Part shown: positions 1 through 64,000 of the stretch, piece after piece
Position numbering within the stretch: position 1 is the first letter of the stretch
How the letters are laid out: the number at the start of each line of letters is the position of its first letter
Assembly (NCBI GenBank): GCA_002082585.1
Contig: CP020563.1
Coordinates: forward strand, 6,752,001-6,816,000
DNA: 64,000 nt
Direction of reading: 5' to 3'
Origin: Kitasatospora albolonga
GTDB taxonomy: Bacteria > Actinomycetota > Actinomycetes > Streptomycetales > Streptomycetaceae
The notes under the pieces: generated by a model
The model's database searches: none
Seen by the model: only the letters and a program-made list of their open reading frames with translations
Told to the model about the DNA's origin: nothing
Position numbers and translations under genes: made by a program

Positions 1-323
1 GGCAGCTGGCGCCCGTACTGCCGTGCACCCACCCGGCCGACGGTGTGACCCACCACTTCGCCCGTACGGCGGGGCTCGCCGACCCCGCGGGCGAGGCGAC
101 CGTCGCGCTCCACGCGGCACTGCCTGGCATCCAGCGCCATCTGGACCGGCTCCTGGTACGCCGGGACACCCAGCAGATACAGCTGTTCGGGCTGGGCGCT
201 GACGCCTCCCTGGGCCGTGGCGGCACCGAGGCCGTCATCTCCTTCCTGCACCGCTACTTCCCCGTCGCGAGCCCGTTCGAGTTCGAGCCGGGGGCATCAG
301 AGGACCCGGACAAACGCACGTGA
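1..323 (+). CDS. Stealth-family sugar-phosphate transferase, C-terminal fragment (5' end outside window)
   Basis: The frame is open from base 3 with no stop until 321-323, so the gene begins upstream of the window. The visible 106 or so residues end with the pattern HRYFPVASPFEFE, which matches the end of the complete Stealth protein encoded next (AYYPVPSPFE). Both also share an upstream LL.RRD.Q segment. Stealth proteins are hexose-1-phosphate transferases that build phosphodiester-linked surface glycans. The stop overlaps the GTG of the next gene by 4 bases (GTGA), so the two paralogues are translationally coupled. The catalytic half is not visible, so whether the gene is intact cannot be judged. 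Confidence 0.8.
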   Translation, partial: QLAPVLPCTHPADGVTHHFARTAGLADPAGEATVALHAALPGIQRHLDRLLVRRDTQQIQLFGLGADASLGRGGTEAVISFLHRYFPVASPFEFEPGASEDPDKRT

Positions 324-2086
324 CCATCGGCAATCCCGAAGCTTCCGCCGCCGTCGGGATCTATCGCACCCTCGTACCGACCTCCCTCAGACGTAGCGTC
401 GCCCGCCGCGTACCGGTCCGGCTCCGCGCGGCCCTCAAGGGGGCGCTGCGCCGGACGCACCACCTCACCGTGGTCGTCCGCGCCGTCCGGGCGGCCCGCG
501 CGCGGCGCCGCTGGCCCCAGCTGTTCGGCGCGCAGGAGCGGCTGGCGGTGCTCGCCGCGCGCGGTGCGCAGATAGCGCTCGTACGCCCCACCGTCTCCCC
601 GCTCGGCCTGCGCGAGGCCAACCTGGAGCTGGTGGTGTCCTTCCTGGAGCGGTCGGGCATCGACTACTTCGCGATCCGGGGCCAGTCCGACTTCCGCTCC
701 ACCCTCGCCGTCGCCGGGCGCGACAGGGCACGCGTCACCGAGATGCTGGCCCGCACCCGGGACGCCGGACCGGTCTACGCGGTCGCCTGCCGGGGGGAGT
801 CGGTCCAGGGGCGCCCCGCCCTGTGCGGATCGGCCCGCGCGCGGCGGATCGCCGGTGAGGCCGCGGTCCTGCGGCTCGGCATGGTGTGGAGCGATCCGGG
901 CAACACCCTGGTGCTGGGTCTGGAGTACGGCTGCGACCTGGAGTTCTGGGAGACGGACGAGGACGGCCGGCTGGTCGCGCCCCGCCCCAACCGCGTCACC
1001 GAGGACGTCTCGCCGACGGAGGAGCGGGTCAGCGTGCCCGTCAGCAGGCTCACCGGGTTCGCCGCCCTGCACACCCGCCGGACCCGCTCGGTGCGGACCA
1101 TCGCCGCCTGCGCCGAACCGCTGCCCGAGGACGTCCGCTTCCCCATCGACGTCGTCTACACCTGGGTGGACGGCTCGGACCAGGAGTGGCAGCGCCGCCG
1201 CGGAGCCTTCAACGAGAGCGGATACCACGCCGAGGCCGCCAACGCGGCGCGCTACATCAGCCGGGACGAACTGCGCTACTCCCTGCGGGCGCTGGAGCAG
1301 AACGCGCCATGGGTCCGCCATGTCTACCTGGTGACCGACCGGCAGCGGCCGCACTGGCTCAACCCGCGGAGCCCCCGTATCACCGTGGTCGACCACGCCG
1401 AACTCTTCGCGGACCCCCAGGCGCTGCCGACCTTCAACTCCCACGCGATCGAGAGCCAGCTCCACCACATCGACGGGCTGTCCGAGCACTTCCTCTACTT
1501 CAACGACGACATGTTCCTCGGCTGCCCGGTGACCCCGCGCGACTTCTTCCTGTCCAACGGGATGACCCGTACGTTCTTCTCGCCCTCCCAGGTCCCCCGC
1601 TGGGAACTCACCGGCGGCGACCGACCGGTGGACGCGGCCGGGAAGAACAACCGCAGACTCCTCCTGGAGAACTTCGGCTCCGCCATCGTCCAGAAGCTGC
1701 GCCACGCCCCCTACGCCCTGCGCCGCAGCGTGCTGTACGAGATCGAGCACGAGTTCGCCGAAGCGCACCGGGAGACGACGTACAGCCGCTTCCGCAGCCC
1801 CACGGACATCTCCATCCCGTCCTCGCTCTACCACTACTACGCGTACTTCACGGCCCGCGCGGTGCCCTCGGAGATCGGTTTCGCCTACCTGGACCTGGCG
1901 AAGCCCGAGATCGCGCGGCGCCTGGGCATCCTCCTGGCCCGGCGCGACCGGCAGGCGTTCTGCATCAACGACACCCTGTCGGACACCTTCGACGTCGGAC
2001 GGCAGGCGGCCATGCTCAGCGACTTCCTCCGGGCCTACTACCCCGTACCCAGCCCCTTCGAGCGGAAGGACGCAGGCGTCCGATGA
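320..2086 (+). CDS. Stealth-family polysaccharide phosphotransferase
   Basis: 588 residues from a GTG overlapping the previous stop. The conserved regions of the Stealth family are visible: CR1 (IDVVYTWVDGSD, near residue 274), CR2 (RDELRYSLRALEQNAPWVRH, near 313, followed by a long block ending FLYFNDDMFLG near 400), CR3 and the C-terminal CR4 ending YPVPSPFE. Family members transfer sugar-1-phosphate from nucleotide sugars to make capsule-like or teichoic-like polymers. The N-terminal 270 residues are basic and variable, as usual for actinobacterial members. It is followed by a GT4 gene overlapping by ATGA, giving a tight glycan operon. The substrate cannot be read from sequence. Confidence 0.9.
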   Translation: MTIGNPEASAAVGIYRTLVPTSLRRSVARRVPVRLRAALKGALRRTHHLTVVVRAVRAARARRRWPQLFGAQERLAVLAARGAQIALVRPTVSPLGLREANLELVVSFLERSGIDYFAIRGQSDFRSTLAVAGRDRARVTEMLARTRDAGPVYAVACRGESVQGRPALCGSARARRIAGEAAVLRLGMVWSDPGNTLVLGLEYGCDLEFWETDEDGRLVAPRPNRVTEDVSPTEERVSVPVSRLTGFAALHTRRTRSVRTIAACAEPLPEDVRFPIDVVYTWVDGSDQEWQRRRGAFNESGYHAEAANAARYISRDELRYSLRALEQNAPWVRHVYLVTDRQRPHWLNPRSPRITVVDHAELFADPQALPTFNSHAIESQLHHIDGLSEHFLYFNDDMFLGCPVTPRDFFLSNGMTRTFFSPSQVPRWELTGGDRPVDAAGKNNRRLLLENFGSAIVQKLRHAPYALRRSVLYEIEHEFAEAHRETTYSRFRSPTDISIPSSLYHYYAYFTARAVPSEIGFAYLDLAKPEIARRLGILLARRDRQAFCINDTLSDTFDVGRQAAMLSDFLRAYYPVPSPFERKDAGVR

Positions 2087-4179
2087 AGATCTCCTTCCTG
2101 ATCAACAACATCTACGGCATCGGCGGCACCAACCGCACCGTCATCAACCTGGCGGAAGCCCTGGCGGTCCACCACGAGGTGGAGATCGTCTCCGTCTTCC
2201 GGCGCATGAGCACCCCCAAGTTCGGGATCTCGCCCCGCATCAGGGTCCGCGCCCTGGTCGACCTGCGCTCCGGCTCCGCCGACCGCGACGCGCCCGGGAC
2301 CGACGAGCCGAGCGAAGTGGTGCCGCGCCAGGAGGAGTTCTACGCCCAGTACAACCGGTTCACCGACCGCCGGATCATCGACGACCTGGCGGAGACCGAT
2401 GCCGACGTCGTCATCGGCACCCGGCCCAGCCTCAACCTCTTCGTGGCCTCCTACACCCGGGACTCCGCCCTCCGTGTCGCCCAGGAACACATGACGCACC
2501 TGGCGATTCCGCCCGCGGTCCGGGCCGAGATGGCCCGGGTCTACCCGCGCCTGGACGCCGTCACCACGGTCACGGAGGCCGACGCCCGGTCCTTCCTGGA
2601 GAACACCCCGGTCCCCGGCATCCCCGTGGTGGGCATCCCCAACAGCGTGCCGAAGCCCGCCGTGCCACCGGCCGACGGCTCCAGCAAGGTCGTGGTCAGC
2701 GCGGGCCGTATGCACCACATCAAGCGGTACGACCTCCTCATCCGCGCCTTCGGCACGGTCGCCGAGGAGTTCCCGGACTGGCAGCTGCGCATCTACGGCG
2801 ACGGCGGCGAGGCGGCCAAGCTGCGCGGCCTGGTCACCGAGCTCGGACTCACCGGCCGCGCCCTCCTCATGGGCGGCTTCTCGCCGATCGAGTCGGAGTG
2901 GGTCAAGGGCTCGATCGCCGCCGTCACCTCCAGCGCGGAGTCCTTCGGCATGACCCTGGTCGAAGCCATGCGGTGCGGGCTGCCCGTCGTCTCGACGGAC
3001 TGCCCGGTGGGGCCGAGGGAGATCCTCCGGGACGGTGAGGACGGCCTCCTCGTGCCCACCGGAGACGCCTCCGCGATCGCCTCGGGGCTGCGCCTCCTCA
3101 TGGCCGACGGCAACCTGCGCCGGACCATGGGAGAGGCCGCACTGCGCAACTCCGCCCGCTACGACCCGGACGTGGTCGCCGCCCGCTATGTCGAGCTCTT
3201 CGAGGACGCCGCCCGCCGCCGCTCCTCCGGGGACCGCGGCTACCGCCCGCCCGCGCCCTCCCGGGCCGGTGGCCGGGCGCAGCAGACCGTTCCGCCGGTC
3301 TCCGTGCGAGCGGCCACCGTCGACGTCACGACCGACGAGGCGGGCCGGCTGCGCTTCACCGCCGAGGGACCCCACGACGGCAGACACCGCTGGCAGTTCG
3401 TGCTGCGCCACAGCGCCTCCCGCGCCGCCGCCCTGCCGGACATGGAGCTGCCCACCGCCCGCGACCCGCGGGACAACGGCGGAACGCGCTACTCCGCGGA
3501 GCTCGCCCCCTCGGCCCTCGACGAGCTCGGTGACGGCCGGTGGAAGGTCACCATGCGCTCGGCCAAGGGGGAGAACGTCCACATGAAGGCGGGCATCCGG
3601 GACACCAGGTCCCTGATCGACGCCCGCGCCCGGCTCATGGCCTGGCCCACCGGCGCCCCCGTCGGCTGGAACCTGCCCTACGCGCAGCCGAACGGCCGGC
3701 TGATGCTGCGTACGGTGCTGCGCCCCGAACACGTCGAGGCGACCTCCGTCGAGCTGCACGAGTCCGGCATCACCGTCACCGGCGTGCTGTGCGGCGAGCG
3801 GGAGATCAGGCCCGGCGCCCGCTTCGTCGTCAGCCGACGCGGCCTGCACATGGTCAACCACACCGTCCCGGTCCAGGTGCTGAGCAGCAGGGCCTTCCGC
3901 GTCGAGGTGCCCATCCGGTACGCGGTCGACCACCGGCTGGAGCGCTGGGAGGACTGGGACTGGTGGCTGCAACCGCACCCCGACCAGTGGAAGAAGACCC
4001 GTGTGTGCCGTGTGCTCGAAGACTTCCCCGACGTCAAGAGCGCGTACCCCTACCCGCCCGTGCCCCTCGCCGGGGATGAACAGTCGGACTACGCCATGGT
4101 CCATCCGGCACGACCGGTGTGGGTGCGCCCCTACTGCTCGGTGTCCGGAGGCATGGCGATGAATGTGGTGGACCGATGA
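2083..4179 (+). CDS. GT4 glycosyltransferase with C-terminal accessory domain
   Basis: 698 residues; ATG at 2083 overlaps the Stealth stop (ATGA). Residues 1-375 are a GT-B fold GT4 enzyme: N-terminal glycine motif GIGGTNR, SAGRMHHIKRYDLLIRAF at the start of the donor domain, and an EX7E-type motif ESFGMTLVEAM. Residues from about 395 to the end form a second, beta-rich Trp-containing domain that I do not recognise by name; similar C-terminal domains occur on actinobacterial teichoic-acid type transferases. It probably extends or decorates the polymer made with the Stealth enzymes. Its stop overlaps the next start by ATGA. The sugar donor and acceptor are unknown. Confidence 0.87.
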   Translation: MKISFLINNIYGIGGTNRTVINLAEALAVHHEVEIVSVFRRMSTPKFGISPRIRVRALVDLRSGSADRDAPGTDEPSEVVPRQEEFYAQYNRFTDRRIIDDLAETDADVVIGTRPSLNLFVASYTRDSALRVAQEHMTHLAIPPAVRAEMARVYPRLDAVTTVTEADARSFLENTPVPGIPVVGIPNSVPKPAVPPADGSSKVVVSAGRMHHIKRYDLLIRAFGTVAEEFPDWQLRIYGDGGEAAKLRGLVTELGLTGRALLMGGFSPIESEWVKGSIAAVTSSAESFGMTLVEAMRCGLPVVSTDCPVGPREILRDGEDGLLVPTGDASAIASGLRLLMADGNLRRTMGEAALRNSARYDPDVVAARYVELFEDAARRRSSGDRGYRPPAPSRAGGRAQQTVPPVSVRAATVDVTTDEAGRLRFTAEGPHDGRHRWQFVLRHSASRAAALPDMELPTARDPRDNGGTRYSAELAPSALDELGDGRWKVTMRSAKGENVHMKAGIRDTRSLIDARARLMAWPTGAPVGWNLPYAQPNGRLMLRTVLRPEHVEATSVELHESGITVTGVLCGEREIRPGARFVVSRRGLHMVNHTVPVQVLSSRAFRVEVPIRYAVDHRLERWEDWDWWLQPHPDQWKKTRVCRVLEDFPDVKSAYPYPPVPLAGDEQSDYAMVHPARPVWVRPYCSVSGGMAMNVVDR

Positions 4180-6152
4180 ACCGAGTGAAGCGTTCCCTTC
4201 TGCACATCGTCGCGCACCAGGACGACGACCTGTACTTCATGAACCCCGACCTGGTCCGCTCCCTCCAGGAGGGGAACGCCGTCACGACCGTGGTGGTGAC
4301 CGCAGGTGAGGGCGACGGTATCAACGTCGACACCGACGACCCCCAGCGCGCCTCCCACCAGCCGGACTTCGTCGGCTACAGCACCGCGCGGGGCTGCGGT
4401 CTGCGCTCCGCGTACGCCCGGATGGCGACCGGCGACCGCACCAGCCCGTGGCACCGGGAACCGGTCCAGTTGGCCCCCGGCTTCACCGTGGAACGCTTCA
4501 CCCTGCTGGCGCGGGACACCGTGCGGATGTACTTCTGCCAGCTGCATATGGGCGCTCCCGTGATGGGCGGCCAGCGTACCCGGCTGCACCAGCTGTGGGC
4601 GGGAGACGTGCGGTCGCAGGCCACGCTGCCGGTGCTGGGCTCCACGGTCCACGAAGTGCAGCACGTCTCCCGCGAGCAGCTCATCGTCGGTCTGACGGCG
4701 CTGCTCGACGAGGTCCGGCCCACCGTGGTGCGGGCCATGGACCCCGACCCCGAGCACGACGGCGGCAAGGAGGGGTTCGTGATGTCCGACCATCTCGACC
4801 ACACCTCCGTCACCCAGTTCGCCCTCGCCGCCCTGGCACGCCACCGGGACGCGGGCCACGCCCCGGTGGTCGAGCACTACCGGGCGTACGCCAACCGCTT
4901 CTGGGGCCGCAACATGGACGCGGTGGCCGCGGCGGAGAAGGCCGAGTACCTCGCCACGTACGCCGGTCTGGACGCCACGCACTGCCCGCAGGGGACCTGT
5001 GAGCGGTGCGGCGACCGGCAGCTGGGCCGCGACCCCTACCGCAGTACGCACATGATGAGCACCGCCTACCGCTACTCGCCCGCCGCGAACTGGCTGCGGC
5101 TGGGCCCCGGCGGCCGGCTGAACGCCTTCGCGGTCCTCGGCGGGCGGCTCGCCTTCTGGACGGAGACGGGCCCCGCCTCCGGTGTGTGGCGGGGGCCCTT
5201 CATCCTCGGCGACGGCTGGATATCGCCCACGCTCGCGGTGACGGGAGCGCCGGGCGGTCCGGCCGAACTCCTGGGCCTGCGCCGCACCATGGTGGCCGGG
5301 GGCAGCGTCACCGTGGAGATCGTCCACACGGTGCAGGACCCCGACGGCAACGGCTTCGACGGCTGGCAGTCCCTGGAGAACCCGGACTGGCTCCACAGCG
5401 ACGGACGGCGCCAGCGGGAGCTGGGGGTGCCGTCGGCCGCGGTCGACGGTGCGGGCCGCCTCCATGTCTTCGCCAGGAACTTCGCCCAGGGCATCAGCAT
5501 GCGCCGCCGGAACGAGAACGGCGTATGGGACCCCTGGGAGGACCTCGGCGGTTCCTTCGTGCAGGACGCGGGCATGGCCCTGACCACCGAGCACGGCACG
5601 GTGGAGCTGTACGTTCCGGGCAAGAACACCGTGCACCGCTGGCACCAGACCTTCCTGGGCGGCCCCTTCGTCGAGGACTCCACGCTGAAGACCGGCAAGG
5701 TCGCGACCGGCGGCATCACCGCGGTGGACTCGGGCGGCGGCCGGACCTGCCTCTACTACCGGCAGGCCGACACCCAGCAGGTCATGGCCTACCGGCAGCA
5801 CGAGAACGGCAACTGGCCCGGCGGCGGCGCCGGTCTGGGCACCAGCGGCGGAACGGGTGCCGTGGCGGCCCTGTGGGCTCCCGAGAGGGGCGCGCGCGAA
5901 GCCTTCCTGGCCCATCGCAGCGCCGGCGGACGGCTCGCCGCCTCCATGCCGGTGGCCGACAAGGACGCGTCGGGCACCCACTGGCGGGAGACGGGCGGGA
6001 TGTTCGCCCAGGCACCGTCCATCGCGTACGACGCCGCGGGAGCCGTCGTCGTGGCGGTCCTCGGCACGGACGGCAGGCTCTGCCTCCGCCGCCAGCTGTC
6101 GCCGGTGGTGGGCAGCCCGCTCGGTCCCGCCTACCTGGCGGACCCGGCCTGA
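4176..6152 (+). CDS. PIG-L/LmbE family deacetylase with C-terminal beta-propeller-like region
   Basis: 658 residues from ATG 4176. The N-terminal about 270 residues are a GlcNAc-PI de-N-acetylase domain: the zinc/catalytic motif AHQDDDL lies at residues 13-19 and the second metal motif SDHLDHT is near residue 207. PIG-L enzymes are zinc-dependent N-deacetylases of GlcNAc-type substrates. The remaining 370 residues contain repeated W/G/F-rich blades resembling the PLL-type beta-propellers found on exported actinobacterial carbohydrate proteins. No signal peptide is visible, so it probably acts in the cytoplasm on a glycan intermediate. It is coupled to the GT4 gene, so deacetylation of an amino sugar in this polymer is a reasonable inference. 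Confidence 0.85.
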   Translation: MNRVKRSLLHIVAHQDDDLYFMNPDLVRSLQEGNAVTTVVVTAGEGDGINVDTDDPQRASHQPDFVGYSTARGCGLRSAYARMATGDRTSPWHREPVQLAPGFTVERFTLLARDTVRMYFCQLHMGAPVMGGQRTRLHQLWAGDVRSQATLPVLGSTVHEVQHVSREQLIVGLTALLDEVRPTVVRAMDPDPEHDGGKEGFVMSDHLDHTSVTQFALAALARHRDAGHAPVVEHYRAYANRFWGRNMDAVAAAEKAEYLATYAGLDATHCPQGTCERCGDRQLGRDPYRSTHMMSTAYRYSPAANWLRLGPGGRLNAFAVLGGRLAFWTETGPASGVWRGPFILGDGWISPTLAVTGAPGGPAELLGLRRTMVAGGSVTVEIVHTVQDPDGNGFDGWQSLENPDWLHSDGRRQRELGVPSAAVDGAGRLHVFARNFAQGISMRRRNENGVWDPWEDLGGSFVQDAGMALTTEHGTVELYVPGKNTVHRWHQTFLGGPFVEDSTLKTGKVATGGITAVDSGGGRTCLYYRQADTQQVMAYRQHENGNWPGGGAGLGTSGGTGAVAALWAPERGAREAFLAHRSAGGRLAASMPVADKDASGTHWRETGGMFAQAPSIAYDAAGAVVVAVLGTDGRLCLRRQLSPVVGSPLGPAYLADPA

Positions 6153-6181
6153 CCGGTGCGCACGGTGACGGGGAGCGGCGG

Positions 6182-7159
6182 ATGAGGCGACGGCCGGGCC
6201 GGGCCGGAGCGGCCGCCGCCGCGATCCTGACGGCCGCGGCGGCCCTCGTCCTCGCGGTGCTCGTACGCGAGAGCCCCGAGGAGCCTTCCGGGCCCTCCGA
6301 AATCCGGGTCCTGCACTACAACCTCTGCGGAGCGGCCGCCGTGTGCCCCTGGAACTCCGGCGGGTCCGGTCCCGGCACCTCCGTCGAGCGCGTGGTGAAG
6401 GAGGCGTCCTCCTTCGGACCCGATCTCGTCACCCTCAACGAGGTCTGCGCGACCCAGTACGAGGCGCTTCTGAAGCAGTTGGAGGAGGTGGGCCTGCGGA
6501 TGCACGGAACGTACGCCTCGTCGCAGGACAACGTCCCCAACTGCGGCCCCACGGGCGAGTTCGGCACCGCGGTCCTCAGCCGCGCGCCCATCGAGCCCGA
6601 GGAACCGGACTACCTGCGCTTCACCCGTACCGGGGACGAGACCTACACGAACGGCGGCCGGACCGTATCCGTCCGCCGGGGGCTGCTGTGCGCTCCGACC
6701 CTCGTCGCCGGTGAGCCCCTGCTCGCGTGCACCGCGCACACCTACGCCAGGGCCCCCGAGCAGCTGCGGGAGATCCGGGACCGGCTGGCGGAGGACGCCG
6801 TTCCGGCGGGAACCCCCGTCCTGCTCGCCGGAGACCTGAACCTCCAGCCGAACGAGCCCGCGCTGGGGTACCTCTACGCCCACCCGGCGGGGGACGGCGA
6901 CCGGCCGACCGGACGGTTCCTGGAGGGCGACGAGACGGACAGGAAGTGGTTCTCCCAGGGGTCCACCGGGGGAGTGGTGTGCACCGGCAGCGAGCCGGAG
7001 CGGTGCCGCAACGGCGAGCCCACGGCCGCCGACCGGAAGATCGACTATGTCTTCGCCGACACCCGGCACTTCTCCGGCGGCCACAGCGACGCGAGGGTGT
7101 TCGAGGAGTCGGACCACGCGATGCTGACGGCCGTCTTCACCCGCAGGCCGAAAGGCTGA
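6182..7159 (+). CDS. Exported endonuclease/exonuclease/phosphatase-fold hydrolase
   Basis: 325 residues; start ATG 6182 follows GGGGAGCGG and lies 29 bases after the PIG-L stop. An N-terminal Arg-rich stretch and Ala/Leu helix (residues 9-29) look like a signal anchor. EEP-fold motifs appear in order: HYNL and LNEV (metal-binding Asn and Glu), GDLNLQP, KIDYVF and SDHAML at the C-terminus. EEP members hydrolyse phosphodiesters (DNA, phosphoinositides, sphingomyelin). Several cysteines suggest disulfides outside the cell. Sitting last in a glycan-phosphate operon, it could trim phosphodiester-linked glycans, but a secreted DNase is equally compatible with the motifs. Confidence 0.8.
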   Translation: MRRRPGRAGAAAAAILTAAAALVLAVLVRESPEEPSGPSEIRVLHYNLCGAAAVCPWNSGGSGPGTSVERVVKEASSFGPDLVTLNEVCATQYEALLKQLEEVGLRMHGTYASSQDNVPNCGPTGEFGTAVLSRAPIEPEEPDYLRFTRTGDETYTNGGRTVSVRRGLLCAPTLVAGEPLLACTAHTYARAPEQLREIRDRLAEDAVPAGTPVLLAGDLNLQPNEPALGYLYAHPAGDGDRPTGRFLEGDETDRKWFSQGSTGGVVCTGSEPERCRNGEPTAADRKIDYVFADTRHFSGGHSDARVFEESDHAMLTAVFTRRPKG

Positions 7160-7208
7160 CCCGGAGCCCGGAGCCCGGAGCCCGGGACCGGGGACCGGGA
7201 ACGACGGC

Positions 7209-7238
7209 GGGCCGCACAGGATTGCTCCTGTGCGGCCC
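7209..7238. terminator. Bidirectional hairpin terminator
   Basis: A perfect 13-bp stem (GGGCCGCACAGGA and its complement) closed by the loop TTGC lies between the convergent EEP-hydrolase and fadJ genes. It can serve both strands. There is no long T tract, which is normal in Streptomyces. Confidence 0.85.
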
Positions 7239-7267
7239 GTCCCACCCCTGCTGTTCCTGCCGTACGG

Positions 7268-9397
7268 CTACGCGGGCACGCTCGCCACGCCCCGCTCCAG
7301 GAACGTCTTGCCGTTGACGCGCTCCGAGACGCCCTCACGGTCCAGGTACGGCGTGATGCCGCCCAGGTGGAAGGGCCAGCCCGCGCCGGTGATCAGGCAC
7401 AGGTCGATGTCCTGGGCCTCGGCGACGACGCCCTCCTCCAGCATCAGGCCGATCTCCTGCGCCACCGCGTCGAGCACGCGGTCGCGGGTCTGCTCCTCGG
7501 TGAGGACGGTGTCGCCCTGCTTGAGGAGCGCGGCGACCTCGGGGTCGAGGACCGGCGCACCGGAGTCGTAGACGTAGAAGCCGCGCTTGCCGGCCTTGAC
7601 GACCGCCGCCAGGTTCTCGGAAACGGTGAAGCGCTCCGGGAAGGCGCGGTTCAGGGTCTCGGAGACGTGCAGGCCGATGGCCGGGCCGACCAGCTCCAGA
7701 AGGACCAGCGGGGACATCGGCAGGCCGAGCGGCTCGACGGCCTTCTCCGCGACCTCGACCGGGGTGCCCTCGTCGATGACGTTCTGGATCTCGCCCATGA
7801 AGCGGGTGAGGATGCGGTTGACGACGAACGCCGGGGCGTCCTTCACCAGCACCGCGGTCTTCTTCAGCTTGCGGGCCACACCGAACGCGGTCGCCAGCGA
7901 GGCGTCGTCGGTCTGCTCGCCGCGCACGATCTCCAGCAGCGGGAGGATCGCGACCGGGTTGAAGAAGTGGAAGCCGACGACCCGCTCGGGGTTCTTCAGC
8001 TTCGACGCCATCTCGGTCACCGAGAGCGAGGAGGTGTTGGTGGCGAGGATCGCGTGCGCCGGGGCGACCGCCTCGACCTCCGCGAACACCTGCTGCTTGA
8101 CGCCGATCTCCTCGAAGACGGCCTCGATGATGAAGTCCGCGTCCGCGAACCCCTCGGCCTTGTCGAGGACACCGGAGACCAGGCCCTTGAGACGGTTGGC
8201 CTTGTCCTGGTTGATGCGGCCCTTGCCGAGCAGCTTCTCGATCTCGGCGTGGACGTAGCCCACACCCTTGTCCACGCGCTCCTGGTCGATGTCCGTGAGG
8301 ACGACCGGGACCTCCAGGCGGCGCAGGAACAGCAGCGCCAGCTGCGAGGCCATCAGACCGGCGCCGACGACACCGACCTTGGTGACCGGGCGGGCCAGGT
8401 TCTTGTCCGGGGCACCGGCCGGGCGCTTGGCACGCTTCTGGACCAGGTTGAAGGCGTAGATGCCGCTGCGCAGCTCGCCGCCCATGATCAGGTCCGCGAG
8501 GGCCTGGTCCTCGGCGTCGAAACCGGCGGAGAGGTCGCCGTCCTTGGCCGCCGCGATGATGTCGAGCGCGCGGTACGCGGCCGGGGCCGCGCCGTGCACC
8601 TTGGAGTCCGCGATGGCCCGGCCGCGCGCGACGGCCGCGTCCCAGGCGTCGCCGCGGTCGATCTCCGCGCGCTGAGGCGTGACCGAGCCCTTGAGCACGT
8701 TCGCGGTCCACACCAGGGACTGCTCCAGGAAGTCCGCGCCCTCGAAGATCGCGTCCGCGATGCCGAGGTCGAAGACCTGCTTGCCCTTGAGCTGACGGTT
8801 CTGGTTGAGCGAGTTCTCGATGATCACCGAGACCGCGCGGTCCGCGCCGATCAGGTTCGGCAGCAGCGCGCAGCCGCCCCAGCCGGGGACCAGGCCGAGG
8901 AAGACCTCGGGCAGCGAGAACGCCGGGATGGCGGTGGAGACGGTGCGGTAGGTGCAGTGCAGACCGACCTCGACACCGCCGCCCATCGCCGCGCCGTTGT
9001 AGTACGCGAACGTCGGGACCGCGAGGCCGGAGAGGCGGCGGAAGACGTCGTGGCCGCCCTTGCCGATGGCGAGCGCGTCCTCGTGGCGGCCGAGGAGCTC
9101 GACGCCCTTGAGGTCGGCGCCGACGGCGAAGATGAACGGCTTGCCGGTGATGCCGACACCGGTGATGGTGCCGTCGGCGGCCTCCTTCTCGACCTGGTCG
9201 ATCGCGGCGTTCAGGTTCGCCAGCGACTGCGGTCCGAAGGTGGTCGGCTTGGTGTGGTCCAGGCCGTTGTCCAGCGTGATCAGCGCGAACCGCCCGGCGC
9301 CGTACGGCAGATCCAGGTGGCGTACGTGCGCCTGCGTGACGACCTCGTCGGGGAACAGCTCGGCCGCACCCTTCAGAAGCTCAGTGGTGGTGCTCAC
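7268..9397 (-). CDS. fadJ: 3-hydroxyacyl-CoA dehydrogenase / enoyl-CoA hydratase multifunctional protein
   Basis: 709 residues from GTG 9397. Residues 1-210 are a crotonase domain (oxyanion-hole GAAMGGGVEVGLHCTYR). A 3-hydroxyacyl-CoA dehydrogenase NAD-binding domain starts near 337 (VGVVGAGLMASQLALLF), with the signature VGFHFFNPVAILPLLEI and C-terminal dehydrogenase domains. It catalyses hydration and oxidation steps of fatty-acid beta-oxidation. The start overlaps the stop of the thiolase gene by GTGA, so the two subunits are coupled as in other alpha2beta2 trifunctional complexes. The usual GxG of the NAD motif reads GAGLMAS, consistent with the alpha-subunit family. Confidence 0.93.
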   Translation of the reverse strand: MSTTTELLKGAAELFPDEVVTQAHVRHLDLPYGAGRFALITLDNGLDHTKPTTFGPQSLANLNAAIDQVEKEAADGTITGVGITGKPFIFAVGADLKGVELLGRHEDALAIGKGGHDVFRRLSGLAVPTFAYYNGAAMGGGVEVGLHCTYRTVSTAIPAFSLPEVFLGLVPGWGGCALLPNLIGADRAVSVIIENSLNQNRQLKGKQVFDLGIADAIFEGADFLEQSLVWTANVLKGSVTPQRAEIDRGDAWDAAVARGRAIADSKVHGAAPAAYRALDIIAAAKDGDLSAGFDAEDQALADLIMGGELRSGIYAFNLVQKRAKRPAGAPDKNLARPVTKVGVVGAGLMASQLALLFLRRLEVPVVLTDIDQERVDKGVGYVHAEIEKLLGKGRINQDKANRLKGLVSGVLDKAEGFADADFIIEAVFEEIGVKQQVFAEVEAVAPAHAILATNTSSLSVTEMASKLKNPERVVGFHFFNPVAILPLLEIVRGEQTDDASLATAFGVARKLKKTAVLVKDAPAFVVNRILTRFMGEIQNVIDEGTPVEVAEKAVEPLGLPMSPLVLLELVGPAIGLHVSETLNRAFPERFTVSENLAAVVKAGKRGFYVYDSGAPVLDPEVAALLKQGDTVLTEEQTRDRVLDAVAQEIGLMLEEGVVAEAQDIDLCLITGAGWPFHLGGITPYLDREGVSERVNGKTFLERGVASVPA

Positions 9398-10620
9398 TTG
9401 TCGCCTCCGTCAGCGTTGAAGTGCGGGTTCTCCCAGATGACCGTGGCGCCCATGCCGAAGCCGACGCACATCGTCGTCAGGCCGTAGCGCACCTCGGGCT
9501 GCTCCTCGAACTGCCGGGCCAGCTGCGTCATGAGCCGGACACCGGAGGAGGCCAGCGGGTGACCGTACGCGATGGCGCCGCCGTACTGGTTGACGCGGGC
9601 GTCGTCGTCGGCGATGCCGTAGTGCTCCAGGAAGGCGAGCACCTGCACGGCGAACGCCTCGTTGATCTCGAAGAGACCGATGTCGTCGATGGTCAGACCG
9701 GCCTGGGCCAGCGCCTTCTCGGTCGCCGGGATCGGGCCGTAGCCCATGACCTCCGGCTCGACGCCCGCGAAGGCGTACGAGACCAGGCGCATCTTGACCG
9801 GGAGGCCCAGCTCGCGGGCGACGTCCTCGGCGGCGAGCAGCGAGGCGGTGGCGCCGTCGTTGAGACCCGCGGCGTTACCGGCCGTCACCCGGCCGTGGGC
9901 GCGGAACGGGGTCTTCAGACCCGCCAGCGACTCCATCGTGGTGCCCGGGCGCATCGGCTCGTCGGCGGTGACCAGGCCCCAGCCCGTCTCGCCCGCCTCG
10001 GCGTTGGTGCGGCGCACCGATACCGGTACCAGGTCCTGCTGGATCTTGCCGTTGGCGTACGCCTTGGCGGCCTTCTCCTGCGAGCGCACCGCGTAGGCGT
10101 CGGCGCGCTCCTTGGTGATCGTGGGGTAGCGGTCGTGCAGGTTCTCCGCCGTCATGCCCATGAACAGGGCGGACTCGTCGACCAGCTTCTCCGACACGAA
10201 CCGCGGGTTCGGGTCGACGCCCTCACCCATCGGGTGGCGGCCCATGTGCTCGACGCCACCGGCCACGACGACGTCGTACGCGCCGAAGGCGATGGAACCG
10301 GCCGTCGAGGTGACGGCGGTCAGCGCGCCCGCGCACATGCGGTCGATCGAGTAGCCGGGGACGGACTGCGGCAGACCGGCCAGGATTCCGGCGGTACGGC
10401 CGAGGGTGAGGCCCTGGTCGCCGATCTGAGTGGTCGCGGCGATGGCGACCTCGTCGATCTTCTTGGGGTCCAGGTCCGGGTTGCGGCGCAGCAGCTCCCG
10501 GATGGCCTTCACGACGAGATCGTCGGCGCGGGTCTCGTGGTAGATGCCCTTCGGGCCCGCCTTGCCGAACGGGGTGCGGACGCCGTCGACGAAGACGACG
10601 TCCCGGATGGTACGAGGCAC
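9394..10620 (-). CDS. fadA: Acetyl-CoA C-acyltransferase (thiolase)
   Basis: 408 residues. I place the start at GTG 10620 because GGAGGAGAG lies just upstream and the protein then begins with the normal thiolase opening PRTIRDVVFVDGVRTPFGK; an upstream in-frame start would add an unrelated tail. Thiolase features: nucleophilic Cys in SIDRMCAGALTAV, NEAFAVQ, GGAIAYGHPLASSG, and the C-terminal CVGFGMGA active Cys. It performs the thiolytic last step of beta-oxidation and is coupled to fadJ downstream. A candidate operator lies 70-90 bases upstream. Confidence 0.93.
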   Translation of the reverse strand: MPRTIRDVVFVDGVRTPFGKAGPKGIYHETRADDLVVKAIRELLRRNPDLDPKKIDEVAIAATTQIGDQGLTLGRTAGILAGLPQSVPGYSIDRMCAGALTAVTSTAGSIAFGAYDVVVAGGVEHMGRHPMGEGVDPNPRFVSEKLVDESALFMGMTAENLHDRYPTITKERADAYAVRSQEKAAKAYANGKIQQDLVPVSVRRTNAEAGETGWGLVTADEPMRPGTTMESLAGLKTPFRAHGRVTAGNAAGLNDGATASLLAAEDVARELGLPVKMRLVSYAFAGVEPEVMGYGPIPATEKALAQAGLTIDDIGLFEINEAFAVQVLAFLEHYGIADDDARVNQYGGAIAYGHPLASSGVRLMTQLARQFEEQPEVRYGLTTMCVGFGMGATVIWENPHFNADGGDK

Positions 10621-10877
10621 GATGGCTCTCCTCCAGGGTGCGGGATGGCACTGCTGCGGGGCACGCCCGTGGGGCGCGCCGCCTGCCCTCATGCTACTTG
10701 CGGGTAACCAGACTGCCCACCCCTCGTGGCCGGAGCGTCGAAGGTCACATCGCCCGGGTGCCCGTACGGGCGTGCGTCAGGCGGAGGAAGCGGCTCCGAA
10801 CCTGGCGTGATTTCGACCATCGGTTCGGTCCGCGAACAGGGCTCGCGGAGGAGCCGAACGGTTCCGGACAACGGAAA
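10621..10877. other. Intergenic region upstream of fadA
   Basis: About 300 bases separate fadA from rnd. Besides the rnd terminator recorded separately, the only patterned element I see is GCTACTTGCGGGTAACC at 10693-10709, an imperfect dyad (TACT...GTAA) with the look of a TetR-type operator, positioned where fadA promoter control would be expected. I see no credible small gene; Gly/Ala-rich open frames here are coding shadows of rnd or high-GC noise. Confidence 0.35.
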
Positions 10878-10900
10878 ACCCCCGGCCGGTGACCGGGGGT
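10878..10900 (-). terminator. rnd: Rho-independent terminator of rnd
   Basis: Seven-bp G/C stem (CCCCCGG/CCGGGGG) with a 7-base loop, immediately followed on the minus strand by TTTT. It sits 25 bases after the rnd stop. Confidence 0.85.
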
Positions 10901-10924
10901 GTCCGAGGAGTGAGGGGGGTCGGC

Positions 10925-12199
10925 TCAGGCGCTGGTGTCGAGTGCCCGGACCAGCAGCGGGCCGACCTGGGTGATCTGCCAGTGCCGGGCCCCGTACGCC
11001 GCGAGCGTGTCCTCCACCGCGCTCGGCGTCAGGATCTTCGGCGGCTCCCAGCAGACCCGGCGCACGGTGTCCGGGGTGATCAGGTTCTCCTGGGGCATGT
11101 GGAGCCGCTCGGCCAGCTCGGAGACGGCCGTACGGGCGGCCGAGAGCCGGGCCGCCGCCGCCGGGTCCTTGTCGGCCCAGGAGCGCGGGGGCGGCGGCCC
11201 GGCCGGCTGCTGGCCCGGCTGCGGCAGCTCCGACTCCGGCAGCGCCTTGGCCCGCTCCACCGCCGCCTGCCACTGCTCCAGCTGACGGCGGCCCATCCGG
11301 TGGCCGAATCCCGGCAGGGCGCTCAGCGCCGTGACGTTGGCGGGCAGCGCGAGGGCGGCCTCCACGATCGCGGCGTCGCCCAGCACCTTGCCGGGGGAGA
11401 TGTCACGCCGCTGGGCCACCTGGTCCCGGGCGTTCCACAGCTCGCGGACGACCGCCATCTGACGGCGCCTGCGGACCTTGTGCATGCCCGAGGTGCGGCG
11501 CCAGGGGTCCTTGCGCGGCGGGGCGGGCGGCGCCGAGGCGATGGCCTCGAACTCCTCCCGGGCCCATTCCAGCTTCCCCTGCCGCTCCAGCTCCTCCTCC
11601 AGCGCGTCGCGCAGGTCGATCAGGAGCTCCACGTCGAGCGCGGCGTAGCGCAGCCAGGGCTCGGGCAGCGGGCGGGTGGACCAGTCGACCGCGGAGTGGC
11701 CCTTCTCCAGGGCGTAACCGAGGACGTTCTCGACCATGGCGCCGAGGCCGACGCGCGGGAAGCCCGCGAGGCGTCCGGCCAGCTCCGTGTCGAAGAGCGA
11801 GGTGGGGGCCATGCCTATGTCCCGCAGACAGGGCAGGTCCTGGGTGGCGGCGTGCAGAATCCACTCGGAGCCGGACAGGGCGGTGGACAGGCCCGAGAGG
11901 TCGGGGCAGCCGACCGGGTCGACCAGGGCGCTGCCCGCGCCGTCACGGCGCAGCTGTACGAGGTAGGCGCGCTGGCCGTAGCGGTAGCCGGAGGCGCGCT
12001 CGGCGTCGACGGCCACCGGTCCGGTGCCGCGGGCGAAGGCCGCGATCACCCGGGCGAGGGCGTCGTCGGAGGCCACCACCGGGGGAATGCCCTCGCGCGG
12101 TTCGAGCAAGGGGATCGGCGCCGGGGCGACGTCGTCCGGGGGAGCGCCCCCGGTGGTTCGCAGTGAACTGTCTGCTGCGGTCTCTTGGGCGTCGGTCAC
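10925..12199 (-). CDS. rnd: Ribonuclease D with HRDC domain
   Basis: 424 residues from ATG 12199. A DEDDy 3'-5' exonuclease domain shows the catalytic set: D65/E67 in VAVDAERASG, the Asp in HAATQDLP, DTELAGRL, and YAALD with the tyrosine of the DEDDy subclass. An HRDC nucleic-acid-binding domain follows (about 230-330), then a Pro/Gln-rich linker and an additional helical segment. It trims 3' ends of structured RNAs. Its start lies just beyond a long palindrome that separates it from whiI. Confidence 0.9.
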   Translation of the reverse strand: MTDAQETAADSSLRTTGGAPPDDVAPAPIPLLEPREGIPPVVASDDALARVIAAFARGTGPVAVDAERASGYRYGQRAYLVQLRRDGAGSALVDPVGCPDLSGLSTALSGSEWILHAATQDLPCLRDIGMAPTSLFDTELAGRLAGFPRVGLGAMVENVLGYALEKGHSAVDWSTRPLPEPWLRYAALDVELLIDLRDALEEELERQGKLEWAREEFEAIASAPPAPPRKDPWRRTSGMHKVRRRRQMAVVRELWNARDQVAQRRDISPGKVLGDAAIVEAALALPANVTALSALPGFGHRMGRRQLEQWQAAVERAKALPESELPQPGQQPAGPPPPRSWADKDPAAAARLSAARTAVSELAERLHMPQENLITPDTVRRVCWEPPKILTPSAVEDTLAAYGARHWQITQVGPLLVRALDTSA

Positions 12200-12225
12200 A
12201 CGTCAAGGGTATCTGTGTATACGCG

Positions 12226-12259
12226 CCACCCGTCGACGGAACGTTCCGTCGACGGGTGG
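12226..12259. terminator. Perfect 34-bp palindrome, probable whiI terminator
   Basis: A 17-bp arm and its exact complement meet with no spacer (centre near 12242), 54 bases after the whiI stop and 27 bases before the rnd start. The outer sequence (ATACGCG on the left, CGCGTAT on the right) extends the pairing after a short bulge. It is much longer than a typical operator. I read it as a whiI terminator that also insulates rnd. Confidence 0.65.
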
Positions 12260-12312
12260 CCATGCGCGTATTCCAGCCGGAGCCGCATCGGTGCACGTCC
12301 GGCGGGGTGGGA

Positions 12313-12975
12313 TCAGTGGATGATGCCCGTCCGCAGGGCGACGGCGACCATTCCGGCGCGGTCTCCGGTGCCGAGCTTGCGGGCGATGCGGGCGAGGTGG
12401 GACTTGACGGTCAGGGCGGAGAGGCCCATCGAGACGCCGATGGCCTTGTTGGACTGGCCTTCGGCGACCAGGCGGAGCACCTCCACCTCGCGGCCGGACA
12501 GTTCGCGGTAGCCGCCCGGGTGGCTCGGGGAGCCGGGGGGCCGGCGGTGCATCCGGGCGGCGTTGGCGCCGATGGGGGCGACGCCGGGGCGGGTGGGGTG
12601 GCCGATGTTGGTTCGGGTGCCGGTGACGACGTACCCCTTCACGCCGCCCGCGAGGGCGTTGCGAACGGCGCCGATGTCGTCGGCGGCGGAGAGGGCGAGA
12701 CCGTTCGGCCAGCCTGCGGCGCGGGTCTCGGACAGCAGGGTCAGCCCGGAACCGTCGGGCAGGTGGACGTCGGCAATGCAGATGTCGCGCGGGTTGCCGA
12801 CGCGGGGACGTGCCTCCGCGATGGACGACGCCTCGATGACGTCACGTACTCCGAGGGCCCACAGATGGCGGGTGACGGTGGAACGGACGCGCGGGTCGGC
12901 CACGACGACCATGGCCGTCGGCTTGTTCGGGCGGTAGGCGACCAGGCTTGCGGGCTGCTCAAGGAGAACGGACAC
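12313..12975 (-). CDS. whiI: Atypical NarL/FixJ response regulator of sporulation, WhiI
   Basis: 220 residues from GTG 12975 with AGGAGGCCT upstream. Residues 20-125 are a receiver-like domain. It keeps D69 (IADVHLPDGSG), S96 and K113, but the usual acidic pair near the N-terminus is AD (D27 only), so the phosphorylation pocket is incomplete. Residues 158-215 are a LuxR-type helix-turn-helix (LSGREVEVLRLVAEGQSNKA). WhiI of Streptomyces is a late-sporulation regulator known to be atypical in the pocket and to depend on sigma-WhiG. The gene order (rnd, this gene, DUF3000, hemE) is that of the whiI locus, and a matching promoter is present upstream. Confidence 0.88.
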   Translation of the reverse strand: MSVLLEQPASLVAYRPNKPTAMVVVADPRVRSTVTRHLWALGVRDVIEASSIAEARPRVGNPRDICIADVHLPDGSGLTLLSETRAAGWPNGLALSAADDIGAVRNALAGGVKGYVVTGTRTNIGHPTRPGVAPIGANAARMHRRPPGSPSHPGGYRELSGREVEVLRLVAEGQSNKAIGVSMGLSALTVKSHLARIARKLGTGDRAGMVAVALRTGIIH

Positions 12976-13056
12976 CAGGCCTCCTGGGGGGAGTGGCGGG
13001 ACGGGGCCGGCTCGGGGATGAAGCCGGGGCGAACCGTGCTTGAAGGGTCATTGACC

Positions 13057-13084
13057 TCTTCGGCAGCAGACCCGTCCTCCTTTA
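13057..13084 (-). promoter_or_regulatory. whiI: Candidate sigma-WhiG promoter of whiI
   Basis: On the minus strand TAAA (13084-13081) is followed after exactly 16 bases by GCCGAAGA (13064-13057). The FliA/WhiG-type consensus is TAAA-N15/16-GCCGATAA, so the -35 matches fully and the -10 at six of eight positions. Transcription would begin near 13050, giving a leader of about 75 bases. whiI is a known sigma-WhiG target in Streptomyces coelicolor. Confidence 0.75.
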
Positions 13085-13186
13085 GAGGAAGATCACGATT
13101 TAGTGAGTAACAATTCGGGCAAATAGGACGCGCGATCGATTGTACGAAAAGAGAGTCGGCGTGTGTGCGAAACGGGTGACGTTCTG

Positions 13187-13846
13187 TTACGAAACCTGCG
13201 GACCGCGCCGCTGCGGCAGGGTCACCACCGCCGCGTCCGCCGGGTCCGACGGCGGCAGCCCCGCGATCTGACAGAGCAGATCACCCCAGGCCATCAGGTG
13301 CGACGCCGCGTCCGGCGCCCCGCTCCGCCCCTCGCGCGGCGTCCACGAGGCCCGGATCTCGATCTGGGTCGCCGGACGGCGCGCGGAGAGCGCACCGAAG
13401 TAGTGCGATCCGGCGCGTGTCACCGTCCCCCCGGCTTCCCCGTACGACAATCCGCGCGCGTCCAGCGCCCCGGTCAGCCAGGACCAGCACACCTCCGGCA
13501 GCAGCGGATCGGCGGCCATCTCCGGCTCCAGCTCCGCCCGCACCAGCGTCACCAGCCGGAAGGCGCCCTGCCAGGCGTCGTGCCCCGCCGGATCGTGCAG
13601 CAGGACCAGTCGGCCGTCCGCGAGGTCGTCCTCGCCGTCGACCACCGCCGCCTCCAGGGCGAACGCGTGGGGCGCCAGGCGCTGCGGCGGGCGCGTGGCC
13701 TCCACCTCCAGCTCCGGACGGAGCCGCGCGGAACGCAACGCCTCGACCGCCGTACGGAACGCGGGCGGGACCGGAGGACCCTCCGCACCGCCCTTGCCGT
13801 CAGCGCCATCGGAATGATCGGAGAACTGTCCCTGAGCCGGAGCCAT
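13187..13846 (-). CDS. DUF3000 family protein
   Basis: 219 residues, ATG 13846. The sequence is acidic with no membrane segment or signal peptide. It has a conserved central block (WQGAFRLVTLVRAELEPEM, then WSWLTGALDARGL) that I recognise as the DUF3000 family, restricted to actinobacteria and always next to hemE and whiI-type genes in this genus. The function is unknown. It is divergent from hemE with 92 bases between starts, so the two may share a control region. Confidence 0.8.
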   Translation of the reverse strand: MAPAQGQFSDHSDGADGKGGAEGPPVPPAFRTAVEALRSARLRPELEVEATRPPQRLAPHAFALEAAVVDGEDDLADGRLVLLHDPAGHDAWQGAFRLVTLVRAELEPEMAADPLLPEVCWSWLTGALDARGLSYGEAGGTVTRAGSHYFGALSARRPATQIEIRASWTPREGRSGAPDAASHLMAWGDLLCQIAGLPPSDPADAAVVTLPQRRGPQVS

Positions 13847-13938
13847 GCCGGGAAGAGTAGGCGGAACGCGGGCCTCGCGCAGGGACAGACACCCGTGCGG
13901 CGCCGGGCTCCTTCGCCGTGCGTGCGAAGATTTGGTGC

Positions 13939-15036
13939 GTGAGTGCCAACGAACGCCCTTCGGGCCAGCAGACGACGACCGCCGCCAGCCACGACACCGC
14001 CCGGAGCGCCACCCACGATTCCGCGTTCCTCAAGGCATGCCGGCGCGAACCCGTGCCGCACACGCCGGTCTGGTTCATGCGGCAGGCGGGGCGCTCGCTG
14101 CCCGAGTACCTGAAGGTCCGCGAGGGCATCGCGATGCTCGACTCCTGCATGATGCCGGAGCTGGTCACCGAGATCACGCTCCAGCCCGTACGCCGCCACA
14201 AGGTCGACGCCGCGATCTACTTCAGCGACATCGTCGTCCCCCTGAAGGCCATCGGCATCGACCTCGACATCAAGCCCGGCGTCGGCCCCGTCATCGCCGA
14301 GCCGATCCGCACCCGCGCCGACCTGGCCCGGCTGCGCGACCTGACCCCCGAGGACGTCCCGTACGTCACCGAGGCCATCGGGATGCTCACCGCCGAGCTC
14401 GGCGCCACCCCGCTCATCGGCTTCGCCGGGGCCCCGTTCACCCTCGCCAGCTACCTGGTGGAGGGCGGCCCCTCGCGCAGCCACGAGCGCACCAAGGCCA
14501 TGATGTACGGCGACCCGCAGCTCTGGGCCGACCTCGTGGACCGGCTCGCGGAGATCACCGGCGCCTTCCTCAAGGTCCAGATCGAGGCGGGCGCCTCCGC
14601 CGTCCAGCTCTTCGACTCCTGGGTCGGCGCGCTGGCCCCCGCCGACTACCGCCGCTCGGTGCTCCCCGCCTCCGCGAAGGTCTTCGACGCCGTCGCCCCG
14701 TACGGCGTCCCCCGCATCCACTTCGGCGTCGGCACCGGCGAGCTCCTCGGCCTGCTGGGCGAGGCCGGGGCGGACGTCGTCGGCGTCGACTGGCGCGTCC
14801 CGCTGGACGAGGCCGCCCGCCGCGTCGGCCCCGGCAAGGCGCTCCAGGGCAACCTGGACCCGGCCGTCCTCTTCGCGCCCACCCCGGCCGTCGAGGCCAA
14901 GACCCGCGAGGTGCTGGACGCCGCCGCCGGTCTGGAGGGCCACATCTTCAACCTGGGCCACGGCGTCATGCCGTCGATGGACCCGGACGCGCTGACCCGC
15001 CTCGTGGGTTACGTCCACGAGCAGACCGCGCGCTGA
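13939..15036 (+). CDS. hemE: Uroporphyrinogen decarboxylase
   Basis: 365 residues from GTG 13939 ([10 protein letters not shown]...); an earlier in-frame GTG at 13918 would add only seven residues. Both UroD signatures are present: [16 protein letters not shown] near the N-terminus (substrate Arg residues) and [17 protein letters not shown] at about 163. The C-terminus has the conserved [13 protein letters not shown]. It decarboxylates uroporphyrinogen III to coproporphyrinogen III, the shared step before hemY and hemQ, both encoded about 3 kb downstream. It converges with the next gene, separated by a GC-rich inverted repeat around 15050-15086. Confidence 0.96.
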
Positions 15037-15068
15037 GGCAGCGGGGCCCCGGGGCGTGGGAGAGCAGG

Positions 15069-16457
15069 TCAGCTCCCCGCGCCCCGCACGGCCGCCACCG
15101 TCTTGCGGGCCGCCACCAGCACCGGGTCCCAGACCGGCGAGAACGGCGGGGCGTAGCCCAGGTCCAGCGCCGTCATCTGCTCCACCGTCATCCCGGCCGT
15201 CAGCGCCACCGCCGCCACGTCCACGCGCTTCGCCGACCCCTCGCGGCCCACGATCTGCACCCCGAGCAGCCGCCCCGTACGGTGCTCCGCGATCATCTTC
15301 ACCGTCATCGGCCTCGCCCCCGGGTAGTACCCCGCGCGCTGCGTCGACTCGATGGTCGCCGTGACATAGCGCAGCCCGACGGCCCGGGCGTCCTTCTCCC
15401 GCAGCCCGGTCCGGGCGATCTCCAGGTCGCAGACCTTGCTCACCGCCGTACCGACGACGCCCGGGAACGTGCCGTAGCCGCCGCCGACGTTGGAACCGAT
15501 CACCTGGCCGTGCTTGTTGGCGTGCGTGCCCAGCGCGATGTGGCGGGTCCGGCCCGCCACCAGGTCCAGGACCTCCACGCAGTCGCCGCCCGCCCAGATG
15601 TTCTCGTGGCCCACCGCCCGCATCGCCAGGTCCGTGAGGATGCCGCCGTGCGGCCCCACCGTGAGCCCCGCCTCCCGGGCCAGCCCCGCCTCCGGCTCGA
15701 CGCCGATGCCGAGCACTACCACGTCCGCCGGGTAGCTCCGCTCCTCCGTCGCCACTTCGCGCACCCGGCCGTCCGGACCCGTGCGGATCTCGGTCACCGC
15801 CGCGCCGTTGACCGTGGTGATCCCGAGCCCGTCCATCGCCTCGTGGACGAGCTTCCCCATGTCCGGGTCGAGCGTCGCCATCGGCTGCTCGCCCCGGTTG
15901 AGGACGGTCACCTCGAACCCGTGCTTCAGCATCGCCTCGGCCATCTCGACGCCGATGTACCCGGCGCCCACCACGACCGCCCGCCGTCGCTTCCCGGAGT
16001 CCAGGGCGTCCAGCGAGTCCAGCAGCGCCTGCCCGTCGCCCAGGGTCTGCACCCCGTGCACCCCCGGTGCGCCGATGCCGGGCAGCGAGGGGCGGACCGG
16101 CCGGGCCCCGGTGGCGATGACCAGCTTGTCGAACCCCGTCCAGTAGGCGTCCCCGCTCTCCCGGTCCACCGCCCGCACCCGCTGCCCGGCCACGTCGATC
16201 TCCGTGACCTCGGTGCGCATCCGCAGGTCGATGTCCCGCTCGCGGTGCTCCTCGGGGGTACGGGCGATGAGGTCGTCCCGGTGCTTCACGTCCCCGCTCA
16301 CCCAGTACGGGATGCCGCAGGCGGAGTACGAGGTGAATGCGGTCCGCTCGAAGGCGACGATCTCCAGCTCGTCCGCCCCCTTCAGCCTGCGGGCCTGCGA
16401 CGCGGCGGACATGCCCGCCGCGTCGCCGCCGATGACCACGAGTCGCTCCGCTGCCAT
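15069..16457 (-). CDS. FAD-dependent CoA-disulfide-reductase-like oxidoreductase
   Basis: 462 residues, ATG 16457 with AAAGGGA upstream. N-terminal FAD motif VVIGGDAAGMSAASQARR, a single redox cysteine in SYSACGIPYW (the SxxxCGxPY pattern of CoA-disulfide reductases and NADH oxidases), NAD(P)H motif VVVGAGYIGVEMAEAM, ATGARP and the second FAD motif IWAGGDCVEV. Such enzymes reduce CoA disulfide, per/polysulfides or oxygen. The substrate is not predictable from the motifs. It lies among haem genes but on the opposite strand, so a role in haem synthesis is not implied. Confidence 0.85.
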   Translation of the reverse strand: MAAERLVVIGGDAAGMSAASQARRLKGADELEIVAFERTAFTSYSACGIPYWVSGDVKHRDDLIARTPEEHRERDIDLRMRTEVTEIDVAGQRVRAVDRESGDAYWTGFDKLVIATGARPVRPSLPGIGAPGVHGVQTLGDGQALLDSLDALDSGKRRRAVVVGAGYIGVEMAEAMLKHGFEVTVLNRGEQPMATLDPDMGKLVHEAMDGLGITTVNGAAVTEIRTGPDGRVREVATEERSYPADVVVLGIGVEPEAGLAREAGLTVGPHGGILTDLAMRAVGHENIWAGGDCVEVLDLVAGRTRHIALGTHANKHGQVIGSNVGGGYGTFPGVVGTAVSKVCDLEIARTGLREKDARAVGLRYVTATIESTQRAGYYPGARPMTVKMIAEHRTGRLLGVQIVGREGSAKRVDVAAVALTAGMTVEQMTALDLGYAPPFSPVWDPVLVAARKTVAAVRGAGS

Positions 16458-16546
16458 TGTCCGGGTCCCTTTCGCCGTACGAGCCGTAGCCGCACACGCG
16501 GTACGAGCCGCCCGTACGAGCCGTCAGGGGGCCCACGCTACGGCGC

Positions 16547-17560
16547 TCAGGAGGACGGCGTGCCCCCGGCCTCCTCCGCCCGCACCACCGGGGGAGCCGT
16601 ACGGCCCGCCCGCCGGGCGCGCAGCACCCGCCACACCACCAGCAGCAGCGCCGCCGTGGCCAGGAACGGGGCCGAGGCGCCGATCGCCACCGCGATCCAC
16701 CGGAGCGTCGTCACGAACGCGTCCCAGCCGCCGCCCAGCGCGTCCAGGAACCCCGGGCCGTCGTCCTCCCGGTCCCGGCCCGGCGCGTCCGGCTCGGACA
16801 GGTCCAGCGTGATCGTCGCCATCGTGGTGCGGTCTTTCAGCCCCGCCTGCTGGGCCAGCAGCGACTCCAGATCGGCCTGACGGCTGCTCAGCTCGCCCTC
16901 CAGGGTGACGACATCGGTGAGCTTCTCCGCCTTGTCCATCAGCGTCCGCACCCGCTTCACGCTCGCCCGCTGCGTGGCGATCCGGCTCTCCACGTCGACG
17001 ACCTTGTCGGTGACGTCCTTGGCGTTCGAGGAGCGGGAGAGCAGCTTCCCGGAGCCGGTGAGCGTACGCAGCACCTCCTGGTAGCTCTCCTGCGGCACCC
17101 GCAGCACGAGATGCGAGAACTCGTGCTCGTCGTCGACCCGCTCGGTGGTCTCGGTCGCCACCAGGCCCCCGCTCGCCTCGACCGCGCTCCGGGCGGCGGC
17201 CGCCGCCTTCGGCACGCTCTTGACCTCCACGGCGAGCTCGGTCGTACGGATCACATGGGTGCCCGCGGCCCCCGGCTTCGGTGCCTTGCCCTGCTGGTCC
17301 GCGCCCTTCCCCCCGTCCGCCGGGGCGGCGGACGCCGCCGAGGCGCCCGGAGCGCCCTGCCGGTCCGCGAACCCTTCCGGCGCGCCCGCCTTGAGGTCGT
17401 GCTGCCCCGCGTCGGACGCGCTCTCGTCGCCCGCCGCGCAGCCCCCGGCGAGCAGCACCGCGCCGAGCGCCCCGGCCGCCACGGCGGCGCGGAGACGGGA
17501 GCGGCGGTGGTGGGCCGCGCGCGGCGGGCGGGCGGGGAATCGATCGGTACCGCTGGTCAT
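16547..17560 (-). CDS. DUF4349 domain lipoprotein
   Basis: 337 residues. I choose ATG 17560 because GGGGGGA precedes it and the protein then begins with a twin-Arg/basic region, hydrophobic helix and lipobox LAGGC. An upstream in-frame ATG at 17692 would overlap the divergent hemY start. After an Ala/Gly/Lys linker, a DUF4349 domain (about 115-280) includes a coiled-coil heptad region (KRVRTLMDKAEKLTDV...ELSSRQADLESLLAQQAGL). A C-terminal transmembrane helix follows (ASAPFLATAALLLVVWRVL). It would be anchored at both ends in the membrane. Function unknown. Confidence 0.82.
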   Translation of the reverse strand: MTSGTDRFPARPPRAAHHRRSRLRAAVAAGALGAVLLAGGCAAGDESASDAGQHDLKAGAPEGFADRQGAPGASAASAAPADGGKGADQQGKAPKPGAAGTHVIRTTELAVEVKSVPKAAAAARSAVEASGGLVATETTERVDDEHEFSHLVLRVPQESYQEVLRTLTGSGKLLSRSSNAKDVTDKVVDVESRIATQRASVKRVRTLMDKAEKLTDVVTLEGELSSRQADLESLLAQQAGLKDRTTMATITLDLSEPDAPGRDREDDGPGFLDALGGGWDAFVTTLRWIAVAIGASAPFLATAALLLVVWRVLRARRAGRTAPPVVRAEEAGGTPSS

Positions 17561-17686
17561 AACAGGTCCCCCCTGGACTCTCGTTGACAGTGCCGATTCG
17601 ACGCGGGCCTGCCCGGACCGGTTTCCGGCCGGGGGTTTCGAAGTGGTCACGGCCGGGACCCGGCGGAGGTTTGAGAGAGTGGACCC

Positions 17687-19198
17687 ATGCACCGTTCACA
17701 TCAGGACGCCGACCCGCCCGCGCGCCATGTCGTCGTCCTCGGCGGCGGCATCGCCGGACTGGCCGCCGCCCACCGCCTGGTCGCCACCGGTCTGCGGGTC
17801 ACGCTCCTGGAGGCGACGGACCGGCTCGGCGGCAAGCTGATGACCGGCGAGGTCGCGGGCGTCCGGGTCGACCTCGGCGCCGAGTCGGTGCTCGCCCGCC
17901 GCCCCGAGGCGGTCGCCCTGGCCGAGGCCGTCGGGCTCTCCGGCCGCCTCCAGCCGCCCGCCACCGCCACCGCCTCCCTCTGGACGCGCGACGCGCTGCG
18001 CCCGATGCCCACGGGCCACGTCATGGGCGTCCCCGGCGACCCGGCGGCCCTCGGCGGGGTGCTGTCCCCCGAGGGGCTGGCCCGGATCGCCGAGGAGCGC
18101 GACCTCACCCCGACCCCCGTCGGCGACGATGTGGCGGTCGGCGCGTACGTGGCCGACCGGCTCGGCCGCGAGGTCGTCGACCGGCTGGTGGAACCCCTCC
18201 TCGGCGGGGTCTACGCGGGCGACGCCTACCGGATCTCGCTGCGCGCCGCCGTACCGCAGCTCTACGAAGCGGTGAAGGAGGGCGGCCCGCTGCTGGAGGC
18301 CGTCCGCCGCATCCAGGAGCGCGCGGCGGCCCGGCAGCAGACCGGACCCGTCTTCCAGGGCCTCGCGGGCGGCATCGGCACCCTCCCGGACGCCGTGGCC
18401 GACGCCGTACGGGCCGGGGGCGGCGAGATCCGTACGGAGACCCCCGTCCTCGGCCTGACCCGTAACGGCACGGGCTGGGCGGTCCGCACCGACACCGGGA
18501 TGATCACCGCCGACGGCATCGTCCTGGCCACCCCCGCCTGGTCCGCCTCCGCCCTGCTGGCCGCCGAGTCCCCGGCCGCCTCCGCCGAGCTGGCCGGGGT
18601 GGAGTACGCCTCGATGGCCCTGGTCACGATGGCCTTCCGGCGCGCCGACATCGAGGCGTACGAGGCCCTGCGCGGCCGTTCCGGCTTCCTCGTGCCGCCG
18701 GTCGACGGCCGCACCATCAAGGCGTCCACCTTCTCCACCAACAAGTGGCAGTGGGTCGCCGACGCCGCCCCCGGCCTGTTCGTGCTCCGTACCTCCGTCG
18801 GCCGGTACGGCGAGGAGGAGCACCTGCACCGCGAGGACGGCGAACTCGTCGCCGTATCCCTGCGCGACCTCCGCGAGGCCACCGGACTCGCCGCGCGCCC
18901 CGTCGACACCGAGGTCACCCGCTGGATCGGCGGACTCCCGCAGTACCCGGTCGGCCACCACACCCGGGTCGCCCGCATCCGTGACGAGGTCGCGAAACTG
19001 CCCGCCCTGCGGGTCTGCGGCGCGGTCTACGACGGGGTCGGCATCCCCGCCTGCGTCGCGAGCGCGCAGCGGGCGGCCGACGAGATCGCGGGCGACCTCA
19101 CGGGGCCCGGCGCGGGGCCCGGCACGGGGAAGATCACGAACGAGATCATCGCCACGCCGACCCTGGTTCGGGGCACGGAGAGCGAGGCGGGACAATAG
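17687..19198 (+). CDS. hemY: Coproporphyrinogen III / protoporphyrinogen oxidase
   Basis: 503 residues from ATG 17687. The N-terminus carries the FAD dinucleotide-binding motif [17 protein letters not shown] followed by [12 protein letters not shown]. The C-terminus carries the second FAD motif region [25 protein letters not shown]. This is the HemG/HemY flavoprotein oxidase family. Because it sits 4 bases upstream of hemQ, the likely substrate is coproporphyrinogen III, oxidised to coproporphyrin III (enzyme also called CgoX). It would be soluble or peripherally membrane-bound and is transcribed with hemQ. Confidence 0.92.
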
Positions 19199-19202
19199 CC
19201 GT

Positions 19203-19931
19203 ATGACTGCTCCCGAGAGTGTGACGCCCAGCAAGAGTCCGAACGCCGGAAAGAAGGCCAAGGACCTCAACGAGGTCATCCGCTACACCCTGTGGTCGGT
19301 CTTCAAACTGCGCGACGTACTGCCGCTGGACCGGGCGGGATACGCGGACGAGGTCCAGGAGCTGTTCGACCAGCTCGCGGCCAAGGACATCACCGTGCGC
19401 GGCACCTACGACCTCTCCGGTCTCCGTGCCGACGCCGACCTGATGATCTGGTGGCACGCCGAGACCTCGGACCAGCTCCAGGACGCCTACAACCTCTTCC
19501 GCCGCACCAGGCTCGGCCGCGCGCTGGAGCCGGTCTGGTCGAACATGGCGCTGCACCGCCCCGCCGAGTTCAACAAGTCGCACATCCCGGCGTTCCTCGC
19601 CGACGAGACCCCGCGCGACTACATCAGCGTTTACCCCTTCGTACGGTCCTACGACTGGTACCTGCTGCCGGACGAGGACCGCCGCCGCATGCTCGCGGAC
19701 CACGGCAAGATGGCCCGGGGCTACCCCGACGTCCGCGCCAACACCGTCGCCTCCTTCTCGCTCGGCGACTACGAGTGGATTCTCGCCTTCGAGGCGGACG
19801 AGCTGTACCGCATCGTCGACCTGATGCGTCACCTGCGCGCCTCCGAGGCACGGCTCCACGTGCGCGAGGAGGTCCCGTTCTACACGGGCCGCAGGAAGGA
19901 CATCGCAGACCTGGTGGCCGGGCTCGCATAG
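19203..19931 (+). CDS. hemQ: Coproheme decarboxylase HemQ/ChdC
   Basis: 242 residues from ATG 19203, only four bases after hemY. The chlorite-dismutase fold is recognisable: [11 protein letters not shown] near the N-terminus, LMIWWHAET, the conserved [20 protein letters not shown] block with the catalytic tyrosine, [12 protein letters not shown] with the haem-site His, and [17 protein letters not shown]. It converts coproheme to haem b by two oxidative decarboxylations, the last step of the coproporphyrin-dependent pathway. It ends before a strong bidirectional terminator. Confidence 0.95.
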
Positions 19932-20030
19932 CCAGCGAGTTCCCGCACCACCCCAACCCGGAAGATCAGAAGACGGGCACCGGGCACCGACCGTGCCGCC
20001 CGCCGTTCCAGCGACACCGGGTTCGGCTTC

Positions 20031-20062
20031 GGGCCCTGCCGGAGTGCGCTCCGGCAGGGCCC
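20031..20062. terminator. Bidirectional terminator between hemQ and peptidase gene
   Basis: A perfect 14-bp stem (GGGCCCTGCCGGAG and its complement) with the loop TGCG, followed by TTCC on the plus strand. It lies about 100 bases past hemQ and 75 bases past the convergent peptidase stop. Confidence 0.9.
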
Positions 20063-20135
20063 TTCCGCGTTCCTGCGGTCTCCCGTCCGGATCATGCCGG
20101 GCTCGCGGACCCGGTCAAGATCCGCCGGACACGCC

Positions 20136-21713
20136 CTAGTCCAGCGAGACGGGGTTCGGCTCCGCGCGCGGGGCGCACTCCGCGTCCCCCACGGGCACCG
20201 CGCCCGTCAGCAGATACCGCCGCATGTGCTCGTCCACGCAGGCGTTCCCGAACCCGCCGACGCCATGCGTCCCCGCGCCCCGCTCCGTCACGAGCGCCGC
20301 GCCGCGCAGCCGCCGCTGGAGCTCCAGAGCCCCCTGGTACGGGGTCGCCGCATCGCGCTCCGCCGCCAGGATGAGCACCGGGGGCAGCTCGCCCCACTCC
20401 GTGGAGACGTCCAGCGGCCGCTGCCGGGGCGCGGGCCAGAAGGCGCACGGCAGGTTGGTGAAGGCGTTGTCCCAGGTCTGGAACGGGGCGATGCGGGCGA
20501 GGTCCGTATGGTCGCGGTCCCACACCTCCCACTCCTGCGGCCAGGGCGCGTCGTTGCACTCGACAGCGGTGTAGACGGCCCGCGCGTTCTCGTCGCCCTT
20601 CGCCGTCACCGCGCGCGGCGACATCTGGGTGATCACCGGCTCCGGATTGCCCCGGACGTACTCGGAGAGGGCGGTCGCCCGCATCGCCCAGTAGTCGTCG
20701 TAGTACGCGGCCTGGAGGAACGCCGCGTGGAACTGCCCCGGCCCCACCGTCCCGCCCGCCGGTTCGGCCGCCAGCTCGGTGCGCACGGCGTCGTAATGGC
20801 GCTGTACGGCCTCGGGCGTGGTGCCGAGCCGGTAGACGTCGTCGTGCTGGGCGACCCAGCGCCGGAAGTCCTCCCAGCGGGACTCGAAGGCCAGCGACTG
20901 ATCGAGGTTGGAGCGGTACCAGATCTTCTCCGGGTCCGGGTCGACCGCGGAATCGAGGACCATACGGCGTACGCGTGAGGGAAAGAGGGTCGCGTACAGG
21001 GAACCCAGATACGTGCCGTACGAGGCCCCCATGAAGGTCAGCTGTTCATCACCGAGGGCGGCCCGCAGCACCTCCAGGTCACGGGCGTTGTTGAGCGAGG
21101 TGTAGTGCCGCAGCGCCTCGCCCGCGTTCCGCTCGCACCCCCGCGCGTACGCCCGCGCCTCCGCGATCCGCCGCTCCTTGTACGCGGCCGTCGGGTGGGC
21201 GGGGGAGTCGGTGGGGCTCTTCGCGAACGCGGCGGGGTCCTGGCAGGAGAGCGGGGCGGAGTCGCCGACACCGCGCGGGGCGTACCCGACCATGTCGTAC
21301 GCCGCCGCGACCTCCTTCCACTCGGACATCTCGCCCATCAGCGGGAAGGTGATGCTGGAGGCGCCGGGCCCGCCCGGGTTGTAGACGAAGGACCCCTGGC
21401 GGCCGGCCGCCCCGCCGGTCGCCGGGGAGCGGCTGACGGTGAGTTCGATGGTCCGCCCGTCGGGCCGCGCGTAGTCCAGGGGGACGCTGACGGTGCCGCA
21501 CATCAGCGAGTCCGGCAGCTGCTCCTCCTCCGGGCACGCCCCGAAGGCGATCCCGGCCGCCGCCGCGCGGGCCGCCGCCACCGCCGTACCGCGCTCCTCG
21601 GCGGAGGCGGAGGCGGTGCCGGGGCCGCCGTCCCGGGCGGTCGCGGGGGCGGTGGTCAGGGCGGCGGACAGGACCAGGGAGCCGAGCGTGACGTACAGGG
21701 GTACTGCTCTCAC
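20136..21713 (-). CDS. Secreted TAP-like alpha/beta-hydrolase peptidase
   Basis: 525 residues from GTG 21713, with a signal peptide (hydrophobic residues 4-22, cleavage near ATA-RDG). The fold is alpha/beta hydrolase with the nucleophile in GASYGTYLG, the Asp in AERDAATPYQG and the His in GAGTHGVGG. The C-terminal TAP-like domain contains NDAPWPQEW and NLPCAFWP. This is the tripeptidyl-aminopeptidase/SlpD-SlpE family of mycelium-associated Streptomyces peptidases. It shows VYNPGGPGASS, the usual oxyanion-hole region. It is a single transcription unit between a terminator and a Cys-rich membrane-protein gene. Confidence 0.88.
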   Translation of the reverse strand: MRAVPLYVTLGSLVLSAALTTAPATARDGGPGTASASAEERGTAVAAARAAAAGIAFGACPEEEQLPDSLMCGTVSVPLDYARPDGRTIELTVSRSPATGGAAGRQGSFVYNPGGPGASSITFPLMGEMSEWKEVAAAYDMVGYAPRGVGDSAPLSCQDPAAFAKSPTDSPAHPTAAYKERRIAEARAYARGCERNAGEALRHYTSLNNARDLEVLRAALGDEQLTFMGASYGTYLGSLYATLFPSRVRRMVLDSAVDPDPEKIWYRSNLDQSLAFESRWEDFRRWVAQHDDVYRLGTTPEAVQRHYDAVRTELAAEPAGGTVGPGQFHAAFLQAAYYDDYWAMRATALSEYVRGNPEPVITQMSPRAVTAKGDENARAVYTAVECNDAPWPQEWEVWDRDHTDLARIAPFQTWDNAFTNLPCAFWPAPRQRPLDVSTEWGELPPVLILAAERDAATPYQGALELQRRLRGAALVTERGAGTHGVGGFGNACVDEHMRRYLLTGAVPVGDAECAPRAEPNPVSLD

Positions 21714-21843
21714 GGCGGGACCTCTCTGCGGATGCGGAGAGGGGATGGTGAGGGGCGGCAGGGGTGAAGTACAGCACCGGGCCGGTGTGTTGCGGGAAAC
21801 GACCCGGTTGCTTCACTCCGGTCGCTGTCGCGGCAGCCGTGGT

Positions 21844-22881
21844 TCAGGAGCCGCCGCCGCAGCTGGAGCCCCCGCCGCAGCTGGACCCGCCCGAACTCCC
21901 GCAGCTGGACCCGGAGCTGCCGCAGCTCGATCCCGAGCCGCCGCCGCACCCCGACGCCCCGCCGCAGCCGCTCCCGGTCGAGCCCCCGCAACTCGTGTGG
22001 TCCGGGCTCGCGTCGGCGCACCACACCGTGGTGGCGGCCACGCCCGCCACCAGCGCCGCACCTCCCACGTACCCCGGCGTCCGGCTCCCCGAGAAGCCGG
22101 AGCGCGAGCGCCCGGCCGGTGCGGACGCCCGGGCCACCGCGATCAGTTGGTCCTGGAGCACGGGGTCGGGGAGCGCCCGCAGCCCCTGGGTGGCGACGAG
22201 GTACTGCGGGGTCGTCACGTGGGCGTTCGCGGCCCGGAACGCCTGCGCGGCCCTGCGGCCCGCCCGGGTGACCCTCTTGGCGGCGGCCGAGGCCACGACA
22301 AGGCCGCTGATCCCGCCGATCAGGATCGCGGGCAGCACCTTCACGACGAACGGCAACGGCATGTCGAAGGCGGAGTCGTGCGCGATGAACTGGAGGACCG
22401 TGACCCCGATGGAGAGGGGGAACGCGACGAAGCAGCTCACTCCCTGGACCCGCCCCCACCGCCGTACGGACCGGTTCGCGGCGGGCGGGACGAGCAGCCC
22501 GCGCCGCGCGAGCCCGTCGCCGATCTCCTGCACCGCCGGGTGGCGCATCACCGCCTCCCGCACCCCGTGCAGGGCGCCGCTCGGCGCGGTGGACAGCTCC
22601 TGGAGCACGGCGCGTTCCACCGGGTCGTTCGCCTGCGCCCGCTGTACGGAGACGATGCCGGGCCCGCCGATGAGCACCCGGCCGTCCGTGGACAGGGCGA
22701 CGAGCGCGGTGTCCACGACCCTGGCCGGACCGCCGTTGAGGAACGCCGCCTCGTAGAGGTCATGGGCGAGGGGGGAGGCGCCGGCCGGAGCGCGGCGGGA
22801 CCGCGACGCCGCCGCCTTCACGAGGAGGAGCACCGTGGAGAGGGCGACCGCGAGGGTCACCAGGAGGGCGAGCGTGTTCAT
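21844..22881 (-). CDS. TIGR04222-type membrane protein with Cys/Gly/Ser-rich C-terminal tail
   Basis: 345 residues, ATG 22881. Predicted membrane segments: residues 2-22, about 147-165, about 175-198 and about 270-288. The N-terminal cytoplasmic part (DLYEAAFLNGGPARVVDTAL) matches what I know as the TIGR04222 domain. The last 58 residues are low complexity, built of Gly, Ser and Cys, with cysteines at 288, 298, 306, 312, 320, 327, 335 and 341 at 6-10 residue spacing. It starts 6 bases after the DUF692 gene, so the two are co-transcribed. DUF692 enzymes modify cysteines of ribosomal peptides, which makes the tail a plausible substrate. Function is not established. Confidence 0.82.
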   Translation of the reverse strand: MNTLALLVTLAVALSTVLLLVKAAASRSRRAPAGASPLAHDLYEAAFLNGGPARVVDTALVALSTDGRVLIGGPGIVSVQRAQANDPVERAVLQELSTAPSGALHGVREAVMRHPAVQEIGDGLARRGLLVPPAANRSVRRWGRVQGVSCFVAFPLSIGVTVLQFIAHDSAFDMPLPFVVKVLPAILIGGISGLVVASAAAKRVTRAGRRAAQAFRAANAHVTTPQYLVATQGLRALPDPVLQDQLIAVARASAPAGRSRSGFSGSRTPGYVGGAALVAGVAATTVWCADASPDHTSCGGSTGSGCGGASGCGGGSGSSCGSSGSSCGSSGGSSCGGGSSCGGGS

Positions 22882-22887
22882 GGCGAT

Positions 22888-24483
22888 TCACTTTCCTACG
22901 AGGACGGCACGCGCCGCACGGACGAGACGGGTGGTCCGGCGCGGCGGACGGATGCCGGAGCGGTCCTCCCACCAGTGGGTCAGCCGACGCTGCGCCACGG
23001 GGTCGGGGAGGCCGCCGGAGATCAGGACGTGCTCCGCGAAGTCGAGGGCGTCACGCCGGTAACCGCCGCTCATGGGACGGGACCTGGCGTACGCGAGGAA
23101 CGCGGCGCGGTAGCCGTCACCGAGGATCTCCGGCAGCTCGGGCGCCACCTTGGCGACGACACCGGCCCGCTTGGCGGCCAGCGCCCGGCTCTGCACGCGC
23201 AGCCGCCGGTGGTCGAAGCGCTCGGGGGCCGGGGTTCCGGCGACGAGCGCGGAGAGCAGCGCGGTCTGGGCGACGGCGGTACGGTCGCGGGCGCCGGGGG
23301 GTGCGACGGGCGTTTCCGCGGGAGGCGCGGCCTTGGCGGCTTCGGCCGGGGCGGTACGGGCCGCATGCGCGTCGGGCTCCGCGGTACGGGCTGTACGCGC
23401 CCCGGCTCCGGCTGTACGCGCTTCGGTCGCGGTCGTACGGGCTGCACGCGCGTCGGGCTCCGCGGTCCGGCCCGTACGCGCCCCGGCTCCGGCTGTACGC
23501 GCTTCGGTCGCGGTCGTACGGGCTGCACGCGCGTCGGGCTCCGCGGTCCGGCCCGTACGCGCCCCGGCTCCGGTCGCAGTCGTACAGGCCACACGCGCCC
23601 CGGCTCCGGTCGTGCGTGCCTCGGTCCCCGTCGAACGGACCGTACGTGCCTCGGCCGCCGGGCCCGCCGCCCGCAGCGTGGCCCGGATCGTCTCCAGTTC
23701 GGCCGCGAGCTCCGCGCCGGGCGGGAAGGCGTCGTCGCGCTCCAGCAGCACGCCCGGCGGGTCGACCCGGGAGCGCAGTTCGGCCAGTACGCCGAGGACC
23801 GGCGCGGTCACCGGGTGGGCGTGCGTGTCGTGCCAGACGCCGTTCTTCTCGATGCCGCCCGCCACATGGACGTACGCGATGGCCTCCACCGGCAGCTCGT
23901 CCAGCGCCTTCGCCGGGTCCTCGCCCCGGTTGACGTGGTTGGTGTGCAGGTTGGCCACGTCGATGAGCAGCCGCACCCCGGTCCGCTCGACCAGCTCCGC
24001 CAGGAACTGCCCCTCGGTCAGCTCCTCGTCGGGCCAGGAGATCAGCGCCGCGATGTTCTCCAGGGCCAGCGGCACGGGCAGCGCGTCCTGGGCGATGCGT
24101 ACGTTCTCGCAGAGCACCGCCAGCGCGTCCCAGGTGCGGGGGACCGGCAGCAGATGGCCCGCCTCCAGCCGGGGCGATGCGGTCAGCGGCCCCCCGGCCC
24201 GTACGAACGCGATGTGCTCGGTCACCAGCGGCGTACCGAGCAGCTCCGCCCGCGCCGCCAGCCCCGCGAGCCGCTCGGCGTCCGGGCGGTCCGCGCCGCC
24301 CAGGTCGAGCGAGACGCCGTGCGGTACGACGGTCACGCCCCGCTCCCGCAGCCGTACCAGGGAGTCCGGGAGGTGGTCGGCGCAGAGGTTCTCCGCCACC
24401 GCCTCCACCCAGTCGATCCCCTTGAGCGCCTCCACCTCGGCCGCGATCTCCGGCCGCCAGCCGATCCCGATGCCCAGCTTCAT
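22888..24483 (-). CDS. DUF692 (MNIO) oxidase with repetitive linker and fused C-terminal domain
   Basis: 531 residues, ATG 24483 with GGAGGAGGGGGA upstream. Residues 1-275 are the DUF692 TIM barrel; candidate iron ligands are H55 ([10 protein letters not shown]), H90 (TEH), E142 (LENIAAL), D175 and H180 (DVANLHTN), H206 (HVAGG), H219-H223 (HDTHAH) and E249 (LLERD). DUF692 enzymes, now called multinuclear non-haem iron oxidases, modify cysteines in methanobactins, bufferins and similar peptides. Residues 280-400 are an Ala/Arg/Thr-rich linker with 27-residue repeats. Residues 405-531 form a helical domain (RLRVQ..., [18 protein letters not shown]) that resembles the DUF2063/BufC-type partner proteins of MNIOs. 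Confidence 0.85.
23361..23575. repeat. 81-bp tandem repeat inside the DUF692 gene
   Basis: Two full 81-bp units and a partial third begin at 23361, 23441 and 23522. The second and third units are identical over about 50 bases. In the protein they encode 27-residue units ([20 protein letters not shown]..., residues 324-350 and 351-377, plus a shortened copy at 301-323). The near identity indicates recent slippage or recombination, in frame. Confidence 0.9.
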
Positions 24484-24593
24484 GGTGTCCCCCTCCTCCG
24501 CTCTGTTCAGGGGTCATGGCCCCGTGGAACGGCGGTGAACCCGAAGAGGGGGACGTTCAGAGGAGGATTTGAGGTTCCGGCCCGCAGGTCACG

Positions 24594-25343
24594 TCACGGC
24601 ATCGGCGGCATCGTCGGCGGCACCGGGCGCGAGGTGAACGACTGGTCGCCGGAGGGCGTCACCGGCACCGGGGCCAGCGGAACCTGCCCCTCACGCGGCG
24701 CAGGCGGGCCCGAGGGGCTGGCCGTGGAGCCGCCGGCCGCCTCGCGCGCCAGGGCGTCGAAGTCGACGAAGCCGGTGGCCTCCAGCATGGTGATGTGGTC
24801 CAGCACTGTCTGGTTCGCGTCACTGGCGAGCTGCCGGATCAGGGTGTTGCGGGTGGTGTGCCGGACCTGGCCGATCAGCCCGAAGACCTTGCCGTGGGCG
24901 ATGCGCAGGATGTTGGCGAACTTCCGCTCGTACTCGTCCCCGCTCGCCGCCGTCAGCTCCCGCAGCCACGCCTGCTGCTGCTCGGTCGGCTGGTTGGGCA
25001 GCTCCACCCCGAGCTTCGCGGCCACGTCGCGGGCCCGCCGGTCCAGGTCGGTGTGGCCGACGACCAGATGGTCCCCGGCGGCCTTCGTCGCCTCGCTGGG
25101 CGCCCGCTCGATCGCCTGCTGCCCGGCGGGCAGCTCCCACAGCCCGGCGAGCCGCACCTTGACCAGGAAGTCCCGGTCCGTCGCGGAGAGCGGGCCCCAC
25201 TGGGTGGCGACGCTGGAGGCGTTGAGGTTCGCCTCGCCGGTGCCCGAACGGTCCGCGTAGGACCAGACGGGGAAGGCCAGCGCGCCGAGGGTGGCGACCA
25301 GGGCCGCGATGATGAGGGCCGTTCCGTTGATGCGTCGCAACAA
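24594..25343 (-). CDS. DUF4142 domain protein, exported
   Basis: About 249 residues. I choose the TTG at 25343 because GGGAGACACC is correctly spaced before it and the protein then starts basic (LLRRINGT) with a hydrophobic helix at once; a TTG at 25415 in the same frame has no ribosome site. After the signal/anchor (ALIIAALVATLGALAFPVWS) the DUF4142 domain follows (LSATDRDFLVKVRLAGLWELPAGQQ..., helical bundle to about residue 200). The tail is Pro-rich. DUF4142 proteins are exported ferritin-like bundles of unknown role. The start is uncertain. Confidence 0.75.
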   Translation of the reverse strand: MLRRINGTALIIAALVATLGALAFPVWSYADRSGTGEANLNASSVATQWGPLSATDRDFLVKVRLAGLWELPAGQQAIERAPSEATKAAGDHLVVGHTDLDRRARDVAAKLGVELPNQPTEQQQAWLRELTAASGDEYERKFANILRIAHGKVFGLIGQVRHTTRNTLIRQLASDANQTVLDHITMLEATGFVDFDALAREAAGGSTASPSGPPAPREGQVPLAPVPVTPSGDQSFTSRPVPPTMPPMP

Positions 25344-25500
25344 GGTGTCTCCCGGGCCGAGAACGTGACAGCGTCGGTCAACCGGACGCCGACCGACCGA
25401 CCGGACGTCGATCAACCGCCAACCGGCTGACTGCGCAGGCTACTTGGCGGTCATGCCGGTGGGGCGGTACCGGGAGATACGTGGTCGGGCGCGGAAACAC

Positions 25501-26217
25501 TCAGCCGCGGGCGGCTTTTCTCCGGGCCCGGCGGGCGTCGAGCTGTTCCGCCAGGTCGGCCAGGCCGTCGGCGTACAGGTCGAACCGGTCCGACGCGGCG
25601 GGCGGGTCCCCCACGGGCCGGGAGACATGGGCGGTACGGAGCCCGAGGCGCTGGGCTCCGCGCAGGTCCCAGGCGTGGGCGGCGACCATCAGCAGCCGCT
25701 CGGGCGGTAGCCCGGAGACGGTGACGGCCAGCCGGTAGACCTCCGGGTCCGGTTTGTAGGCCCGGGCGTCCTCGGCGGACAGGGCCTGGTGCCAGCGGAG
25801 CCCGGCGTGCGCGTTGAGCCCGAGCAGGGCGGTCCGGCTCGCGTTGGAGAGCCCGATCAGCGGGAACCCCTCGGCGAGCCGGGCGAGCCCGGCCACGGTG
25901 TCGGGCCACGGCGGGAGCCGGCGCGCCGACAGCGCCAGCGCCGCCACGGCGTCCGGATCGCCGACCCCGGCGGCCTCGGCCACGCGATGGGCGGCCTCCC
26001 GGTCGAGGGCGTCACTGGGGAGGTAGGGCCGCTCGCCGTCAAGGATGCGGCGCTGCTCGTGCTCGATGTGCCCCTGCCACAGCAGCAGGAGCCGCTCGGT
26101 CGTGGCACCGTCGAGCGACGGGTCGAGCGCGCGGATACCGGCGCGGAGACCGGCGGGTTCGTCGACGAGCGTGCCGAGGACGTCGAACACGAGGACGTCG
26201 ATCTCCGGCTCTGACAT
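25501..26217 (-). CDS. HAD-superfamily hydrolase, haloacid dehalogenase type II
   Basis: 238 residues from ATG 26217, preceded by GGAGACC; an in-frame ATG at 26313 would add a 32-residue Pro/His-rich leader not typical of the family. Catalytic Asp in DVLVFDVLGTLVDE, motif II Ser in IGLSNAS, motif III Lys in RAYKPDPEVY, and AAHAWDLRGAQ corresponding to the type II dehalogenase HAWD motif. Members hydrolyse (S)-2-haloacids or related phosphate esters. The physiological substrate is not clear here. It sits alone between a DUF4142 gene and a Pth2-like gene. Confidence 0.83.
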   Translation of the reverse strand: MSEPEIDVLVFDVLGTLVDEPAGLRAGIRALDPSLDGATTERLLLLWQGHIEHEQRRILDGERPYLPSDALDREAAHRVAEAAGVGDPDAVAALALSARRLPPWPDTVAGLARLAEGFPLIGLSNASRTALLGLNAHAGLRWHQALSAEDARAYKPDPEVYRLAVTVSGLPPERLLMVAAHAWDLRGAQRLGLRTAHVSRPVGDPPAASDRFDLYADGLADLAEQLDARRARRKAARG

Positions 26218-26378
26218 GGGCGGGGTCTCCTGCTCGTCCGGTGGGTGGCCATACGGTTCATGGCCGACTGGCTCACGGCCATCTGGTTTCACGGCCGCCT
26301 GGTTCATGGTCATCCTGCCGGGGAAGCCGGGTGCGGGGCCAGGGAGTTACCCACGGGGCGGGCCGGGTGGGGCAGGGA

Positions 26379-27116
26379 TCAGCGGCCGACCCGTGCACCC
26401 GGCAGGGGGCAGAGACGCAGGCCGCCCTCGGCCACGACCGTCGGCCCGGGGGCGATCTCGGTGAACCCGGCGTCGCGCACCACCGGCAGGCCGCTCGTGG
26501 TCAGCTCCCGCCACCGTTCCGGCGTCGCCGTGGCCACCGACAGCGGGAACCCCGCCTCCCGCCACGCCTTGCGCTCGGTGTCGGACAGCTCCCACCAGGC
26601 GAGCTGGGCGCCATGGCCGACCTGGGCCATCGTCTTGCCCGCCGACATCTCCAGCTCCGGGTTGAGCCAGAGCACCGGCCCGTCCGGGTCGGGGGCGGCG
26701 GGCGGCTCGGGGTCGTCCAGGTCGGTGCCCGAGACCTGGAGCTTGGCCAGCTCCTTGGGCCAGCCGTCCAGCGGGATCGGCGGGTACACCCGTACCTCCG
26801 CGCTCCCGTCCGTCACCGTGATCCCGGGCAGCGCGGCGGCCTTGCGCCACTCCGCGCCGCGCGCCCGGCGCACCACCTTGCGGATGCGGGCGTCCTCCCA
26901 GTCCCGCATCGCCCCGGCCCACTCGCCCTCACCCGTGGACCGCTCGTCGGCCAGGATCGTGAGCACCGCACGGGCGGCGGTGCGCAGGGCGTCCGTCCGG
27001 GCGGGCGGGGCCGTCTTCTCCAGGTGCACCACGAGGGGGAGCACGTACTGCGGGGCCGCGTCCCGGTCGGAATCGGACGGACTGCTGGGGCTCGGGGTGG
27101 TGTCGTCGCTGCTCAC
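26379..27116 (-). CDS. Pth2-family peptidyl-tRNA hydrolase-like protein
   Basis: 245 residues from GTG 27116. The C-terminal half has the Pth2 core: LWLNPELEMSAGKTMAQVGHGAQLAWW corresponds to the K-M-GKxAAQ-HA signature, followed by a beta-strand pattern (SVATATPERW, VRDAGFTEIAPGPTVVAEGG). Classic Pth2 proteins are about 120 residues, so this is a double-length actinobacterial form; the N-terminal half (YVLPLVVHLEKTAPPARTDA) may be a divergent second copy. Known Pth2 enzymes release peptides from peptidyl-tRNA. Whether this form is catalytic is unproven. Confidence 0.72.
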   Translation of the reverse strand: MSSDDTTPSPSSPSDSDRDAAPQYVLPLVVHLEKTAPPARTDALRTAARAVLTILADERSTGEGEWAGAMRDWEDARIRKVVRRARGAEWRKAAALPGITVTDGSAEVRVYPPIPLDGWPKELAKLQVSGTDLDDPEPPAAPDPDGPVLWLNPELEMSAGKTMAQVGHGAQLAWWELSDTERKAWREAGFPLSVATATPERWRELTTSGLPVVRDAGFTEIAPGPTVVAEGGLRLCPLPGARVGR

Positions 27117-27237
27117 GGTCCCAGTCTGCCAGGCGGCCCGCCGCCACCTCCTGGGCTTTCCCCGTCACCTCTCCGGTCTCCGGCTTTCTCTGCCACCTCC
27201 TTGGCCTGACGGACCGGTCCGGGTGAGGATGCTCCGC

Positions 27238-27912
27238 ATGAAGAGCGATCTGTTTTCCAGCGAGCACCTGGCCCAGCCGGCCACCGCCCCCGGCATGACC
27301 CTCCAGAACCCCAAGTCGATCAAGTACGCCGTGAACGGGGAGATGCACGCCCGCCAGGGCTCGATGATCGCCTTCCGCGGCAACCTCCAGTTCGAGCGCA
27401 AGGGCCAGGGGATCGGCGGTCTGCTCAAGCGCGCGGTCACCGGCGAGGGCCTCGCGCTCATGGCCGTACGCGGCCAGGGCGAGGCGTGGTTCGCGCACGA
27501 GGCCGCCAACTGTTTCATCGTGGAGATGGACCAGGGCGACCAGTTCACCATCAACGGCCGCAACGTCCTCTGTTTCGACGCCACTCTCTCGTACGAGATC
27601 AAGACGGTGAAGGGCGCCGGGATGGTCGGCGGCGGCCTCTTCAACAGCGTCTTCTCCGGCCACGGCAAGATCGGCCTCATATGTGAGGGCACCCCGATCG
27701 TGATCCCTGTGACGGCCGCCCAGCCGGTGTACGTGGACACCGACGCGGTCGTCGGCTGGAGCCAGCAGCTCACGACCACCCTGCACCGCTCCCAGAGCGT
27801 CGGCTCGATGGTGCGCGGCGGCTCGGGCGAGGCCGTGCAGCTGATGCTCCAGGGCGAGGGGTTCGTCATCGTGCGGCCCAGCGAGGCGAGGCCCGACCGG
27901 ACGTCCAACTGA
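27238..27912 (+). CDS. AIM24 family protein
   Basis: 224 residues from ATG 27238, chosen for GGTGAGGA eight bases upstream over another ATG at 27229. It is a beta-rich protein with the AIM24 pattern: MHARQGSMIAFRGNLQFERKG, then VEMDQGDQFTINGRNVLCFDATL, GGGLFNSVFSGHGKIGL and GTPIVIPVTAAQPVYVDTDAVVGWS. No signal or membrane helix. Family function in bacteria is unknown; the fold is a TRAP-like jelly roll. It is divergent from the Pth2-like gene. Confidence 0.87.
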   Translation: MKSDLFSSEHLAQPATAPGMTLQNPKSIKYAVNGEMHARQGSMIAFRGNLQFERKGQGIGGLLKRAVTGEGLALMAVRGQGEAWFAHEAANCFIVEMDQGDQFTINGRNVLCFDATLSYEIKTVKGAGMVGGGLFNSVFSGHGKIGLICEGTPIVIPVTAAQPVYVDTDAVVGWSQQLTTTLHRSQSVGSMVRGGSGEAVQLMLQGEGFVIVRPSEARPDRTSN

Positions 27913-27952
27913 CCGCCGGATACCGACAGCCGGGTTGCGTACGCTCGTGGGC

Positions 27953-28135
27953 ATGGACGACGCCTCGTACTGCGCAACGCCCGCACCCACGGCCGCGGAG
28001 GCCGCCGCGGGCCCGCCGTTCGCGGAGTGCGTGCTCTGCCGCGAGCCGACCGAGCACCCCGAGTCGACCAGGGGCGCCACGCTCTGCCCGGTCTGCGCCT
28101 GGCAGGAGGCGGGGCGCTCGGCCTGTTCCGGCTGA
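27953..28135 (+). CDS. Small zinc-ribbon protein
   Basis: 60 residues from ATG 27953, 40 bases after the AIM24 stop. Two CxxC knuckles (CVLCREPTEHPESTRG then CPVCAW), spaced 19 residues apart, predict a zinc ribbon. The rest is Ala-rich. Likely co-transcribed with the AIM24 gene. No family name can be given. Confidence 0.65.
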   Translation: MDDASYCATPAPTAAEAAAGPPFAECVLCREPTEHPESTRGATLCPVCAWQEAGRSACSG

Positions 28136-28170
28136 GGCGCGCGGGAGCAGCAGGCGGCGCGGAGGCGGGG

Positions 28171-28593
28171 TCAGTCCTTCCGTGTCCAGGCGAGGACGGT
28201 CCACGACTCGCGGAGCCGCCAGCCCGCCGGAGTCCGTACCGCCGTACCGGACAGCCGCAGGCCGCTGGTGAGATGAGGTGCTTGGCCGTCGCGGAAGAAG
28301 TACACGAGCGAGTTGGCCGAGACGGCCGCCCGGTCGCCCTCGACCTCCGCCAGCAGGTCGGTGGTCAGGTGCTGGGTGCGCTCGCCCTCGACCTCGGACT
28401 GCCGTACGAACGCGATGAGCCGGTCCAGGCCGTGGATCTCGCCCCCACGCGGGGAGTGGGCCGTCACGTCCTCGGTGAAAACGGTGTGGGCGTCCTCCCA
28501 CCGCCTCTCGTCGAGCAGGCGGGAGAAGCGGGTGAACAGGTCGGCTATCCCGACGCGGTCGGCGATCAGGGCATCGGTCGGCAAGGCGGTCAT
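28171..28593 (-). CDS. SnoaL-like / NTF2-fold protein
   Basis: 140 residues; ATG 28593 has a perfect AAGGAG seven bases upstream. The SnoaL_4 type pattern is visible: LIADRVGIADLFTRFSRLLDERRWEDAHTVFTEDVTAHSP, then LDRLIAFVRQSEVEG and TQHLTTDLLAEVEGDRAAVSAN. Such cone-fold proteins are cyclases, isomerases or orphan enzymes. It is divergent from a MarR gene across an 88-base region with three identical-architecture operators, so it is probably the main target of that repressor. Confidence 0.83.
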   Translation of the reverse strand: MTALPTDALIADRVGIADLFTRFSRLLDERRWEDAHTVFTEDVTAHSPRGGEIHGLDRLIAFVRQSEVEGERTQHLTTDLLAEVEGDRAAVSANSLVYFFRDGQAPHLTSGLRLSGTAVRTPAGWRLRESWTVLAWTRKD

Positions 28594-28606
28594 GGCATCT
28601 CCTTTT

Positions 28607-28664
28607 GTTGGTAGGTCCAACGTTGGTGACGCCAACCTTACCGATGTTCGTTGGCTGTGCCAAC
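28607..28664. promoter_or_regulatory. Three GTTGG-N5-CCAAC operators for the MarR regulator
   Basis: Exact 15-bp dyads at 28607-28621 (spacer TAGGT), 28622-28636 (spacer TGACG) and 28650-28664 (spacer CTGTG) lie between the divergent SnoaL and MarR starts. The first two abut; the third is 28 bp from the second, centre to centre. The outermost sites are 14-18 bases from the two start codons, a position suited to autorepression plus repression of the SnoaL gene. Confidence 0.82.
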
Positions 28665-28681
28665 GTTGTATCGTGGCTGCC

Positions 28682-29122
28682 GTGGAAGAGACCCCCGCAC
28701 ACCTGGCCGCCCGGCCGAGCTGGCTGCTCACCCAGGTGGCCGTGCACGCCCACCGCCTGGCTGCCGAAGGCTTCGGCGGGGTGGGCGCGCGCGGGTACCA
28801 CTACCGGGTCCTGGCCGCGCTCGACGAGTTCGGGGTGGCCAGCCAGGCCGAGCTGGGGCGGCGGGTCAGCATGGACCGGAGCGATGTCGTCGCGACGGTC
28901 AACGAACTGGCCGGAGGCGGGTACGTCGAACGGACACCGGACCCGGACGACCGCAGGCGCAACCGGGTCTCCCTCACCGCCGAGGGCCGTCGGCGGCTGC
29001 GGCGGATGGACCGTGTACTCGACGGGGTCCAGGGCGAACTGCTGGAACCGCTCTCGGCCGAGGAGCGGCGGACCCTGACCGATCTGCTCACCCGCCTGCT
29101 CACGCACCATCAGCGGACCTGA
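28682..29122 (+). CDS. MarR family transcriptional regulator
   Basis: 146 residues from GTG 28682; a GTG three codons earlier (28673) is also possible and neither has a strong ribosome site. Winged-helix core: YRVLAALDEFGVASQAELGRRVSMDRSDVVATVNELAGGGYVERTPDPDDRRRNRVSLT, including the wing motif DPDDRR. The C-terminal helix forms the dimer interface. It probably binds the three GTTGG-N5-CCAAC dyads in the divergent region and regulates itself and the SnoaL-like gene. The ligand is unknown. Confidence 0.88.
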   Translation: MEETPAHLAARPSWLLTQVAVHAHRLAAEGFGGVGARGYHYRVLAALDEFGVASQAELGRRVSMDRSDVVATVNELAGGGYVERTPDPDDRRRNRVSLTAEGRRRLRRMDRVLDGVQGELLEPLSAEERRTLTDLLTRLLTHHQRT

Positions 29123-29170
29123 GGGCGGGGTGCGCGGTATCCGGTCGGCCCGCCGCCCGGCCCGAGGGGA

Positions 29171-30088
29171 TCAGCCCTCCATCAGCTCCGACACCTTCAC
29201 GAACCGGTACCCCCGCTTCCGTAGCTCCGGAACGATTCTGCCGACCGCCTCCCCGGTGACCGGCGCCGCGCTGCGCGTGCAGTGCATGACCACCAGCGAC
29301 CCGGGCCGCACCCCGTCCAGCACCTGTTCCGCCACCGCGCCCGCATCCTTCGCGAACGCGTCGCCGCTCACCACGTCCCACTGCACCGCCGTCACGTTCG
29401 CCGGGGTCAGCGCGTGCAGGGCCGTGTCGTCGTAACAGCCCCCGGGGAAGCGGAAGTACGGCACCACGTTCCGTACGCCCGCCCGCCGGAACGCCGAGAA
29501 GGCCCGCTCCACATCGCGGGCCATGGCGTCCTTCCCGACCACCGGAAGGCCGTAGCAGTCGGCGGTGAAGGCGTAGTGGCTGTACGAGTGGTTGGCGACC
29601 TCGAACAGGTCGTCCGCGCCGATGTCCTTCGCCTGCGCCGGGTACTCCTCCGCCCACCGCCCCGTCATGAAGACCGTGGAGGGAACCTTCAGCCGCCGCA
29701 GCAGCGCGATCAGCTCCGGATTGTCGAAGCGCTCGCCCGCCTGCGCCCGGGGGCCCTGATCGGCCGTCATGTCCGCGTCGAAGGTGAGCGCCACGACCTT
29801 CTCCGCCGCACCTTTCTCCGCCCCGGCCTTCCCCGCCGTGCCGTCCGCCGTGCCGTCCGCCGCGCCCCCGCCCCCCGTCGCCCGCCGCTCGAAGACCGGC
29901 GTGCGTCCCGCCGGGCCCGGAGCCATCGTGGGCGGCTTCTTCGGAGCGGCGGCGGGGGAGGTGGGGGCGGGAGCCGGAGGGGTGGGCGCGGGGGCGGGGG
30001 CCCCGCATCCGGCCAGGGCTCCGCCGAGCAGCGCCCCCGCAACCGTCAGGACGACCGTCTTCTTCCGTTTCCGTGCATAAGTGATCAC
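29171..30088 (-). CDS. Polysaccharide deacetylase lipoprotein
   Basis: 305 residues from GTG 30088. Basic N-terminus (ARKRKKT), hydrophobic helix and lipobox ALAGC mark a lipoprotein. A Pro/Ala-rich linker of about 40 residues and a Gly/Ala/Thr stretch follow. The NodB domain begins at VVALTFDADMT (catalytic/metal Asp) with the metal motif NHSYSHY (HxxxH type) and YFRFPGGCYDD, and ends VVMHCTRSA. It would de-N-acetylate peptidoglycan or another extracellular amino-sugar polymer. Transcribed alone. Confidence 0.88.
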   Translation of the reverse strand: MITYARKRKKTVVLTVAGALLGGALAGCGAPAPAPTPPAPAPTSPAAAPKKPPTMAPGPAGRTPVFERRATGGGGAADGTADGTAGKAGAEKGAAEKVVALTFDADMTADQGPRAQAGERFDNPELIALLRRLKVPSTVFMTGRWAEEYPAQAKDIGADDLFEVANHSYSHYAFTADCYGLPVVGKDAMARDVERAFSAFRRAGVRNVVPYFRFPGGCYDDTALHALTPANVTAVQWDVVSGDAFAKDAGAVAEQVLDGVRPGSLVVMHCTRSAAPVTGEAVGRIVPELRKRGYRFVKVSELMEG

Positions 30089-30145
30089 TCACGGAAAATA
30101 TCCGACATTACGGTCATCATCTTTGCGCGGCGCTCCGGGTGCTCC

Positions 30146-30177
30146 GGGGCACTCCAGGCCGCTCCGGAGCGTGCCCC
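30146..30177 (-). terminator. Probable terminator of the PhoX gene
   Basis: GGGGCAC and GTGCCCC pair across an 18-base loop that itself contains the palindrome GCTCCGGAGC. It lies about 40 bases beyond the PhoX stop on the minus strand. Confidence 0.5.
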
Positions 30178-30215
30178 TCAGCGCCAGGGCCCTCAGCACC
30201 CCGGAGCGGAACCCC

Positions 30216-31643
30216 TCAGCACCAAGGTCCCGTCACCGCGAACGTCGTCCCCGGCGTGTAGCAGTTCACGTACATCGTCGAGCCGTCCGGCGAGAACGTG
30301 ACCCCCGCGAACTCGCCCCACTCCGGCTCCTCCGGCGTCCCGATGTTCTGCCGCCCGCGCGCCATCGCGTACACCTCGCCCCGCCGCGTCACCCCCAGCA
30401 CGTGCTGCGCGCCGCCGCCGTCCTCGCAGACCATCAGCCCCCCGTCGGCGGCCAGGCAGATGTTGTCCGGGGACTCGCCGGGGAGCTGGATGTCGGTGTC
30501 CGGGCCGAAGATCACCACCAGGGTGAGCCGGCGCTTCTGCGGTTCGTACCGCCACACCTGGCCGTAGTGGTCGGCCGCCGAACCCTCGTCGCTGCGCGCG
30601 AAGCTGGAGACGAAGTAGACCGACGAGCCGCCCCAGTAGCAGCCCTCCAGCTTCTGCGCGTGCGTGATCCCCTTCGGGCCGAAGTCCTGGAGGCGGATCG
30701 GGGTTCCGGCCGCCAGCGGGTCCGGTACGGGCACCCACTCGACCCGGTCGAAGCGCGCGCCGGTCTCCTGGACCGAGGAGAGGTCGGGCAGGTCCGGTAC
30801 GCGCATCGCCTCCAGCGCCCCGCCCGCCCGCAGCGAGCCGGTGCCGCCGAGCGGCCTGGCCGGGAGGAAGCGGTAGAAGAGGCCGAACGGCCGGTCGAAT
30901 GCGTCCTCCGTCTCGTACACGATCCCGCTCCCCGGGTCGACCGCGACCGCCTCGTGCTGGAAGCGGCCCATCGCGGTCAGCGGGACGGCCCCGGTGCGGC
31001 GCGGATCGGCGCCGTCCACCTCGAAGACGAAGCCGTGGTCCTTGGCGTACCCGTTGGTCCCGGCCCGGTCCTCGGTCTCCTCGCAGGTCAGCCAGGTACG
31101 CCAGGGGGTGGGCCCGCCCGCGCAGTTCACCGCCGTACCGGCGATGGCGACCCGTTCGCCGAGGACCTTGTTCCGGCCGTCCAGCTCCAGGGACGTACAG
31201 CCGCCCTTGGCCGCCGGGTCGTAGGTCAGCCCTTCGACGGTGGGGACGCCGATCTTCGCCGTCACCCGGTTCTCGTGGTTGCGGACGAGGTGGACGCGCC
31301 CGTGGCGGCCCGCGAAGGCGGCCATGCCGTCGTGGTTGCTCGGCACCTCGCCCTCGCCGGAGCGCAGCGGATCGCCCTCCCGGGAGAGCACCCGATAGCG
31401 GAAACCTTTCGGCAGGTCGAGCAGTCCGTCCGGGTCGGGGACGAGGGGACCGTAGCCGCCGTGGCCGCGGGCGGCGGCCGTACCCGCGAAGAGTTCGGAG
31501 AACGCCCCGGTGAAGGCGATCGCGGCCGCCGCGCCGCTGCCTGCCAGGACCTGCCGTCGGGTCGCGGTGGGCCGGGACCCGGGTGCCGGTTCGCTCGCGG
31601 TGGGCCGGGGTGCGTTCGCTGTGTTCCGGGTTTCGGAGGACAT
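30216..31643 (-). CDS. PhoX-family (DUF839) Tat-exported phosphatase
   Basis: 475 residues from ATG 31643 (GGGAG upstream). The N-terminus carries a Tat signal: ATRRQVLAGSGAAAAIAF then an Ala-rich cleavage region (AAARG). The body is the DUF839/PhoX six-bladed propeller: LPKGFRYRVLSREG, SNHDGMAAF, LTCEETEDRAGTNGYAKDHG with the metal-binding CEET-like acidic cluster, and SPDNICLAADGGLMVCEDGGG. PhoX enzymes are calcium/iron-dependent alkaline phosphatases. I see no clear PHO box upstream. It ends in a short Cys-containing tail (TGPWC). Confidence 0.85.
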   Translation of the reverse strand: MSSETRNTANAPRPTASEPAPGSRPTATRRQVLAGSGAAAAIAFTGAFSELFAGTAAARGHGGYGPLVPDPDGLLDLPKGFRYRVLSREGDPLRSGEGEVPSNHDGMAAFAGRHGRVHLVRNHENRVTAKIGVPTVEGLTYDPAAKGGCTSLELDGRNKVLGERVAIAGTAVNCAGGPTPWRTWLTCEETEDRAGTNGYAKDHGFVFEVDGADPRRTGAVPLTAMGRFQHEAVAVDPGSGIVYETEDAFDRPFGLFYRFLPARPLGGTGSLRAGGALEAMRVPDLPDLSSVQETGARFDRVEWVPVPDPLAAGTPIRLQDFGPKGITHAQKLEGCYWGGSSVYFVSSFARSDEGSAADHYGQVWRYEPQKRRLTLVVIFGPDTDIQLPGESPDNICLAADGGLMVCEDGGGAQHVLGVTRRGEVYAMARGRQNIGTPEEPEWGEFAGVTFSPDGSTMYVNCYTPGTTFAVTGPWC

Positions 31644-31701
31644 GAGGCGACTCCCTGTTGGCGGACAGGTGGGCGTGACCCGCATGTGTGTAGCACGCAC
31701 G

Positions 31702-31736
31702 GAGGCGCGGGGGAACCATGCGCGCCCCCGCGCCTC
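31702..31736. terminator. 12-bp hairpin between osmC and PhoX genes
   Basis: GAGGCGCGGGGG pairs perfectly with CCCCCGCGCCTC over an 11-base loop. It is upstream of the PhoX start and downstream of the osmC stop, so it most likely ends osmC read-through. Confidence 0.6.
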
Positions 31737-31777
31737 GTGTTGCTGCTGGGACGGCCCATCGGGCGGAGCCGTCGAGC

Positions 31778-31801
31778 GCACGGCCGCCGGAACGGCCGTG
31801 C
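31778..31801 (-). terminator. Terminator of osmC
   Basis: An 8-bp perfect stem (GCACGGCC and complement) with an 8-base loop begins 7 bases past the osmC stop codon. Confidence 0.65.
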
Positions 31802-31808
31802 CGCCGGG

Positions 31809-32234
31809 TCAGGCCAGCGAGGCCGACAGCGTGATCGTCGTACCCGTCAGCGCCTGGCTGACCGGGCAGTTCGCCTTGGCGTCCTCGGCCGCCTTCACGA
31901 AGCCCGCCTCATCAAGGCCGGGGACCTCGCCCTGGACGGTGATGTGGATGCCGGTGATGCCGGTGCCGGGCTGGAAGGTGACGTCGGCCTTCGTCTCCAG
32001 CCTGGTGGGCGGGGTGCCCGCCCCGGTCAGACCGTGCGAGAGCGCCATCGAGAAGCAGCTGGAGTGCGCGGCGGCGATGAGCTCCTCGGGGCTGGTCTTG
32101 CCGTTCGCCGCCTCCGAGCGGGCCGGCCAGGAGACGGGGTACTCACCGATGCCGGAGGAGTCGAAGGTGACGGCCCCCTTGCCCTCGATCAGGTTGCCTT
32201 CCCAGACCGTGTGCGCCTGACGCGTGGTAGCCAT
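31809..32234 (-). CDS. osmC: OsmC-family peroxiredoxin
   Basis: 141 residues from ATG 32234 (AGGGATCT upstream). The two redox cysteines are in AAAHSSCFSMALSH and ANCPVSQALTG, and the N-terminus has the conserved WEGNLIEGKGAV. The sequence follows the OsmC branch rather than Ohr. Such enzymes reduce organic hydroperoxides with lipoyl or thiol donors in the cytoplasm. It is a monocistronic gene with its own terminator. Confidence 0.9.
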   Translation of the reverse strand: MATTRQAHTVWEGNLIEGKGAVTFDSSGIGEYPVSWPARSEAANGKTSPEELIAAAHSSCFSMALSHGLTGAGTPPTRLETKADVTFQPGTGITGIHITVQGEVPGLDEAGFVKAAEDAKANCPVSQALTGTTITLSASLA

Positions 32235-32354
32235 GCTGGAGATCCCTTCAAACGGTGTACGCGGTGGTACGGGAGTTGTCCGCGGTCGTACGCGAACGGG
32301 GTGAACGGTGTTACGGGTGCGCCGCGGACGGGCACCCGGTGTCACCCCCCGAAC

Positions 32355-33452
32355 CTACTGCGCCACCAGACCCTTCGCGTCACGCGCCAGTGCCGTCAGC
32401 CGCGAGATCGCCCGGAAGTATTTCTTCCGGTACCCGCCGTTCAGCATCTCGTCGCTGAACAGCTTGTCGAACGGCAGCCCGGAGGCCAGTACCGGCACCT
32501 CGCGGTCGTACAGCCGGTCGGCCAGCACCACCAGGCGCAGCGCGGTCGACTGGTCGGGCACCGCGCTCACCCCGGTCAGGCAGACGGCTCCGAGCTCGTC
32601 GGTCAGCGCCCCGTACCGGCTCGGGTGCACCCGGGCCAGGTGTCCGAGCAGCCCTGGGAAGTCGTCCAGCGAGGCCCCCGGCGTGGCGTACGCGGCCCGG
32701 GTGACCTGCTCGTCGCTGTACGGCGGCGGGGCCTCGGGCAGCCCCCGGTGCCGGTAGTCCTCACCGTCGATGCGCAGCGGGCGGAAGTGCGCGGACAGCC
32801 CCTGAATCTCCCGCAGGAAGTCGGCGGCGGCGAACCGCCCCTCACCGAGCTTGCCCGGCAGCGTGTTCGAGGTCGCTGCCAGCGCCACCCCCTGCTCCAC
32901 CAGCCTGCTGAGCAGCGAGGAGACCAGCACGGTGTCGCCCGGGTCGTCGAGCTCGAACTCGTCGATGCACAGCAGCCGGTGCCCGCTCAGGGTCTGCACG
33001 GTCTGCTGGAAGCCCAGCGCGCCGACCAGGTTCGTCAGCTCCACGAACGTACCGAACGCCTTCAGTGACGGCTCGGCGGGCGTGGCGTGCCAGAGGGAGG
33101 CGAGGAGGTGGGTCTTGCCGACGCCGTAGCCGCCGTCCAGATACACCCCGCGCGGCCCGGTCGGCTTCCTGTCCGGCTTCCTGCCCCCGAACCACTTCCG
33201 GCGCCCGGCACCCGTCGCGTGCGACCCGCCGAGCCCGGCGGCGAAGCCGGACAGCACGGTCACGGCCTCGCTCTGGCTGTGCTGGTTCGGGTCGGGTACG
33301 TAGGTGTGGAAGCGCACCGAATCAAAGCGCGGCGGCGGCACCATCTCCGAGACCAGACGGTCGGCGGGAACGTGCGGCTCGCGGGCGCACAGGGACAGCG
33401 GGGCCGTTTCGGCAAGGGGGCTCTGCCCCGGAAACGCGGTGGAGGACGACAC
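32355..33452 (-). CDS. zapE: AFG1/ZapE-family ATPase
   Basis: 365 residues. GTG 33452 is chosen because GGTGGAGAG is well placed and the N-terminus (SSSTAFPGQSPLAETAPLSL) then matches the usual actinobacterial form. Walker A is GGYGVGKTH, Walker B is LLCIDEFELDDPGD, sensor-1 region ATSNTLP, and the C-terminal block SGLPFDKLFSDEMLNGGYRKKY is conserved. In proteobacteria ZapE acts at the constricting Z ring; in actinobacteria the role is not established. It is divergent from a RibD-like gene 37 bases away. Confidence 0.88.
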   Translation of the reverse strand: MSSSTAFPGQSPLAETAPLSLCAREPHVPADRLVSEMVPPPRFDSVRFHTYVPDPNQHSQSEAVTVLSGFAAGLGGSHATGAGRRKWFGGRKPDRKPTGPRGVYLDGGYGVGKTHLLASLWHATPAEPSLKAFGTFVELTNLVGALGFQQTVQTLSGHRLLCIDEFELDDPGDTVLVSSLLSRLVEQGVALAATSNTLPGKLGEGRFAAADFLREIQGLSAHFRPLRIDGEDYRHRGLPEAPPPYSDEQVTRAAYATPGASLDDFPGLLGHLARVHPSRYGALTDELGAVCLTGVSAVPDQSTALRLVVLADRLYDREVPVLASGLPFDKLFSDEMLNGGYRKKYFRAISRLTALARDAKGLVAQ

Positions 33453-33489
33453 AACTCTCCACCCTAAGGCCCGTGCCAGACTGCAACCC

Positions 33490-34287
33490 ATGCGAAGCCT
33501 GTTCCCTGTGACGGACCTGACAACAACGGCCGCCTCCCCCGACCGCGAGTGGAGTCTCGACGAGCTGGCCGAGGCGTACGCGTACCCCTCCGGCCTCCCC
33601 GGCGAAGGGCCCGGAAGCGCCTGGCTGCGCGCCAACATGGTCTCCACGCTCGATGGCGCCGCCCAGCACGACGGCCGCTCGCAGCCCATCTCCTGCGCCG
33701 CCGACATGCGGATCTTCGGCACCCTGCGGGCCCTGGCCGACGTGGTGATCGCCGGGGCCGAGACCGTACGGCTGGAGGGGTACCGTCCGGCCCGCGCCCG
33801 GGAGGCGTTCGCGGCGCGGCGGGCGGCGGCCGGGCAGGGGCCCGCGCCCGCCGTCGCGGTGGTGAGCGGCTCGCTGGACCTGGACTTCTCGCTGCCGCTG
33901 TTCACCGGGCCCCTGGTCCCGACCCTCGTGGTGACCGGTGCCGGGGCGCCCGCCGACCGGATCGCGGCGGCCCGGAAGGCGGGCGCGGAGGTGGTGATCG
34001 CGGGCGACGGCACCCGGGTGGACCCGGCCCGGGCGGTGCGGGAGCTGGCGGACCGGGGGCTGCGTCGGCAGCTGACGGAGGGCGGGCCCCGGCTGCTCGG
34101 CCAGTTCGTGGCGGCGGGGGCGCTGGACGAACTCTGTCTGACGCTCTCGCCGATGCTCACGGCCGGGGACGCGCAGCGCATCGCGGGAGGGCCCGGGGTG
34201 ACCTTGCCGGAACGTTTCGCCTTGGCATCGCTGCTGGAGGAGGACGGGTTCCTCTTCAGCCGGTACCGCCGGAGAGATGCGCGGTGA
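33490..34287 (+). CDS. Pyrimidine reductase, RibD C-terminal (DHFR-like) family
   Basis: 265 residues from ATG 33490. RibD_C fold features: WLRANMVSTLDGAAQHDGRS at the NADPH/substrate site, ADVVIAGAETVRLEGYRP, a GDG-containing nucleotide loop (VVIAGDGTRVDP), LTEGGPRLLGQFVAAGALDELCLTLSPML. This domain reduces the ribosylamino-pyrimidine in riboflavin synthesis, but stand-alone homologues outside rib operons may have other substrates. No other flavin gene is nearby. Confidence 0.83.
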   Translation: MRSLFPVTDLTTTAASPDREWSLDELAEAYAYPSGLPGEGPGSAWLRANMVSTLDGAAQHDGRSQPISCAADMRIFGTLRALADVVIAGAETVRLEGYRPARAREAFAARRAAAGQGPAPAVAVVSGSLDLDFSLPLFTGPLVPTLVVTGAGAPADRIAAARKAGAEVVIAGDGTRVDPARAVRELADRGLRRQLTEGGPRLLGQFVAAGALDELCLTLSPMLTAGDAQRIAGGPGVTLPERFALASLLEEDGFLFSRYRRRDAR

Positions 34288-34378
34288 CCGCCGGAGGGAC
34301 CCGCGGTAACCAGTGGGGGGACACTTAGCGGAATTACCCGTTCCGGTTAGCTCCGGCTGGGCACACTTACCTCTGCAG

Positions 34379-34446
34379 TCCCCGTGGAAGCACGGGGAAG
34401 GATGGTTTCAGCAACCGACCGCCGACGGCCGAGCAGGCTGTCGGCG
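34379..34446 (+). ncRNA. Possible structured 5' leader with two hairpins
   Basis: An 8-bp perfect stem (TCCCCGTG/CACGGGGA, loop GAAG, 34379-34398) is followed by a second stem (CGCCGAC 34420-34426 with GTCGGCG 34440-34446). They lie just upstream of the GTG at 34474. They look like a leader RNA rather than a terminator because no T tract follows and the gene starts 28 bases later. I do not recognise a riboswitch class. Confidence 0.35.
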
Positions 34447-34473
34447 AGACGCAGAAGCGGAAGGGCGCCTGTC

Positions 34474-34944
34474 GTGTTCACAAGCGTTTTGATGATCGAG
34501 AAGCCGCTCACGCCGGAGGACGTGGACTTCGTCACCACCCTCCACGGCGAGGAGCGGATCTCGTTCGTCGTTCTGTTGCAGCCGCGCGGCGACCAGGCCG
34601 ATGTCCTGCTGCGCGCGATTGACGACGTGGCGATGGGGGAGCTCAGGGAGGCGGTCCGCGAGGGTGAGGAACCGGAGGGCAAGGAGGCCCGCGAACCGGC
34701 CGAGATCGGTCTTGAGTACTCCCTACGCGCTCTGCGCGAGGCGGGCGCCGAAGCGGTCGGACAGGTGATCGAGGATCACCCCCTGGACAAACTGACGACC
34801 GTTGTCGAGGAGGCAGGCGCCGACGAGGTCATCGTCCTGACCGCCCCGCACTACGTGGAGGAGTTCTTCCACCGCGACTGGGCCTCCCGGGCCCGGCACA
34901 AGGTCGGCGTCCCGGTGCTCAAGCTCTTCGCGCACAGCGAATAG
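34474..34944 (+). CDS. Conserved hypothetical protein upstream of murC
   Basis: 156 residues from GTG 34474 with GGAAGGG upstream. The protein is acidic and alternates strands and helices: MIEKPLTPEDVDFVTTLHGEERISFVVLLQP, a charged acidic linker (REGEEPEGKEAREPAEIG), then EADEVIVL-type strand VIVLTAPHYVEEFFHRDW. The ending VPVLKLFAHSE recalls the nucleotide-binding fold of universal-stress-like or indole-glycerol-phosphate-synthase-like annotations, but no catalytic residues can be assigned. It is 77 bases ahead of murC and may be transcribed with it. Confidence 0.7.
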   Translation: MFTSVLMIEKPLTPEDVDFVTTLHGEERISFVVLLQPRGDQADVLLRAIDDVAMGELREAVREGEEPEGKEAREPAEIGLEYSLRALREAGAEAVGQVIEDHPLDKLTTVVEEAGADEVIVLTAPHYVEEFFHRDWASRARHKVGVPVLKLFAHSE

Positions 34945-35021
34945 GCTGAAGGCCGCGCGGCCGTCCGGAGGGCAACCCGGAACCGCGTAGGACTCTCACC
35001 GGAACAATGGAGGACCCAACG

Positions 35022-36431
35022 ATGGCACCCGGTATTCCCGCCGCCATGGAACGACCGCACTTCATCGGCATCGGCGGCGCCGGAATGTCGGGCATCGCGA
35101 AGATCCTCGCCCAGCGCGGAGCGAAGGTGGCGGGCAGCGACGCCAAGGAGTCCGCCACCGCCGAGTCGCTGCGGGCGCTGGGGGCGACCGTGCACATCGG
35201 GCACGAGGCCCGGCACCTGGCTGATGACGCCTCCTGCGTGGTCGTCTCCAGCGCCATCCGCGCCGACAACCCGGAGCTGCTGCGCGCCGCCGAGCTCTCC
35301 GTCCCGGTGGTCCACCGCTCCGACGCGCTGGCCTCCCTGATGAACGGCCTGCGCGCCATCGCGGTGGCGGGCACGCACGGCAAGACAACCACCACGTCCA
35401 TGCTGGCCGTCGCCCTCTCCTCGCTGGGCCTGGCCCCCTCGTACGCCATCGGCGGCGACCTGGAGGGCCCCGGCACCAACGCCACCCACGGCGAAGGGGA
35501 CATCTTCGTCGCGGAGGCGGACGAGAGCGACCGCAGCTTCCAGAAGTACGACCCCGAGGTCGCGATCGTCCTCAACGTGGAGCTGGACCACCACGCGAAC
35601 TACGCCTCGATGGACGAGATCTACGACTCCTTCGAGACGTTCGTCGGCAAGGTCGTCCCCGGCGGCACCCTGGTGATCTCCGCCGACCAGCCCGGCGCCG
35701 TCGAGCTGACCCGCCGGGTCCGCGACCTCTCGGACCTCAAGGTCGTCACGTACGGCTCCGCCGAGGACGCCGACGTACGGGTCCACAAGGTCACCCCGCG
35801 CGGTCTGACCAGCGAGGTCACCGTCCTGCTGAACGGGAAGTTCCTCACCTTCACCGTCTCCGTCCCCGGCGCCCACTACGCCCACAACGCGGTCGCCGCC
35901 CTCGCCGCCGGGGTCGCCCTCGGTATCCCCGCGCACAACCTGGCCTCGGCCCTGGGCTCGTACACCGGGGTCAAGCGCCGCCTCCAGCTGAAGGGCGAGG
36001 CGGCGGGCGTGCAGGTCATCGACTCGTACGCGCACCACCCCACCGAGATGACCGCCGACCTGGAGGCCATGCGCGGCGCCGCCGCCGACGCCCGCATCCT
36101 GGTCGTCTTCCAGCCGCACCTGTTCTCCCGTACGCAGGAGCTGGGTACGGAGATGGGCCAGGCCCTCGCCCTGGCCGACGCCTCCGTGGTCCTGGACATC
36201 TACCCGGCCCGCGAGGACCCGATCCCGGGCATCACCAGCGCCCTGATCATCGACGCCGCGAAGGCGGCGGGCGCCGAGGTCACCGCCGTCCACGACCAGG
36301 CGGACGTCCCCGCCGCCGTCGCGGGAATGGCCAAGCCCGGCGATCTCGTTCTCACCATGGGAGCGGGCGATGTCACCGACCTCGGCCCGCGCATCCTGGA
36401 CCACCTGTCCAGCGATCACCTCTCGAGCTGA
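35022..36431 (+). CDS. murC: UDP-N-acetylmuramate--L-alanine ligase
   Basis: 469 residues from ATG 35022, chosen over ATG 35007 because GGAGGA sits seven bases before it. Mur ligase motifs: N-terminal HFIGIGGAGMSGIAKIL (UDP-binding), ATP P-loop VAGTHGKTTTTSML, EADESD, LNVELDHHANY and the C-terminal DSYAHHPTEM. It adds L-Ala to UDP-MurNAc in peptidoglycan precursor synthesis. Unusually for most bacteria it is away from the dcw cluster, which is the normal Streptomyces arrangement. msrB follows 10 bases later. Confidence 0.96.
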   Translation: MAPGIPAAMERPHFIGIGGAGMSGIAKILAQRGAKVAGSDAKESATAESLRALGATVHIGHEARHLADDASCVVVSSAIRADNPELLRAAELSVPVVHRSDALASLMNGLRAIAVAGTHGKTTTTSMLAVALSSLGLAPSYAIGGDLEGPGTNATHGEGDIFVAEADESDRSFQKYDPEVAIVLNVELDHHANYASMDEIYDSFETFVGKVVPGGTLVISADQPGAVELTRRVRDLSDLKVVTYGSAEDADVRVHKVTPRGLTSEVTVLLNGKFLTFTVSVPGAHYAHNAVAALAAGVALGIPAHNLASALGSYTGVKRRLQLKGEAAGVQVIDSYAHHPTEMTADLEAMRGAAADARILVVFQPHLFSRTQELGTEMGQALALADASVVLDIYPAREDPIPGITSALIIDAAKAAGAEVTAVHDQADVPAAVAGMAKPGDLVLTMGAGDVTDLGPRILDHLSSDHLSS

Positions 36432-36441
36432 GGAGCGAGCC

Positions 36442-36849
36442 GTGCCGTACGACGTCGAGAAGCCGGACGAGCAGTGGCGGGCGGAGCTGACCCCCGCCGA
36501 GTACCAGGTCCTGCGCCAGGCCGGCACCGAACCCGCCTTCCGCGGTGAGTACACCGACACCAAGACGGCGGGCACCTACTCCTGCCGGGCCTGCGGGGCG
36601 GAGCTGTTCCGCTCCGACACCAAGTTCGCGTCGCACTGCGGCTGGCCGTCCTTCTACGACCCGAAGGATACCGACGCGGTCGAGCTGGTCGAGGACCGCG
36701 CCCACGGCATGGTCCGCACCGAGGTGCGCTGCGCCCGCTGCGGTTCGCACCTGGGCCATGTCTTCGAGGGCGAGGGCTACCCGACCCCCACGGACCAGCG
36801 CTACTGCATCAACTCGATCTCGCTGACGCTGGCGCCCGACGAGAGCTGA
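36442..36849 (+). CDS. msrB: Peptide-methionine (R)-S-oxide reductase
   Basis: 135 residues from GTG 36442 (GAGGAGCG upstream, 10 bases after murC). Two zinc-binding CxxC pairs (CRAC and CARC), HCGWPSFYDP, CGSHLGHVFEGEG and the catalytic Cys in RYCINSISL. It reduces methionine-R-sulfoxide in proteins. Probably co-transcribed with murC, ending at the strong hairpin downstream. Confidence 0.96.
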   Translation: MPYDVEKPDEQWRAELTPAEYQVLRQAGTEPAFRGEYTDTKTAGTYSCRACGAELFRSDTKFASHCGWPSFYDPKDTDAVELVEDRAHGMVRTEVRCARCGSHLGHVFEGEGYPTPTDQRYCINSISLTLAPDES

Positions 36850-36878
36850 GCCCGCCCGGACGGGGCCGACGGAGCGCG

Positions 36879-36914
36879 AAGATGCCCGCACGGGGAGACC
36901 TGTGCGGGCATCTT
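36879..36914. terminator. Bidirectional terminator after msrB
   Basis: A 13-bp perfect stem (AAGATGCCCGCAC and complement) with a 10-base loop; A and T runs flank it so that it serves both msrB and the opposing small gene. Confidence 0.88.
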
Positions 36915-36973
36915 CTGCCATCTTCTGCGTACGCCTCTCGCCACCGCTCCGGCCGTCCGCCGGAGTGCCGAGG

Positions 36974-37120
36974 TCACCGGCGTCCGCGCAGCCGTCCGAA
37001 CAGGCTGCGCGCCTGGGCGCGCTTGCGCGGGTCGGCCGCGGCGCGCCGGGCCGACGCGATGGTCCGGCGGCCCTGGGGGCTGCGGGTGAACTGAGTGATG
37101 CGAGCGATCAGGCGGGACAT
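36974..37120 (-). CDS. Small basic protein, 48 residues
   Basis: ATG 37120 is preceded by a perfect GAGGAGGAG six bases upstream. The product is MSRLIARITQFTRSPQGR... ending RSLFGRLRGRR: 48 residues with 16 Arg/Lys and a helical amphipathic pattern. It stops shortly before the msrB terminator. Small Arg-rich proteins of this kind are common in Streptomyces and may bind nucleic acid or membranes. No function can be assigned. It is too short for most gene callers, but the ribosome site and codon pattern support it. Confidence 0.72.
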   Translation of the reverse strand: MSRLIARITQFTRSPQGRRTIASARRAAADPRKRAQARSLFGRLRGRR

Positions 37121-37222
37121 GGCTCCTCCTCGGGGGCGTCTGCTTCTCGCCTACCCCGCGAACGCCCGGCCGCACGCTTTCGGTGACGGCGTCTTCACCG
37201 AGGGGCGCCTCGCTCCCGGCCG

Positions 37223-37693
37223 TCACTCCTGGCCGGGGCCCTCGGCCGCCTCAGACCGGAGCAGCGGGTGGATCACCCCGGGGAAGACGGTCGCCTGCAC
37301 GACCTCCTCGCCCGACCCGCCCCGGACGACGGTCCCGGCGACACCCCAGGGCCGCCCGGCCAGATGGACGGTCAGGGTGTACGAGGAGGAGCAGCCGGTG
37401 CACTCGTAGCGGTCGGCCCAGGTCTCGACCTCGGTGGTGGAGCCCGGGTAGCGCTTCACATGGCGGTGGCGGGCGTGGCAGTGGTCGCAGGTCTCACCCG
37501 GCTCGCAGGTCCCGCCGCAGGGGCAGGGCACGTCAAAGCTGTCGGCGGGTGTCCAGCGCTGTACGAGGACGGCGTCGCGGGTGGCGGCGGTGTCCTTCAT
37601 GGCCTTGAGATTGCGGGCGGCGACGTTGTACGACTCGCCGGTGGCGGCCATCCGGTCGCGGATGACGTCCTTGCGTCCACGGTTGGTCGTCAT
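37223..37693 (-). CDS. Hypothetical zinc-finger-containing protein
   Basis: 156 residues from ATG 37693 with AGGAGGAG upstream. The N-terminus (VIRDRMAATGESYNVAARNLKAM) is a helical motif I have seen on several actinobacterial small proteins. A Cys/His cluster follows (CPCGGTCEPGETCDHCH) and then CTGC, consistent with one or two zinc sites. Its C-terminal part is Gly/Val-rich beta. Function unknown; likely cytoplasmic. Confidence 0.7.
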   Translation of the reverse strand: MTTNRGRKDVIRDRMAATGESYNVAARNLKAMKDTAATRDAVLVQRWTPADSFDVPCPCGGTCEPGETCDHCHARHRHVKRYPGSTTEVETWADRYECTGCSSSYTLTVHLAGRPWGVAGTVVRGGSGEEVVQATVFPGVIHPLLRSEAAEGPGQE

Positions 37694-37859
37694 ACGGCGG
37701 CTCCTCCTGGGGTTCACGCAGCCCGCCAGGAGGCCCACGAGTCGTATCAGTACTCCTTTACGTTACCCGCCCGGCCACCGGCACCCGGACCGGGCAGCGC
37801 CCCAGGCCGGTGCGATGCACGTGTGCGTCTGCTTTGCCCTGGCCTGGTACGCGACACGG

Positions 37860-38108
37860 TCAGCCCTGGACGGCGTACGAGAGGAAGCGCGTCCAGGCGG
37901 TCGGGGCGAGGGCGAGCTGCGGGCTCTCCTCGATCTTGGAGTCACGGACGTGGACGGTGGAGGGGCAGGCGGCGACCTCGACGCAGGAGTCTCCGGAGCC
38001 GCCGCTGTAGGTCGACTTGTGCCACTCCATCGCGACCTCCACGCAGGAGTCTCCGGAGCCGCTGCTGTAGCTGCTCTTGAACCAGGCCAGGTCTGTGGTG
38101 GTGCTCAT
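37860..38108 (-). CDS. DUF397 protein with internal duplication
   Basis: 82 residues from ATG 38108, overlapping the XRE gene stop by ATGA. DUF397 proteins begin W.KSSYS...G..CVEVA; here that opening occurs twice, WFKSSYSSGSGDSCVEVA and WHKSTYSGGSGDSCVEVA, exactly 20 residues apart. The C-terminal DUF397 block (VHVRDSKIEESPQLALAPTAWTRFL) is single. In Streptomyces DUF397 proteins pair with WhiJ-type XRE regulators and are thought to modulate them. The duplication is also clear in the DNA (60-bp unit). Confidence 0.9.
   Translation of the reverse strand: MSTTTDLAWFKSSYSSGSGDSCVEVAMEWHKSTYSGGSGDSCVEVAACPSTVHVRDSKIEESPQLALAPTAWTRFLSYAVQG
37972..38091. repeat. 60-bp in-frame tandem duplication in the DUF397 gene
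   Basis: Units start at 37972 and 38032 (GCGACCTCGACGCAGGAGTC and GCGACCTCCACGCAGGAGTC) and stay alike through the next 30 bases. Period 60 keeps the reading frame. Confidence 0.9.
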
Positions 38109-38980
38109 CTCGCTCCTCGCATACGCCGCATCAGGCTCTTGGAGTCGTCCAACGAGAGAGCCTGTGAACGCATACTGGCACACCGCATCTGGATCACGCT
38201 GACCACTTTGGGGTCGGAGATGAACTGCCCGTGCTCCTGCCCCTCCAAGTAGCCGAACCACTGGTGCTCCGGCGTCTCCAGCAGCTGCATCGGCCCGTGC
38301 AGCCCCGCGTGGTGGTGCCGTACCAGCGGCATGATCTGGATGTCCACATTGCGCAGCTCGGACAGGTCGAGAATGTGGTCGATCAGCTCCGTTGTGACTT
38401 CCTCACCGCCCAAGTCCCTCAAGAACAGGTGCTCTTCGAGGATGAAGCTGAACGCGGTGTTCGGCCGGTTCCGCAGGAGTTCCTGACGCTCCAGCCGGGC
38501 CGCGAGCTGCGCCTCGATCTGCTCGTCGTCCAGCGGCGGCAACTGGTCCGCGAACAGCGTCCGCGCGTACGCCGGTGTCTGCAACAGCCCCGGAATCAAC
38601 CGGCACTCGTACGTGTACAGACTCAGCGCCCCCAACTCCAGCAGCGCCCACTGCCGGAACCAGCTCGCCAGCCCCTTCCGCCGTTTCAGATGCTTCGCCG
38701 CCGCCAGAATCACGCCGAACGCGTCAAGGAGACTGTCCGCGCGCTCCGCGAAGTCCGGCGGCGGGAGACGTCGGCCCTGTTCGATGGAGGCGACGGTCTC
38801 CAGTGAGTAGCCGACGAGCGGCGCGAACTGTTCCTGCGTCAGCCGGGCCCGTTTGCGGAAGGTCTTGACGATTTCCCCGAACATCTTGAGGTTGTAGTGG
38901 GGTTCGGATTCGGTGCGGCTCGTGCCGCCGTTGCCGAACGTCCCGTATGCGCTGTCGCTGCCATCCGTGCCGTGTGTCAT
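38105..38980 (-). CDS. XRE-family regulator with DUF5753 domain (WhiJ-like)
   Basis: 291 residues from ATG 38980. The N-terminal helix-turn-helix (about 38-90) reads GEIVKTFRKRARLTQEQFAPLVGYSLETVASIEQGRRLPPP. A DUF5753 ligand/partner domain follows (YTYECRLIPGLLQTPAYARTL, ending in LSLDDSKSLMRRMRGAR). Such genes occur in many Streptomyces copies next to DUF397 and RsbW-like ATPase genes, as here, and influence development and antibiotic production. A 23-bp palindrome in the divergent promoter is the likely operator. Confidence 0.92.
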   Translation of the reverse strand: MTHGTDGSDSAYGTFGNGGTSRTESEPHYNLKMFGEIVKTFRKRARLTQEQFAPLVGYSLETVASIEQGRRLPPPDFAERADSLLDAFGVILAAAKHLKRRKGLASWFRQWALLELGALSLYTYECRLIPGLLQTPAYARTLFADQLPPLDDEQIEAQLAARLERQELLRNRPNTAFSFILEEHLFLRDLGGEEVTTELIDHILDLSELRNVDIQIMPLVRHHHAGLHGPMQLLETPEHQWFGYLEGQEHGQFISDPKVVSVIQMRCASMRSQALSLDDSKSLMRRMRGAR

Positions 38981-39065
38981 GTACGGCCACCTCCCCGTGC
39001 GCCTGTCCTGGTTCGCAACCCGTCCATGCTCACGGAACGTGATTCGTACTGTCTACCCTTTGCGC

Positions 39066-39088
39066 CCGTACGCTGACTCAGCGTACGG
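39066..39088. promoter_or_regulatory. 23-bp palindrome in divergent XRE / ATPase promoter
   Basis: CCGTACGCTGA and its exact complement flank a single central C. It sits 46 bases before the ATPase ATG and 86 bases before the XRE ATG. This is the natural binding site for the adjacent XRE dimer. Confidence 0.65.
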
Positions 39089-39133
39089 ATTACTGACCTG
39101 GTGGCGGAGGGGAGAGGCCGGGAATCTGGGGGC

Positions 39134-39598
39134 ATGGAAGCGCCTACGAAGATCCAACCCGACGTAACCGTACGTGTGTTCAAGCGCCGATTCGGCTCGA
39201 ATCCGCGCGGAGCCAGGCTCGCCCGCCGCACCGGACTCTACCGGCTGCACACCTGGGGCATCCCGTACCTCAGTGACGCCTCGGAGTCGGCGGCCCTCAT
39301 CATCGGGGAGCTGACGGCCAACGCGGTGACCCATGGGCGGGTCCCCGGCCGCGACTTCGAGCTGTGCCTGACGCACCTGCCCGGCGACCGGGAGACCTCC
39401 GGGGTCCTGCGGATCGAGGTGTCCGACACCCGGGGCGAGTGCCGGCCGCCGGGACCGGGCGAGATCGCCGTTCCGGCGGACGGTGACGACAGCGGGCGCG
39501 GGATGCTCATCGTGGACGCGCTGGCGGACCGCTGGGCGGTCATCGACCGCGACCCGCCGGGCAAGACGGTCCGGGCGGAACTGGACCTGCTGTACTGA
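39134..39598 (+). CDS. RsbW-like ATP-binding protein (anti-sigma kinase type)
   Basis: 154 residues from ATG 39134 (GGGGG upstream); a GTG at 39101 in the same frame is possible. GHKL-ATPase boxes: N box ELTANAVTHG, G1 region EVSDTRG, G2 region DSGRGMLIVDALADRWAV. Single-domain proteins of this type in Streptomyces are homologous to anti-sigma kinases RsbW/SpoIIAB and often stand beside XRE-DUF397 pairs. A cognate sigma factor or anti-sigma antagonist is not in the window. Confidence 0.88.
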   Translation: MEAPTKIQPDVTVRVFKRRFGSNPRGARLARRTGLYRLHTWGIPYLSDASESAALIIGELTANAVTHGRVPGRDFELCLTHLPGDRETSGVLRIEVSDTRGECRPPGPGEIAVPADGDDSGRGMLIVDALADRWAVIDRDPPGKTVRAELDLLY

Positions 39599-39628
39599 GA
39601 AGGCCGGGCCTGCTCGCGGGCGGCTCGG

Positions 39629-40108
39629 CTATCCGCCGGCGTCGCTGCCGTCTCCGCTGCCCCCGCCCTCACGCAGCGAGCGAACCATGCTCTTCAGGGA
39701 CCGGAATGCGTCGGACTGCTCGGCCTCGCTCATGCCGGACAGCATCCTGATCTCGACGGACCGGACGGCGGCGGTCGCCTGCTCCAGGCTCTGCCGCCCG
39801 CTGGGCGTGAGCTCGGCGGGGAGGGCCTTGCCGACCCGTGCCTCCGTCGGCCGGGCCACGTAACCCTCGCGTTCCAGGTTCTGGAGCAGCACGTTCATCG
39901 TCTGGCGGGTCACGAACGCGCCCCGGGCCAGCTCGGAGTTGGACATGCCCGGACGCTGGGCCAGCAGTTCGAGGCAGGAGTAGTGCGTCACGCTCATGCC
40001 GAGGGGGCGCAGGACCTCCTCCATGGCGGCGCGCAGGGCGCTCGAAGCCTCTTTCAGTAGGTAGCCCAGCGATGTGGTCAGGTCGATGCCGTCGTCCAGG
40101 TGGCTCAT
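39629..40108 (-). CDS. MarR family transcriptional regulator
   Basis: 159 residues if it starts at ATG 40108; in-frame ATG 40135 and TTG 40153 are alternatives and none has a ribosome site, which suggests a leaderless transcript. The winged helix is clear: MSVTHYSCLELLAQRPGMSNSELARGAFVTRQTMNVLLQNLEREGYVARP. Two TGTCAG-N4-CTGACA operators overlap this start, implying tight autorepression and control of the divergent VOC gene. Ligand unknown. Confidence 0.87.
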   Translation of the reverse strand: MSHLDDGIDLTTSLGYLLKEASSALRAAMEEVLRPLGMSVTHYSCLELLAQRPGMSNSELARGAFVTRQTMNVLLQNLEREGYVARPTEARVGKALPAELTPSGRQSLEQATAAVRSVEIRMLSGMSEAEQSDAFRSLKSMVRSLREGGGSGDGSDAGG

Positions 40109-40150
40109 GTCAGGATTCTGACATACGATGGTCATGTCAGGAAGCTGACA
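40108..40150. promoter_or_regulatory. Two TGTCAG-N4-CTGACA operators
   Basis: Identical-arm 16-bp dyads at 40108-40123 (spacer GATT) and 40135-40150 (spacer GAAG), 27 bp apart centre to centre. They lie in the divergent region of the MarR and VOC genes, the first overlapping the chosen MarR start codon. Confidence 0.85.
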
Positions 40151-40181
40151 CAAAGCTCACGTCAAGCGAAGGAGTGCCGCC

Positions 40182-40550
40182 ATGCCGGCCACTGGTCCCG
40201 ACTTCATCTCTTTCCAGGTGCGAGACCTGGACGCCTCACAAGCGTTCTACGAGCGCTATCTCGGCCTGGTCCGCTCGCAGGCGGGGCCGCCGCACGCCGT
40301 GGTCTTCGAGACGAAGCCGATCGCGTTCGCCGTCCGTGACGCCCTGCCCGGCACCGACCTGGCGTCGATCCCTCAGCCCGGCGTCGGCGCGGCGATCTGG
40401 CTGCACGCCACCGACGTCCAGGCCATCCACGATGCCCTTGCCGCCGACGGCCACACGATCGTCTCCGCGCCCGTCGACGGCCCCTTCGGCCGGACGTTCA
40501 CCTTCGCCGACCCCGACGGCTACCAGGTCACGCTCCACGACCGCGCCTGA
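40182..40550 (+). CDS. VOC (glyoxalase-like) family protein
   Basis: 122 residues from ATG 40182 with GAAGGAG upstream. The beta-alpha-beta-beta-beta pattern of VOC proteins is present: ISFQVRDLDASQAFYERYLGL and, at the end, GRTFTFADPDGYQVTLHD. Family members are metal-dependent lyases, dioxygenases or drug-binding proteins. The divergent MarR gene with shared operators suggests induction by a small molecule that this protein binds or modifies. Confidence 0.88.
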   Translation: MPATGPDFISFQVRDLDASQAFYERYLGLVRSQAGPPHAVVFETKPIAFAVRDALPGTDLASIPQPGVGAAIWLHATDVQAIHDALAADGHTIVSAPVDGPFGRTFTFADPDGYQVTLHDRA

Positions 40551-40581
40551 GGGCCTCCGTGGTCCCGCCCGGACGACGTGG

Positions 40582-40941
40582 TCAGTGGTCGGAGTAGCTG
40601 AAGTCGCCCATGGTCCAGGCGGTGACGTCCTCGATCGACACGCGGTACATACCGCCCGTCTCCGGGATTCCCACCGAGCCCTGGAGGATGCGCGCCACGT
40701 GGAAGTGCAGATGCGTGGGCGGGCCTTCCTTGCGGGCCGCGGAGGTGAAGACGGCGGCGAACTCGCTCAACTGCGCCGAGTCGGCCAGTACCTCCGACAC
40801 CCGTTGCCGCCAGACGGCCTCGGGAGCCAGTCGGCCGGTGATGACGGCACCTCCGGTGACCACCGTCAGCGACATTTTGTTGCTGTGCCCGGACTCCACC
40901 AGGGCGGCGACATCAATGAGCAACTCGTCAGGCTTCGACAT
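40582..40941 (-). CDS. Conserved hypothetical protein, possibly GvpU-like
   Basis: 119 residues from ATG 40941; no strong ribosome site. The N-terminal half (MSLTVVTGGAVITGRLAPEAVW) resembles the strand-turn pattern of GvpU-type gas-vesicle accessory proteins, but no other gas-vesicle gene is present, so I do not claim that role. The C-terminal half contains THLHFHVARILQG. No membrane or signal sequence. It may be a single-gene unit downstream of nothing obvious. Confidence 0.6.
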   Translation of the reverse strand: MSKPDELLIDVAALVESGHSNKMSLTVVTGGAVITGRLAPEAVWRQRVSEVLADSAQLSEFAAVFTSAARKEGPPTHLHFHVARILQGSVGIPETGGMYRVSIEDVTAWTMGDFSYSDH

Positions 40942-41058
40942 GAAAGCCGATTCTACCGGTGCGCGGGGGAGGGGTCTCGGGTGACGGGGGTTCCCGGACT
41001 CCTCCGTCTGCGGGGCGGGGGACACCCTGCGGGCAAGGTTGCCCCCGTCGGTGCGGGG

Positions 41059-41520
41059 TCACCGCAGTGCGGCGGCCAGCTTCGCGATGTGGGGGTTGCG
41101 CAGGGCGGCGGGGCTTTCGGCGCGGATGAGGTGCAGCAGCCCCCTGGCCGCCCCGTACACCGCCTCCCGAAGTGCCTCGTAGCCGCACACGATCTCCCCG
41201 TCCTCGAAGTCCGCGGTGACCGAGATCCGCCGGTCCGGGCGGGCCGCCATCAGCAGGGTGCCCTCGCCCTCGGTGAACTCGTACGCGGCCTTCCCCTTCT
41301 CCGGGAGTTCGTCGAGCGCGAGCGGCATCACCCGGGCGAAGTCGAACACCGTCACCTGCCCGACCGAGAAGACGGCACCGCCGCCTTCGACGGTCACGGT
41401 GCCCAGCGGGAACCGGTACGTGAGGTCCGTCGGGCCCGCTTCCGGCAGTTTTCCGGCCGCTTTCCCGAGGCTCCCGCCCGGCAGCTCGATACGGCAGCCC
41501 ACTTCTGTATGCGTACCCAT
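41059..41520 (-). CDS. Hypothetical protein
   Basis: 153 residues from ATG 41520. It is an all-beta looking protein in the N-terminal two thirds (TEVGCRIELPGGSLG, DLTYRFPLGTVTVEGGGAVFSVGQVTVFDF) and helical at the end (REAVYGAARGLLHLIRAESPAAL). No recognised motif. Codon use is native. A 7-bp VNTR lies directly upstream of its start, within its probable leader or promoter. Confidence 0.65.
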   Translation of the reverse strand: MGTHTEVGCRIELPGGSLGKAAGKLPEAGPTDLTYRFPLGTVTVEGGGAVFSVGQVTVFDFARVMPLALDELPEKGKAAYEFTEGEGTLLMAARPDRRISVTADFEDGEIVCGYEALREAVYGAARGLLHLIRAESPAALRNPHIAKLAAALR

Positions 41521-41530
41521 GCCTCATTCT

Positions 41531-41565
41531 CGCAGCCCGCAGCCCGCAGCCCGCAGCCCGCAGCC
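41531..41565. repeat. Five perfect copies of a 7-bp repeat
   Basis: CGCAGCC repeats five times head to tail, 10 bases upstream of the hypothetical gene start. Slippage here would change spacing to the promoter. Confidence 0.9.
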
Positions 41566-41593
41566 CGCGCCCGGCGTGAGGTGCGCCGTCAGG

Positions 41594-42142
41594 TCAGGTG
41601 CACTTCAGTTCTTTCTGGGCGAAGGTGGTGAACTGCTTGAGGAGGCCCGGGAGGGTTTTGCGTTGATTCTGAACCTGGGCCCCGCTGACGTATATCTTGA
41701 GCTCCAGGTATTTCGCGACCAGCGGGCCGGATTCGGCTGCTGCGCCGCAGGGGAAGTAAGTGATTGCCCCGGTGTCCCAGACAATCCCCTTCTTGCCTAT
41801 TTTTACCGGCTCGGGCTCCAGTTCGTCGAACGAACTCCATTCTATGATCTCTTCGTTGCGCTCGAAGCGTGCGTGCACATCGAATGCGCTATTTCCGTCG
41901 ACGTAGATGAGGCAACTTGCGGATCGATTTCGATCTGTGAAATTGAACTCTTCGGTGTCTTGCTTCAGGCGTTCACCTGTCGGCAGGATGGGCTGCACGT
42001 CTTCATGGTCGAATGCGTTCCAGCAGAACTCTGCGGGTAGCTTCGGGGTGCTCTCCGTCTTCGTTTCGGCGCAACCGATGCCGGTCACGCAGAGAGTCAA
42101 CGACAGGGAGATGATTGCTGTGAGTCTTCCGGTTTGACGCAC
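41594..42142 (-). CDS. Putative lipoprotein partner of the large WXG-like protein
   Basis: 182 residues from GTG 42142, three bases after the stop of the 756-residue gene, so translation is probably coupled. Signal: MRQTGRLTAIISLSLTLCVTGIGC with lipobox TGIGC. The mature part has Cys at FCWNAF, SCLIYVD, YFPCGAA and ELKCT, likely two disulfides. Local GC is visibly lower than its neighbours (for example around 41860-41960), pointing to transfer. A small lipoprotein encoded immediately after a large secreted-type protein fits an immunity or anchoring partner, but this is inference. Confidence 0.72.
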   Translation of the reverse strand: MRQTGRLTAIISLSLTLCVTGIGCAETKTESTPKLPAEFCWNAFDHEDVQPILPTGERLKQDTEEFNFTDRNRSASCLIYVDGNSAFDVHARFERNEEIIEWSSFDELEPEPVKIGKKGIVWDTGAITYFPCGAAAESGPLVAKYLELKIYVSGAQVQNQRKTLPGLLKQFTTFAQKELKCT

Positions 42143-42145
42143 GGC

Positions 42146-44416
42146 TCACTGCTCCCTCGGGGGACGGTTCTTCTCGGACATGTTGTGGCCGCTGGAGTAA
42201 GCGTCCGCAGTCGCTGTAGAGGCGGAGCCCAGGTAAACGCTGTATTCCTCGTCAGTCAGGCCCGCTGCTTTTCCACCCGTGGCGACAGCCGCTGCTGCTG
42301 CCTGCTTAGCCGCTTCCTCTGCTTTCGCGTAGGATTGCCCCGATGTGAGTACGGCATCGTTCAAGGCTTCCCTCTTCGATTTTTCCACAACGGATTCAGT
42401 TACGTCCTCCTGAATCCAGGTCACGGCATCCCCGCCCACCGGGATCAGTTCGAGGTATTTCGCCCCTACCAGGTCGATGATGCGGTTCGTCCACTTCGCG
42501 TTGTTCTCGATGCCCTCGTTGTACTCGCCGTTCTCATGCGTTTTGAGCTCGATGACCGCATGCGCTTTTGCCTCCGCCATCATCCCCGCGATCTCCCCGC
42601 CGGGATGGACGGCGTTACGGATCGCCTCACCCATGTCCGGGCGATCGGGATGGCGGAACACATCGGCTACCAGTGCCGTCGTGTAAGCCTGCTGCGCGTG
42701 GGAGATCGCCCCGTAGGCGTCCGGGTCCTGGCCGACCGCGCCGAGGAACCTCGTCATCAGGTGCTTCTCGAACTCGGCCGGTTCGCCGAACGGCTTGATC
42801 TGGCCCGCCGCGTTCTCGGCGGTCGCCTGGAGGTCCGGCATGTACTCCGCCGCCATGCTGCCGAACTGCGGAGCCAGAGCGCTCAGGGGGGCGTCCGGGT
42901 CGCCGGCCTTGGCCGATACGAGCTCCGGGTCGGTGCCGATCTTCTCGACGATCTTCTCCATGACGCCGCTCATGTCCTTGGAGTGGCGTACCGGAGGTGC
43001 GTCGTCGTCGCCGGGCACGCGGCCCGTGACCGCGGCTTCCAAGGCGTTGCCCATGGCTTTCTGGCCGAGCGCGGGGCCGCTGTCGGCGGTGGTGTCGTAC
43101 CAGTCGTCCGTCGGCTTCTTGTCGAGCATGTAGTCGACCACGCTCTGCGCGTCCTTGCCGCGGCTGTCCCCGTCCAGCAGTGTGACGATGCCGTCGTTGT
43201 TGGTGTCCTCCCGCAGGTTCTCGTTGAAGAACTCCGCCGCAGCCGCAGGGTGTCTGCTCATCGCCTCCATGAGCCCGGTGAGCGGATTGAAGCCCCTTCC
43301 GCCGTCCGGCCCCAGGTTGATCGCCATCTTCTGGTCGTACGGCAGGTTCTGGGACCAGATCTCGGGATTCTTCCTGTCCATGGCGATCATGTCCCGGCCG
43401 ACCGACGTCAGGAACTTCTGGTCGTAGGTGCCTTCCCGGAGCAGTGCGCCCAGGGCCTGGTAGCCGTACACCTTGGTGTTGACGCCCGCGAACCCGGAGA
43501 CGTCGATCTCCTTGCGGCCGGCCTTGAGCAGGTGTGAGGTCCAGGCGGCGTCCAGATGGTTGGGGACGGACGGGGTGGTGGCCAGGCCGAGCATCGCCCC
43601 CATGTCGCTCTGGATGTTGCGGACCATGCCCACCCGGTCCTGTCCCGCCGGGCCGAGGGACGTGGAGTCCAGGGACATCCGGGTGAGCGCCTCGAGCGTC
43701 CCCTCCGCGCCCAGCCTGCGGTAGAAGGCGGTGGCGAACTCGGGGTCGCCGCGGTTGTCGTCGATGAGGTCTTCGAGTGTGCGCAGGGCCTCGACGTTGC
43801 GGGCCGTTCCGCCCTCTCCCGTGACCTGTTTCAGCAGCTCCGTCGCGTACCCCGCCTGCTCCGCGTCGAGGGTCTTGTACGTCGGCTTGCTGAAATCGTT
43901 CTTGCTTTTGATATTGGCTTCGAGGGCGCGTTTCAGGGATTCGTCGGCGTCGGAGCAGTCCTCGACAATCCGGTCGATCTTCTTCTGCCAGGAGGCGACG
44001 GCCGCTTTCTGCTTGCGTAACTCCTCCGGGTAGTCCGGGTCGTTGCGTGCGCCCGGGAAGTCCTCCACGTCGAACCGGGCCGACACCTTGCCGGTCGCGC
44101 TGACCACCACGCCGGCCGTGGGGCCCTCTTCGTCCCGGATGGCGACCAGTGCCTTCCTGGCGTGTGCGAAGGAGGCGTGGGCGTCCGCCAGGAGCGACTT
44201 GATGCCCCGGGCCTGAGCGACCGCGTCGTCGAACTCCGCCGCGGTCTTTCCGATGAACGCTTTGGTGACGCCCGCGTTGACACCTTCCCATGACACCTTG
44301 GCGGCTTTCGCCCTCATCCTGGTCCGGTCGTCCTCGGCGAGTTCCTTCAGCCTGGTCACCATCGTGGCCCAGTCGTCGGCCGCAGTCTTCAGCTTGTCGA
44401 CGGGTGCGTTCACCAC
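42146..44416 (-). CDS. Large protein with WXG/LXG-like N-terminal domain
   Basis: 756 residues if it starts at GTG 44416. The first 110 residues are helical with SWEGVNAGVTKAFIGKTAAEFDDA, the W-x-G style hairpin of type VII secretion substrates. A long coiled, charged middle follows, with NPEIWSQNLP, FFNENLREDTNNDGIVTLL and a C-terminal Ala-rich helix. No signal peptide and no recognisable toxin active site. The family (large actinobacterial proteins beginning ...TFDDVVNAPVDKLK) is known to me only as hypothetical. Upstream codons extend the frame to LTFDDVV with a CTG at 44431 behind GGGGGAA, which may be the true start. Confidence 0.75.
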   Translation of the reverse strand: MVNAPVDKLKTAADDWATMVTRLKELAEDDRTRMRAKAAKVSWEGVNAGVTKAFIGKTAAEFDDAVAQARGIKSLLADAHASFAHARKALVAIRDEEGPTAGVVVSATGKVSARFDVEDFPGARNDPDYPEELRKQKAAVASWQKKIDRIVEDCSDADESLKRALEANIKSKNDFSKPTYKTLDAEQAGYATELLKQVTGEGGTARNVEALRTLEDLIDDNRGDPEFATAFYRRLGAEGTLEALTRMSLDSTSLGPAGQDRVGMVRNIQSDMGAMLGLATTPSVPNHLDAAWTSHLLKAGRKEIDVSGFAGVNTKVYGYQALGALLREGTYDQKFLTSVGRDMIAMDRKNPEIWSQNLPYDQKMAINLGPDGGRGFNPLTGLMEAMSRHPAAAAEFFNENLREDTNNDGIVTLLDGDSRGKDAQSVVDYMLDKKPTDDWYDTTADSGPALGQKAMGNALEAAVTGRVPGDDDAPPVRHSKDMSGVMEKIVEKIGTDPELVSAKAGDPDAPLSALAPQFGSMAAEYMPDLQATAENAAGQIKPFGEPAEFEKHLMTRFLGAVGQDPDAYGAISHAQQAYTTALVADVFRHPDRPDMGEAIRNAVHPGGEIAGMMAEAKAHAVIELKTHENGEYNEGIENNAKWTNRIIDLVGAKYLELIPVGGDAVTWIQEDVTESVVEKSKREALNDAVLTSGQSYAKAEEAAKQAAAAAVATGGKAAGLTDEEYSVYLGSASTATADAYSSGHNMSEKNRPPREQ

Positions 44417-44541
44417 ATCGTCGAAAGTCAGTACAGTTCCCCCGTGAACGGCTGGTCGGGAAACGGTGAGGTGGAGTCACCTCCCGGGCCGCAGCCTATC
44501 CGGGGCGCGGGTAAGTAACGTATGCGTGTGCGGTTTTCAGT

Positions 44542-44561
44542 CACTCTCGGTGCCGAGAGTG
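44542..44561 (-). terminator. Terminator after the GAP1-like gene
   Basis: CACTCTCGG and CCGAGAGTG form a 9-bp stem with a 2-base centre, 16 bases past the stop and followed on the minus strand by ACTGAAAA. It separates the GAP1-like gene from the large WXG-like gene. Confidence 0.65.
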
Positions 44562-44576
44562 CTGCCGGTGGCGGCC

Positions 44577-47018
44577 TCAGCCCCGCCGCACCCGCCCCGC
44601 GATCCGGCGGCCCAGGCGGCCCAGCGGGCTCGACCGGTTCCAGTCGCGGAAGGCGTTCGCCCGGCCGCTGCTGCCGGTGCGGCCCACCGTCTCCTCCACC
44701 TCCGCGACGGACTCGGCGGACATGCTCCGTACCGCCGGGCGCAGCACCTCGTCCAGGAGGGCGGCGGCCGTCGTCGTCCAGGCCGTGCCCGCGTGGGGGT
44801 GGGCGGTCCAGACGGTGAAGCAGTCCGCCGCGTAGGCGGGCTGGGTACGCAGCCGGGTCCGGACCGGCTCGGAGCGGGCCGCGCGGTCATAGGCGGCGAT
44901 CAGTTCGGCGTCGTCGGCCCGGACGAAGTCGTACAGCTCCGCCCCCGGCCGGTCCGGGGCCAGCAGGCGTTCGGCCAGGGCGGCGGACGCCCGCTCCCGC
45001 AGAGCCGGTTCGACCGGTTCCGCCTGGGTGCGGAGCGTACGGACCCGGGCCGCCCAGCCGGGCTCCGGTGCGCCCGTGCGCAGGTCCCGGCAGAGGTCCA
45101 GGAGCTGGAGGGCGGCCCGCTCCCGGCCGCCGATCTCCTGCGGGAAGCCCCGCAGCAGGTCGTGGGCCAGCGCGGTGGCGTCCTCCGCGTCAGCCGGGGC
45201 GCCGAGCGCCGCGTCGACCAGGCGCGCCCACGTACCGGCCGTCCGGTGCGCGTCCGAGGTCGCCGTCTCCAGCAGCAGCCGGGCCTCCTCGACCGTCGGG
45301 GCCCGGTCCTCCCAGACCAGGCCAGCCGCCGTGCGCAGGACCAACGGTTCGGCGAAAGGCGAGACTCCGGCCGCCCGCAGCAGCCGGTGCCAGATCGCCG
45401 GACGGTCCCGGCCCAGCGTCGTCATCGCCCTCGGCGCCTCGGCGCACATCCGCAGGTGCGGCAGCACCTGCGTCCCGGTGAACGGCAGCGCGACCCGCTC
45501 CAGGAACCGGGCCACCGCCACCGGATCGTCGGGCGCGATCCGGTCCAGCGCGCCGAGCAGCGCCGTCCGTACGTCGAACTGCTCGTCCAGCAGCTCCAGC
45601 AGCGCCGGGGCGAAGGCGGGCACCTCCTCGGACCCGGCTGCCTCAGTCAGGACGGTCCCGGCCAGCCGGTCGACTGCCTCCGGCAGCACCTCCGTAATGT
45701 GAACACCCAACAGTCTTGCCACACGCAGCAGTTGTACGGACCGGGCCGCCGGGCGCCCGCGACCCGCACCGCTCTCCAGCTCGCCCAGGATCTCCGGCCC
45801 GAGCACCCCCGCGATGGCCTCGCCGTCCGGGCCTGTGAACGCGTCCCGGCGCGGCAGCTCCAGGGAACCGTTGCCGCCCCGCACCGCCTCCGTCACCAGC
45901 ATCGCGGCGAGCGGAGCGGTGACCGGCGCCGGGCACCGGCCGTCCAGGGCCCCGAACAGCCGCCCGGCCGCGTCGAATTCGGAGCCCGTACGGTCATCGA
46001 TCCCCGGCGACGTCAGCGCCTCCACCAACTGGCCGATCCGCTTCGCGTCCAGCGCGTACGGTCGCTCCGCCGCCCAACCGGCGGCCGCCGCACGTTCACC
46101 GGACCCCAGCGCCACCCCGGCGCACAGTGCGACCACAGCCAACGGCCCGGCGGCAAACGGGTCTCCGGGCAGCTCGCGCGCCTCCTGGAACAGGCCCGGC
46201 ATCCGGCTCCGCCACACCCGGGCAGCCGTCCGCGCCCACGCGTCCGCCCCGTCGTCCACCGGAGGGCGGTCCGCGCAGACATGGACCCGCAGCCCCGCCT
46301 CCCGCGCCGCCGCCGCGTCCGCGGGCAGCACCCCGACGACCCGCAGGGCCGAACTCCCCGGCCGCCGCGTGTAGGTGGTGAACGTCAGCCGCTCCGCGCT
46401 CTCCCTCGGCAGGGCCACCGCCGCCAGTCCCAGCCAGCGGGCCACATCCGCGCTCCGCCGCTCCACCAGCACCACCGGTCCGCCCGCAGGCGCCGCCTCC
46501 TCGCTCGCCCGGCGCAGATCGGCGAGGACCGCCGCCAGCCAGGGGCCGCGCGAGACGGCGAAATCGTCAAGACCCTCCCGTACGGGAGCGGGGCCCGGCG
46601 GCAACGCGCCGAGCGGATCGGGCAGTACGCCGCCGCCGACCGGCGTCACGGACACCCAGTGCGGCGACCGCCACGCCTCCACCGGCAGCCGGTCGCCGGG
46701 CAGCGGCACCCCCGCGGGGATGTGCACCGCGTGCGTGTGGAACCGGACCGGTGCCGAGGGCCCGCCGCGCATCGGCGCCGTACGGCCGACCACGCGGCTT
46801 CCGTCGGAGAGCGCAGCGTAGGTGAACACCTGCGGGAGCGAACGCAGTTCGGCTTCGGTGGCGCGCACCTGGACCCCGTCCGGGAGCGCGTACGTGAACA
46901 GCGGCTCCAACTCGGCCAGCAGCGCCCCCGTCACTCCGTGCCCCACCGACGTGAACCGGCCCTCCGCCGTCTCGTCCCCAGGCGCGGCGGATATGTGGTG
47001 CACCTGTGCAAGGCTCAT
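44577..47018 (-). CDS. GTPase-associated protein 1 (GAP1)-like protein
   Basis: 813 residues from ATG 47018 (GAGGG upstream); earlier in-frame starts add only a low-complexity Arg-rich leader. The opening SLAQVHHISAAPGDETAEGRFTSVGHGV matches the N-terminal type 2 domain of the GAP1 family, which in actinobacteria accompanies TRAFAC GTPases and other parts of NTP-dependent conflict systems. The rest is a large Leu/Ala/Arg-rich helical-repeat protein without a P-loop or protease motif. No GTPase, vWA or TRADD gene lies beside it in this window, so here it is solitary. Confidence 0.72.
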   Translation of the reverse strand: MSLAQVHHISAAPGDETAEGRFTSVGHGVTGALLAELEPLFTYALPDGVQVRATEAELRSLPQVFTYAALSDGSRVVGRTAPMRGGPSAPVRFHTHAVHIPAGVPLPGDRLPVEAWRSPHWVSVTPVGGGVLPDPLGALPPGPAPVREGLDDFAVSRGPWLAAVLADLRRASEEAAPAGGPVVLVERRSADVARWLGLAAVALPRESAERLTFTTYTRRPGSSALRVVGVLPADAAAAREAGLRVHVCADRPPVDDGADAWARTAARVWRSRMPGLFQEARELPGDPFAAGPLAVVALCAGVALGSGERAAAAGWAAERPYALDAKRIGQLVEALTSPGIDDRTGSEFDAAGRLFGALDGRCPAPVTAPLAAMLVTEAVRGGNGSLELPRRDAFTGPDGEAIAGVLGPEILGELESGAGRGRPAARSVQLLRVARLLGVHITEVLPEAVDRLAGTVLTEAAGSEEVPAFAPALLELLDEQFDVRTALLGALDRIAPDDPVAVARFLERVALPFTGTQVLPHLRMCAEAPRAMTTLGRDRPAIWHRLLRAAGVSPFAEPLVLRTAAGLVWEDRAPTVEEARLLLETATSDAHRTAGTWARLVDAALGAPADAEDATALAHDLLRGFPQEIGGRERAALQLLDLCRDLRTGAPEPGWAARVRTLRTQAEPVEPALRERASAALAERLLAPDRPGAELYDFVRADDAELIAAYDRAARSEPVRTRLRTQPAYAADCFTVWTAHPHAGTAWTTTAAALLDEVLRPAVRSMSAESVAEVEETVGRTGSSGRANAFRDWNRSSPLGRLGRRIAGRVRRG

Positions 47019-47312
47019 CAGTCGGCCCTCTTCATCCTGCCGCGACCCGTCCCCGCTCCCACCCACACGCGACCGGGTCGGGGGAGAAGTCCACGGCCGC
47101 GGGGCGACGTTATCAAGGACGGAGCCCCTCTCCCTACGCTGCGTCAGGTCATGGCCCGCCCTTCTGGCCCCGCACGGCACGACCGACTCGCACGTGCGGC
47201 CCTGTGACGCCGAAGCCGTCACGGCCGCCGCCCGGTACCCGCAGCGCACGTCTTGCCACCTGGTTGATGTAGAGAGCTATAGTGCTAGGCAACTAGATAA
47301 ATGGAGGAACCG
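47019..47312. other. Divergent control region of the GAP1-like and GntR genes
   Basis: Nearly 300 bases without a gene. The right end is AT-richer than its surroundings (47260-47300) and contains TTGATG at 47264-47269, TAGTG...ACTAG spanning 47280-47296 (CTAG-N4-CTAG dyad at 47285-47296), which looks like a GntR/YtrA-type operator just before the regulator start. I see nothing coding in the rest. Confidence 0.45.
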
Positions 47313-47705
47313 GTGATTGAGTTCCACCTGAACAGCCGGTCCGGCCTGTCTCCGTACCAGCAGCTGGTCCAGCAGGTTCGGCACGCACTGCGCCTGGGCC
47401 TGCTGAAGGAGGGGGACCGGCTGCCGACGGTCAAGGACGTGGCGCGGCAGATGGCGGTCAACCCGAACACGGTGCTCAAGGCGTACCGGGAGCTGGAGCA
47501 CGACGGTCTGGTGGCCGCTCGTCCCGGCGTCGGGACGTTCGTGACCCGGACGCTGGCCGACAGCACGCTCGCCGCGCACGGACCGCTGCGCAAGGACCTG
47601 CAGCGCTGGCTGACCAAGGCCCGCCTGGCCGGGCTCGACGACGAGAGCATCGAGGCGCTGTTCACGAACACATTTCGTAGCGCCTCCGGAGAGGACGTAG
47701 CGTGA
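47313..47705 (+). CDS. GntR/YtrA-family regulator
   Basis: 130 residues from GTG 47313, which has GGAGGA seven bases upstream (an ATG at 47301 lacks one). Winged helix of the GntR family: GLSPYQQLVQQVRHALRLGLLKEGDRLPTVKDVARQMAVNPNTVLKAYRELEHDGLV. The C-terminal domain is short (about 40 residues), the YtrA subclass that controls ABC exporters. Its stop overlaps the ABC ATPase start by GTGA, so it heads the operon it likely regulates. Confidence 0.92.
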   Translation: MIEFHLNSRSGLSPYQQLVQQVRHALRLGLLKEGDRLPTVKDVARQMAVNPNTVLKAYRELEHDGLVAARPGVGTFVTRTLADSTLAAHGPLRKDLQRWLTKARLAGLDDESIEALFTNTFRSASGEDVA

Positions 47706-48598
47706 GCGCTGTCTTGCGAGCCCAGGGCCTGGGCAAGAAGTACAAGCAGCGCTGGGCGCTGCAGAACTGCGACCTGGACGTCCCCGCCGGCCGGGTGGTG
47801 GGCCTGGTCGGCCCCAACGGCGCGGGCAAGTCGACCTTGTTGAAACTGGCCTCCGGCATGCTGACCCCGACGGCCGGCACCATCGAGGTGTGCGGCGGCC
47901 GACCCGCCGAGGGTGTGGAACAGCTGGCCAAGGTCGGCTTCGTCGCCCAGGACACCCCGGTCTACGCCGCGCTGAGCGTCGCCGACCACCTCGACCTCGG
48001 CAAGCGCCTCAACCCGAACTGGGACGACGCCGTGGCACGGGACCGGATCCGTCGCCTCGGTCTGGACCCCAAGCAGCGGGCCGGCAAGCTGTCCGGCGGC
48101 CAGCGCGCGCAGCTCGCTCTCACGCTGGGCATCGCCAAGCGCCCGGAACTGCTGATTCTGGACGAGCCGGTCGCGGCCCTGGACCCGCTCGCCCGACGGG
48201 AGTTCATGCAGGACCTTATGGAGGCCGTCGCCGAGCACGAACTGAGCGTCGTGCTCTCCTCCCACCTGGTCTCCGACCTGGAACGGACCTGCGACTACGT
48301 CATCGTCCTGGTCGACTCCCGGGTGCAGGTGGCCGGTGACATCGACGATCTGGTCGCCTGCCACCACCGGCTCACCGGACCGCGCCGGGCCCCGGACACG
48401 CTCCCGGCCGGTCAGCACGTCATCACCGCCAGCCACACCGAGCGGCAGACCACTCTCCTGGTGCGCACCGACACCGCGGTCCACGATCCGTCCTGGACCG
48501 TCAGCCCGCTCGGTCTGGAAGACATCGTCCTGGCCTACATGACCCGGCCCGCCGATGCGGTACGTGACACCCGACCCGCACTGGAGGTACTCCGATGA
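47702..48598 (+). CDS. ABC transporter ATP-binding protein
   Basis: 298 residues from GTG 47702. Walker A GPNGAGKSTLLK, Q-loop FVAQDTP, signature LSGGQRAQL, Walker B LLILDEPVAALDP, switch His in SSHLVSDLE. The extra C-terminal 80 residues are typical of YtrB-like and drug-exporter ATPases. It works with the permease encoded next (4-base overlap). Export of an antibiotic or cell-wall-active compound is likely from the GntR/YtrA context, but the substrate is unknown. Confidence 0.94.
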   Translation: MSAVLRAQGLGKKYKQRWALQNCDLDVPAGRVVGLVGPNGAGKSTLLKLASGMLTPTAGTIEVCGGRPAEGVEQLAKVGFVAQDTPVYAALSVADHLDLGKRLNPNWDDAVARDRIRRLGLDPKQRAGKLSGGQRAQLALTLGIAKRPELLILDEPVAALDPLARREFMQDLMEAVAEHELSVVLSSHLVSDLERTCDYVIVLVDSRVQVAGDIDDLVACHHRLTGPRRAPDTLPAGQHVITASHTERQTTLLVRTDTAVHDPSWTVSPLGLEDIVLAYMTRPADAVRDTRPALEVLR

Positions 48599-49605
48599 TC
48601 TGGCTGACCTGGCGTCAGTTCCGTACCCAGGCCGCCGTGGTGTTCGCCGCGGTGGCTGCCCTCGCCGCCACCCTCGCGGTCACCGGCCCGCAACTGGCCG
48701 ACCTCTACCGGACAGCCGGCAGCGGCCTGGTGGACCAGGTCTCCCGTTCGGACCAGACCCTCTACTACACGGGACTGCTGGTCGTGCTCGCCGTGCCTGC
48801 GGTCATCGGGATGTTCTGGGGCGCCCCGCTGATCGCCCGTGAACTGGAGACCGGTACCCACTACCTCGCCTGGAACCAGGGCGTCACCCGGACGCGCTGG
48901 CTCGCGACCAAGCTGGGCCTCGGCGCGGCGGCGTCCATGGCCGCCGCCGGACTGACCAGCCTCGCGGTGAGCTGGTGGAGCAGCCCCATCGACCGGGCCG
49001 TCAACGGCGGCGGCGCGACGGACACGTACTTCCCGCGGCTCGACCCCGTGGCCTTCGCCTCACGGGGTGCCGTCCCCATGGCCCACGCTGCCTTCGCCTT
49101 CGTCCTGGGCGTCGCCCTCGGCCTGGTCATCCGCCGCACTCTGCCCGCGATGGCCACCACGTTCGCCCTCTACACCGCCGTCCAGATCGTCGTGCCGACG
49201 TGGATCCGGCCCCACCTGGCGACCGCGGACCGGACCATCCTGCCCATCGAGCCCGGCGCCGCCCCCATCAGCATCCAGGACGGCGCCAAGGAGATCGTCG
49301 CGCACCTCGAAGAAGTGCCCGGGGCCTGGGTCACCTCCCAGCAGACGCTGAACGCCGCTGGTCAGCCGGCTCCCGTGCCGTCGGCCTTCGCCGACTGCCT
49401 GCGCACGGAGTCGGGCCCGCCCGCCCTGCAGCAGGTCGAGGGCTGCGTCGCCGACCTCGGCGCCCTGGGCTACCAGCAGCAGGTGACGTACCAGCCCGCC
49501 GGGAACTTCTGGGCCCTTCAATGGGCCGAGACCGGGCTCTATCTCGGCCTCGCCCTGGCCCTGACCGGGTTCTGCGCCTGGTGGATCCGCCGCCGAGTGA
49601 CCTGA
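48595..49605 (+). CDS. ABC transporter permease (ABC-2 type)
   Basis: 336 residues from ATG 48595, overlapping the ATPase gene. Membrane helices near 13-33, 62-80, 105-125, 160-185 and 312-332; the fourth and fifth bracket a large extracellular loop (about 195-305) rich in Gln/Ala/Pro with two cysteines. The N-terminus MIWLTWRQFRTQ is the standard opening of this exporter subfamily. Only one permease gene is present, so the complex is probably a homodimer. Confidence 0.9.
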   Translation: MIWLTWRQFRTQAAVVFAAVAALAATLAVTGPQLADLYRTAGSGLVDQVSRSDQTLYYTGLLVVLAVPAVIGMFWGAPLIARELETGTHYLAWNQGVTRTRWLATKLGLGAAASMAAAGLTSLAVSWWSSPIDRAVNGGGATDTYFPRLDPVAFASRGAVPMAHAAFAFVLGVALGLVIRRTLPAMATTFALYTAVQIVVPTWIRPHLATADRTILPIEPGAAPISIQDGAKEIVAHLEEVPGAWVTSQQTLNAAGQPAPVPSAFADCLRTESGPPALQQVEGCVADLGALGYQQQVTYQPAGNFWALQWAETGLYLGLALALTGFCAWWIRRRVT

Positions 49606-49639
49606 TATACGCCAGCCCCACTACGGGAGCACACCCGTG

Positions 49640-49666
49640 AGGGTCAGCCGGGACCCGGCTGACCCT
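49640..49666. terminator. Palindromic terminator of the GntR-ABC operon
   Basis: AGGGTCAGCCGGG and its exact complement around one central A, 35 bases after the permease stop. On the other strand it truncates the transposase relic. Confidence 0.85.
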
Positions 49667-49667
49667 G

Positions 49668-49876
49668 AGAGGTCTCGGCGAGTTCCTTGTCCCGGCCGGT
49701 GAGCGCGCCGTCCTTGTCGTAGTGGAGCACGGTGTTCGCCGAGTTCAGTTCTCCACGACCTGGAGCCCGCCGTGGACTTCCCGGCGCAGACCGGGAGCGG
49801 CGAGGTAGCCGCGGGCGAAGACGGTACGGACCGCACGGCCGAGATCTTCGAGCGCGGCGTACGTGGGGTGCTCGGG
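49668..49876 (-). pseudogene. Tn3-family transposase relic, frameshifted and truncated
   Basis: Translating the minus strand gives [41 protein letters not shown], then a stop; one base further on the frame resumes as SANTVLHYDKDGALTGRDKE. Intact Tn3 transposases read ...GLQVVENWNSANTV..., so a single G is missing from the TGG codon. Both the N-terminal part (about 850 codons) and the last 50 codons are absent. The relic begins right after the stop of the small membrane-protein gene and ends in the ABC operon terminator. It marks past transposition next to the NACHT locus. Confidence 0.85.
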
Positions 49877-49883
49877 CCCGCCG

Positions 49884-50093
49884 TCACAGTGTGGCCAGGA
49901 CGAAGGTCAGCAGTGCCAGGGAGAGGGTGGCACTGCCCGCGAAGGCCACGGCTCCGCGCAGTAGGGCGCCGGCGTAGGTGGCTCCATCGATGCGAGCGAG
50001 CAGACCGGCCGCCGCTCCTACGAGCATGCAGAAGAGCGCGACGACCGCGAGGAGCAGGGCCAGGAGCATCAGGTGGATGGATGGAGTGTTCAT
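49884..50093 (-). CDS. Small two-helix membrane protein
   Basis: 69 residues from ATG 50093 with GAAGG upstream. Two hydrophobic helices ([21 protein letters not shown] and [21 protein letters not shown]) joined by a short loop with [11 protein letters not shown]. No family recognised. It is divergent from the NACHT gene with 123 bases between starts and lies between it and the transposase relic. It may be an accessory to the NACHT system or unrelated. Confidence 0.65.
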
Positions 50094-50216
50094 GCCTTCT
50101 TCCCCAAGTGATAGATGACGACGACTCCAAGGAATTTCGCGGTTCCGGTGTTCACCGGGGTTCAGGGCGAACAAAGATGAACGAAGACGGTCGCCTGGGG
50201 GACGGAGAAGCAGGAC

Positions 50217-53132
50217 ATGGGGGACGTGCACGAGGATCCGCTGGCGGAGCTCGCGCTGCGGCTGCGCACCCTCCGGGCGCAGCGAGGTCTGCAGATGGGC
50301 GGGTTGCAGCAGCGGACCAGACTGGGGCGGACAACGCTCAGTCAGGCGATGAACGGTCAAGCGGTGCCCTCCGAGGCCACGCTGGTGGCCTTGGCGCAGG
50401 CACTGGGTGCGGATGTAAACCCGCTACTGGCCCTGCGCGAAGCCGCCACACCCGTACTGCGAGCACGCAAGAGCTCTCCGATGGGAGCCGCTCGCCGCAG
50501 GCCGTTGCGACCGAGGACGAAGCCTTCCTTCGAGGAGCGGTACCTCAGCTACGTGGCGGAACGGCACTCCCAGTTGACCGTAGTAGGGCTGGACCTGAGC
50601 CGGCCGGAACGTGCGTGCTGGCCGATGGACGCGGCGTACTTGAGCTTGGAGCTGGCGGAGAGGCTGGAGGACTGGCCGCCAGGCAGTGAAGAAGCGGACC
50701 AGCCATCCGTGGTGGTGAAGCGTGCCGAGCACGCGTTGGCCGACTGTCGGCGTGTTCTTCTGCGAGGGCTCGCCGGCAGCGGAAAGACAACGCTGCTGCA
50801 GTGGCTGGCTGTCGCTACGGCGCGCGATGAACTGCCGGAGGAACTGGCGGACTGGCGGGGGCAGATTCCGTTTGTCCTGCCGTTGCGGACGCTGGTGCGG
50901 CGGGGGCCGCTTCCGGAGCCACACGATTTCCTGTCTGCAGTCGGTACCCCCCTGGCCGTCTCGCAACCTGAGGGCTGGGCCGATGCCGTACTCGCCAGTG
51001 GGGAGGCACTCGTCCTGGTCGACGGCATCGATGAAGTTCCTCAAGAACACCGGGGCGCCACGCGGGACTGGCTCGAACGGCTCCTGGCGGCTTACAGGGG
51101 CGCCCGCTTCGTGGTCACTACGCGCCCGTCAGCTGTTCCCGAAGGCTGGCTGGGCTCATCGCGCTTCACCGAACTGTCCGTACGACCCATGAGCGCCGCC
51201 GACATCGGAGTTTTCGTTCACCGATGGCACACCGCAGCCCGACACAATGCGGCAACCGACGCCGAACACTCACAACTGCATGATCTCGAAACAACGCTCC
51301 AGGTCACAGTGCGTGCTCAGCGTGACCTGGCGCAGCTCTCCAGCACCCCTCTGATGTGTGCGTTGATCTGCGCGCTGCACCGGGACCGCCGCGGTCATCT
51401 GCCGCACAGCCGCATGGAGTTGTACGAGGCGGCGCTGTCGATGCTGCTCGTGCGTCGCGACCTCGAGCGCAGCATCGACGTCCCGGAGGGTATTCAGCTC
51501 ACCGAACACCAGAGCGTGCAGCTGCTGCAGCGTCTGGCCTACTGGCTCATCCGCAACCGCCAGACCGAGATGGAACGAGCCACCGCGAAGGCTCTGGTCG
51601 ACGATGCACTGCCGGCCATGCAGGCCGTGGCCGAGCAGGGCACTGCCGACCAGGTCCTGACGCACCTGGTCGGCCGCAGCGGACTCCTCCGCCAGCCGAC
51701 CACGGACACCGTCGACTTCGTTCACCGCACATTCCAGGATTACCTCGGAGCCAAAGCCGCCATCGAAGCCCACGACTTCCCCCTGCTGGTCAACAATGCC
51801 CACGACGACCAGTGGGAGGACGTCCTACGCATGGCTGTCGCCCATGCCCGCCCAGCGGAGAGCGCCGATCTGCTCCGCCGCCTCGTGGAACGCGGGGATG
51901 GTGAGGGCGAACACAGAGGCAGACTCCACCTCTTGGCAGCCGTCAGCCTGCAGTACGCCACCGAAATCGAACCCGAAGTCCGCGGACTGGTCGAACAACG
52001 TGCGCGTGTCCTGATGCCTCCCCGCTCCTCAGAAGAGGCGACCACACTTGCCGCGCTCGGGCCAGGCATCCTGGATCTCCTGCCGGGGCCCCATGGCCTG
52101 GAGCACGACGAAGTAGGCCCCGTCATCCAGACTGCCTCCACCATCGGCGGCGACCATGCCTACGCCTTTCTTCATCGCTTCGTCCAGTCCATGAACGCTG
52201 AGTCAGCACCCTACGAACTCGTCAACGGCTGGAAGAACTTCGATTCTGTATCCTACGCACGCGATATTCTGCTTCCCTTCAAGAAGACCCCGAGTCTGGT
52301 GGTGAACACTCAAGATCAGCGCAAGGCCCTGCGGTTGCTGGAACCTGTCACTGACGTCACCTTTCGAGAAGCCTTCACCGCTGAAGAAATAATCGAGCAC
52401 CTCTCACCAGGACACACCCGTAGAGTGAATATCTACTCCGGTCAAGCGCTGACGGAACTGAAATTCATCCGCCGACTCTCAGCCTTGAAACAGCTCACCC
52501 TGTCCGAGTGCAATCAGCTCGCACACATTGATGATCTTGCGGGACTCCCGCTGTCACACTTGAGCCTCCTGCAGTTTCCTGGAGGCGTCTCCTTCAGCGC
52601 TCTGGGTTCACTGCCGGAACTCACGGATCTCGCCCTCTATACTCGCCTCCCGTGGAGCAGTCTGGGCGATATCCCCGCGCCGCTGGAACTGGCAGCATTG
52701 CGGCTGAGTGGCTGGATCGGAACATCCCTGAGGGGTATTTCCAAGTGGCAGCTTCTCAAAACCTTGGTGGTCAACGTAGGGCCGACCTCTGCGGAGTGGA
52801 GAGAAATCTCCTCGTTGCCCCGCCTGACGGAATTCATCAGCTCTAAATGCGATTTTGGGCAGGCGGTGGCCATGCCCGGCGTGACTCACCTGCAGTTGTC
52901 ATTCGATGGCACAGATATGCAACTGCATCTGGTCCCTGACGTGTTCCCCAACCTGAAGAGCGTATTCATCGACTGTCGCGCAGTGCAACGGGACATCATC
53001 GACATCACCCCGCTCAAGCAGATCGAGGGCCTGAAAGTTTCTTTGAGTCATGCAGGCAGGGTTGTTGGCCTGGAGGGATTTTCCCCAGATGCTGTTCGCC
53101 TGTATCCACGTCCCCGGACAGAGGGCGATTGA
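50217..53132 (+). CDS. XRE-NACHT protein with C-terminal leucine-rich repeats (bacterial NLR-like)
   Basis: 971 residues from ATG 50217 (GGAGAAG upstream). Residues 8-66 are an XRE helix-turn-helix (LRTLRAQRGLQMGGLQQRTRLGRTTL). A NACHT NTPase follows: Walker A LLRGLAGSGKTTLLQWL near 180, Walker B LVLVDGIDEVP near 262, sensor VVTTRPSAVP and SSTPLMCALICAL. From about 740 the chain has irregular leucine-rich strands (LKQLTLSECNQLAHIDDLAGLPLSHLSLL). Bacterial NACHT proteins of this plan defend against phage; some carry HTH domains. The LRR end would sense the trigger. Codon use is less GC-biased in the last third (AT-rich codons), suggesting recent acquisition. Confidence 0.88.
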   Translation: MGDVHEDPLAELALRLRTLRAQRGLQMGGLQQRTRLGRTTLSQAMNGQAVPSEATLVALAQALGADVNPLLALREAATPVLRARKSSPMGAARRRPLRPRTKPSFEERYLSYVAERHSQLTVVGLDLSRPERACWPMDAAYLSLELAERLEDWPPGSEEADQPSVVVKRAEHALADCRRVLLRGLAGSGKTTLLQWLAVATARDELPEELADWRGQIPFVLPLRTLVRRGPLPEPHDFLSAVGTPLAVSQPEGWADAVLASGEALVLVDGIDEVPQEHRGATRDWLERLLAAYRGARFVVTTRPSAVPEGWLGSSRFTELSVRPMSAADIGVFVHRWHTAARHNAATDAEHSQLHDLETTLQVTVRAQRDLAQLSSTPLMCALICALHRDRRGHLPHSRMELYEAALSMLLVRRDLERSIDVPEGIQLTEHQSVQLLQRLAYWLIRNRQTEMERATAKALVDDALPAMQAVAEQGTADQVLTHLVGRSGLLRQPTTDTVDFVHRTFQDYLGAKAAIEAHDFPLLVNNAHDDQWEDVLRMAVAHARPAESADLLRRLVERGDGEGEHRGRLHLLAAVSLQYATEIEPEVRGLVEQRARVLMPPRSSEEATTLAALGPGILDLLPGPHGLEHDEVGPVIQTASTIGGDHAYAFLHRFVQSMNAESAPYELVNGWKNFDSVSYARDILLPFKKTPSLVVNTQDQRKALRLLEPVTDVTFREAFTAEEIIEHLSPGHTRRVNIYSGQALTELKFIRRLSALKQLTLSECNQLAHIDDLAGLPLSHLSLLQFPGGVSFSALGSLPELTDLALYTRLPWSSLGDIPAPLELAALRLSGWIGTSLRGISKWQLLKTLVVNVGPTSAEWREISSLPRLTEFISSKCDFGQAVAMPGVTHLQLSFDGTDMQLHLVPDVFPNLKSVFIDCRAVQRDIIDITPLKQIEGLKVSLSHAGRVVGLEGFSPDAVRLYPRPRTEGD

Positions 53133-53144
53133 GCGCCGTTCGAC

Positions 53145-53428
53145 TCGGAACGTCGTTGATGTTGGCCGTGTGGTGATGACCTAGAGCGGGGTGCCGCCTC
53201 CGTCGTGGATCAAGCGGTGCTTGCTGCCCGTCTTCCGCCGGTCGACTGGCGACGGATCTGTGTCGGTCCCCCTTCTGGTGCGGATATGGGAGCCTCCACG
53301 TACGCCCGTGACCAGTCAAGTTCGTCGGCCGCGTTGAGCTCCGCGAGCAGGACTTGGTGCAACCGCTCCGGCCGCGGCGACAACAACGCCTCGATCAACG
53401 CCCACACCTCTTCGTCCACGATCCGCGG
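53145..53428 (-). pseudogene. IS5-family transposase relic, internally deleted
   Basis: The minus strand reads RIVDEEVWALIEALLSPRPER, then jumps directly to LHQVLLAELNAADELDWSRAYV; intact IS5-type transposases have about 65 residues between these blocks. A frame change follows to SHIRTRRGTDTDPSPVDRRK then TGSKHRLIHDGGGTPL, a stop where Lys is expected, and a second frame change to HTANINDVP. The catalytic DDE residues are mostly lost. It lies directly downstream of the NACHT gene. Confidence 0.82.
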
Positions 53429-54040
53429 CCGAACACCCGCACCCTCACGAACGGCCGAATCATCACATCGGTCGCGCCCCACCAGGACGATTCGGCCTGA
53501 GCGTGTCACGGGGTCTTGAGGACGGCAGCGACGGCACACGGAGGCCCGTGATCGCGATCATGACGAACACTCGGGGAGGCCGTCGAAACCCCGCGAGTCT
53601 GTGCCCGACCCCACGGATCAAGATGTCAGTGTCGAGCCGAGTGGCAAGCAGGGGGATGAGCCGACCTGATGGACCAGGTGTGGACCACCAGCGGCGGTGC
53701 GGGGCCCCGACCGTGGGGAACGACCGGGCCGGCCGCGTGCATCAGGCTCCGCGCAGCACTCTCCTGAAAGCCGTGCCCAGGTGTGAAGATCTCCTGCGAC
53801 CGCGCTTAAGAAATCCTCGATGGACCCGGGACCCCGCCGTACGGCAGCCTTCTGGGTGACGGCCGGGGACGGTGCGTGGAACCCCACGGGCGTGTTCCGT
53901 CCCGTCCCGCCGTGACTCCGCCCCCACCATGGGGGCGGGCACCCCCCCAGACCACCCCGGGCCGCAGGGCTCCTCCGACAGGCCCCCAGGCCCGGGGTAT
54001 CCACCACCCGCGTACCACCCATGTGCAGGGAGCCGCAGCC
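53429..54040. other. tdh: Non-coding stretch upstream of tdh
   Basis: About 600 bases with no supported gene. The left part (53430-53700) contains scraps of coding-like GC pattern without a recognisable product, probably decayed mobile DNA beside the IS5 relic. The right part includes the hairpin at 53918-53938 and presumably the tdh promoter and leader. No known riboswitch consensus was seen. Confidence 0.5.
53918..53938 (+). terminator. tdh: Hairpin in the tdh leader
   Basis: CCGCCCCCA and TGGGGGCGG form a 9-bp stem with the loop CCA, 102 bases before the tdh start. With no T tract, it could be a terminator for upstream read-through or an attenuator-like leader element. Confidence 0.4.
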
Positions 54041-55069
54041 GTGAAGGCACTCGTCAAGCAGAAGGCCGAACCGGGACTGTGGCTGATGGACGTGCCGGAG
54101 CCGGAGTACGGCCCCACCGACGTCCTGATCAAGGTCCTGCGCACCGGGATCTGCGGCACCGACCTGCATATCCGCGCCTACGACGGCTGGGCCCAGCAGG
54201 CGGTCACCACCCCGCTGGTCCTCGGCCACGAGTTCGTCGGAGAGGTCGCGGCGACCGGCTCCGACGTCGCCGACATCGCGGTCGGTGACCTGGTCAGCGG
54301 TGAGGGCCACCTCGTCTGCGGCAAGTGCCGCAACTGTCTCGCCGGCCGCCGCCACCTCTGCCGCTCCACCGTGGGCCTCGGCGTCGGCCGGGACGGGGCG
54401 TTCGCGGAGTACGTGGTCCTGCCCGCCTCCAACGTGTGGGTGCACCGGGTCCCCGTCGACCTGGACATCGCGGCGATCTTCGACCCGTTCGGCAACGCCG
54501 TGCACACCGCGCTCTCCTTCCCGCTGGTCGGCGAGGACGTCCTGATCACCGGCGCCGGGCCGATCGGGATCATGGCCGCCGCCGTCGCCAAGCACGCCGG
54601 TGCCCGCAACGTCGTCATCACCGACGTCAGCGAGGCCCGCCTCGCGCTCGCCCGCAAGGTCGGCGTCAGCCTCGCCCTCAACGTCGCGGACCGCGCCATC
54701 GCGGACGGACAGCGCGAGCTCGGCCTGCGCGAGGGCTTCGACATCGGCCTGGAGATGTCCGGCCGCCCCGAGGCGATGCGCGACATGGTCGCGAACATGA
54801 CGCACGGTGGCCGGATCGCGATGCTCGGACTGCCCGCCGAGGAGTTCGCCGTCGACTGGTCCCGGATCGTCACCTCGATGATCACCATCAAGGGCATCTA
54901 CGGCCGCGAGATGTACGAGACCTGGTACGCCATGTCCGTCCTGCTGGAGGGCGGCCTCGACCTCGCCCCCGTGATCACCGGCCGGTACGGATTCCGCGAC
55001 TTCGAAGCGGCCTTCGACGACGCGGCGAGCGGCCTCGGCGGCAAGGTCATCCTCGACTGGACCGTCTGA
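54041..55069 (+). CDS. tdh: L-threonine 3-dehydrogenase
   Basis: 342 residues from GTG 54041 (GGGAG nine bases upstream). Zinc-dependent medium-chain dehydrogenase: catalytic zinc site [10 protein letters not shown] and GHEFVGEV, structural zinc cysteines [18 protein letters not shown] motif [21 protein letters not shown], and [13 protein letters not shown]. It oxidises threonine to 2-amino-3-ketobutyrate, which Kbl downstream cleaves with CoA to glycine and acetyl-CoA. tdh and kbl are 73 bases apart and co-oriented. Confidence 0.95.
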
Positions 55070-55142
55070 CCCGTCGAACTTCTTTCCGAGTCTTTCGCCG
55101 AAGAACCTCTTGTGCCGAAGAACCTCTTTTAAGGAATCCAGC

Positions 55143-56348
<1,206 letters not shown>

Positions 56349-56351
56349 GGC

Positions 56352-56387
56352 TGTCCCAGGTCCGGGCATCCGCCGCTACCTGGGACA
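56352..56387. promoter_or_regulatory. Inverted repeat upstream of the LysR gene
   Basis: TGTCCCAGGT (56352-56361) and its exact complement ACCTGGGACA (56378-56387) are separated by 16 bases and end 8 bases before the LysR ATG. The position suits an autoregulatory operator; it could also act as the kbl terminator because the stem can form in RNA. Confidence 0.6.
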
Positions 56388-56395
56388 ATGGGCGC

Positions 56396-57319
56396 ATGAT
56401 CGATGCGCGGCGGCTGCGAATCCTCCGTGCGGTGGCCGACCACCGCACCGTGACCGCGGCCGCCGCCGCGTTGTACCTGACGCCCTCCGCCGTCTCCCAG
56501 CAGCTCGCCGCCCTGGAGCAGGAGACCGGCCACCGCCTCGTCGAACGCGGTGCGCGCGGTGCCCGGCTGACCGCCGCCGGGGAGATCCTCCTCAACCACG
56601 CCAATGTGGTCCTGGCCCAGCTGGAGCGGGCGGAAGCGGAGCTGGCGGAGTACGGCGCGGGCGTCGCCGGTACGGTCACGGTCGCCGCGTTCGCCACCGG
56701 CATCGGCCTTGTCCTCGCCCCCGCCCTCACGGAGCTGGCCCGCACCGCGCCCGGCATCCGGGTCAAGGTCCAGGACGCGGAGGGCGACGCGAGCGTCCCG
56801 ATGGTGCTGGACCGGCAGGTCGATGTGGCGGTGGCGGTGGAGTACCGGGGCGCCCCCGCCGAGGACGACCGGCGCCTCACCCGGGTCCCGCTCTACTCGG
56901 AGCCGTTCGACGCGGTGCTCCCGGTGGGCCACCGCCTCGTGGACGAGGACCAGGTGGCGGTCGCGGACCTCGCGAAGGACCCGTGGATCGGGCCGTACCC
57001 GGGGAACCCCTGCCATGAGGTGGTGGTCCTGGCCTGCGAGTCCGCCGGGTTCGCCCCGCGCCTGGAGCACTCGTCCGACGACTTCCGGGCGGTGGTGGCG
57101 CTGGCCGGGGCGGACGCGGGGGTGGCCCTGGTGCCGAGGTCGGCGCTGCGCGGGATGGAGCCGGCCGGGGTGGTCGTCCGCCCGGTGAAGGGCAGCGCCC
57201 CCACCCGCCGCGTCTTCGCGGCCGTACGCCGGGGAGCCGAGGGACATCCGCTGATCCGGCCGGTGCTGGACGCGATGGAGGCGGTGGCGGTACGGGAGGC
57301 GGGGCTGGCGCGGGCGTGA
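56396..57319 (+). CDS. LysR family transcriptional regulator
   Basis: 307 residues from ATG 56396. N-terminal winged helix (residues 3-62: ARRLRILRAVADHRTVTAAAAALYLTPSAVSQQLAALEQETG). The PBP2-type effector domain spans 90-300 (TVTVAAFATGIGLVLAPALTEL...). It follows tdh-kbl in the same direction but has its own likely operator. No divergent partner gene exists, so its target is unclear. Confidence 0.9.
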   Translation: MIDARRLRILRAVADHRTVTAAAAALYLTPSAVSQQLAALEQETGHRLVERGARGARLTAAGEILLNHANVVLAQLERAEAELAEYGAGVAGTVTVAAFATGIGLVLAPALTELARTAPGIRVKVQDAEGDASVPMVLDRQVDVAVAVEYRGAPAEDDRRLTRVPLYSEPFDAVLPVGHRLVDEDQVAVADLAKDPWIGPYPGNPCHEVVVLACESAGFAPRLEHSSDDFRAVVALAGADAGVALVPRSALRGMEPAGVVVRPVKGSAPTRRVFAAVRRGAEGHPLIRPVLDAMEAVAVREAGLARA

Positions 57320-57485
57320 GCGCCGCTAGCGGTTGCGAGCGGTAGCCCTGGTTGTGAGCGTCGGCCCTGGTTGTGAGTGGCGCTTCTGTCTGTGAGCGGT
57401 GCTTCTGGCTGTGATGGGCGCTTCTTGCTGTGATCGATGATCCTGCTCACGAGCGCTGATGCTGTTTGTGAGCGGTGCTCTCCCG
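57315..57485. repeat. Nine degenerate 19-bp tandem repeats
   Basis: Nine units of exactly 19 bp run from the last codon of the LysR gene to the base before the stop codon of the convergent LtrA gene. The clearest unit is TGTGAGCGGTGCTTCTGGC; TGTGAG or TGTGAT opens most copies. Units differ at 3-9 positions. The block fills the whole intergenic space and contains no gene. Confidence 0.85.
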
Positions 57486-58751
57486 TCAGCCGAGCCGGGC
57501 CGTCCGTCTGATCCTGCCGCCCCACCCCCGCCCGGACCCGGACGCTCCGGCGGGCCCCGGGTCGTAGAGGATCTGCCAGCACACCAGCGCCACCAGGATG
57601 CCGATCGTCGCCCAGGCGGGCAGCCGTACGCCCAGCGGGGCCAGGGCCACGGCCACCACCACGCACGGCAGCCCCCACCCCAGCACCCACACCCGGTCGG
57701 CCCGCTCCGCCAGCGGCAGCGCCGCGACCACGCCCGCCGCGAAGTACCCCGCCATCGCCCCGCACAGCAGCCAGTGCTGCCCCTTCGGCAGGACGTCGTC
57801 GAAGTGGGCCACCGCCGAGCCCAGGGCGGTCGCCAGCGCGACCAGGAAACCGGTCATCACGGCGTGCAGCAGCATCGCCAGCCGGGGCGGGAGCGCGTCC
57901 TTGCGCAGGTGCGGGATGCCGTTGGTGCCGTACAGCAGGCTCAGGGCGCAGATCCCGGCCAGCAGCCCGAACGCCCCGAGCCCGGTGGCGGCCAGCGGCA
58001 GGTCCCAGTCGTCGCGTTCCGAGGCGGCGTCGATGATCTGGATGACCCCTTCGCCCAGCACGATGATCACGTACAGCCCGAGCCGCTCACCCATGTGCGC
58101 GGTGTCGATCCGCGACTCGCTGAGCCGGGGCGGCGCGGGCGAGGAGGCGTGCGGCGGGCCCGGCGGCGGACGGTCGCCCCGGCGTGCGGCGGCCCGCCCG
58201 GCCGCGCGGCGCAGGGTGCGGCCCCGGGTGGCGACCAGCAGGGTGACGATGTCGACGGCGATGCCGAGGGCCCAGAGCCAGTAGCGCCACGGCGTCGGCA
58301 CGAAGAGGGAGACCAGCCAGGGCAGCGCCCCCGCGCCGAACTGCGCCAGCGGCCAGTCGGCCACGACACTGCCCCGCCGCCAGACCCGGCCCGCCTGCCA
58401 GCGCAGCAGGACATAGGCGACGACGAAGGTGACGGCGTGGTGGGTGAGGACCGCGTGCACGGAGGCCGCCATCACGGCCATCCCGAGCATCGCGATCAGC
58501 AGGGTGCGGACCCGGGTGGCGGAGGCGGCGATGTCCCCGTAGACGGCGAACCCGGCCCAGACGGTCCAGAAGGCCAGGTAGAGGACCCCGTACAGAGCGA
58601 GATCCGTCAGGTGCGGGCCGTCGTGCAGGAGGTGGGCCAGCTGCCCCGCCCCGGCGACGACGACCAGGTCGAAGAAGAGCTCGTTCCAGTCGGCGTGCCG
58701 CTCGGGCTCGGCCACCACGGGGGAGGCGCGGGGGTCCAGGGGCTGCTCCAT
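57486..58751 (-). CDS. ltrA: Low temperature requirement A family membrane protein
   Basis: 421 residues from ATG 58751; a GTG 11 codons earlier is also possible. LtrA opening HADWNELFFDLVVVAGAGQLAHLL is clear, followed by about ten hydrophobic helices with short loops, an Arg/Pro-rich cytoplasmic loop in the middle (ARRGDRPPPGPPHASS), and ERLGLYVIIVLGEGVIQI, a conserved family block. The biochemical role is unknown; the name comes from a Listeria cold-growth mutant. Confidence 0.88.
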   Translation of the reverse strand: MEQPLDPRASPVVAEPERHADWNELFFDLVVVAGAGQLAHLLHDGPHLTDLALYGVLYLAFWTVWAGFAVYGDIAASATRVRTLLIAMLGMAVMAASVHAVLTHHAVTFVVAYVLLRWQAGRVWRRGSVVADWPLAQFGAGALPWLVSLFVPTPWRYWLWALGIAVDIVTLLVATRGRTLRRAAGRAAARRGDRPPPGPPHASSPAPPRLSESRIDTAHMGERLGLYVIIVLGEGVIQIIDAASERDDWDLPLAATGLGAFGLLAGICALSLLYGTNGIPHLRKDALPPRLAMLLHAVMTGFLVALATALGSAVAHFDDVLPKGQHWLLCGAMAGYFAAGVVAALPLAERADRVWVLGWGLPCVVVAVALAPLGVRLPAWATIGILVALVCWQILYDPGPAGASGSGRGWGGRIRRTARLG

Positions 58752-58902
58752 GGGCCCATCGTCACCGCCGCCGTCCCCGGCCACGCGTCGGCTGTGGGCC
58801 GAATGGCGACGCCCGCCGCCGGGCCGTGCGGTGCCGCCTCCCGCCGGGCCGGGGCGCCGCGCCGCAGACCCCCGACCCGCAGAGCCCCCCGGACGCCCCG
58901 CG

Positions 58903-59295
58903 TCAGGACGCCGGTTGCAGCAGGTCCCAGCGGTTGCCGTACAGGTCCTCGAAGACCGCGACCGAGCCGTATGTCTCGTGCCGGGGCTCCTCCAGGAAGC
59001 GCACCCCCGCCGCGCTCATCCGGGCGTGGTCGCCCGCGAAGTCCTCGGTGTGCAGGAAGAATCCGACCCGGCCGCCCGTCTGCGCCCCCACGCTCGCCTC
59101 CTGCGCCCCGTCCTTCGCGCGGGCCAGCAGCAGCCCCGTACCGGACGCCGCTCCGCGCGGGCGCACCACCACCCAGCGGGAGCCGTCGCCCCGGTCGGTG
59201 TCCTCCACCAGCTCGAAGCCGAGCGCGTCGCGGTAGAAGGCGAGGGCCTCGTCGTAGTCGCGGACGACCAGGGTGACCAGGGCGATACGGGACAT
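58903..59295 (-). CDS. VOC family protein
   Basis: 130 residues from ATG 59295 (GGAGGG upstream). Two beta-alpha-beta-beta-beta modules: ALVTLVVRDYDEALAFYRDALGFELVED, and GGRVGFFLHTEDFAGDHARM...EDLYGNRWDLLQP with metal-ligand candidate Glu/Asp residues. Similar proteins are annotated glyoxalase or extradiol dioxygenase-like. Transcribed alone toward LtrA. Confidence 0.87.
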   Translation of the reverse strand: MSRIALVTLVVRDYDEALAFYRDALGFELVEDTDRGDGSRWVVVRPRGAASGTGLLLARAKDGAQEASVGAQTGGRVGFFLHTEDFAGDHARMSAAGVRFLEEPRHETYGSVAVFEDLYGNRWDLLQPAS

Positions 59296-59422
59296 GGGCC
59301 CTCCAGGGGCTCGACAGGTGACTGCCAGGAGACGGCTGCCCGGGAGGCGGGTGTCCGGCAGCCGTCTGCCCCGGCAGGTAGTTATACGTAACACTAACGC
59401 TTCCGGCCCCCGCCCCCGCACA

Positions 59423-60079
59423 ATGCCCCGCATGGACATCCTGGACACCACGACCCCCGGCGGCCTCGCGGCGGCGACGGACCGGGCCCGCCGCCTCGCG
59501 GAGACCGGGCGGCGGCGCGTTCTCGGGATCGCGGGGCCGCCCGGAGCGGGGAAGTCCACCCTGGCGGAGCGGCTGGCCGGGGCGCTGGACGGGCGCGCCG
59601 TCCTCGTCCCCATGGACGGCTTCCACCTGGCGTCCGCCGAGCTGGACCGGCTGGGCCGGGCTGACCGCAAGGGCGCCCCCGACACCTTCGACGCGCCCGG
59701 GTACGCGGCGCTCCTGCGCCGGTTGCGCGACCCGGACCCGGTGCACCCGGTGTACGCCCCCGCCTTCGACCGGGCCCTGGAGGAGCCGGTCGCCGGGGCC
59801 CTGGCCGTCGCCCCGGACGTGCCGCTCGTCATCACCGAGGGCAACTACCTCCTCCTCGACCAGGGGCCGTGGGCCCAGGTGCGCGGGCTGCTGGACGAGG
59901 TGTGGTTCCTGGACCTCGATCCGGCGGTGCGGGTGCGGCGGCTGGTCGAGCGCCATGTGCGGTACGGGAAGCCTCCGGCGTACGCGCGGGCGTGGGTGGA
60001 GCGCTCGGACGAGGCGAACGCCCGGCTGGTGGAGCGCGGGCGGGGGCGGGCCGACGCGGTGGTGCGGCTGCCGTCGTGA
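59423..60079 (+). CDS. P-loop nucleoside/sugar kinase-like protein
   Basis: 218 residues from ATG 59423; ATG 59432 is a near-equal choice, neither with a ribosome site, so a leaderless mRNA is likely. Walker A GIAGPPGAGKSTLAERL, a PMDGFHLASAELDRLGRADRKG substrate region typical of uridine/pantothenate-kinase-like proteins (HVxMDGFH), VITEGNYLLLD for Walker B-type Asp/Glu, and VRRLVERHVRYGK lid. The family includes a fructose kinase and nucleoside kinases; the substrate is undetermined. Confidence 0.85.
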   Translation: MPRMDILDTTTPGGLAAATDRARRLAETGRRRVLGIAGPPGAGKSTLAERLAGALDGRAVLVPMDGFHLASAELDRLGRADRKGAPDTFDAPGYAALLRRLRDPDPVHPVYAPAFDRALEEPVAGALAVAPDVPLVITEGNYLLLDQGPWAQVRGLLDEVWFLDLDPAVRVRRLVERHVRYGKPPAYARAWVERSDEANARLVERGRGRADAVVRLPS

Positions 60080-60188
60080 CCGTACGCGTACCGGCTTGAT
60101 CATGGCTGGTCCGCACCCCGCCCGGCGGGCAGGATGCAGGGAGCCACGCCTGCGGCACCCCGCACCCGTTCACCGCCAGGAGGTCCTG

Positions 60189-61328
60189 ATGTCCAGCCCG
60201 AACCCGTCCGCGCCGTCCCCCGCCCCCTTCACCGCCGAGGTATACCGGGCCCGGATGGCGAAGGCGGCCGAGTCCGCCGCCGGGGCCGGGCTGGCCGGGG
60301 TGATCGTCGCGCCCGGCCCCGACCTCGTCCATCTGACCGGCTACCGGCCCGTCTCCACCGAACGCCTCACCCTCCTCGTCCTGCGGCCCGGGGAGGAACC
60401 GGTCCTGGTCGTCCCGACCCTGGAGGCGCCCGACGCGGCTGCCGCCGCCGGGGCGCCCGCGCTCGCCCTGCGGGACTGGACCGACGGCAAGGACCCGTAT
60501 GCGGTGGCCGCCCCGCTGCTCGACGCCCAGGGGCGCTTCGGCATCAGCGACAACGCCTGGGCGATGCACCTCCTCGGCCTCCAACGGGCCCTGCCCGCAA
60601 CGTCGTACACCTCCCTCACCGAGGCGCTCCCGATGCTCCGGGCGGTCAAGGACGCCGCCGAGCTGGAGCGCCTCGCGGCGGCCGGGGCGGCGGCGGACGC
60701 CACGTACGAGGAGATCCTGAAGGTGCGCTTCTCCGGCCGCCGGGAGACCGATGTCGCCGCCGATCTCGCCTCGCTGCTCCGGCACTTCGGGCACTCCCAG
60801 GTCGACTTCACCGTCGTCGGCTCCGGCCCCAACGGCGCCAACCCGCACCACGAGGCGGGTGAACGCACCATCCAGCGCGGTGACATGGTCGTCCTCGACT
60901 TCGGCGGCCTGAAGCACGGTTACGGCTCCGACACCTCCCGTACGGTCCATGTCGGGGAGCCCACCGCCGAGGAGCAGCGGGTCCACGACATCGTCCGCGA
61001 GGCCCAGCAGGCGGGGTGCGCCGCCGTCCGGCCCGGGGTCGCCTGCCAGGAGGTCGACCGCGCCGCCCGCGCGGTGATCACCGAGTTCGGCTACGGGGAG
61101 CGGTTCATCCACCGCACCGGCCACGGCATCGGCGTCACCACCCACGAACCGCCGTACATGATCGAGGGCGAGGAGCAGCCGCTCGTCCCCGGCATGTGCT
61201 TCTCCGTGGAGCCGGGCATCTACCTCCCCGGCCGCTTCGGGGTCCGGATCGAGGACATCGTGACCGTCACCGAGGACGGCGGCCGGCGCCTCAACGCCAC
61301 CGCGCGCGAGCTGGCGATCGTGGAGTAG
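60189..61328 (+). CDS. M24 family Xaa-Pro aminopeptidase
   Basis: 379 residues from ATG 60189 with AGGAGGTCC upstream. N-terminal creatinase-like domain (1-160) and C-terminal pita-bread metallopeptidase: metal ligands in VLDFGGLKHGYGSDTSRT, HRTGHGIGVTTHEPPYM, FSVEPGIYLPGRFGVRIED. It removes N-terminal residues before proline; cytoplasmic. Its stop codon lies inside the first unit of a 15-bp repeat array. Confidence 0.92.
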   Translation: MSSPNPSAPSPAPFTAEVYRARMAKAAESAAGAGLAGVIVAPGPDLVHLTGYRPVSTERLTLLVLRPGEEPVLVVPTLEAPDAAAAAGAPALALRDWTDGKDPYAVAAPLLDAQGRFGISDNAWAMHLLGLQRALPATSYTSLTEALPMLRAVKDAAELERLAAAGAAADATYEEILKVRFSGRRETDVAADLASLLRHFGHSQVDFTVVGSGPNGANPHHEAGERTIQRGDMVVLDFGGLKHGYGSDTSRTVHVGEPTAEEQRVHDIVREAQQAGCAAVRPGVACQEVDRAARAVITEFGYGERFIHRTGHGIGVTTHEPPYMIEGEEQPLVPGMCFSVEPGIYLPGRFGVRIEDIVTVTEDGGRRLNATARELAIVE

Positions 61329-61398
61329 CCAAGGGCAAGTAGCCAAAGGGCAGGTAGCCAACGAGCAAGTGGCCAACTGGCAAGTAGTCGACGGGCAG
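61325..61398. repeat. Five 15-bp repeats at the end of the peptidase gene
   Basis: Units begin at 61325, 61339, 61354, 61369 and 61384 (first one 14 bp); GTAGCCAAAGGGCAG is representative and GTAGCCAA is the most constant part. On the minus strand they read as pentapeptide repeats (LPVDY LPVGH LLVGY LPFGY). The array lies in the convergent gap before treZ. Confidence 0.88.
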
Positions 61399-61426
61399 GG
61401 GGAGTTCGGCCCGCTGCCCGTCGGGC

Positions 61427-63187
61427 TCACTCGTCCGCCAGCACCACGCACGACTCCGGCGGCAGCCGCAGCACCCCGTCCGCCCCCGGCGCCTCCACCG
61501 GCTCCCAGGCCGCCAACACCCGTCCGCCGGAACGGCTGTGACGCCCGAGACCCAGCGGGATCGCCGTCGGCCGGTCCGCCAGGTTGACCGCGACCCGTAC
61601 ATCGCCCCTGCGGTACGCGAACCAGCGGGCGTCCTCGTCGTACGCGACCTTCACCGCCGCCAGGTCCGGATCGTGGAGGTCGGGCAACGCCCGCCGCAGC
61701 GCGATCAGTTGGCGGTACCAGGCGAGCAGCCGCGCATGCGGTTCGCGCTCCGGCTCGGCCCAGTCGAGACAGGAGCGGTCCCGCGTCGCCGGGTCCTGCG
61801 GGTCGGGGATCTCCTCCTCCGCCCAGCCGTGCGCGCCGAACTCCCGCCGCCTGCCGTTGCGTACGGCCTCCGCCAGCTCCGGGTCCGTGTGGTCGGTGAA
61901 GAACTGCCACGGGGTGCGCGCCCCCCACTCCTCGCCCATGAAGAGCATCGGCGTGAAGGGTCCGGTCAGCACCAGGGCCGCCGAGCACGCCTGGAGGCCG
62001 GGGGAGAGGGAGGCGGCGAGCCGGTCGCCGAGGGCCCGGTTGCCGATCTGGTCGTGGGTCTGGGCGTAGCCGACGAAGCGGTGCGCGGGGGAGCGGGAGA
62101 CGTCGACCGGGCGGCCGTGGACGCGGCCCCGGAAGCTGGAGTAGGTCCCGTTGTGGAAGAACGCGGAGGTCACCGTCTTGGCCAGGGCGGCGAGCGGGGC
62201 CCGGGCGAAGTCCGCGTAGTAGCCCTGGGACTCGCCGGTGAGCGCGGTGTGCAGGGCGTGGTGGAAGTCGTCGTTCCACTGGGCGTGCAGCCCGAGGCCG
62301 CCCGCCGTGCGCGGGGTGGTGGTGCGCGGGTCGCAGAGGTCGGACTCGGCGATCAGCCCCAGCGGGCGCCCCAGCTCCACCGCCAGCGCGTCGACCGCCG
62401 TCGACAGCTCCTCCAGGAAGGTGAGCGCCCGGGTGTCGGCGAGCGCGTGCACCGCGTCGAGCCGCAGCCCGTCGAGCCGGTAGTCCCGCAGCCAGGCCAG
62501 CGCGCTGCCGATCAAGAACGCCCGCACCTCGTCCGAGCCCGGGGCGTCCAGATTGACCGCCGCGCCCCACGGGGTGTGGTGGGTGTCGGTGAAGTACGGG
62601 CCGAAGGCGGGCAGGTAGTTGCCGGACGGGCCCAGATGGTTGTGGACCACGTCCAGGACCACCCCGAGCCCCAGACCGTGTGCCGTGTCGACAAAGCGTT
62701 TGAGTCCCTCAGGTCCGCCGTACGGCTCGTGCACCGCCCAGAGCGAGACGCCCTCGTACCCCCACCCGTTGACGCCCGGGAACGGGCAGACCGGCATCAG
62801 CGACACATGGGTGATCCCCAGCTCCGCCAGATGGCCCAGCCGCGCCGCCGCCGCGTCGAACGTGCCCTCCGGGGTGTACGTCCCCACGTGCAGCTCGTAC
62901 AGGACCGCGCGGTTCAGCCGCCGCCCCGCCCACCCGTTGCGCCAGGCGTACGCCCCCTGGTCGACCACCGCGCTCGGACCGTCCGGCCCGTCCGGCTGGC
63001 GCCGCGCACGGGGGTCCGGCAGCAGCGGCCCGTCGTCCACCCGGAACCCGTAACGGTCCCCGTCCACCGCCTCCGCCTCCGCGCTCCACCACCCCTCCCG
63101 CAGCGGGTCGCGCTCCATCGGATACCGGACCTCCGCCGCCTCCAGCACGACCGTGTCCGCCTCGGGGGCCCACACCTCGAACCGCAT
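61427..63187 (-). CDS. treZ: Malto-oligosyltrehalose trehalohydrolase
   Basis: 586 residues from ATG 63187, which has GAGGAG ten bases upstream and then the normal opening RFEVWAPEADTVVLEAA; a GTG at 63226 would add 13 residues. GH13 family: CBM48-like N-terminus, catalytic Asp in LDGLRLDAVHALAD, Glu in LGLIAESDL, and the TQTHDQIGNRALGDR-like block with the third carboxylate. It releases trehalose from maltooligosyl-trehalose in the TreY/TreZ route. treY and treX are not in the window downstream, so the rest of the pathway may lie elsewhere. Confidence 0.93.
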   Translation of the reverse strand: MRFEVWAPEADTVVLEAAEVRYPMERDPLREGWWSAEAEAVDGDRYGFRVDDGPLLPDPRARRQPDGPDGPSAVVDQGAYAWRNGWAGRRLNRAVLYELHVGTYTPEGTFDAAAARLGHLAELGITHVSLMPVCPFPGVNGWGYEGVSLWAVHEPYGGPEGLKRFVDTAHGLGLGVVLDVVHNHLGPSGNYLPAFGPYFTDTHHTPWGAAVNLDAPGSDEVRAFLIGSALAWLRDYRLDGLRLDAVHALADTRALTFLEELSTAVDALAVELGRPLGLIAESDLCDPRTTTPRTAGGLGLHAQWNDDFHHALHTALTGESQGYYADFARAPLAALAKTVTSAFFHNGTYSSFRGRVHGRPVDVSRSPAHRFVGYAQTHDQIGNRALGDRLAASLSPGLQACSAALVLTGPFTPMLFMGEEWGARTPWQFFTDHTDPELAEAVRNGRRREFGAHGWAEEEIPDPQDPATRDRSCLDWAEPEREPHARLLAWYRQLIALRRALPDLHDPDLAAVKVAYDEDARWFAYRRGDVRVAVNLADRPTAIPLGLGRHSRSGGRVLAAWEPVEAPGADGVLRLPPESCVVLADE

Positions 63188-63306
63188 CCACCACTCCTCG
63201 TCCGTACCGTCCGCCGCGTTCGTCACAGACCGTCAGGCCGCCCCGCCGTCCGGAGGCGGCTCCGCGCCCGGCTCACCACCATCCGTGACCGCCCGCCTCT
63301 AGAACC

Positions 63307-63321
63307 GGCCGGTCACCGGCC
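63307..63321. promoter_or_regulatory. Palindrome in the treZ / GH1 divergent region
   Basis: GGCCGGT and ACCGGCC flank a central C, about 100 bases upstream of both starts. Size and position suggest a LacI-type sugar-regulator operator, but no regulator gene is visible. Confidence 0.4.
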
Positions 63322-63404
63322 ATTAAGGTCTGGTCCTGATCATTGCCCGGTCGGCTCCCCGCTCATACAGGTTCCGTTCATCCGTACGGCTCATGGAGGC
63401 CGAG

Positions 63405-64000
63405 ATGCCCGTACCGCAGTTCCCGCCCGGCTTCCTCTGGGGAGCCTCCGCCTCCGCCTTCCAGACCGAAGGGGCGGTGGACACCGACGGGAAGGGCCCC
63501 TCGGGGTGGGACGCCTTCGCCGCGCGGCCCGGCCGGATCAAGGACGGCACCGACACCACCCGCGCCACCGGCTTCCACGCCCGCTACCGCGAGGACGTGG
63601 CCCTGCTCGCCGGGCTCGGCGCCGACGCGTTCCGGTTCTCCATCAGCTGGCCCCGCGTGGTCCCGGGCGGCAGCGGGGCCGTCAACGCGGACGGGCTCGA
63701 CTTCTACGACCGGCTCGTCGATGAGCTCTGCGCCCACGGCATCACCCCCGCCCCGACCCTCTACCACTGGGACACCCCGCTCCCGCTGGAGGAGGCGGGC
63801 GGCTGGCTCGACCGGGACACCGCCTACCGCTTCGCCGAGTACGCCGGGATCGTCGCCGAACGGCTCGCGGACCGGGTCCCCATGTGGATCACCATCAACG
63901 AACCCGCCGAGGTCACCCTTCTCGGCTACGCCCTGGGCGAGCACGCCCCCGGCCGCACCCTCCTCTTCGACGCCCTGCCCGCCGCCCACCACCAGCTCCT
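63405..64000 (+). CDS. GH1 family beta-glucosidase, 5' part (3' end outside window)
   Basis: Starts at ATG 63405 with GGAGG five bases upstream, preferred over ATG 63393. About 198 residues are visible. The GH1 N-terminal signature FLWGASASAFQTEGAV is clear, then FRFSISWPRVVPGG, and the acid/base Glu in WITINEP. Expected full length is about 450 residues; the nucleophile motif lies beyond the window. GH1 enzymes hydrolyse beta-glucosides and beta-galactosides in the cytoplasm. It is divergent from treZ. Confidence 0.93.
   Translation, partial: MPVPQFPPGFLWGASASAFQTEGAVDTDGKGPSGWDAFAARPGRIKDGTDTTRATGFHARYREDVALLAGLGADAFRFSISWPRVVPGGSGAVNADGLDFYDRLVDELCAHGITPAPTLYHWDTPLPLEEAGGWLDRDTAYRFAEYAGIVAERLADRVPMWITINEPAEVTLLGYALGEHAPGRTLLFDALPAAHHQL

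Follow-up and report, generated by a model that had tools for sequence, protein, structure and literature searches.

Enzymes of the MNIO superfamily (DUF692) are iron-dependent. The nearest described counterparts of the locus considered here are clusters, mostly from Actinomycetota, in which MNIO genes often stand beside genes for TIGR04222 proteins that carry Ser/Gly-rich, cysteine-containing segments at their C-termini (Antoine et al., 2025, Microb Genom, PMC12452194). According to the available portions of that paper, subsets of these proteins are proposed as MNIO substrates with PME-type 2 partners; at least 10% of the clusters code for such a partner and many appear without one, the tail is placed in the periplasm, and whether or how the proteins are modified when the partner gene is absent is left open. 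The idea of the tail as a substrate is thus not new, having been in print since 2025, and no other paper treating the TIGR04222-MNIO pair was found in a literature search.

In the oxazolin (HvfABC) and bufferin (BufABC) systems an MNIO and a partner likewise act on repeated cysteines followed by glycine, and the AEGKCGEGKCG repeats of HvfA are described, in the material available, as being converted to copper-binding 5-thiooxazoles by HvfBC. In both systems a DUF2063-RRE protein serves as partner and the precursor leaves the cell by Sec export, whereas the carrier here is an integral membrane protein and the partner scores below the DUF2063 cut-off. Because HvfB and HvfC interact weakly, a fusion of the two was engineered, and the accessible text presents it as an effective mimic of the complex (Manley et al.). 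Additional domains on MNIOs are also on record, MovX having a fused C-terminal RRE/winged helix and ChrH an extra domain; these descriptions, as far as available, set both apart from the present protein, whose extra domain is all-helical, belongs to PF26136 and resembles TglI and MbnC.

An MNIO enzyme joined to a probable partner domain

The window, the whole stretch of 64,000 nucleotides that was analysed, holds an MNIO gene (22888..24483, minus strand, 531 aa) which the ORF calls place six bases (22882-22887) from a gene on the same strand for a TIGR04222 membrane protein (21844..22881, 345 aa), the putative substrate carrier. The products score 255.4 bits against PF05114 (MNIO superfamily; gathering cut-off 25; residues 4-270) and 162.6 bits against TIGR04222 (cut-off 43), and the adjacency reported in the first-pass annotation is thereby borne out by the ORF coordinates and by both family assignments. 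An MNIO with a Cys-tailed TIGR04222 neighbour is also what the available text of Antoine et al. describes. The host genome (8.03 Mb, single contig) has a single match to each of the two profiles, and its nearest named neighbours by protein search come from Streptomyces, plus one from Kitasatospora.

The catalytic domain (23674..24483, minus strand, residues 1-270) contains the metal-site motifs, ERD among them, whose roles as ligands we assume here. Six motif patterns are present at all 38 fused loci compared, and HG[VIL]S[LI] at 34 of them. The domain aligns to the TglHI, 3bww and MbnB chains; identification as the bufferin maturase BufB or as HvfB was rejected, the scores of 172.4 and 142.1 bits lying far under the NCBIfam equivalog cut-offs of 310 and 360, respectively.

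While the MNIO and the tail had been recognized in the first-pass annotation, a second domain, which makes up the C-terminal ~137 residues of that protein, had been overlooked in the DUF692 product. It is joined to the catalytic domain by a repeat-expanded Ala/Arg/Thr/Glu-rich linker (23302..23673, minus strand, about residues 271-394), in which TRF found 2.9 copies of an 81-bp period (23339-23573) and whose length varies among close relatives (P0001-P0006), proteins of 531 and 504 aa differing by one 27-aa unit. The domain itself (22888..23301, minus strand, residues 395-531 plus stop) carries a PF26136 match precomputed on the identical protein P0002, and its structure model is all-helical with a mean pLDDT of 85.9. 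The best matches to the predicted fold are TglI and MbnC, both known MNIO partners; NGO1945 (3dee) is absent from the best 50, and a search of the PDB with the partner sequence profile gave no meaningful match (best E 0.45). Similarity to DUF2063 is weak (13.5 bits against a cut-off of 27.2; hhalign probabilities of 16% and 0.6%), and membership of that family was rejected. Being encoded with an MNIO, lacking a DUF2063 match above the cut-off and having a fold related to TglI, the domain has the features of a PME-type 2 partner, and residues 395-531 are very probably the partner domain of this MNIO. In comparison with TglHI and MbnBC, the partner here is tethered in cis through an expandable linker and the putative substrate is the tail of a protein rather than a free peptide.

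All 107 TIGR-type MNIO loci fetched from 150 genomes of the family carry a PF26136 domain, which is fused in 38 and in the other 69 encoded by a separate gene after the MNIO; several tail and partner genes were read from stop-to-stop frames, and another 80 loci (77 fused and three separate) are near relatives that were left out as a measure of the fusion rate. A fused partner, the presence of the partner domain at all the TIGR-type MNIO loci examined and a tail more likely on the cytosolic side (see below) distinguish these results from the account of Antoine et al., the available parts of which report no enzyme-partner fusion of a TIGR04222-type MNIO. The arrangement read here from sequence, an MNIO and a helical PF26136 domain in one chain with a repeat-expanded linker between them, is new.

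Several neighbouring genes were also noted. Genes resembling hemY and hemQ lie beside the operon in the window (17687-19931) and at most family loci. Among tail-bearing loci, HemQ is present at 46 of 56 with a separate partner and at 15 of 17 with a fused one; where the MNIO is missing and the TIGR04222 gene has no tail, it is still found at 16 of 17, which indicates an association with the locus and not with the MNIO. The next gene after the TIGR04222 protein (20136-21713) encodes a TAP-like hydrolase (PF08386) with eight cysteines and has relatives at 23 of the 38 fused loci, Cys tail present or absent. Upstream of the MNIO, a DUF4142 gene with a Pro-rich end (24594-25415) has relatives at 21 of the 38, which at several tail-less fused loci stand between the MNIO and a short TIGR04222 gene. 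Relatives of a further gene (~27238-27912) occur near the MNIO at 8 of 12 tail-bearing and none of 16 tail-less fused loci compared; this could be an effect of distance only.

The cysteine tail and its occurrence with the enzyme

The Gly/Ser/Cys tail of the TIGR04222 protein (21847..22020, minus strand, residues 288-345) has cysteines at 288, 298, 306, 312, 320, 327, 335 and 341, all eight positions having been given correctly before; the only other cysteine, C150, lies inside the second predicted membrane helix. A TIGR04222 match above the cut-off beside an MNIO, together with a Gly/Ser tail bearing eight cysteines, places the pair among the TIGR04222-type MNIO clusters. It does not fit the bufferins, as the tail belongs to a TIGR04222 protein with three long model helices and the partner is below the DUF2063 cut-off. 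Bufferin-like operons were seen elsewhere in the Streptomycetaceae (L022-L026), with a precursor candidate of 8-9 cysteines, an MNIO and a next gene that is DUF2063 in the three scanned; all five also have a protein of ~411-435 aa with an 'AAYLE[ML]ST.PMYLY' stretch.

Of the window's 616 stop-to-stop frames with 50 aa or more, one ends in such a tail. A scan of 15,959 frames from 140 fetched loci and 14 kb of the window, the loci having been chosen for holding MNIO or TIGR04222 genes and not as a random sample, returned 80 positives, 76 of them TIGR04222 proteins. The other four frames (L047:5105-5584, L052:5100-6134 and L094:2868-4712 on the minus strand; L058:6644-7639 on the plus strand; all stop-to-stop) come from one genus and directly follow the partner domain. 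They encode a single-helix membrane protein of ~140-150 residues with Arg clusters directly after the helix, a His-rich stretch and 7-8 cysteines in the last 80 residues, found in all four genomes of that genus at that locus only (in G038 also on a duplicate contig). The occurrence of a tail on an unrelated anchor in the same operon independently supports the view that the enzyme needs the tail and not the TIGR04222 domain, and this protein is a candidate second substrate family. Neither it nor the cross-tabulation given below was found in the available parts of PMC12452194.

Among 120 close relatives (window included) the tail varies in both sequence and length (median 63, maximum 93 residues after WCA), with five to eight cysteines following the WCA motif in 114. 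Most of these cysteines are flanked by Gly/Ser residues, a context comparable to the C-G of the HvfA EGKCG repeat, and gaps of 6, 8, 9 and 12 are the commonest. In the 103 unique tails, gaps of two or less number 1 in 615 against a mean of 130 in 500 shuffles (minimum 100), and the gap variance is 6.3 against a shuffled mean of 44 (minimum 36.9), although the test is not one of independent samples because the tails are related. Tandem repeats in the tail DNA indicate that the tail can grow by slippage. At one locus (L220:3909-4271, plus strand) a frame of 120 aa whose end is dense in Gly, Ser and Cys lies between the TIGR04222 gene and the MNIO and is perhaps a frameshifted tail.

With at least three cysteines after the TIGR04222 domain as the criterion, a Cys tail could be identified in 77 of the 106 family genomes that possess a TIGR-type MNIO and in none of 19 with TIGR04222 but without an MNIO of that type (Fisher p 8.5e-10, or 1.5e-11 for 77 of the 96 MNIO genomes in which TIGR04222 was seen, kinship being ignored in both). 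These figures, part of which rest on genome matches among the matches listed, count G115 among the 77 on an apparently frame-shifted reading, class among the 19 some genomes whose MNIOs are partial or of another type, and exclude G051 and G074 (below cut-off) from the tail count; the fetched loci are those other than MNIO places under 200 bits and the duplicate contig G038:C1560. A kinship-paired test on the HemQ tree had only two supported pairs. All eight Cys-tail loci apart from an MNIO are in genomes with an MNIO elsewhere.

Outside the family, where at least three flanked cysteines in the last 80 residues were required, a tail is present in 24 of the 25 genomes with an MNIO and in 2 of the 26 without; this survey covers 54 of the 66 genomes with a TIGR04222 match, the remaining 12 all being below cut-off, and the accompanying partner check covers MNIO genes beside a fetched TIGR04222 gene, as distinct from those located elsewhere (e.g. 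in G244, G254, G332, G264, G366). Regarding the two exceptions, the contig of G224 ends inside an MNIO gene directly after the TIGR04222 gene, and the profile also finds an MNIO in that genome, and G318 has a long extension unlike the Gly/Ser tails. Two further genomes with only an other-type MNIO lack a tail, and one with a partial MNIO has it. These comparisons fit the tail as an MNIO substrate, and this is probably what it is. The first-pass proposal of a substrate tail on a membrane anchor therefore agrees with the surveys, although it had already been made in PMC12452194 and the tail is probably not the sole substrate.

Alternative substrates and the side of the membrane

It might be supposed that the tail is a low-complexity Gly/Ser extension that is never modified, binding metal or forming disulphides through its free thiols, and that its link to the MNIO reflects operon history. 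Several TIGR04222 proteins from MNIO-less relatives do have Gly-rich tails without cysteine, and growth by slippage would suit such an origin, but the regular Cys spacing, the co-occurrence of tail and MNIO across several families and the confinement of detached tail loci to MNIO-bearing genomes make this very improbable. A stronger case can be made for another cellular protein as the main substrate, the tail being modified only now and then or simply carried along by linkage. Many genomes with a DUF692 gene and no Cys tail had been regarded in advance as evidence against the tail, and to some extent they exist: 30 of the 107 MNIO loci lack one within ~6 kb (two are truncated by contig ends), including most of a clade of 17 loci, and a scan able to recover 80 of 85 positives detected no tail at them. 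The MNIO of this main tail-less clade is fused, has intact motifs and shows a lower dN/dS (median 0.134, 136 pairs) than its tail-bearing relatives (0.224, 78 pairs), so the enzyme is under purifying selection and, as far as sequence can tell, probably has another substrate there. In addition, a tail-less TIGR04222 paralogue occurs at the hemY-hemQ-like locus with or without an MNIO (16 of 17 MNIO-less tail-less loci). That the tail is at most a secondary substrate is nevertheless rather unlikely, given its absence from all 19 family genomes with TIGR04222 but without a TIGR-type MNIO and the similar tail on an unrelated carrier beside the same enzyme.

The CxxxC of the short TIGR04222 paralogue was rejected as the alternative substrate: present in 16 of 16 short proteins at tail-less fused loci, it is also found in 7 of 17 at MNIO-less and 4 of 8 at tail-bearing fused loci and is therefore lineage-specific. 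Distant second TIGR04222 copies in eight genomes all have at most one cysteine in a Gly/Ser end, and a search for a replacement gene near the tail-less MNIO found no family, among those recurring at 8 or more of 28 loci, that was confined to the tail-less clade. Of the fused loci, 14 of the 21 without a tail and 7 of the 17 with one have relatives of a 63-aa protein with six cysteines (L113:3026-3217, plus strand), presumably zinc-ribbon-like.

Taking the tail as a substrate, the side of the membrane on which it lies remains to be weighed. The first-pass annotation had it displayed on a membrane anchor, and Antoine et al., from AlphaFold2 models and predicted topology, propose an exposed tail in the text available, which, in the manner of a bufferin, would then have to acquire its modification before it crosses the membrane or while it does so. 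In the window protein, residues 270-290 are weakly hydrophobic (1.53), leaving room for some doubt; however, this is the sole case among 17 fused-locus tail proteins of a pre-tail fourth segment reaching 1.4, and there is one among 57 separate-locus proteins. A fourth hydrophobic segment is also missing from the family profile, which shows three, in keeping with the AlphaFold2 model (long helices at 2-28, 133-167 and 178-201; low confidence from 257, with pLDDT below 50 at 257-337 and 342-345), and the basic residues of the window protein are in loops on the tail's side. This bias is weaker family-wide, the loop after helix 3 averaging 4.84 basic and 4.67 acidic residues; in the single-helix carrier, Arg clusters come directly behind the helix. 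An external tail thus appears unlikely, and the predicted structure and the charge distribution speak for a cytosolic one, which would place the tail where the enzyme is.

Proposed function and significance

Sequence comparison establishes that the enzyme is fused to a domain which at other loci has a gene of its own, that its motifs are intact, that the tail has regularly spaced cysteines and that tail and enzyme occur together; a likely reading of these is that the fusion and the Cys-tailed protein form a protein-modification pair. In the 531-aa protein an MNIO oxidase would be linked covalently to the partner domain that serves it in substrate recognition or cofactor tuning, and the protein would oxidise several cysteines in [S/G]-C-[G/S] context in the tail of the co-encoded three-helix protein on the cytosolic side. 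The most plausible products would be heterocycles of the kind known from oxazolin and the bufferins, for instance 5-thiooxazole, and chemistry of this type on the putative substrate tail is a tentative proposal. Binding of metal by the modified tail is more tentative still, the outcome being perhaps a membrane-tethered tail for soft (Cu-type) metals or redox stress.

Hints of function come by analogy from the copper-binding 5-thiooxazoles of HvfBC and from Streptomyces coelicolor SCO6045. To judge from the PF26136 domain being named after it, SCO6045 would be an MNIO-partner or partner gene. The available text of PMC4991794 reports it 3.0-fold up with H2O2 in the wild type and, alongside cysteine biosynthesis genes, as one of 28 genes deregulated in an HbpS-SenS-SenR mutant. 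It is conceivable, though doubtful as a whole, that the system is centred on the tail and independent of the carrier: MNIO-partner enzymes, repeatedly fused, may convert cysteines of Gly/Ser/Cys tails on either the three-helix TIGR04222 protein or the single-helix His/Cys protein, such tails being a cytosol-facing, inner-membrane-tethered counterpart of the exported bufferins for soft-metal or peroxide/thiol stress.

The MNIO fusion of the type in the window is an apparent natural equivalent of the engineered HvfB-HvfC fusion, and as a partner domain accompanies the MNIO at every TIGR-type locus examined, the question of modification can be tested with a single natural fusion protein. The tail-less clade points to a second MNIO substrate. 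The MNIO substrates characterised in the literature considered are peptides; here, if the proposal is true, a membrane protein would be modified by a widespread actinobacterial system.
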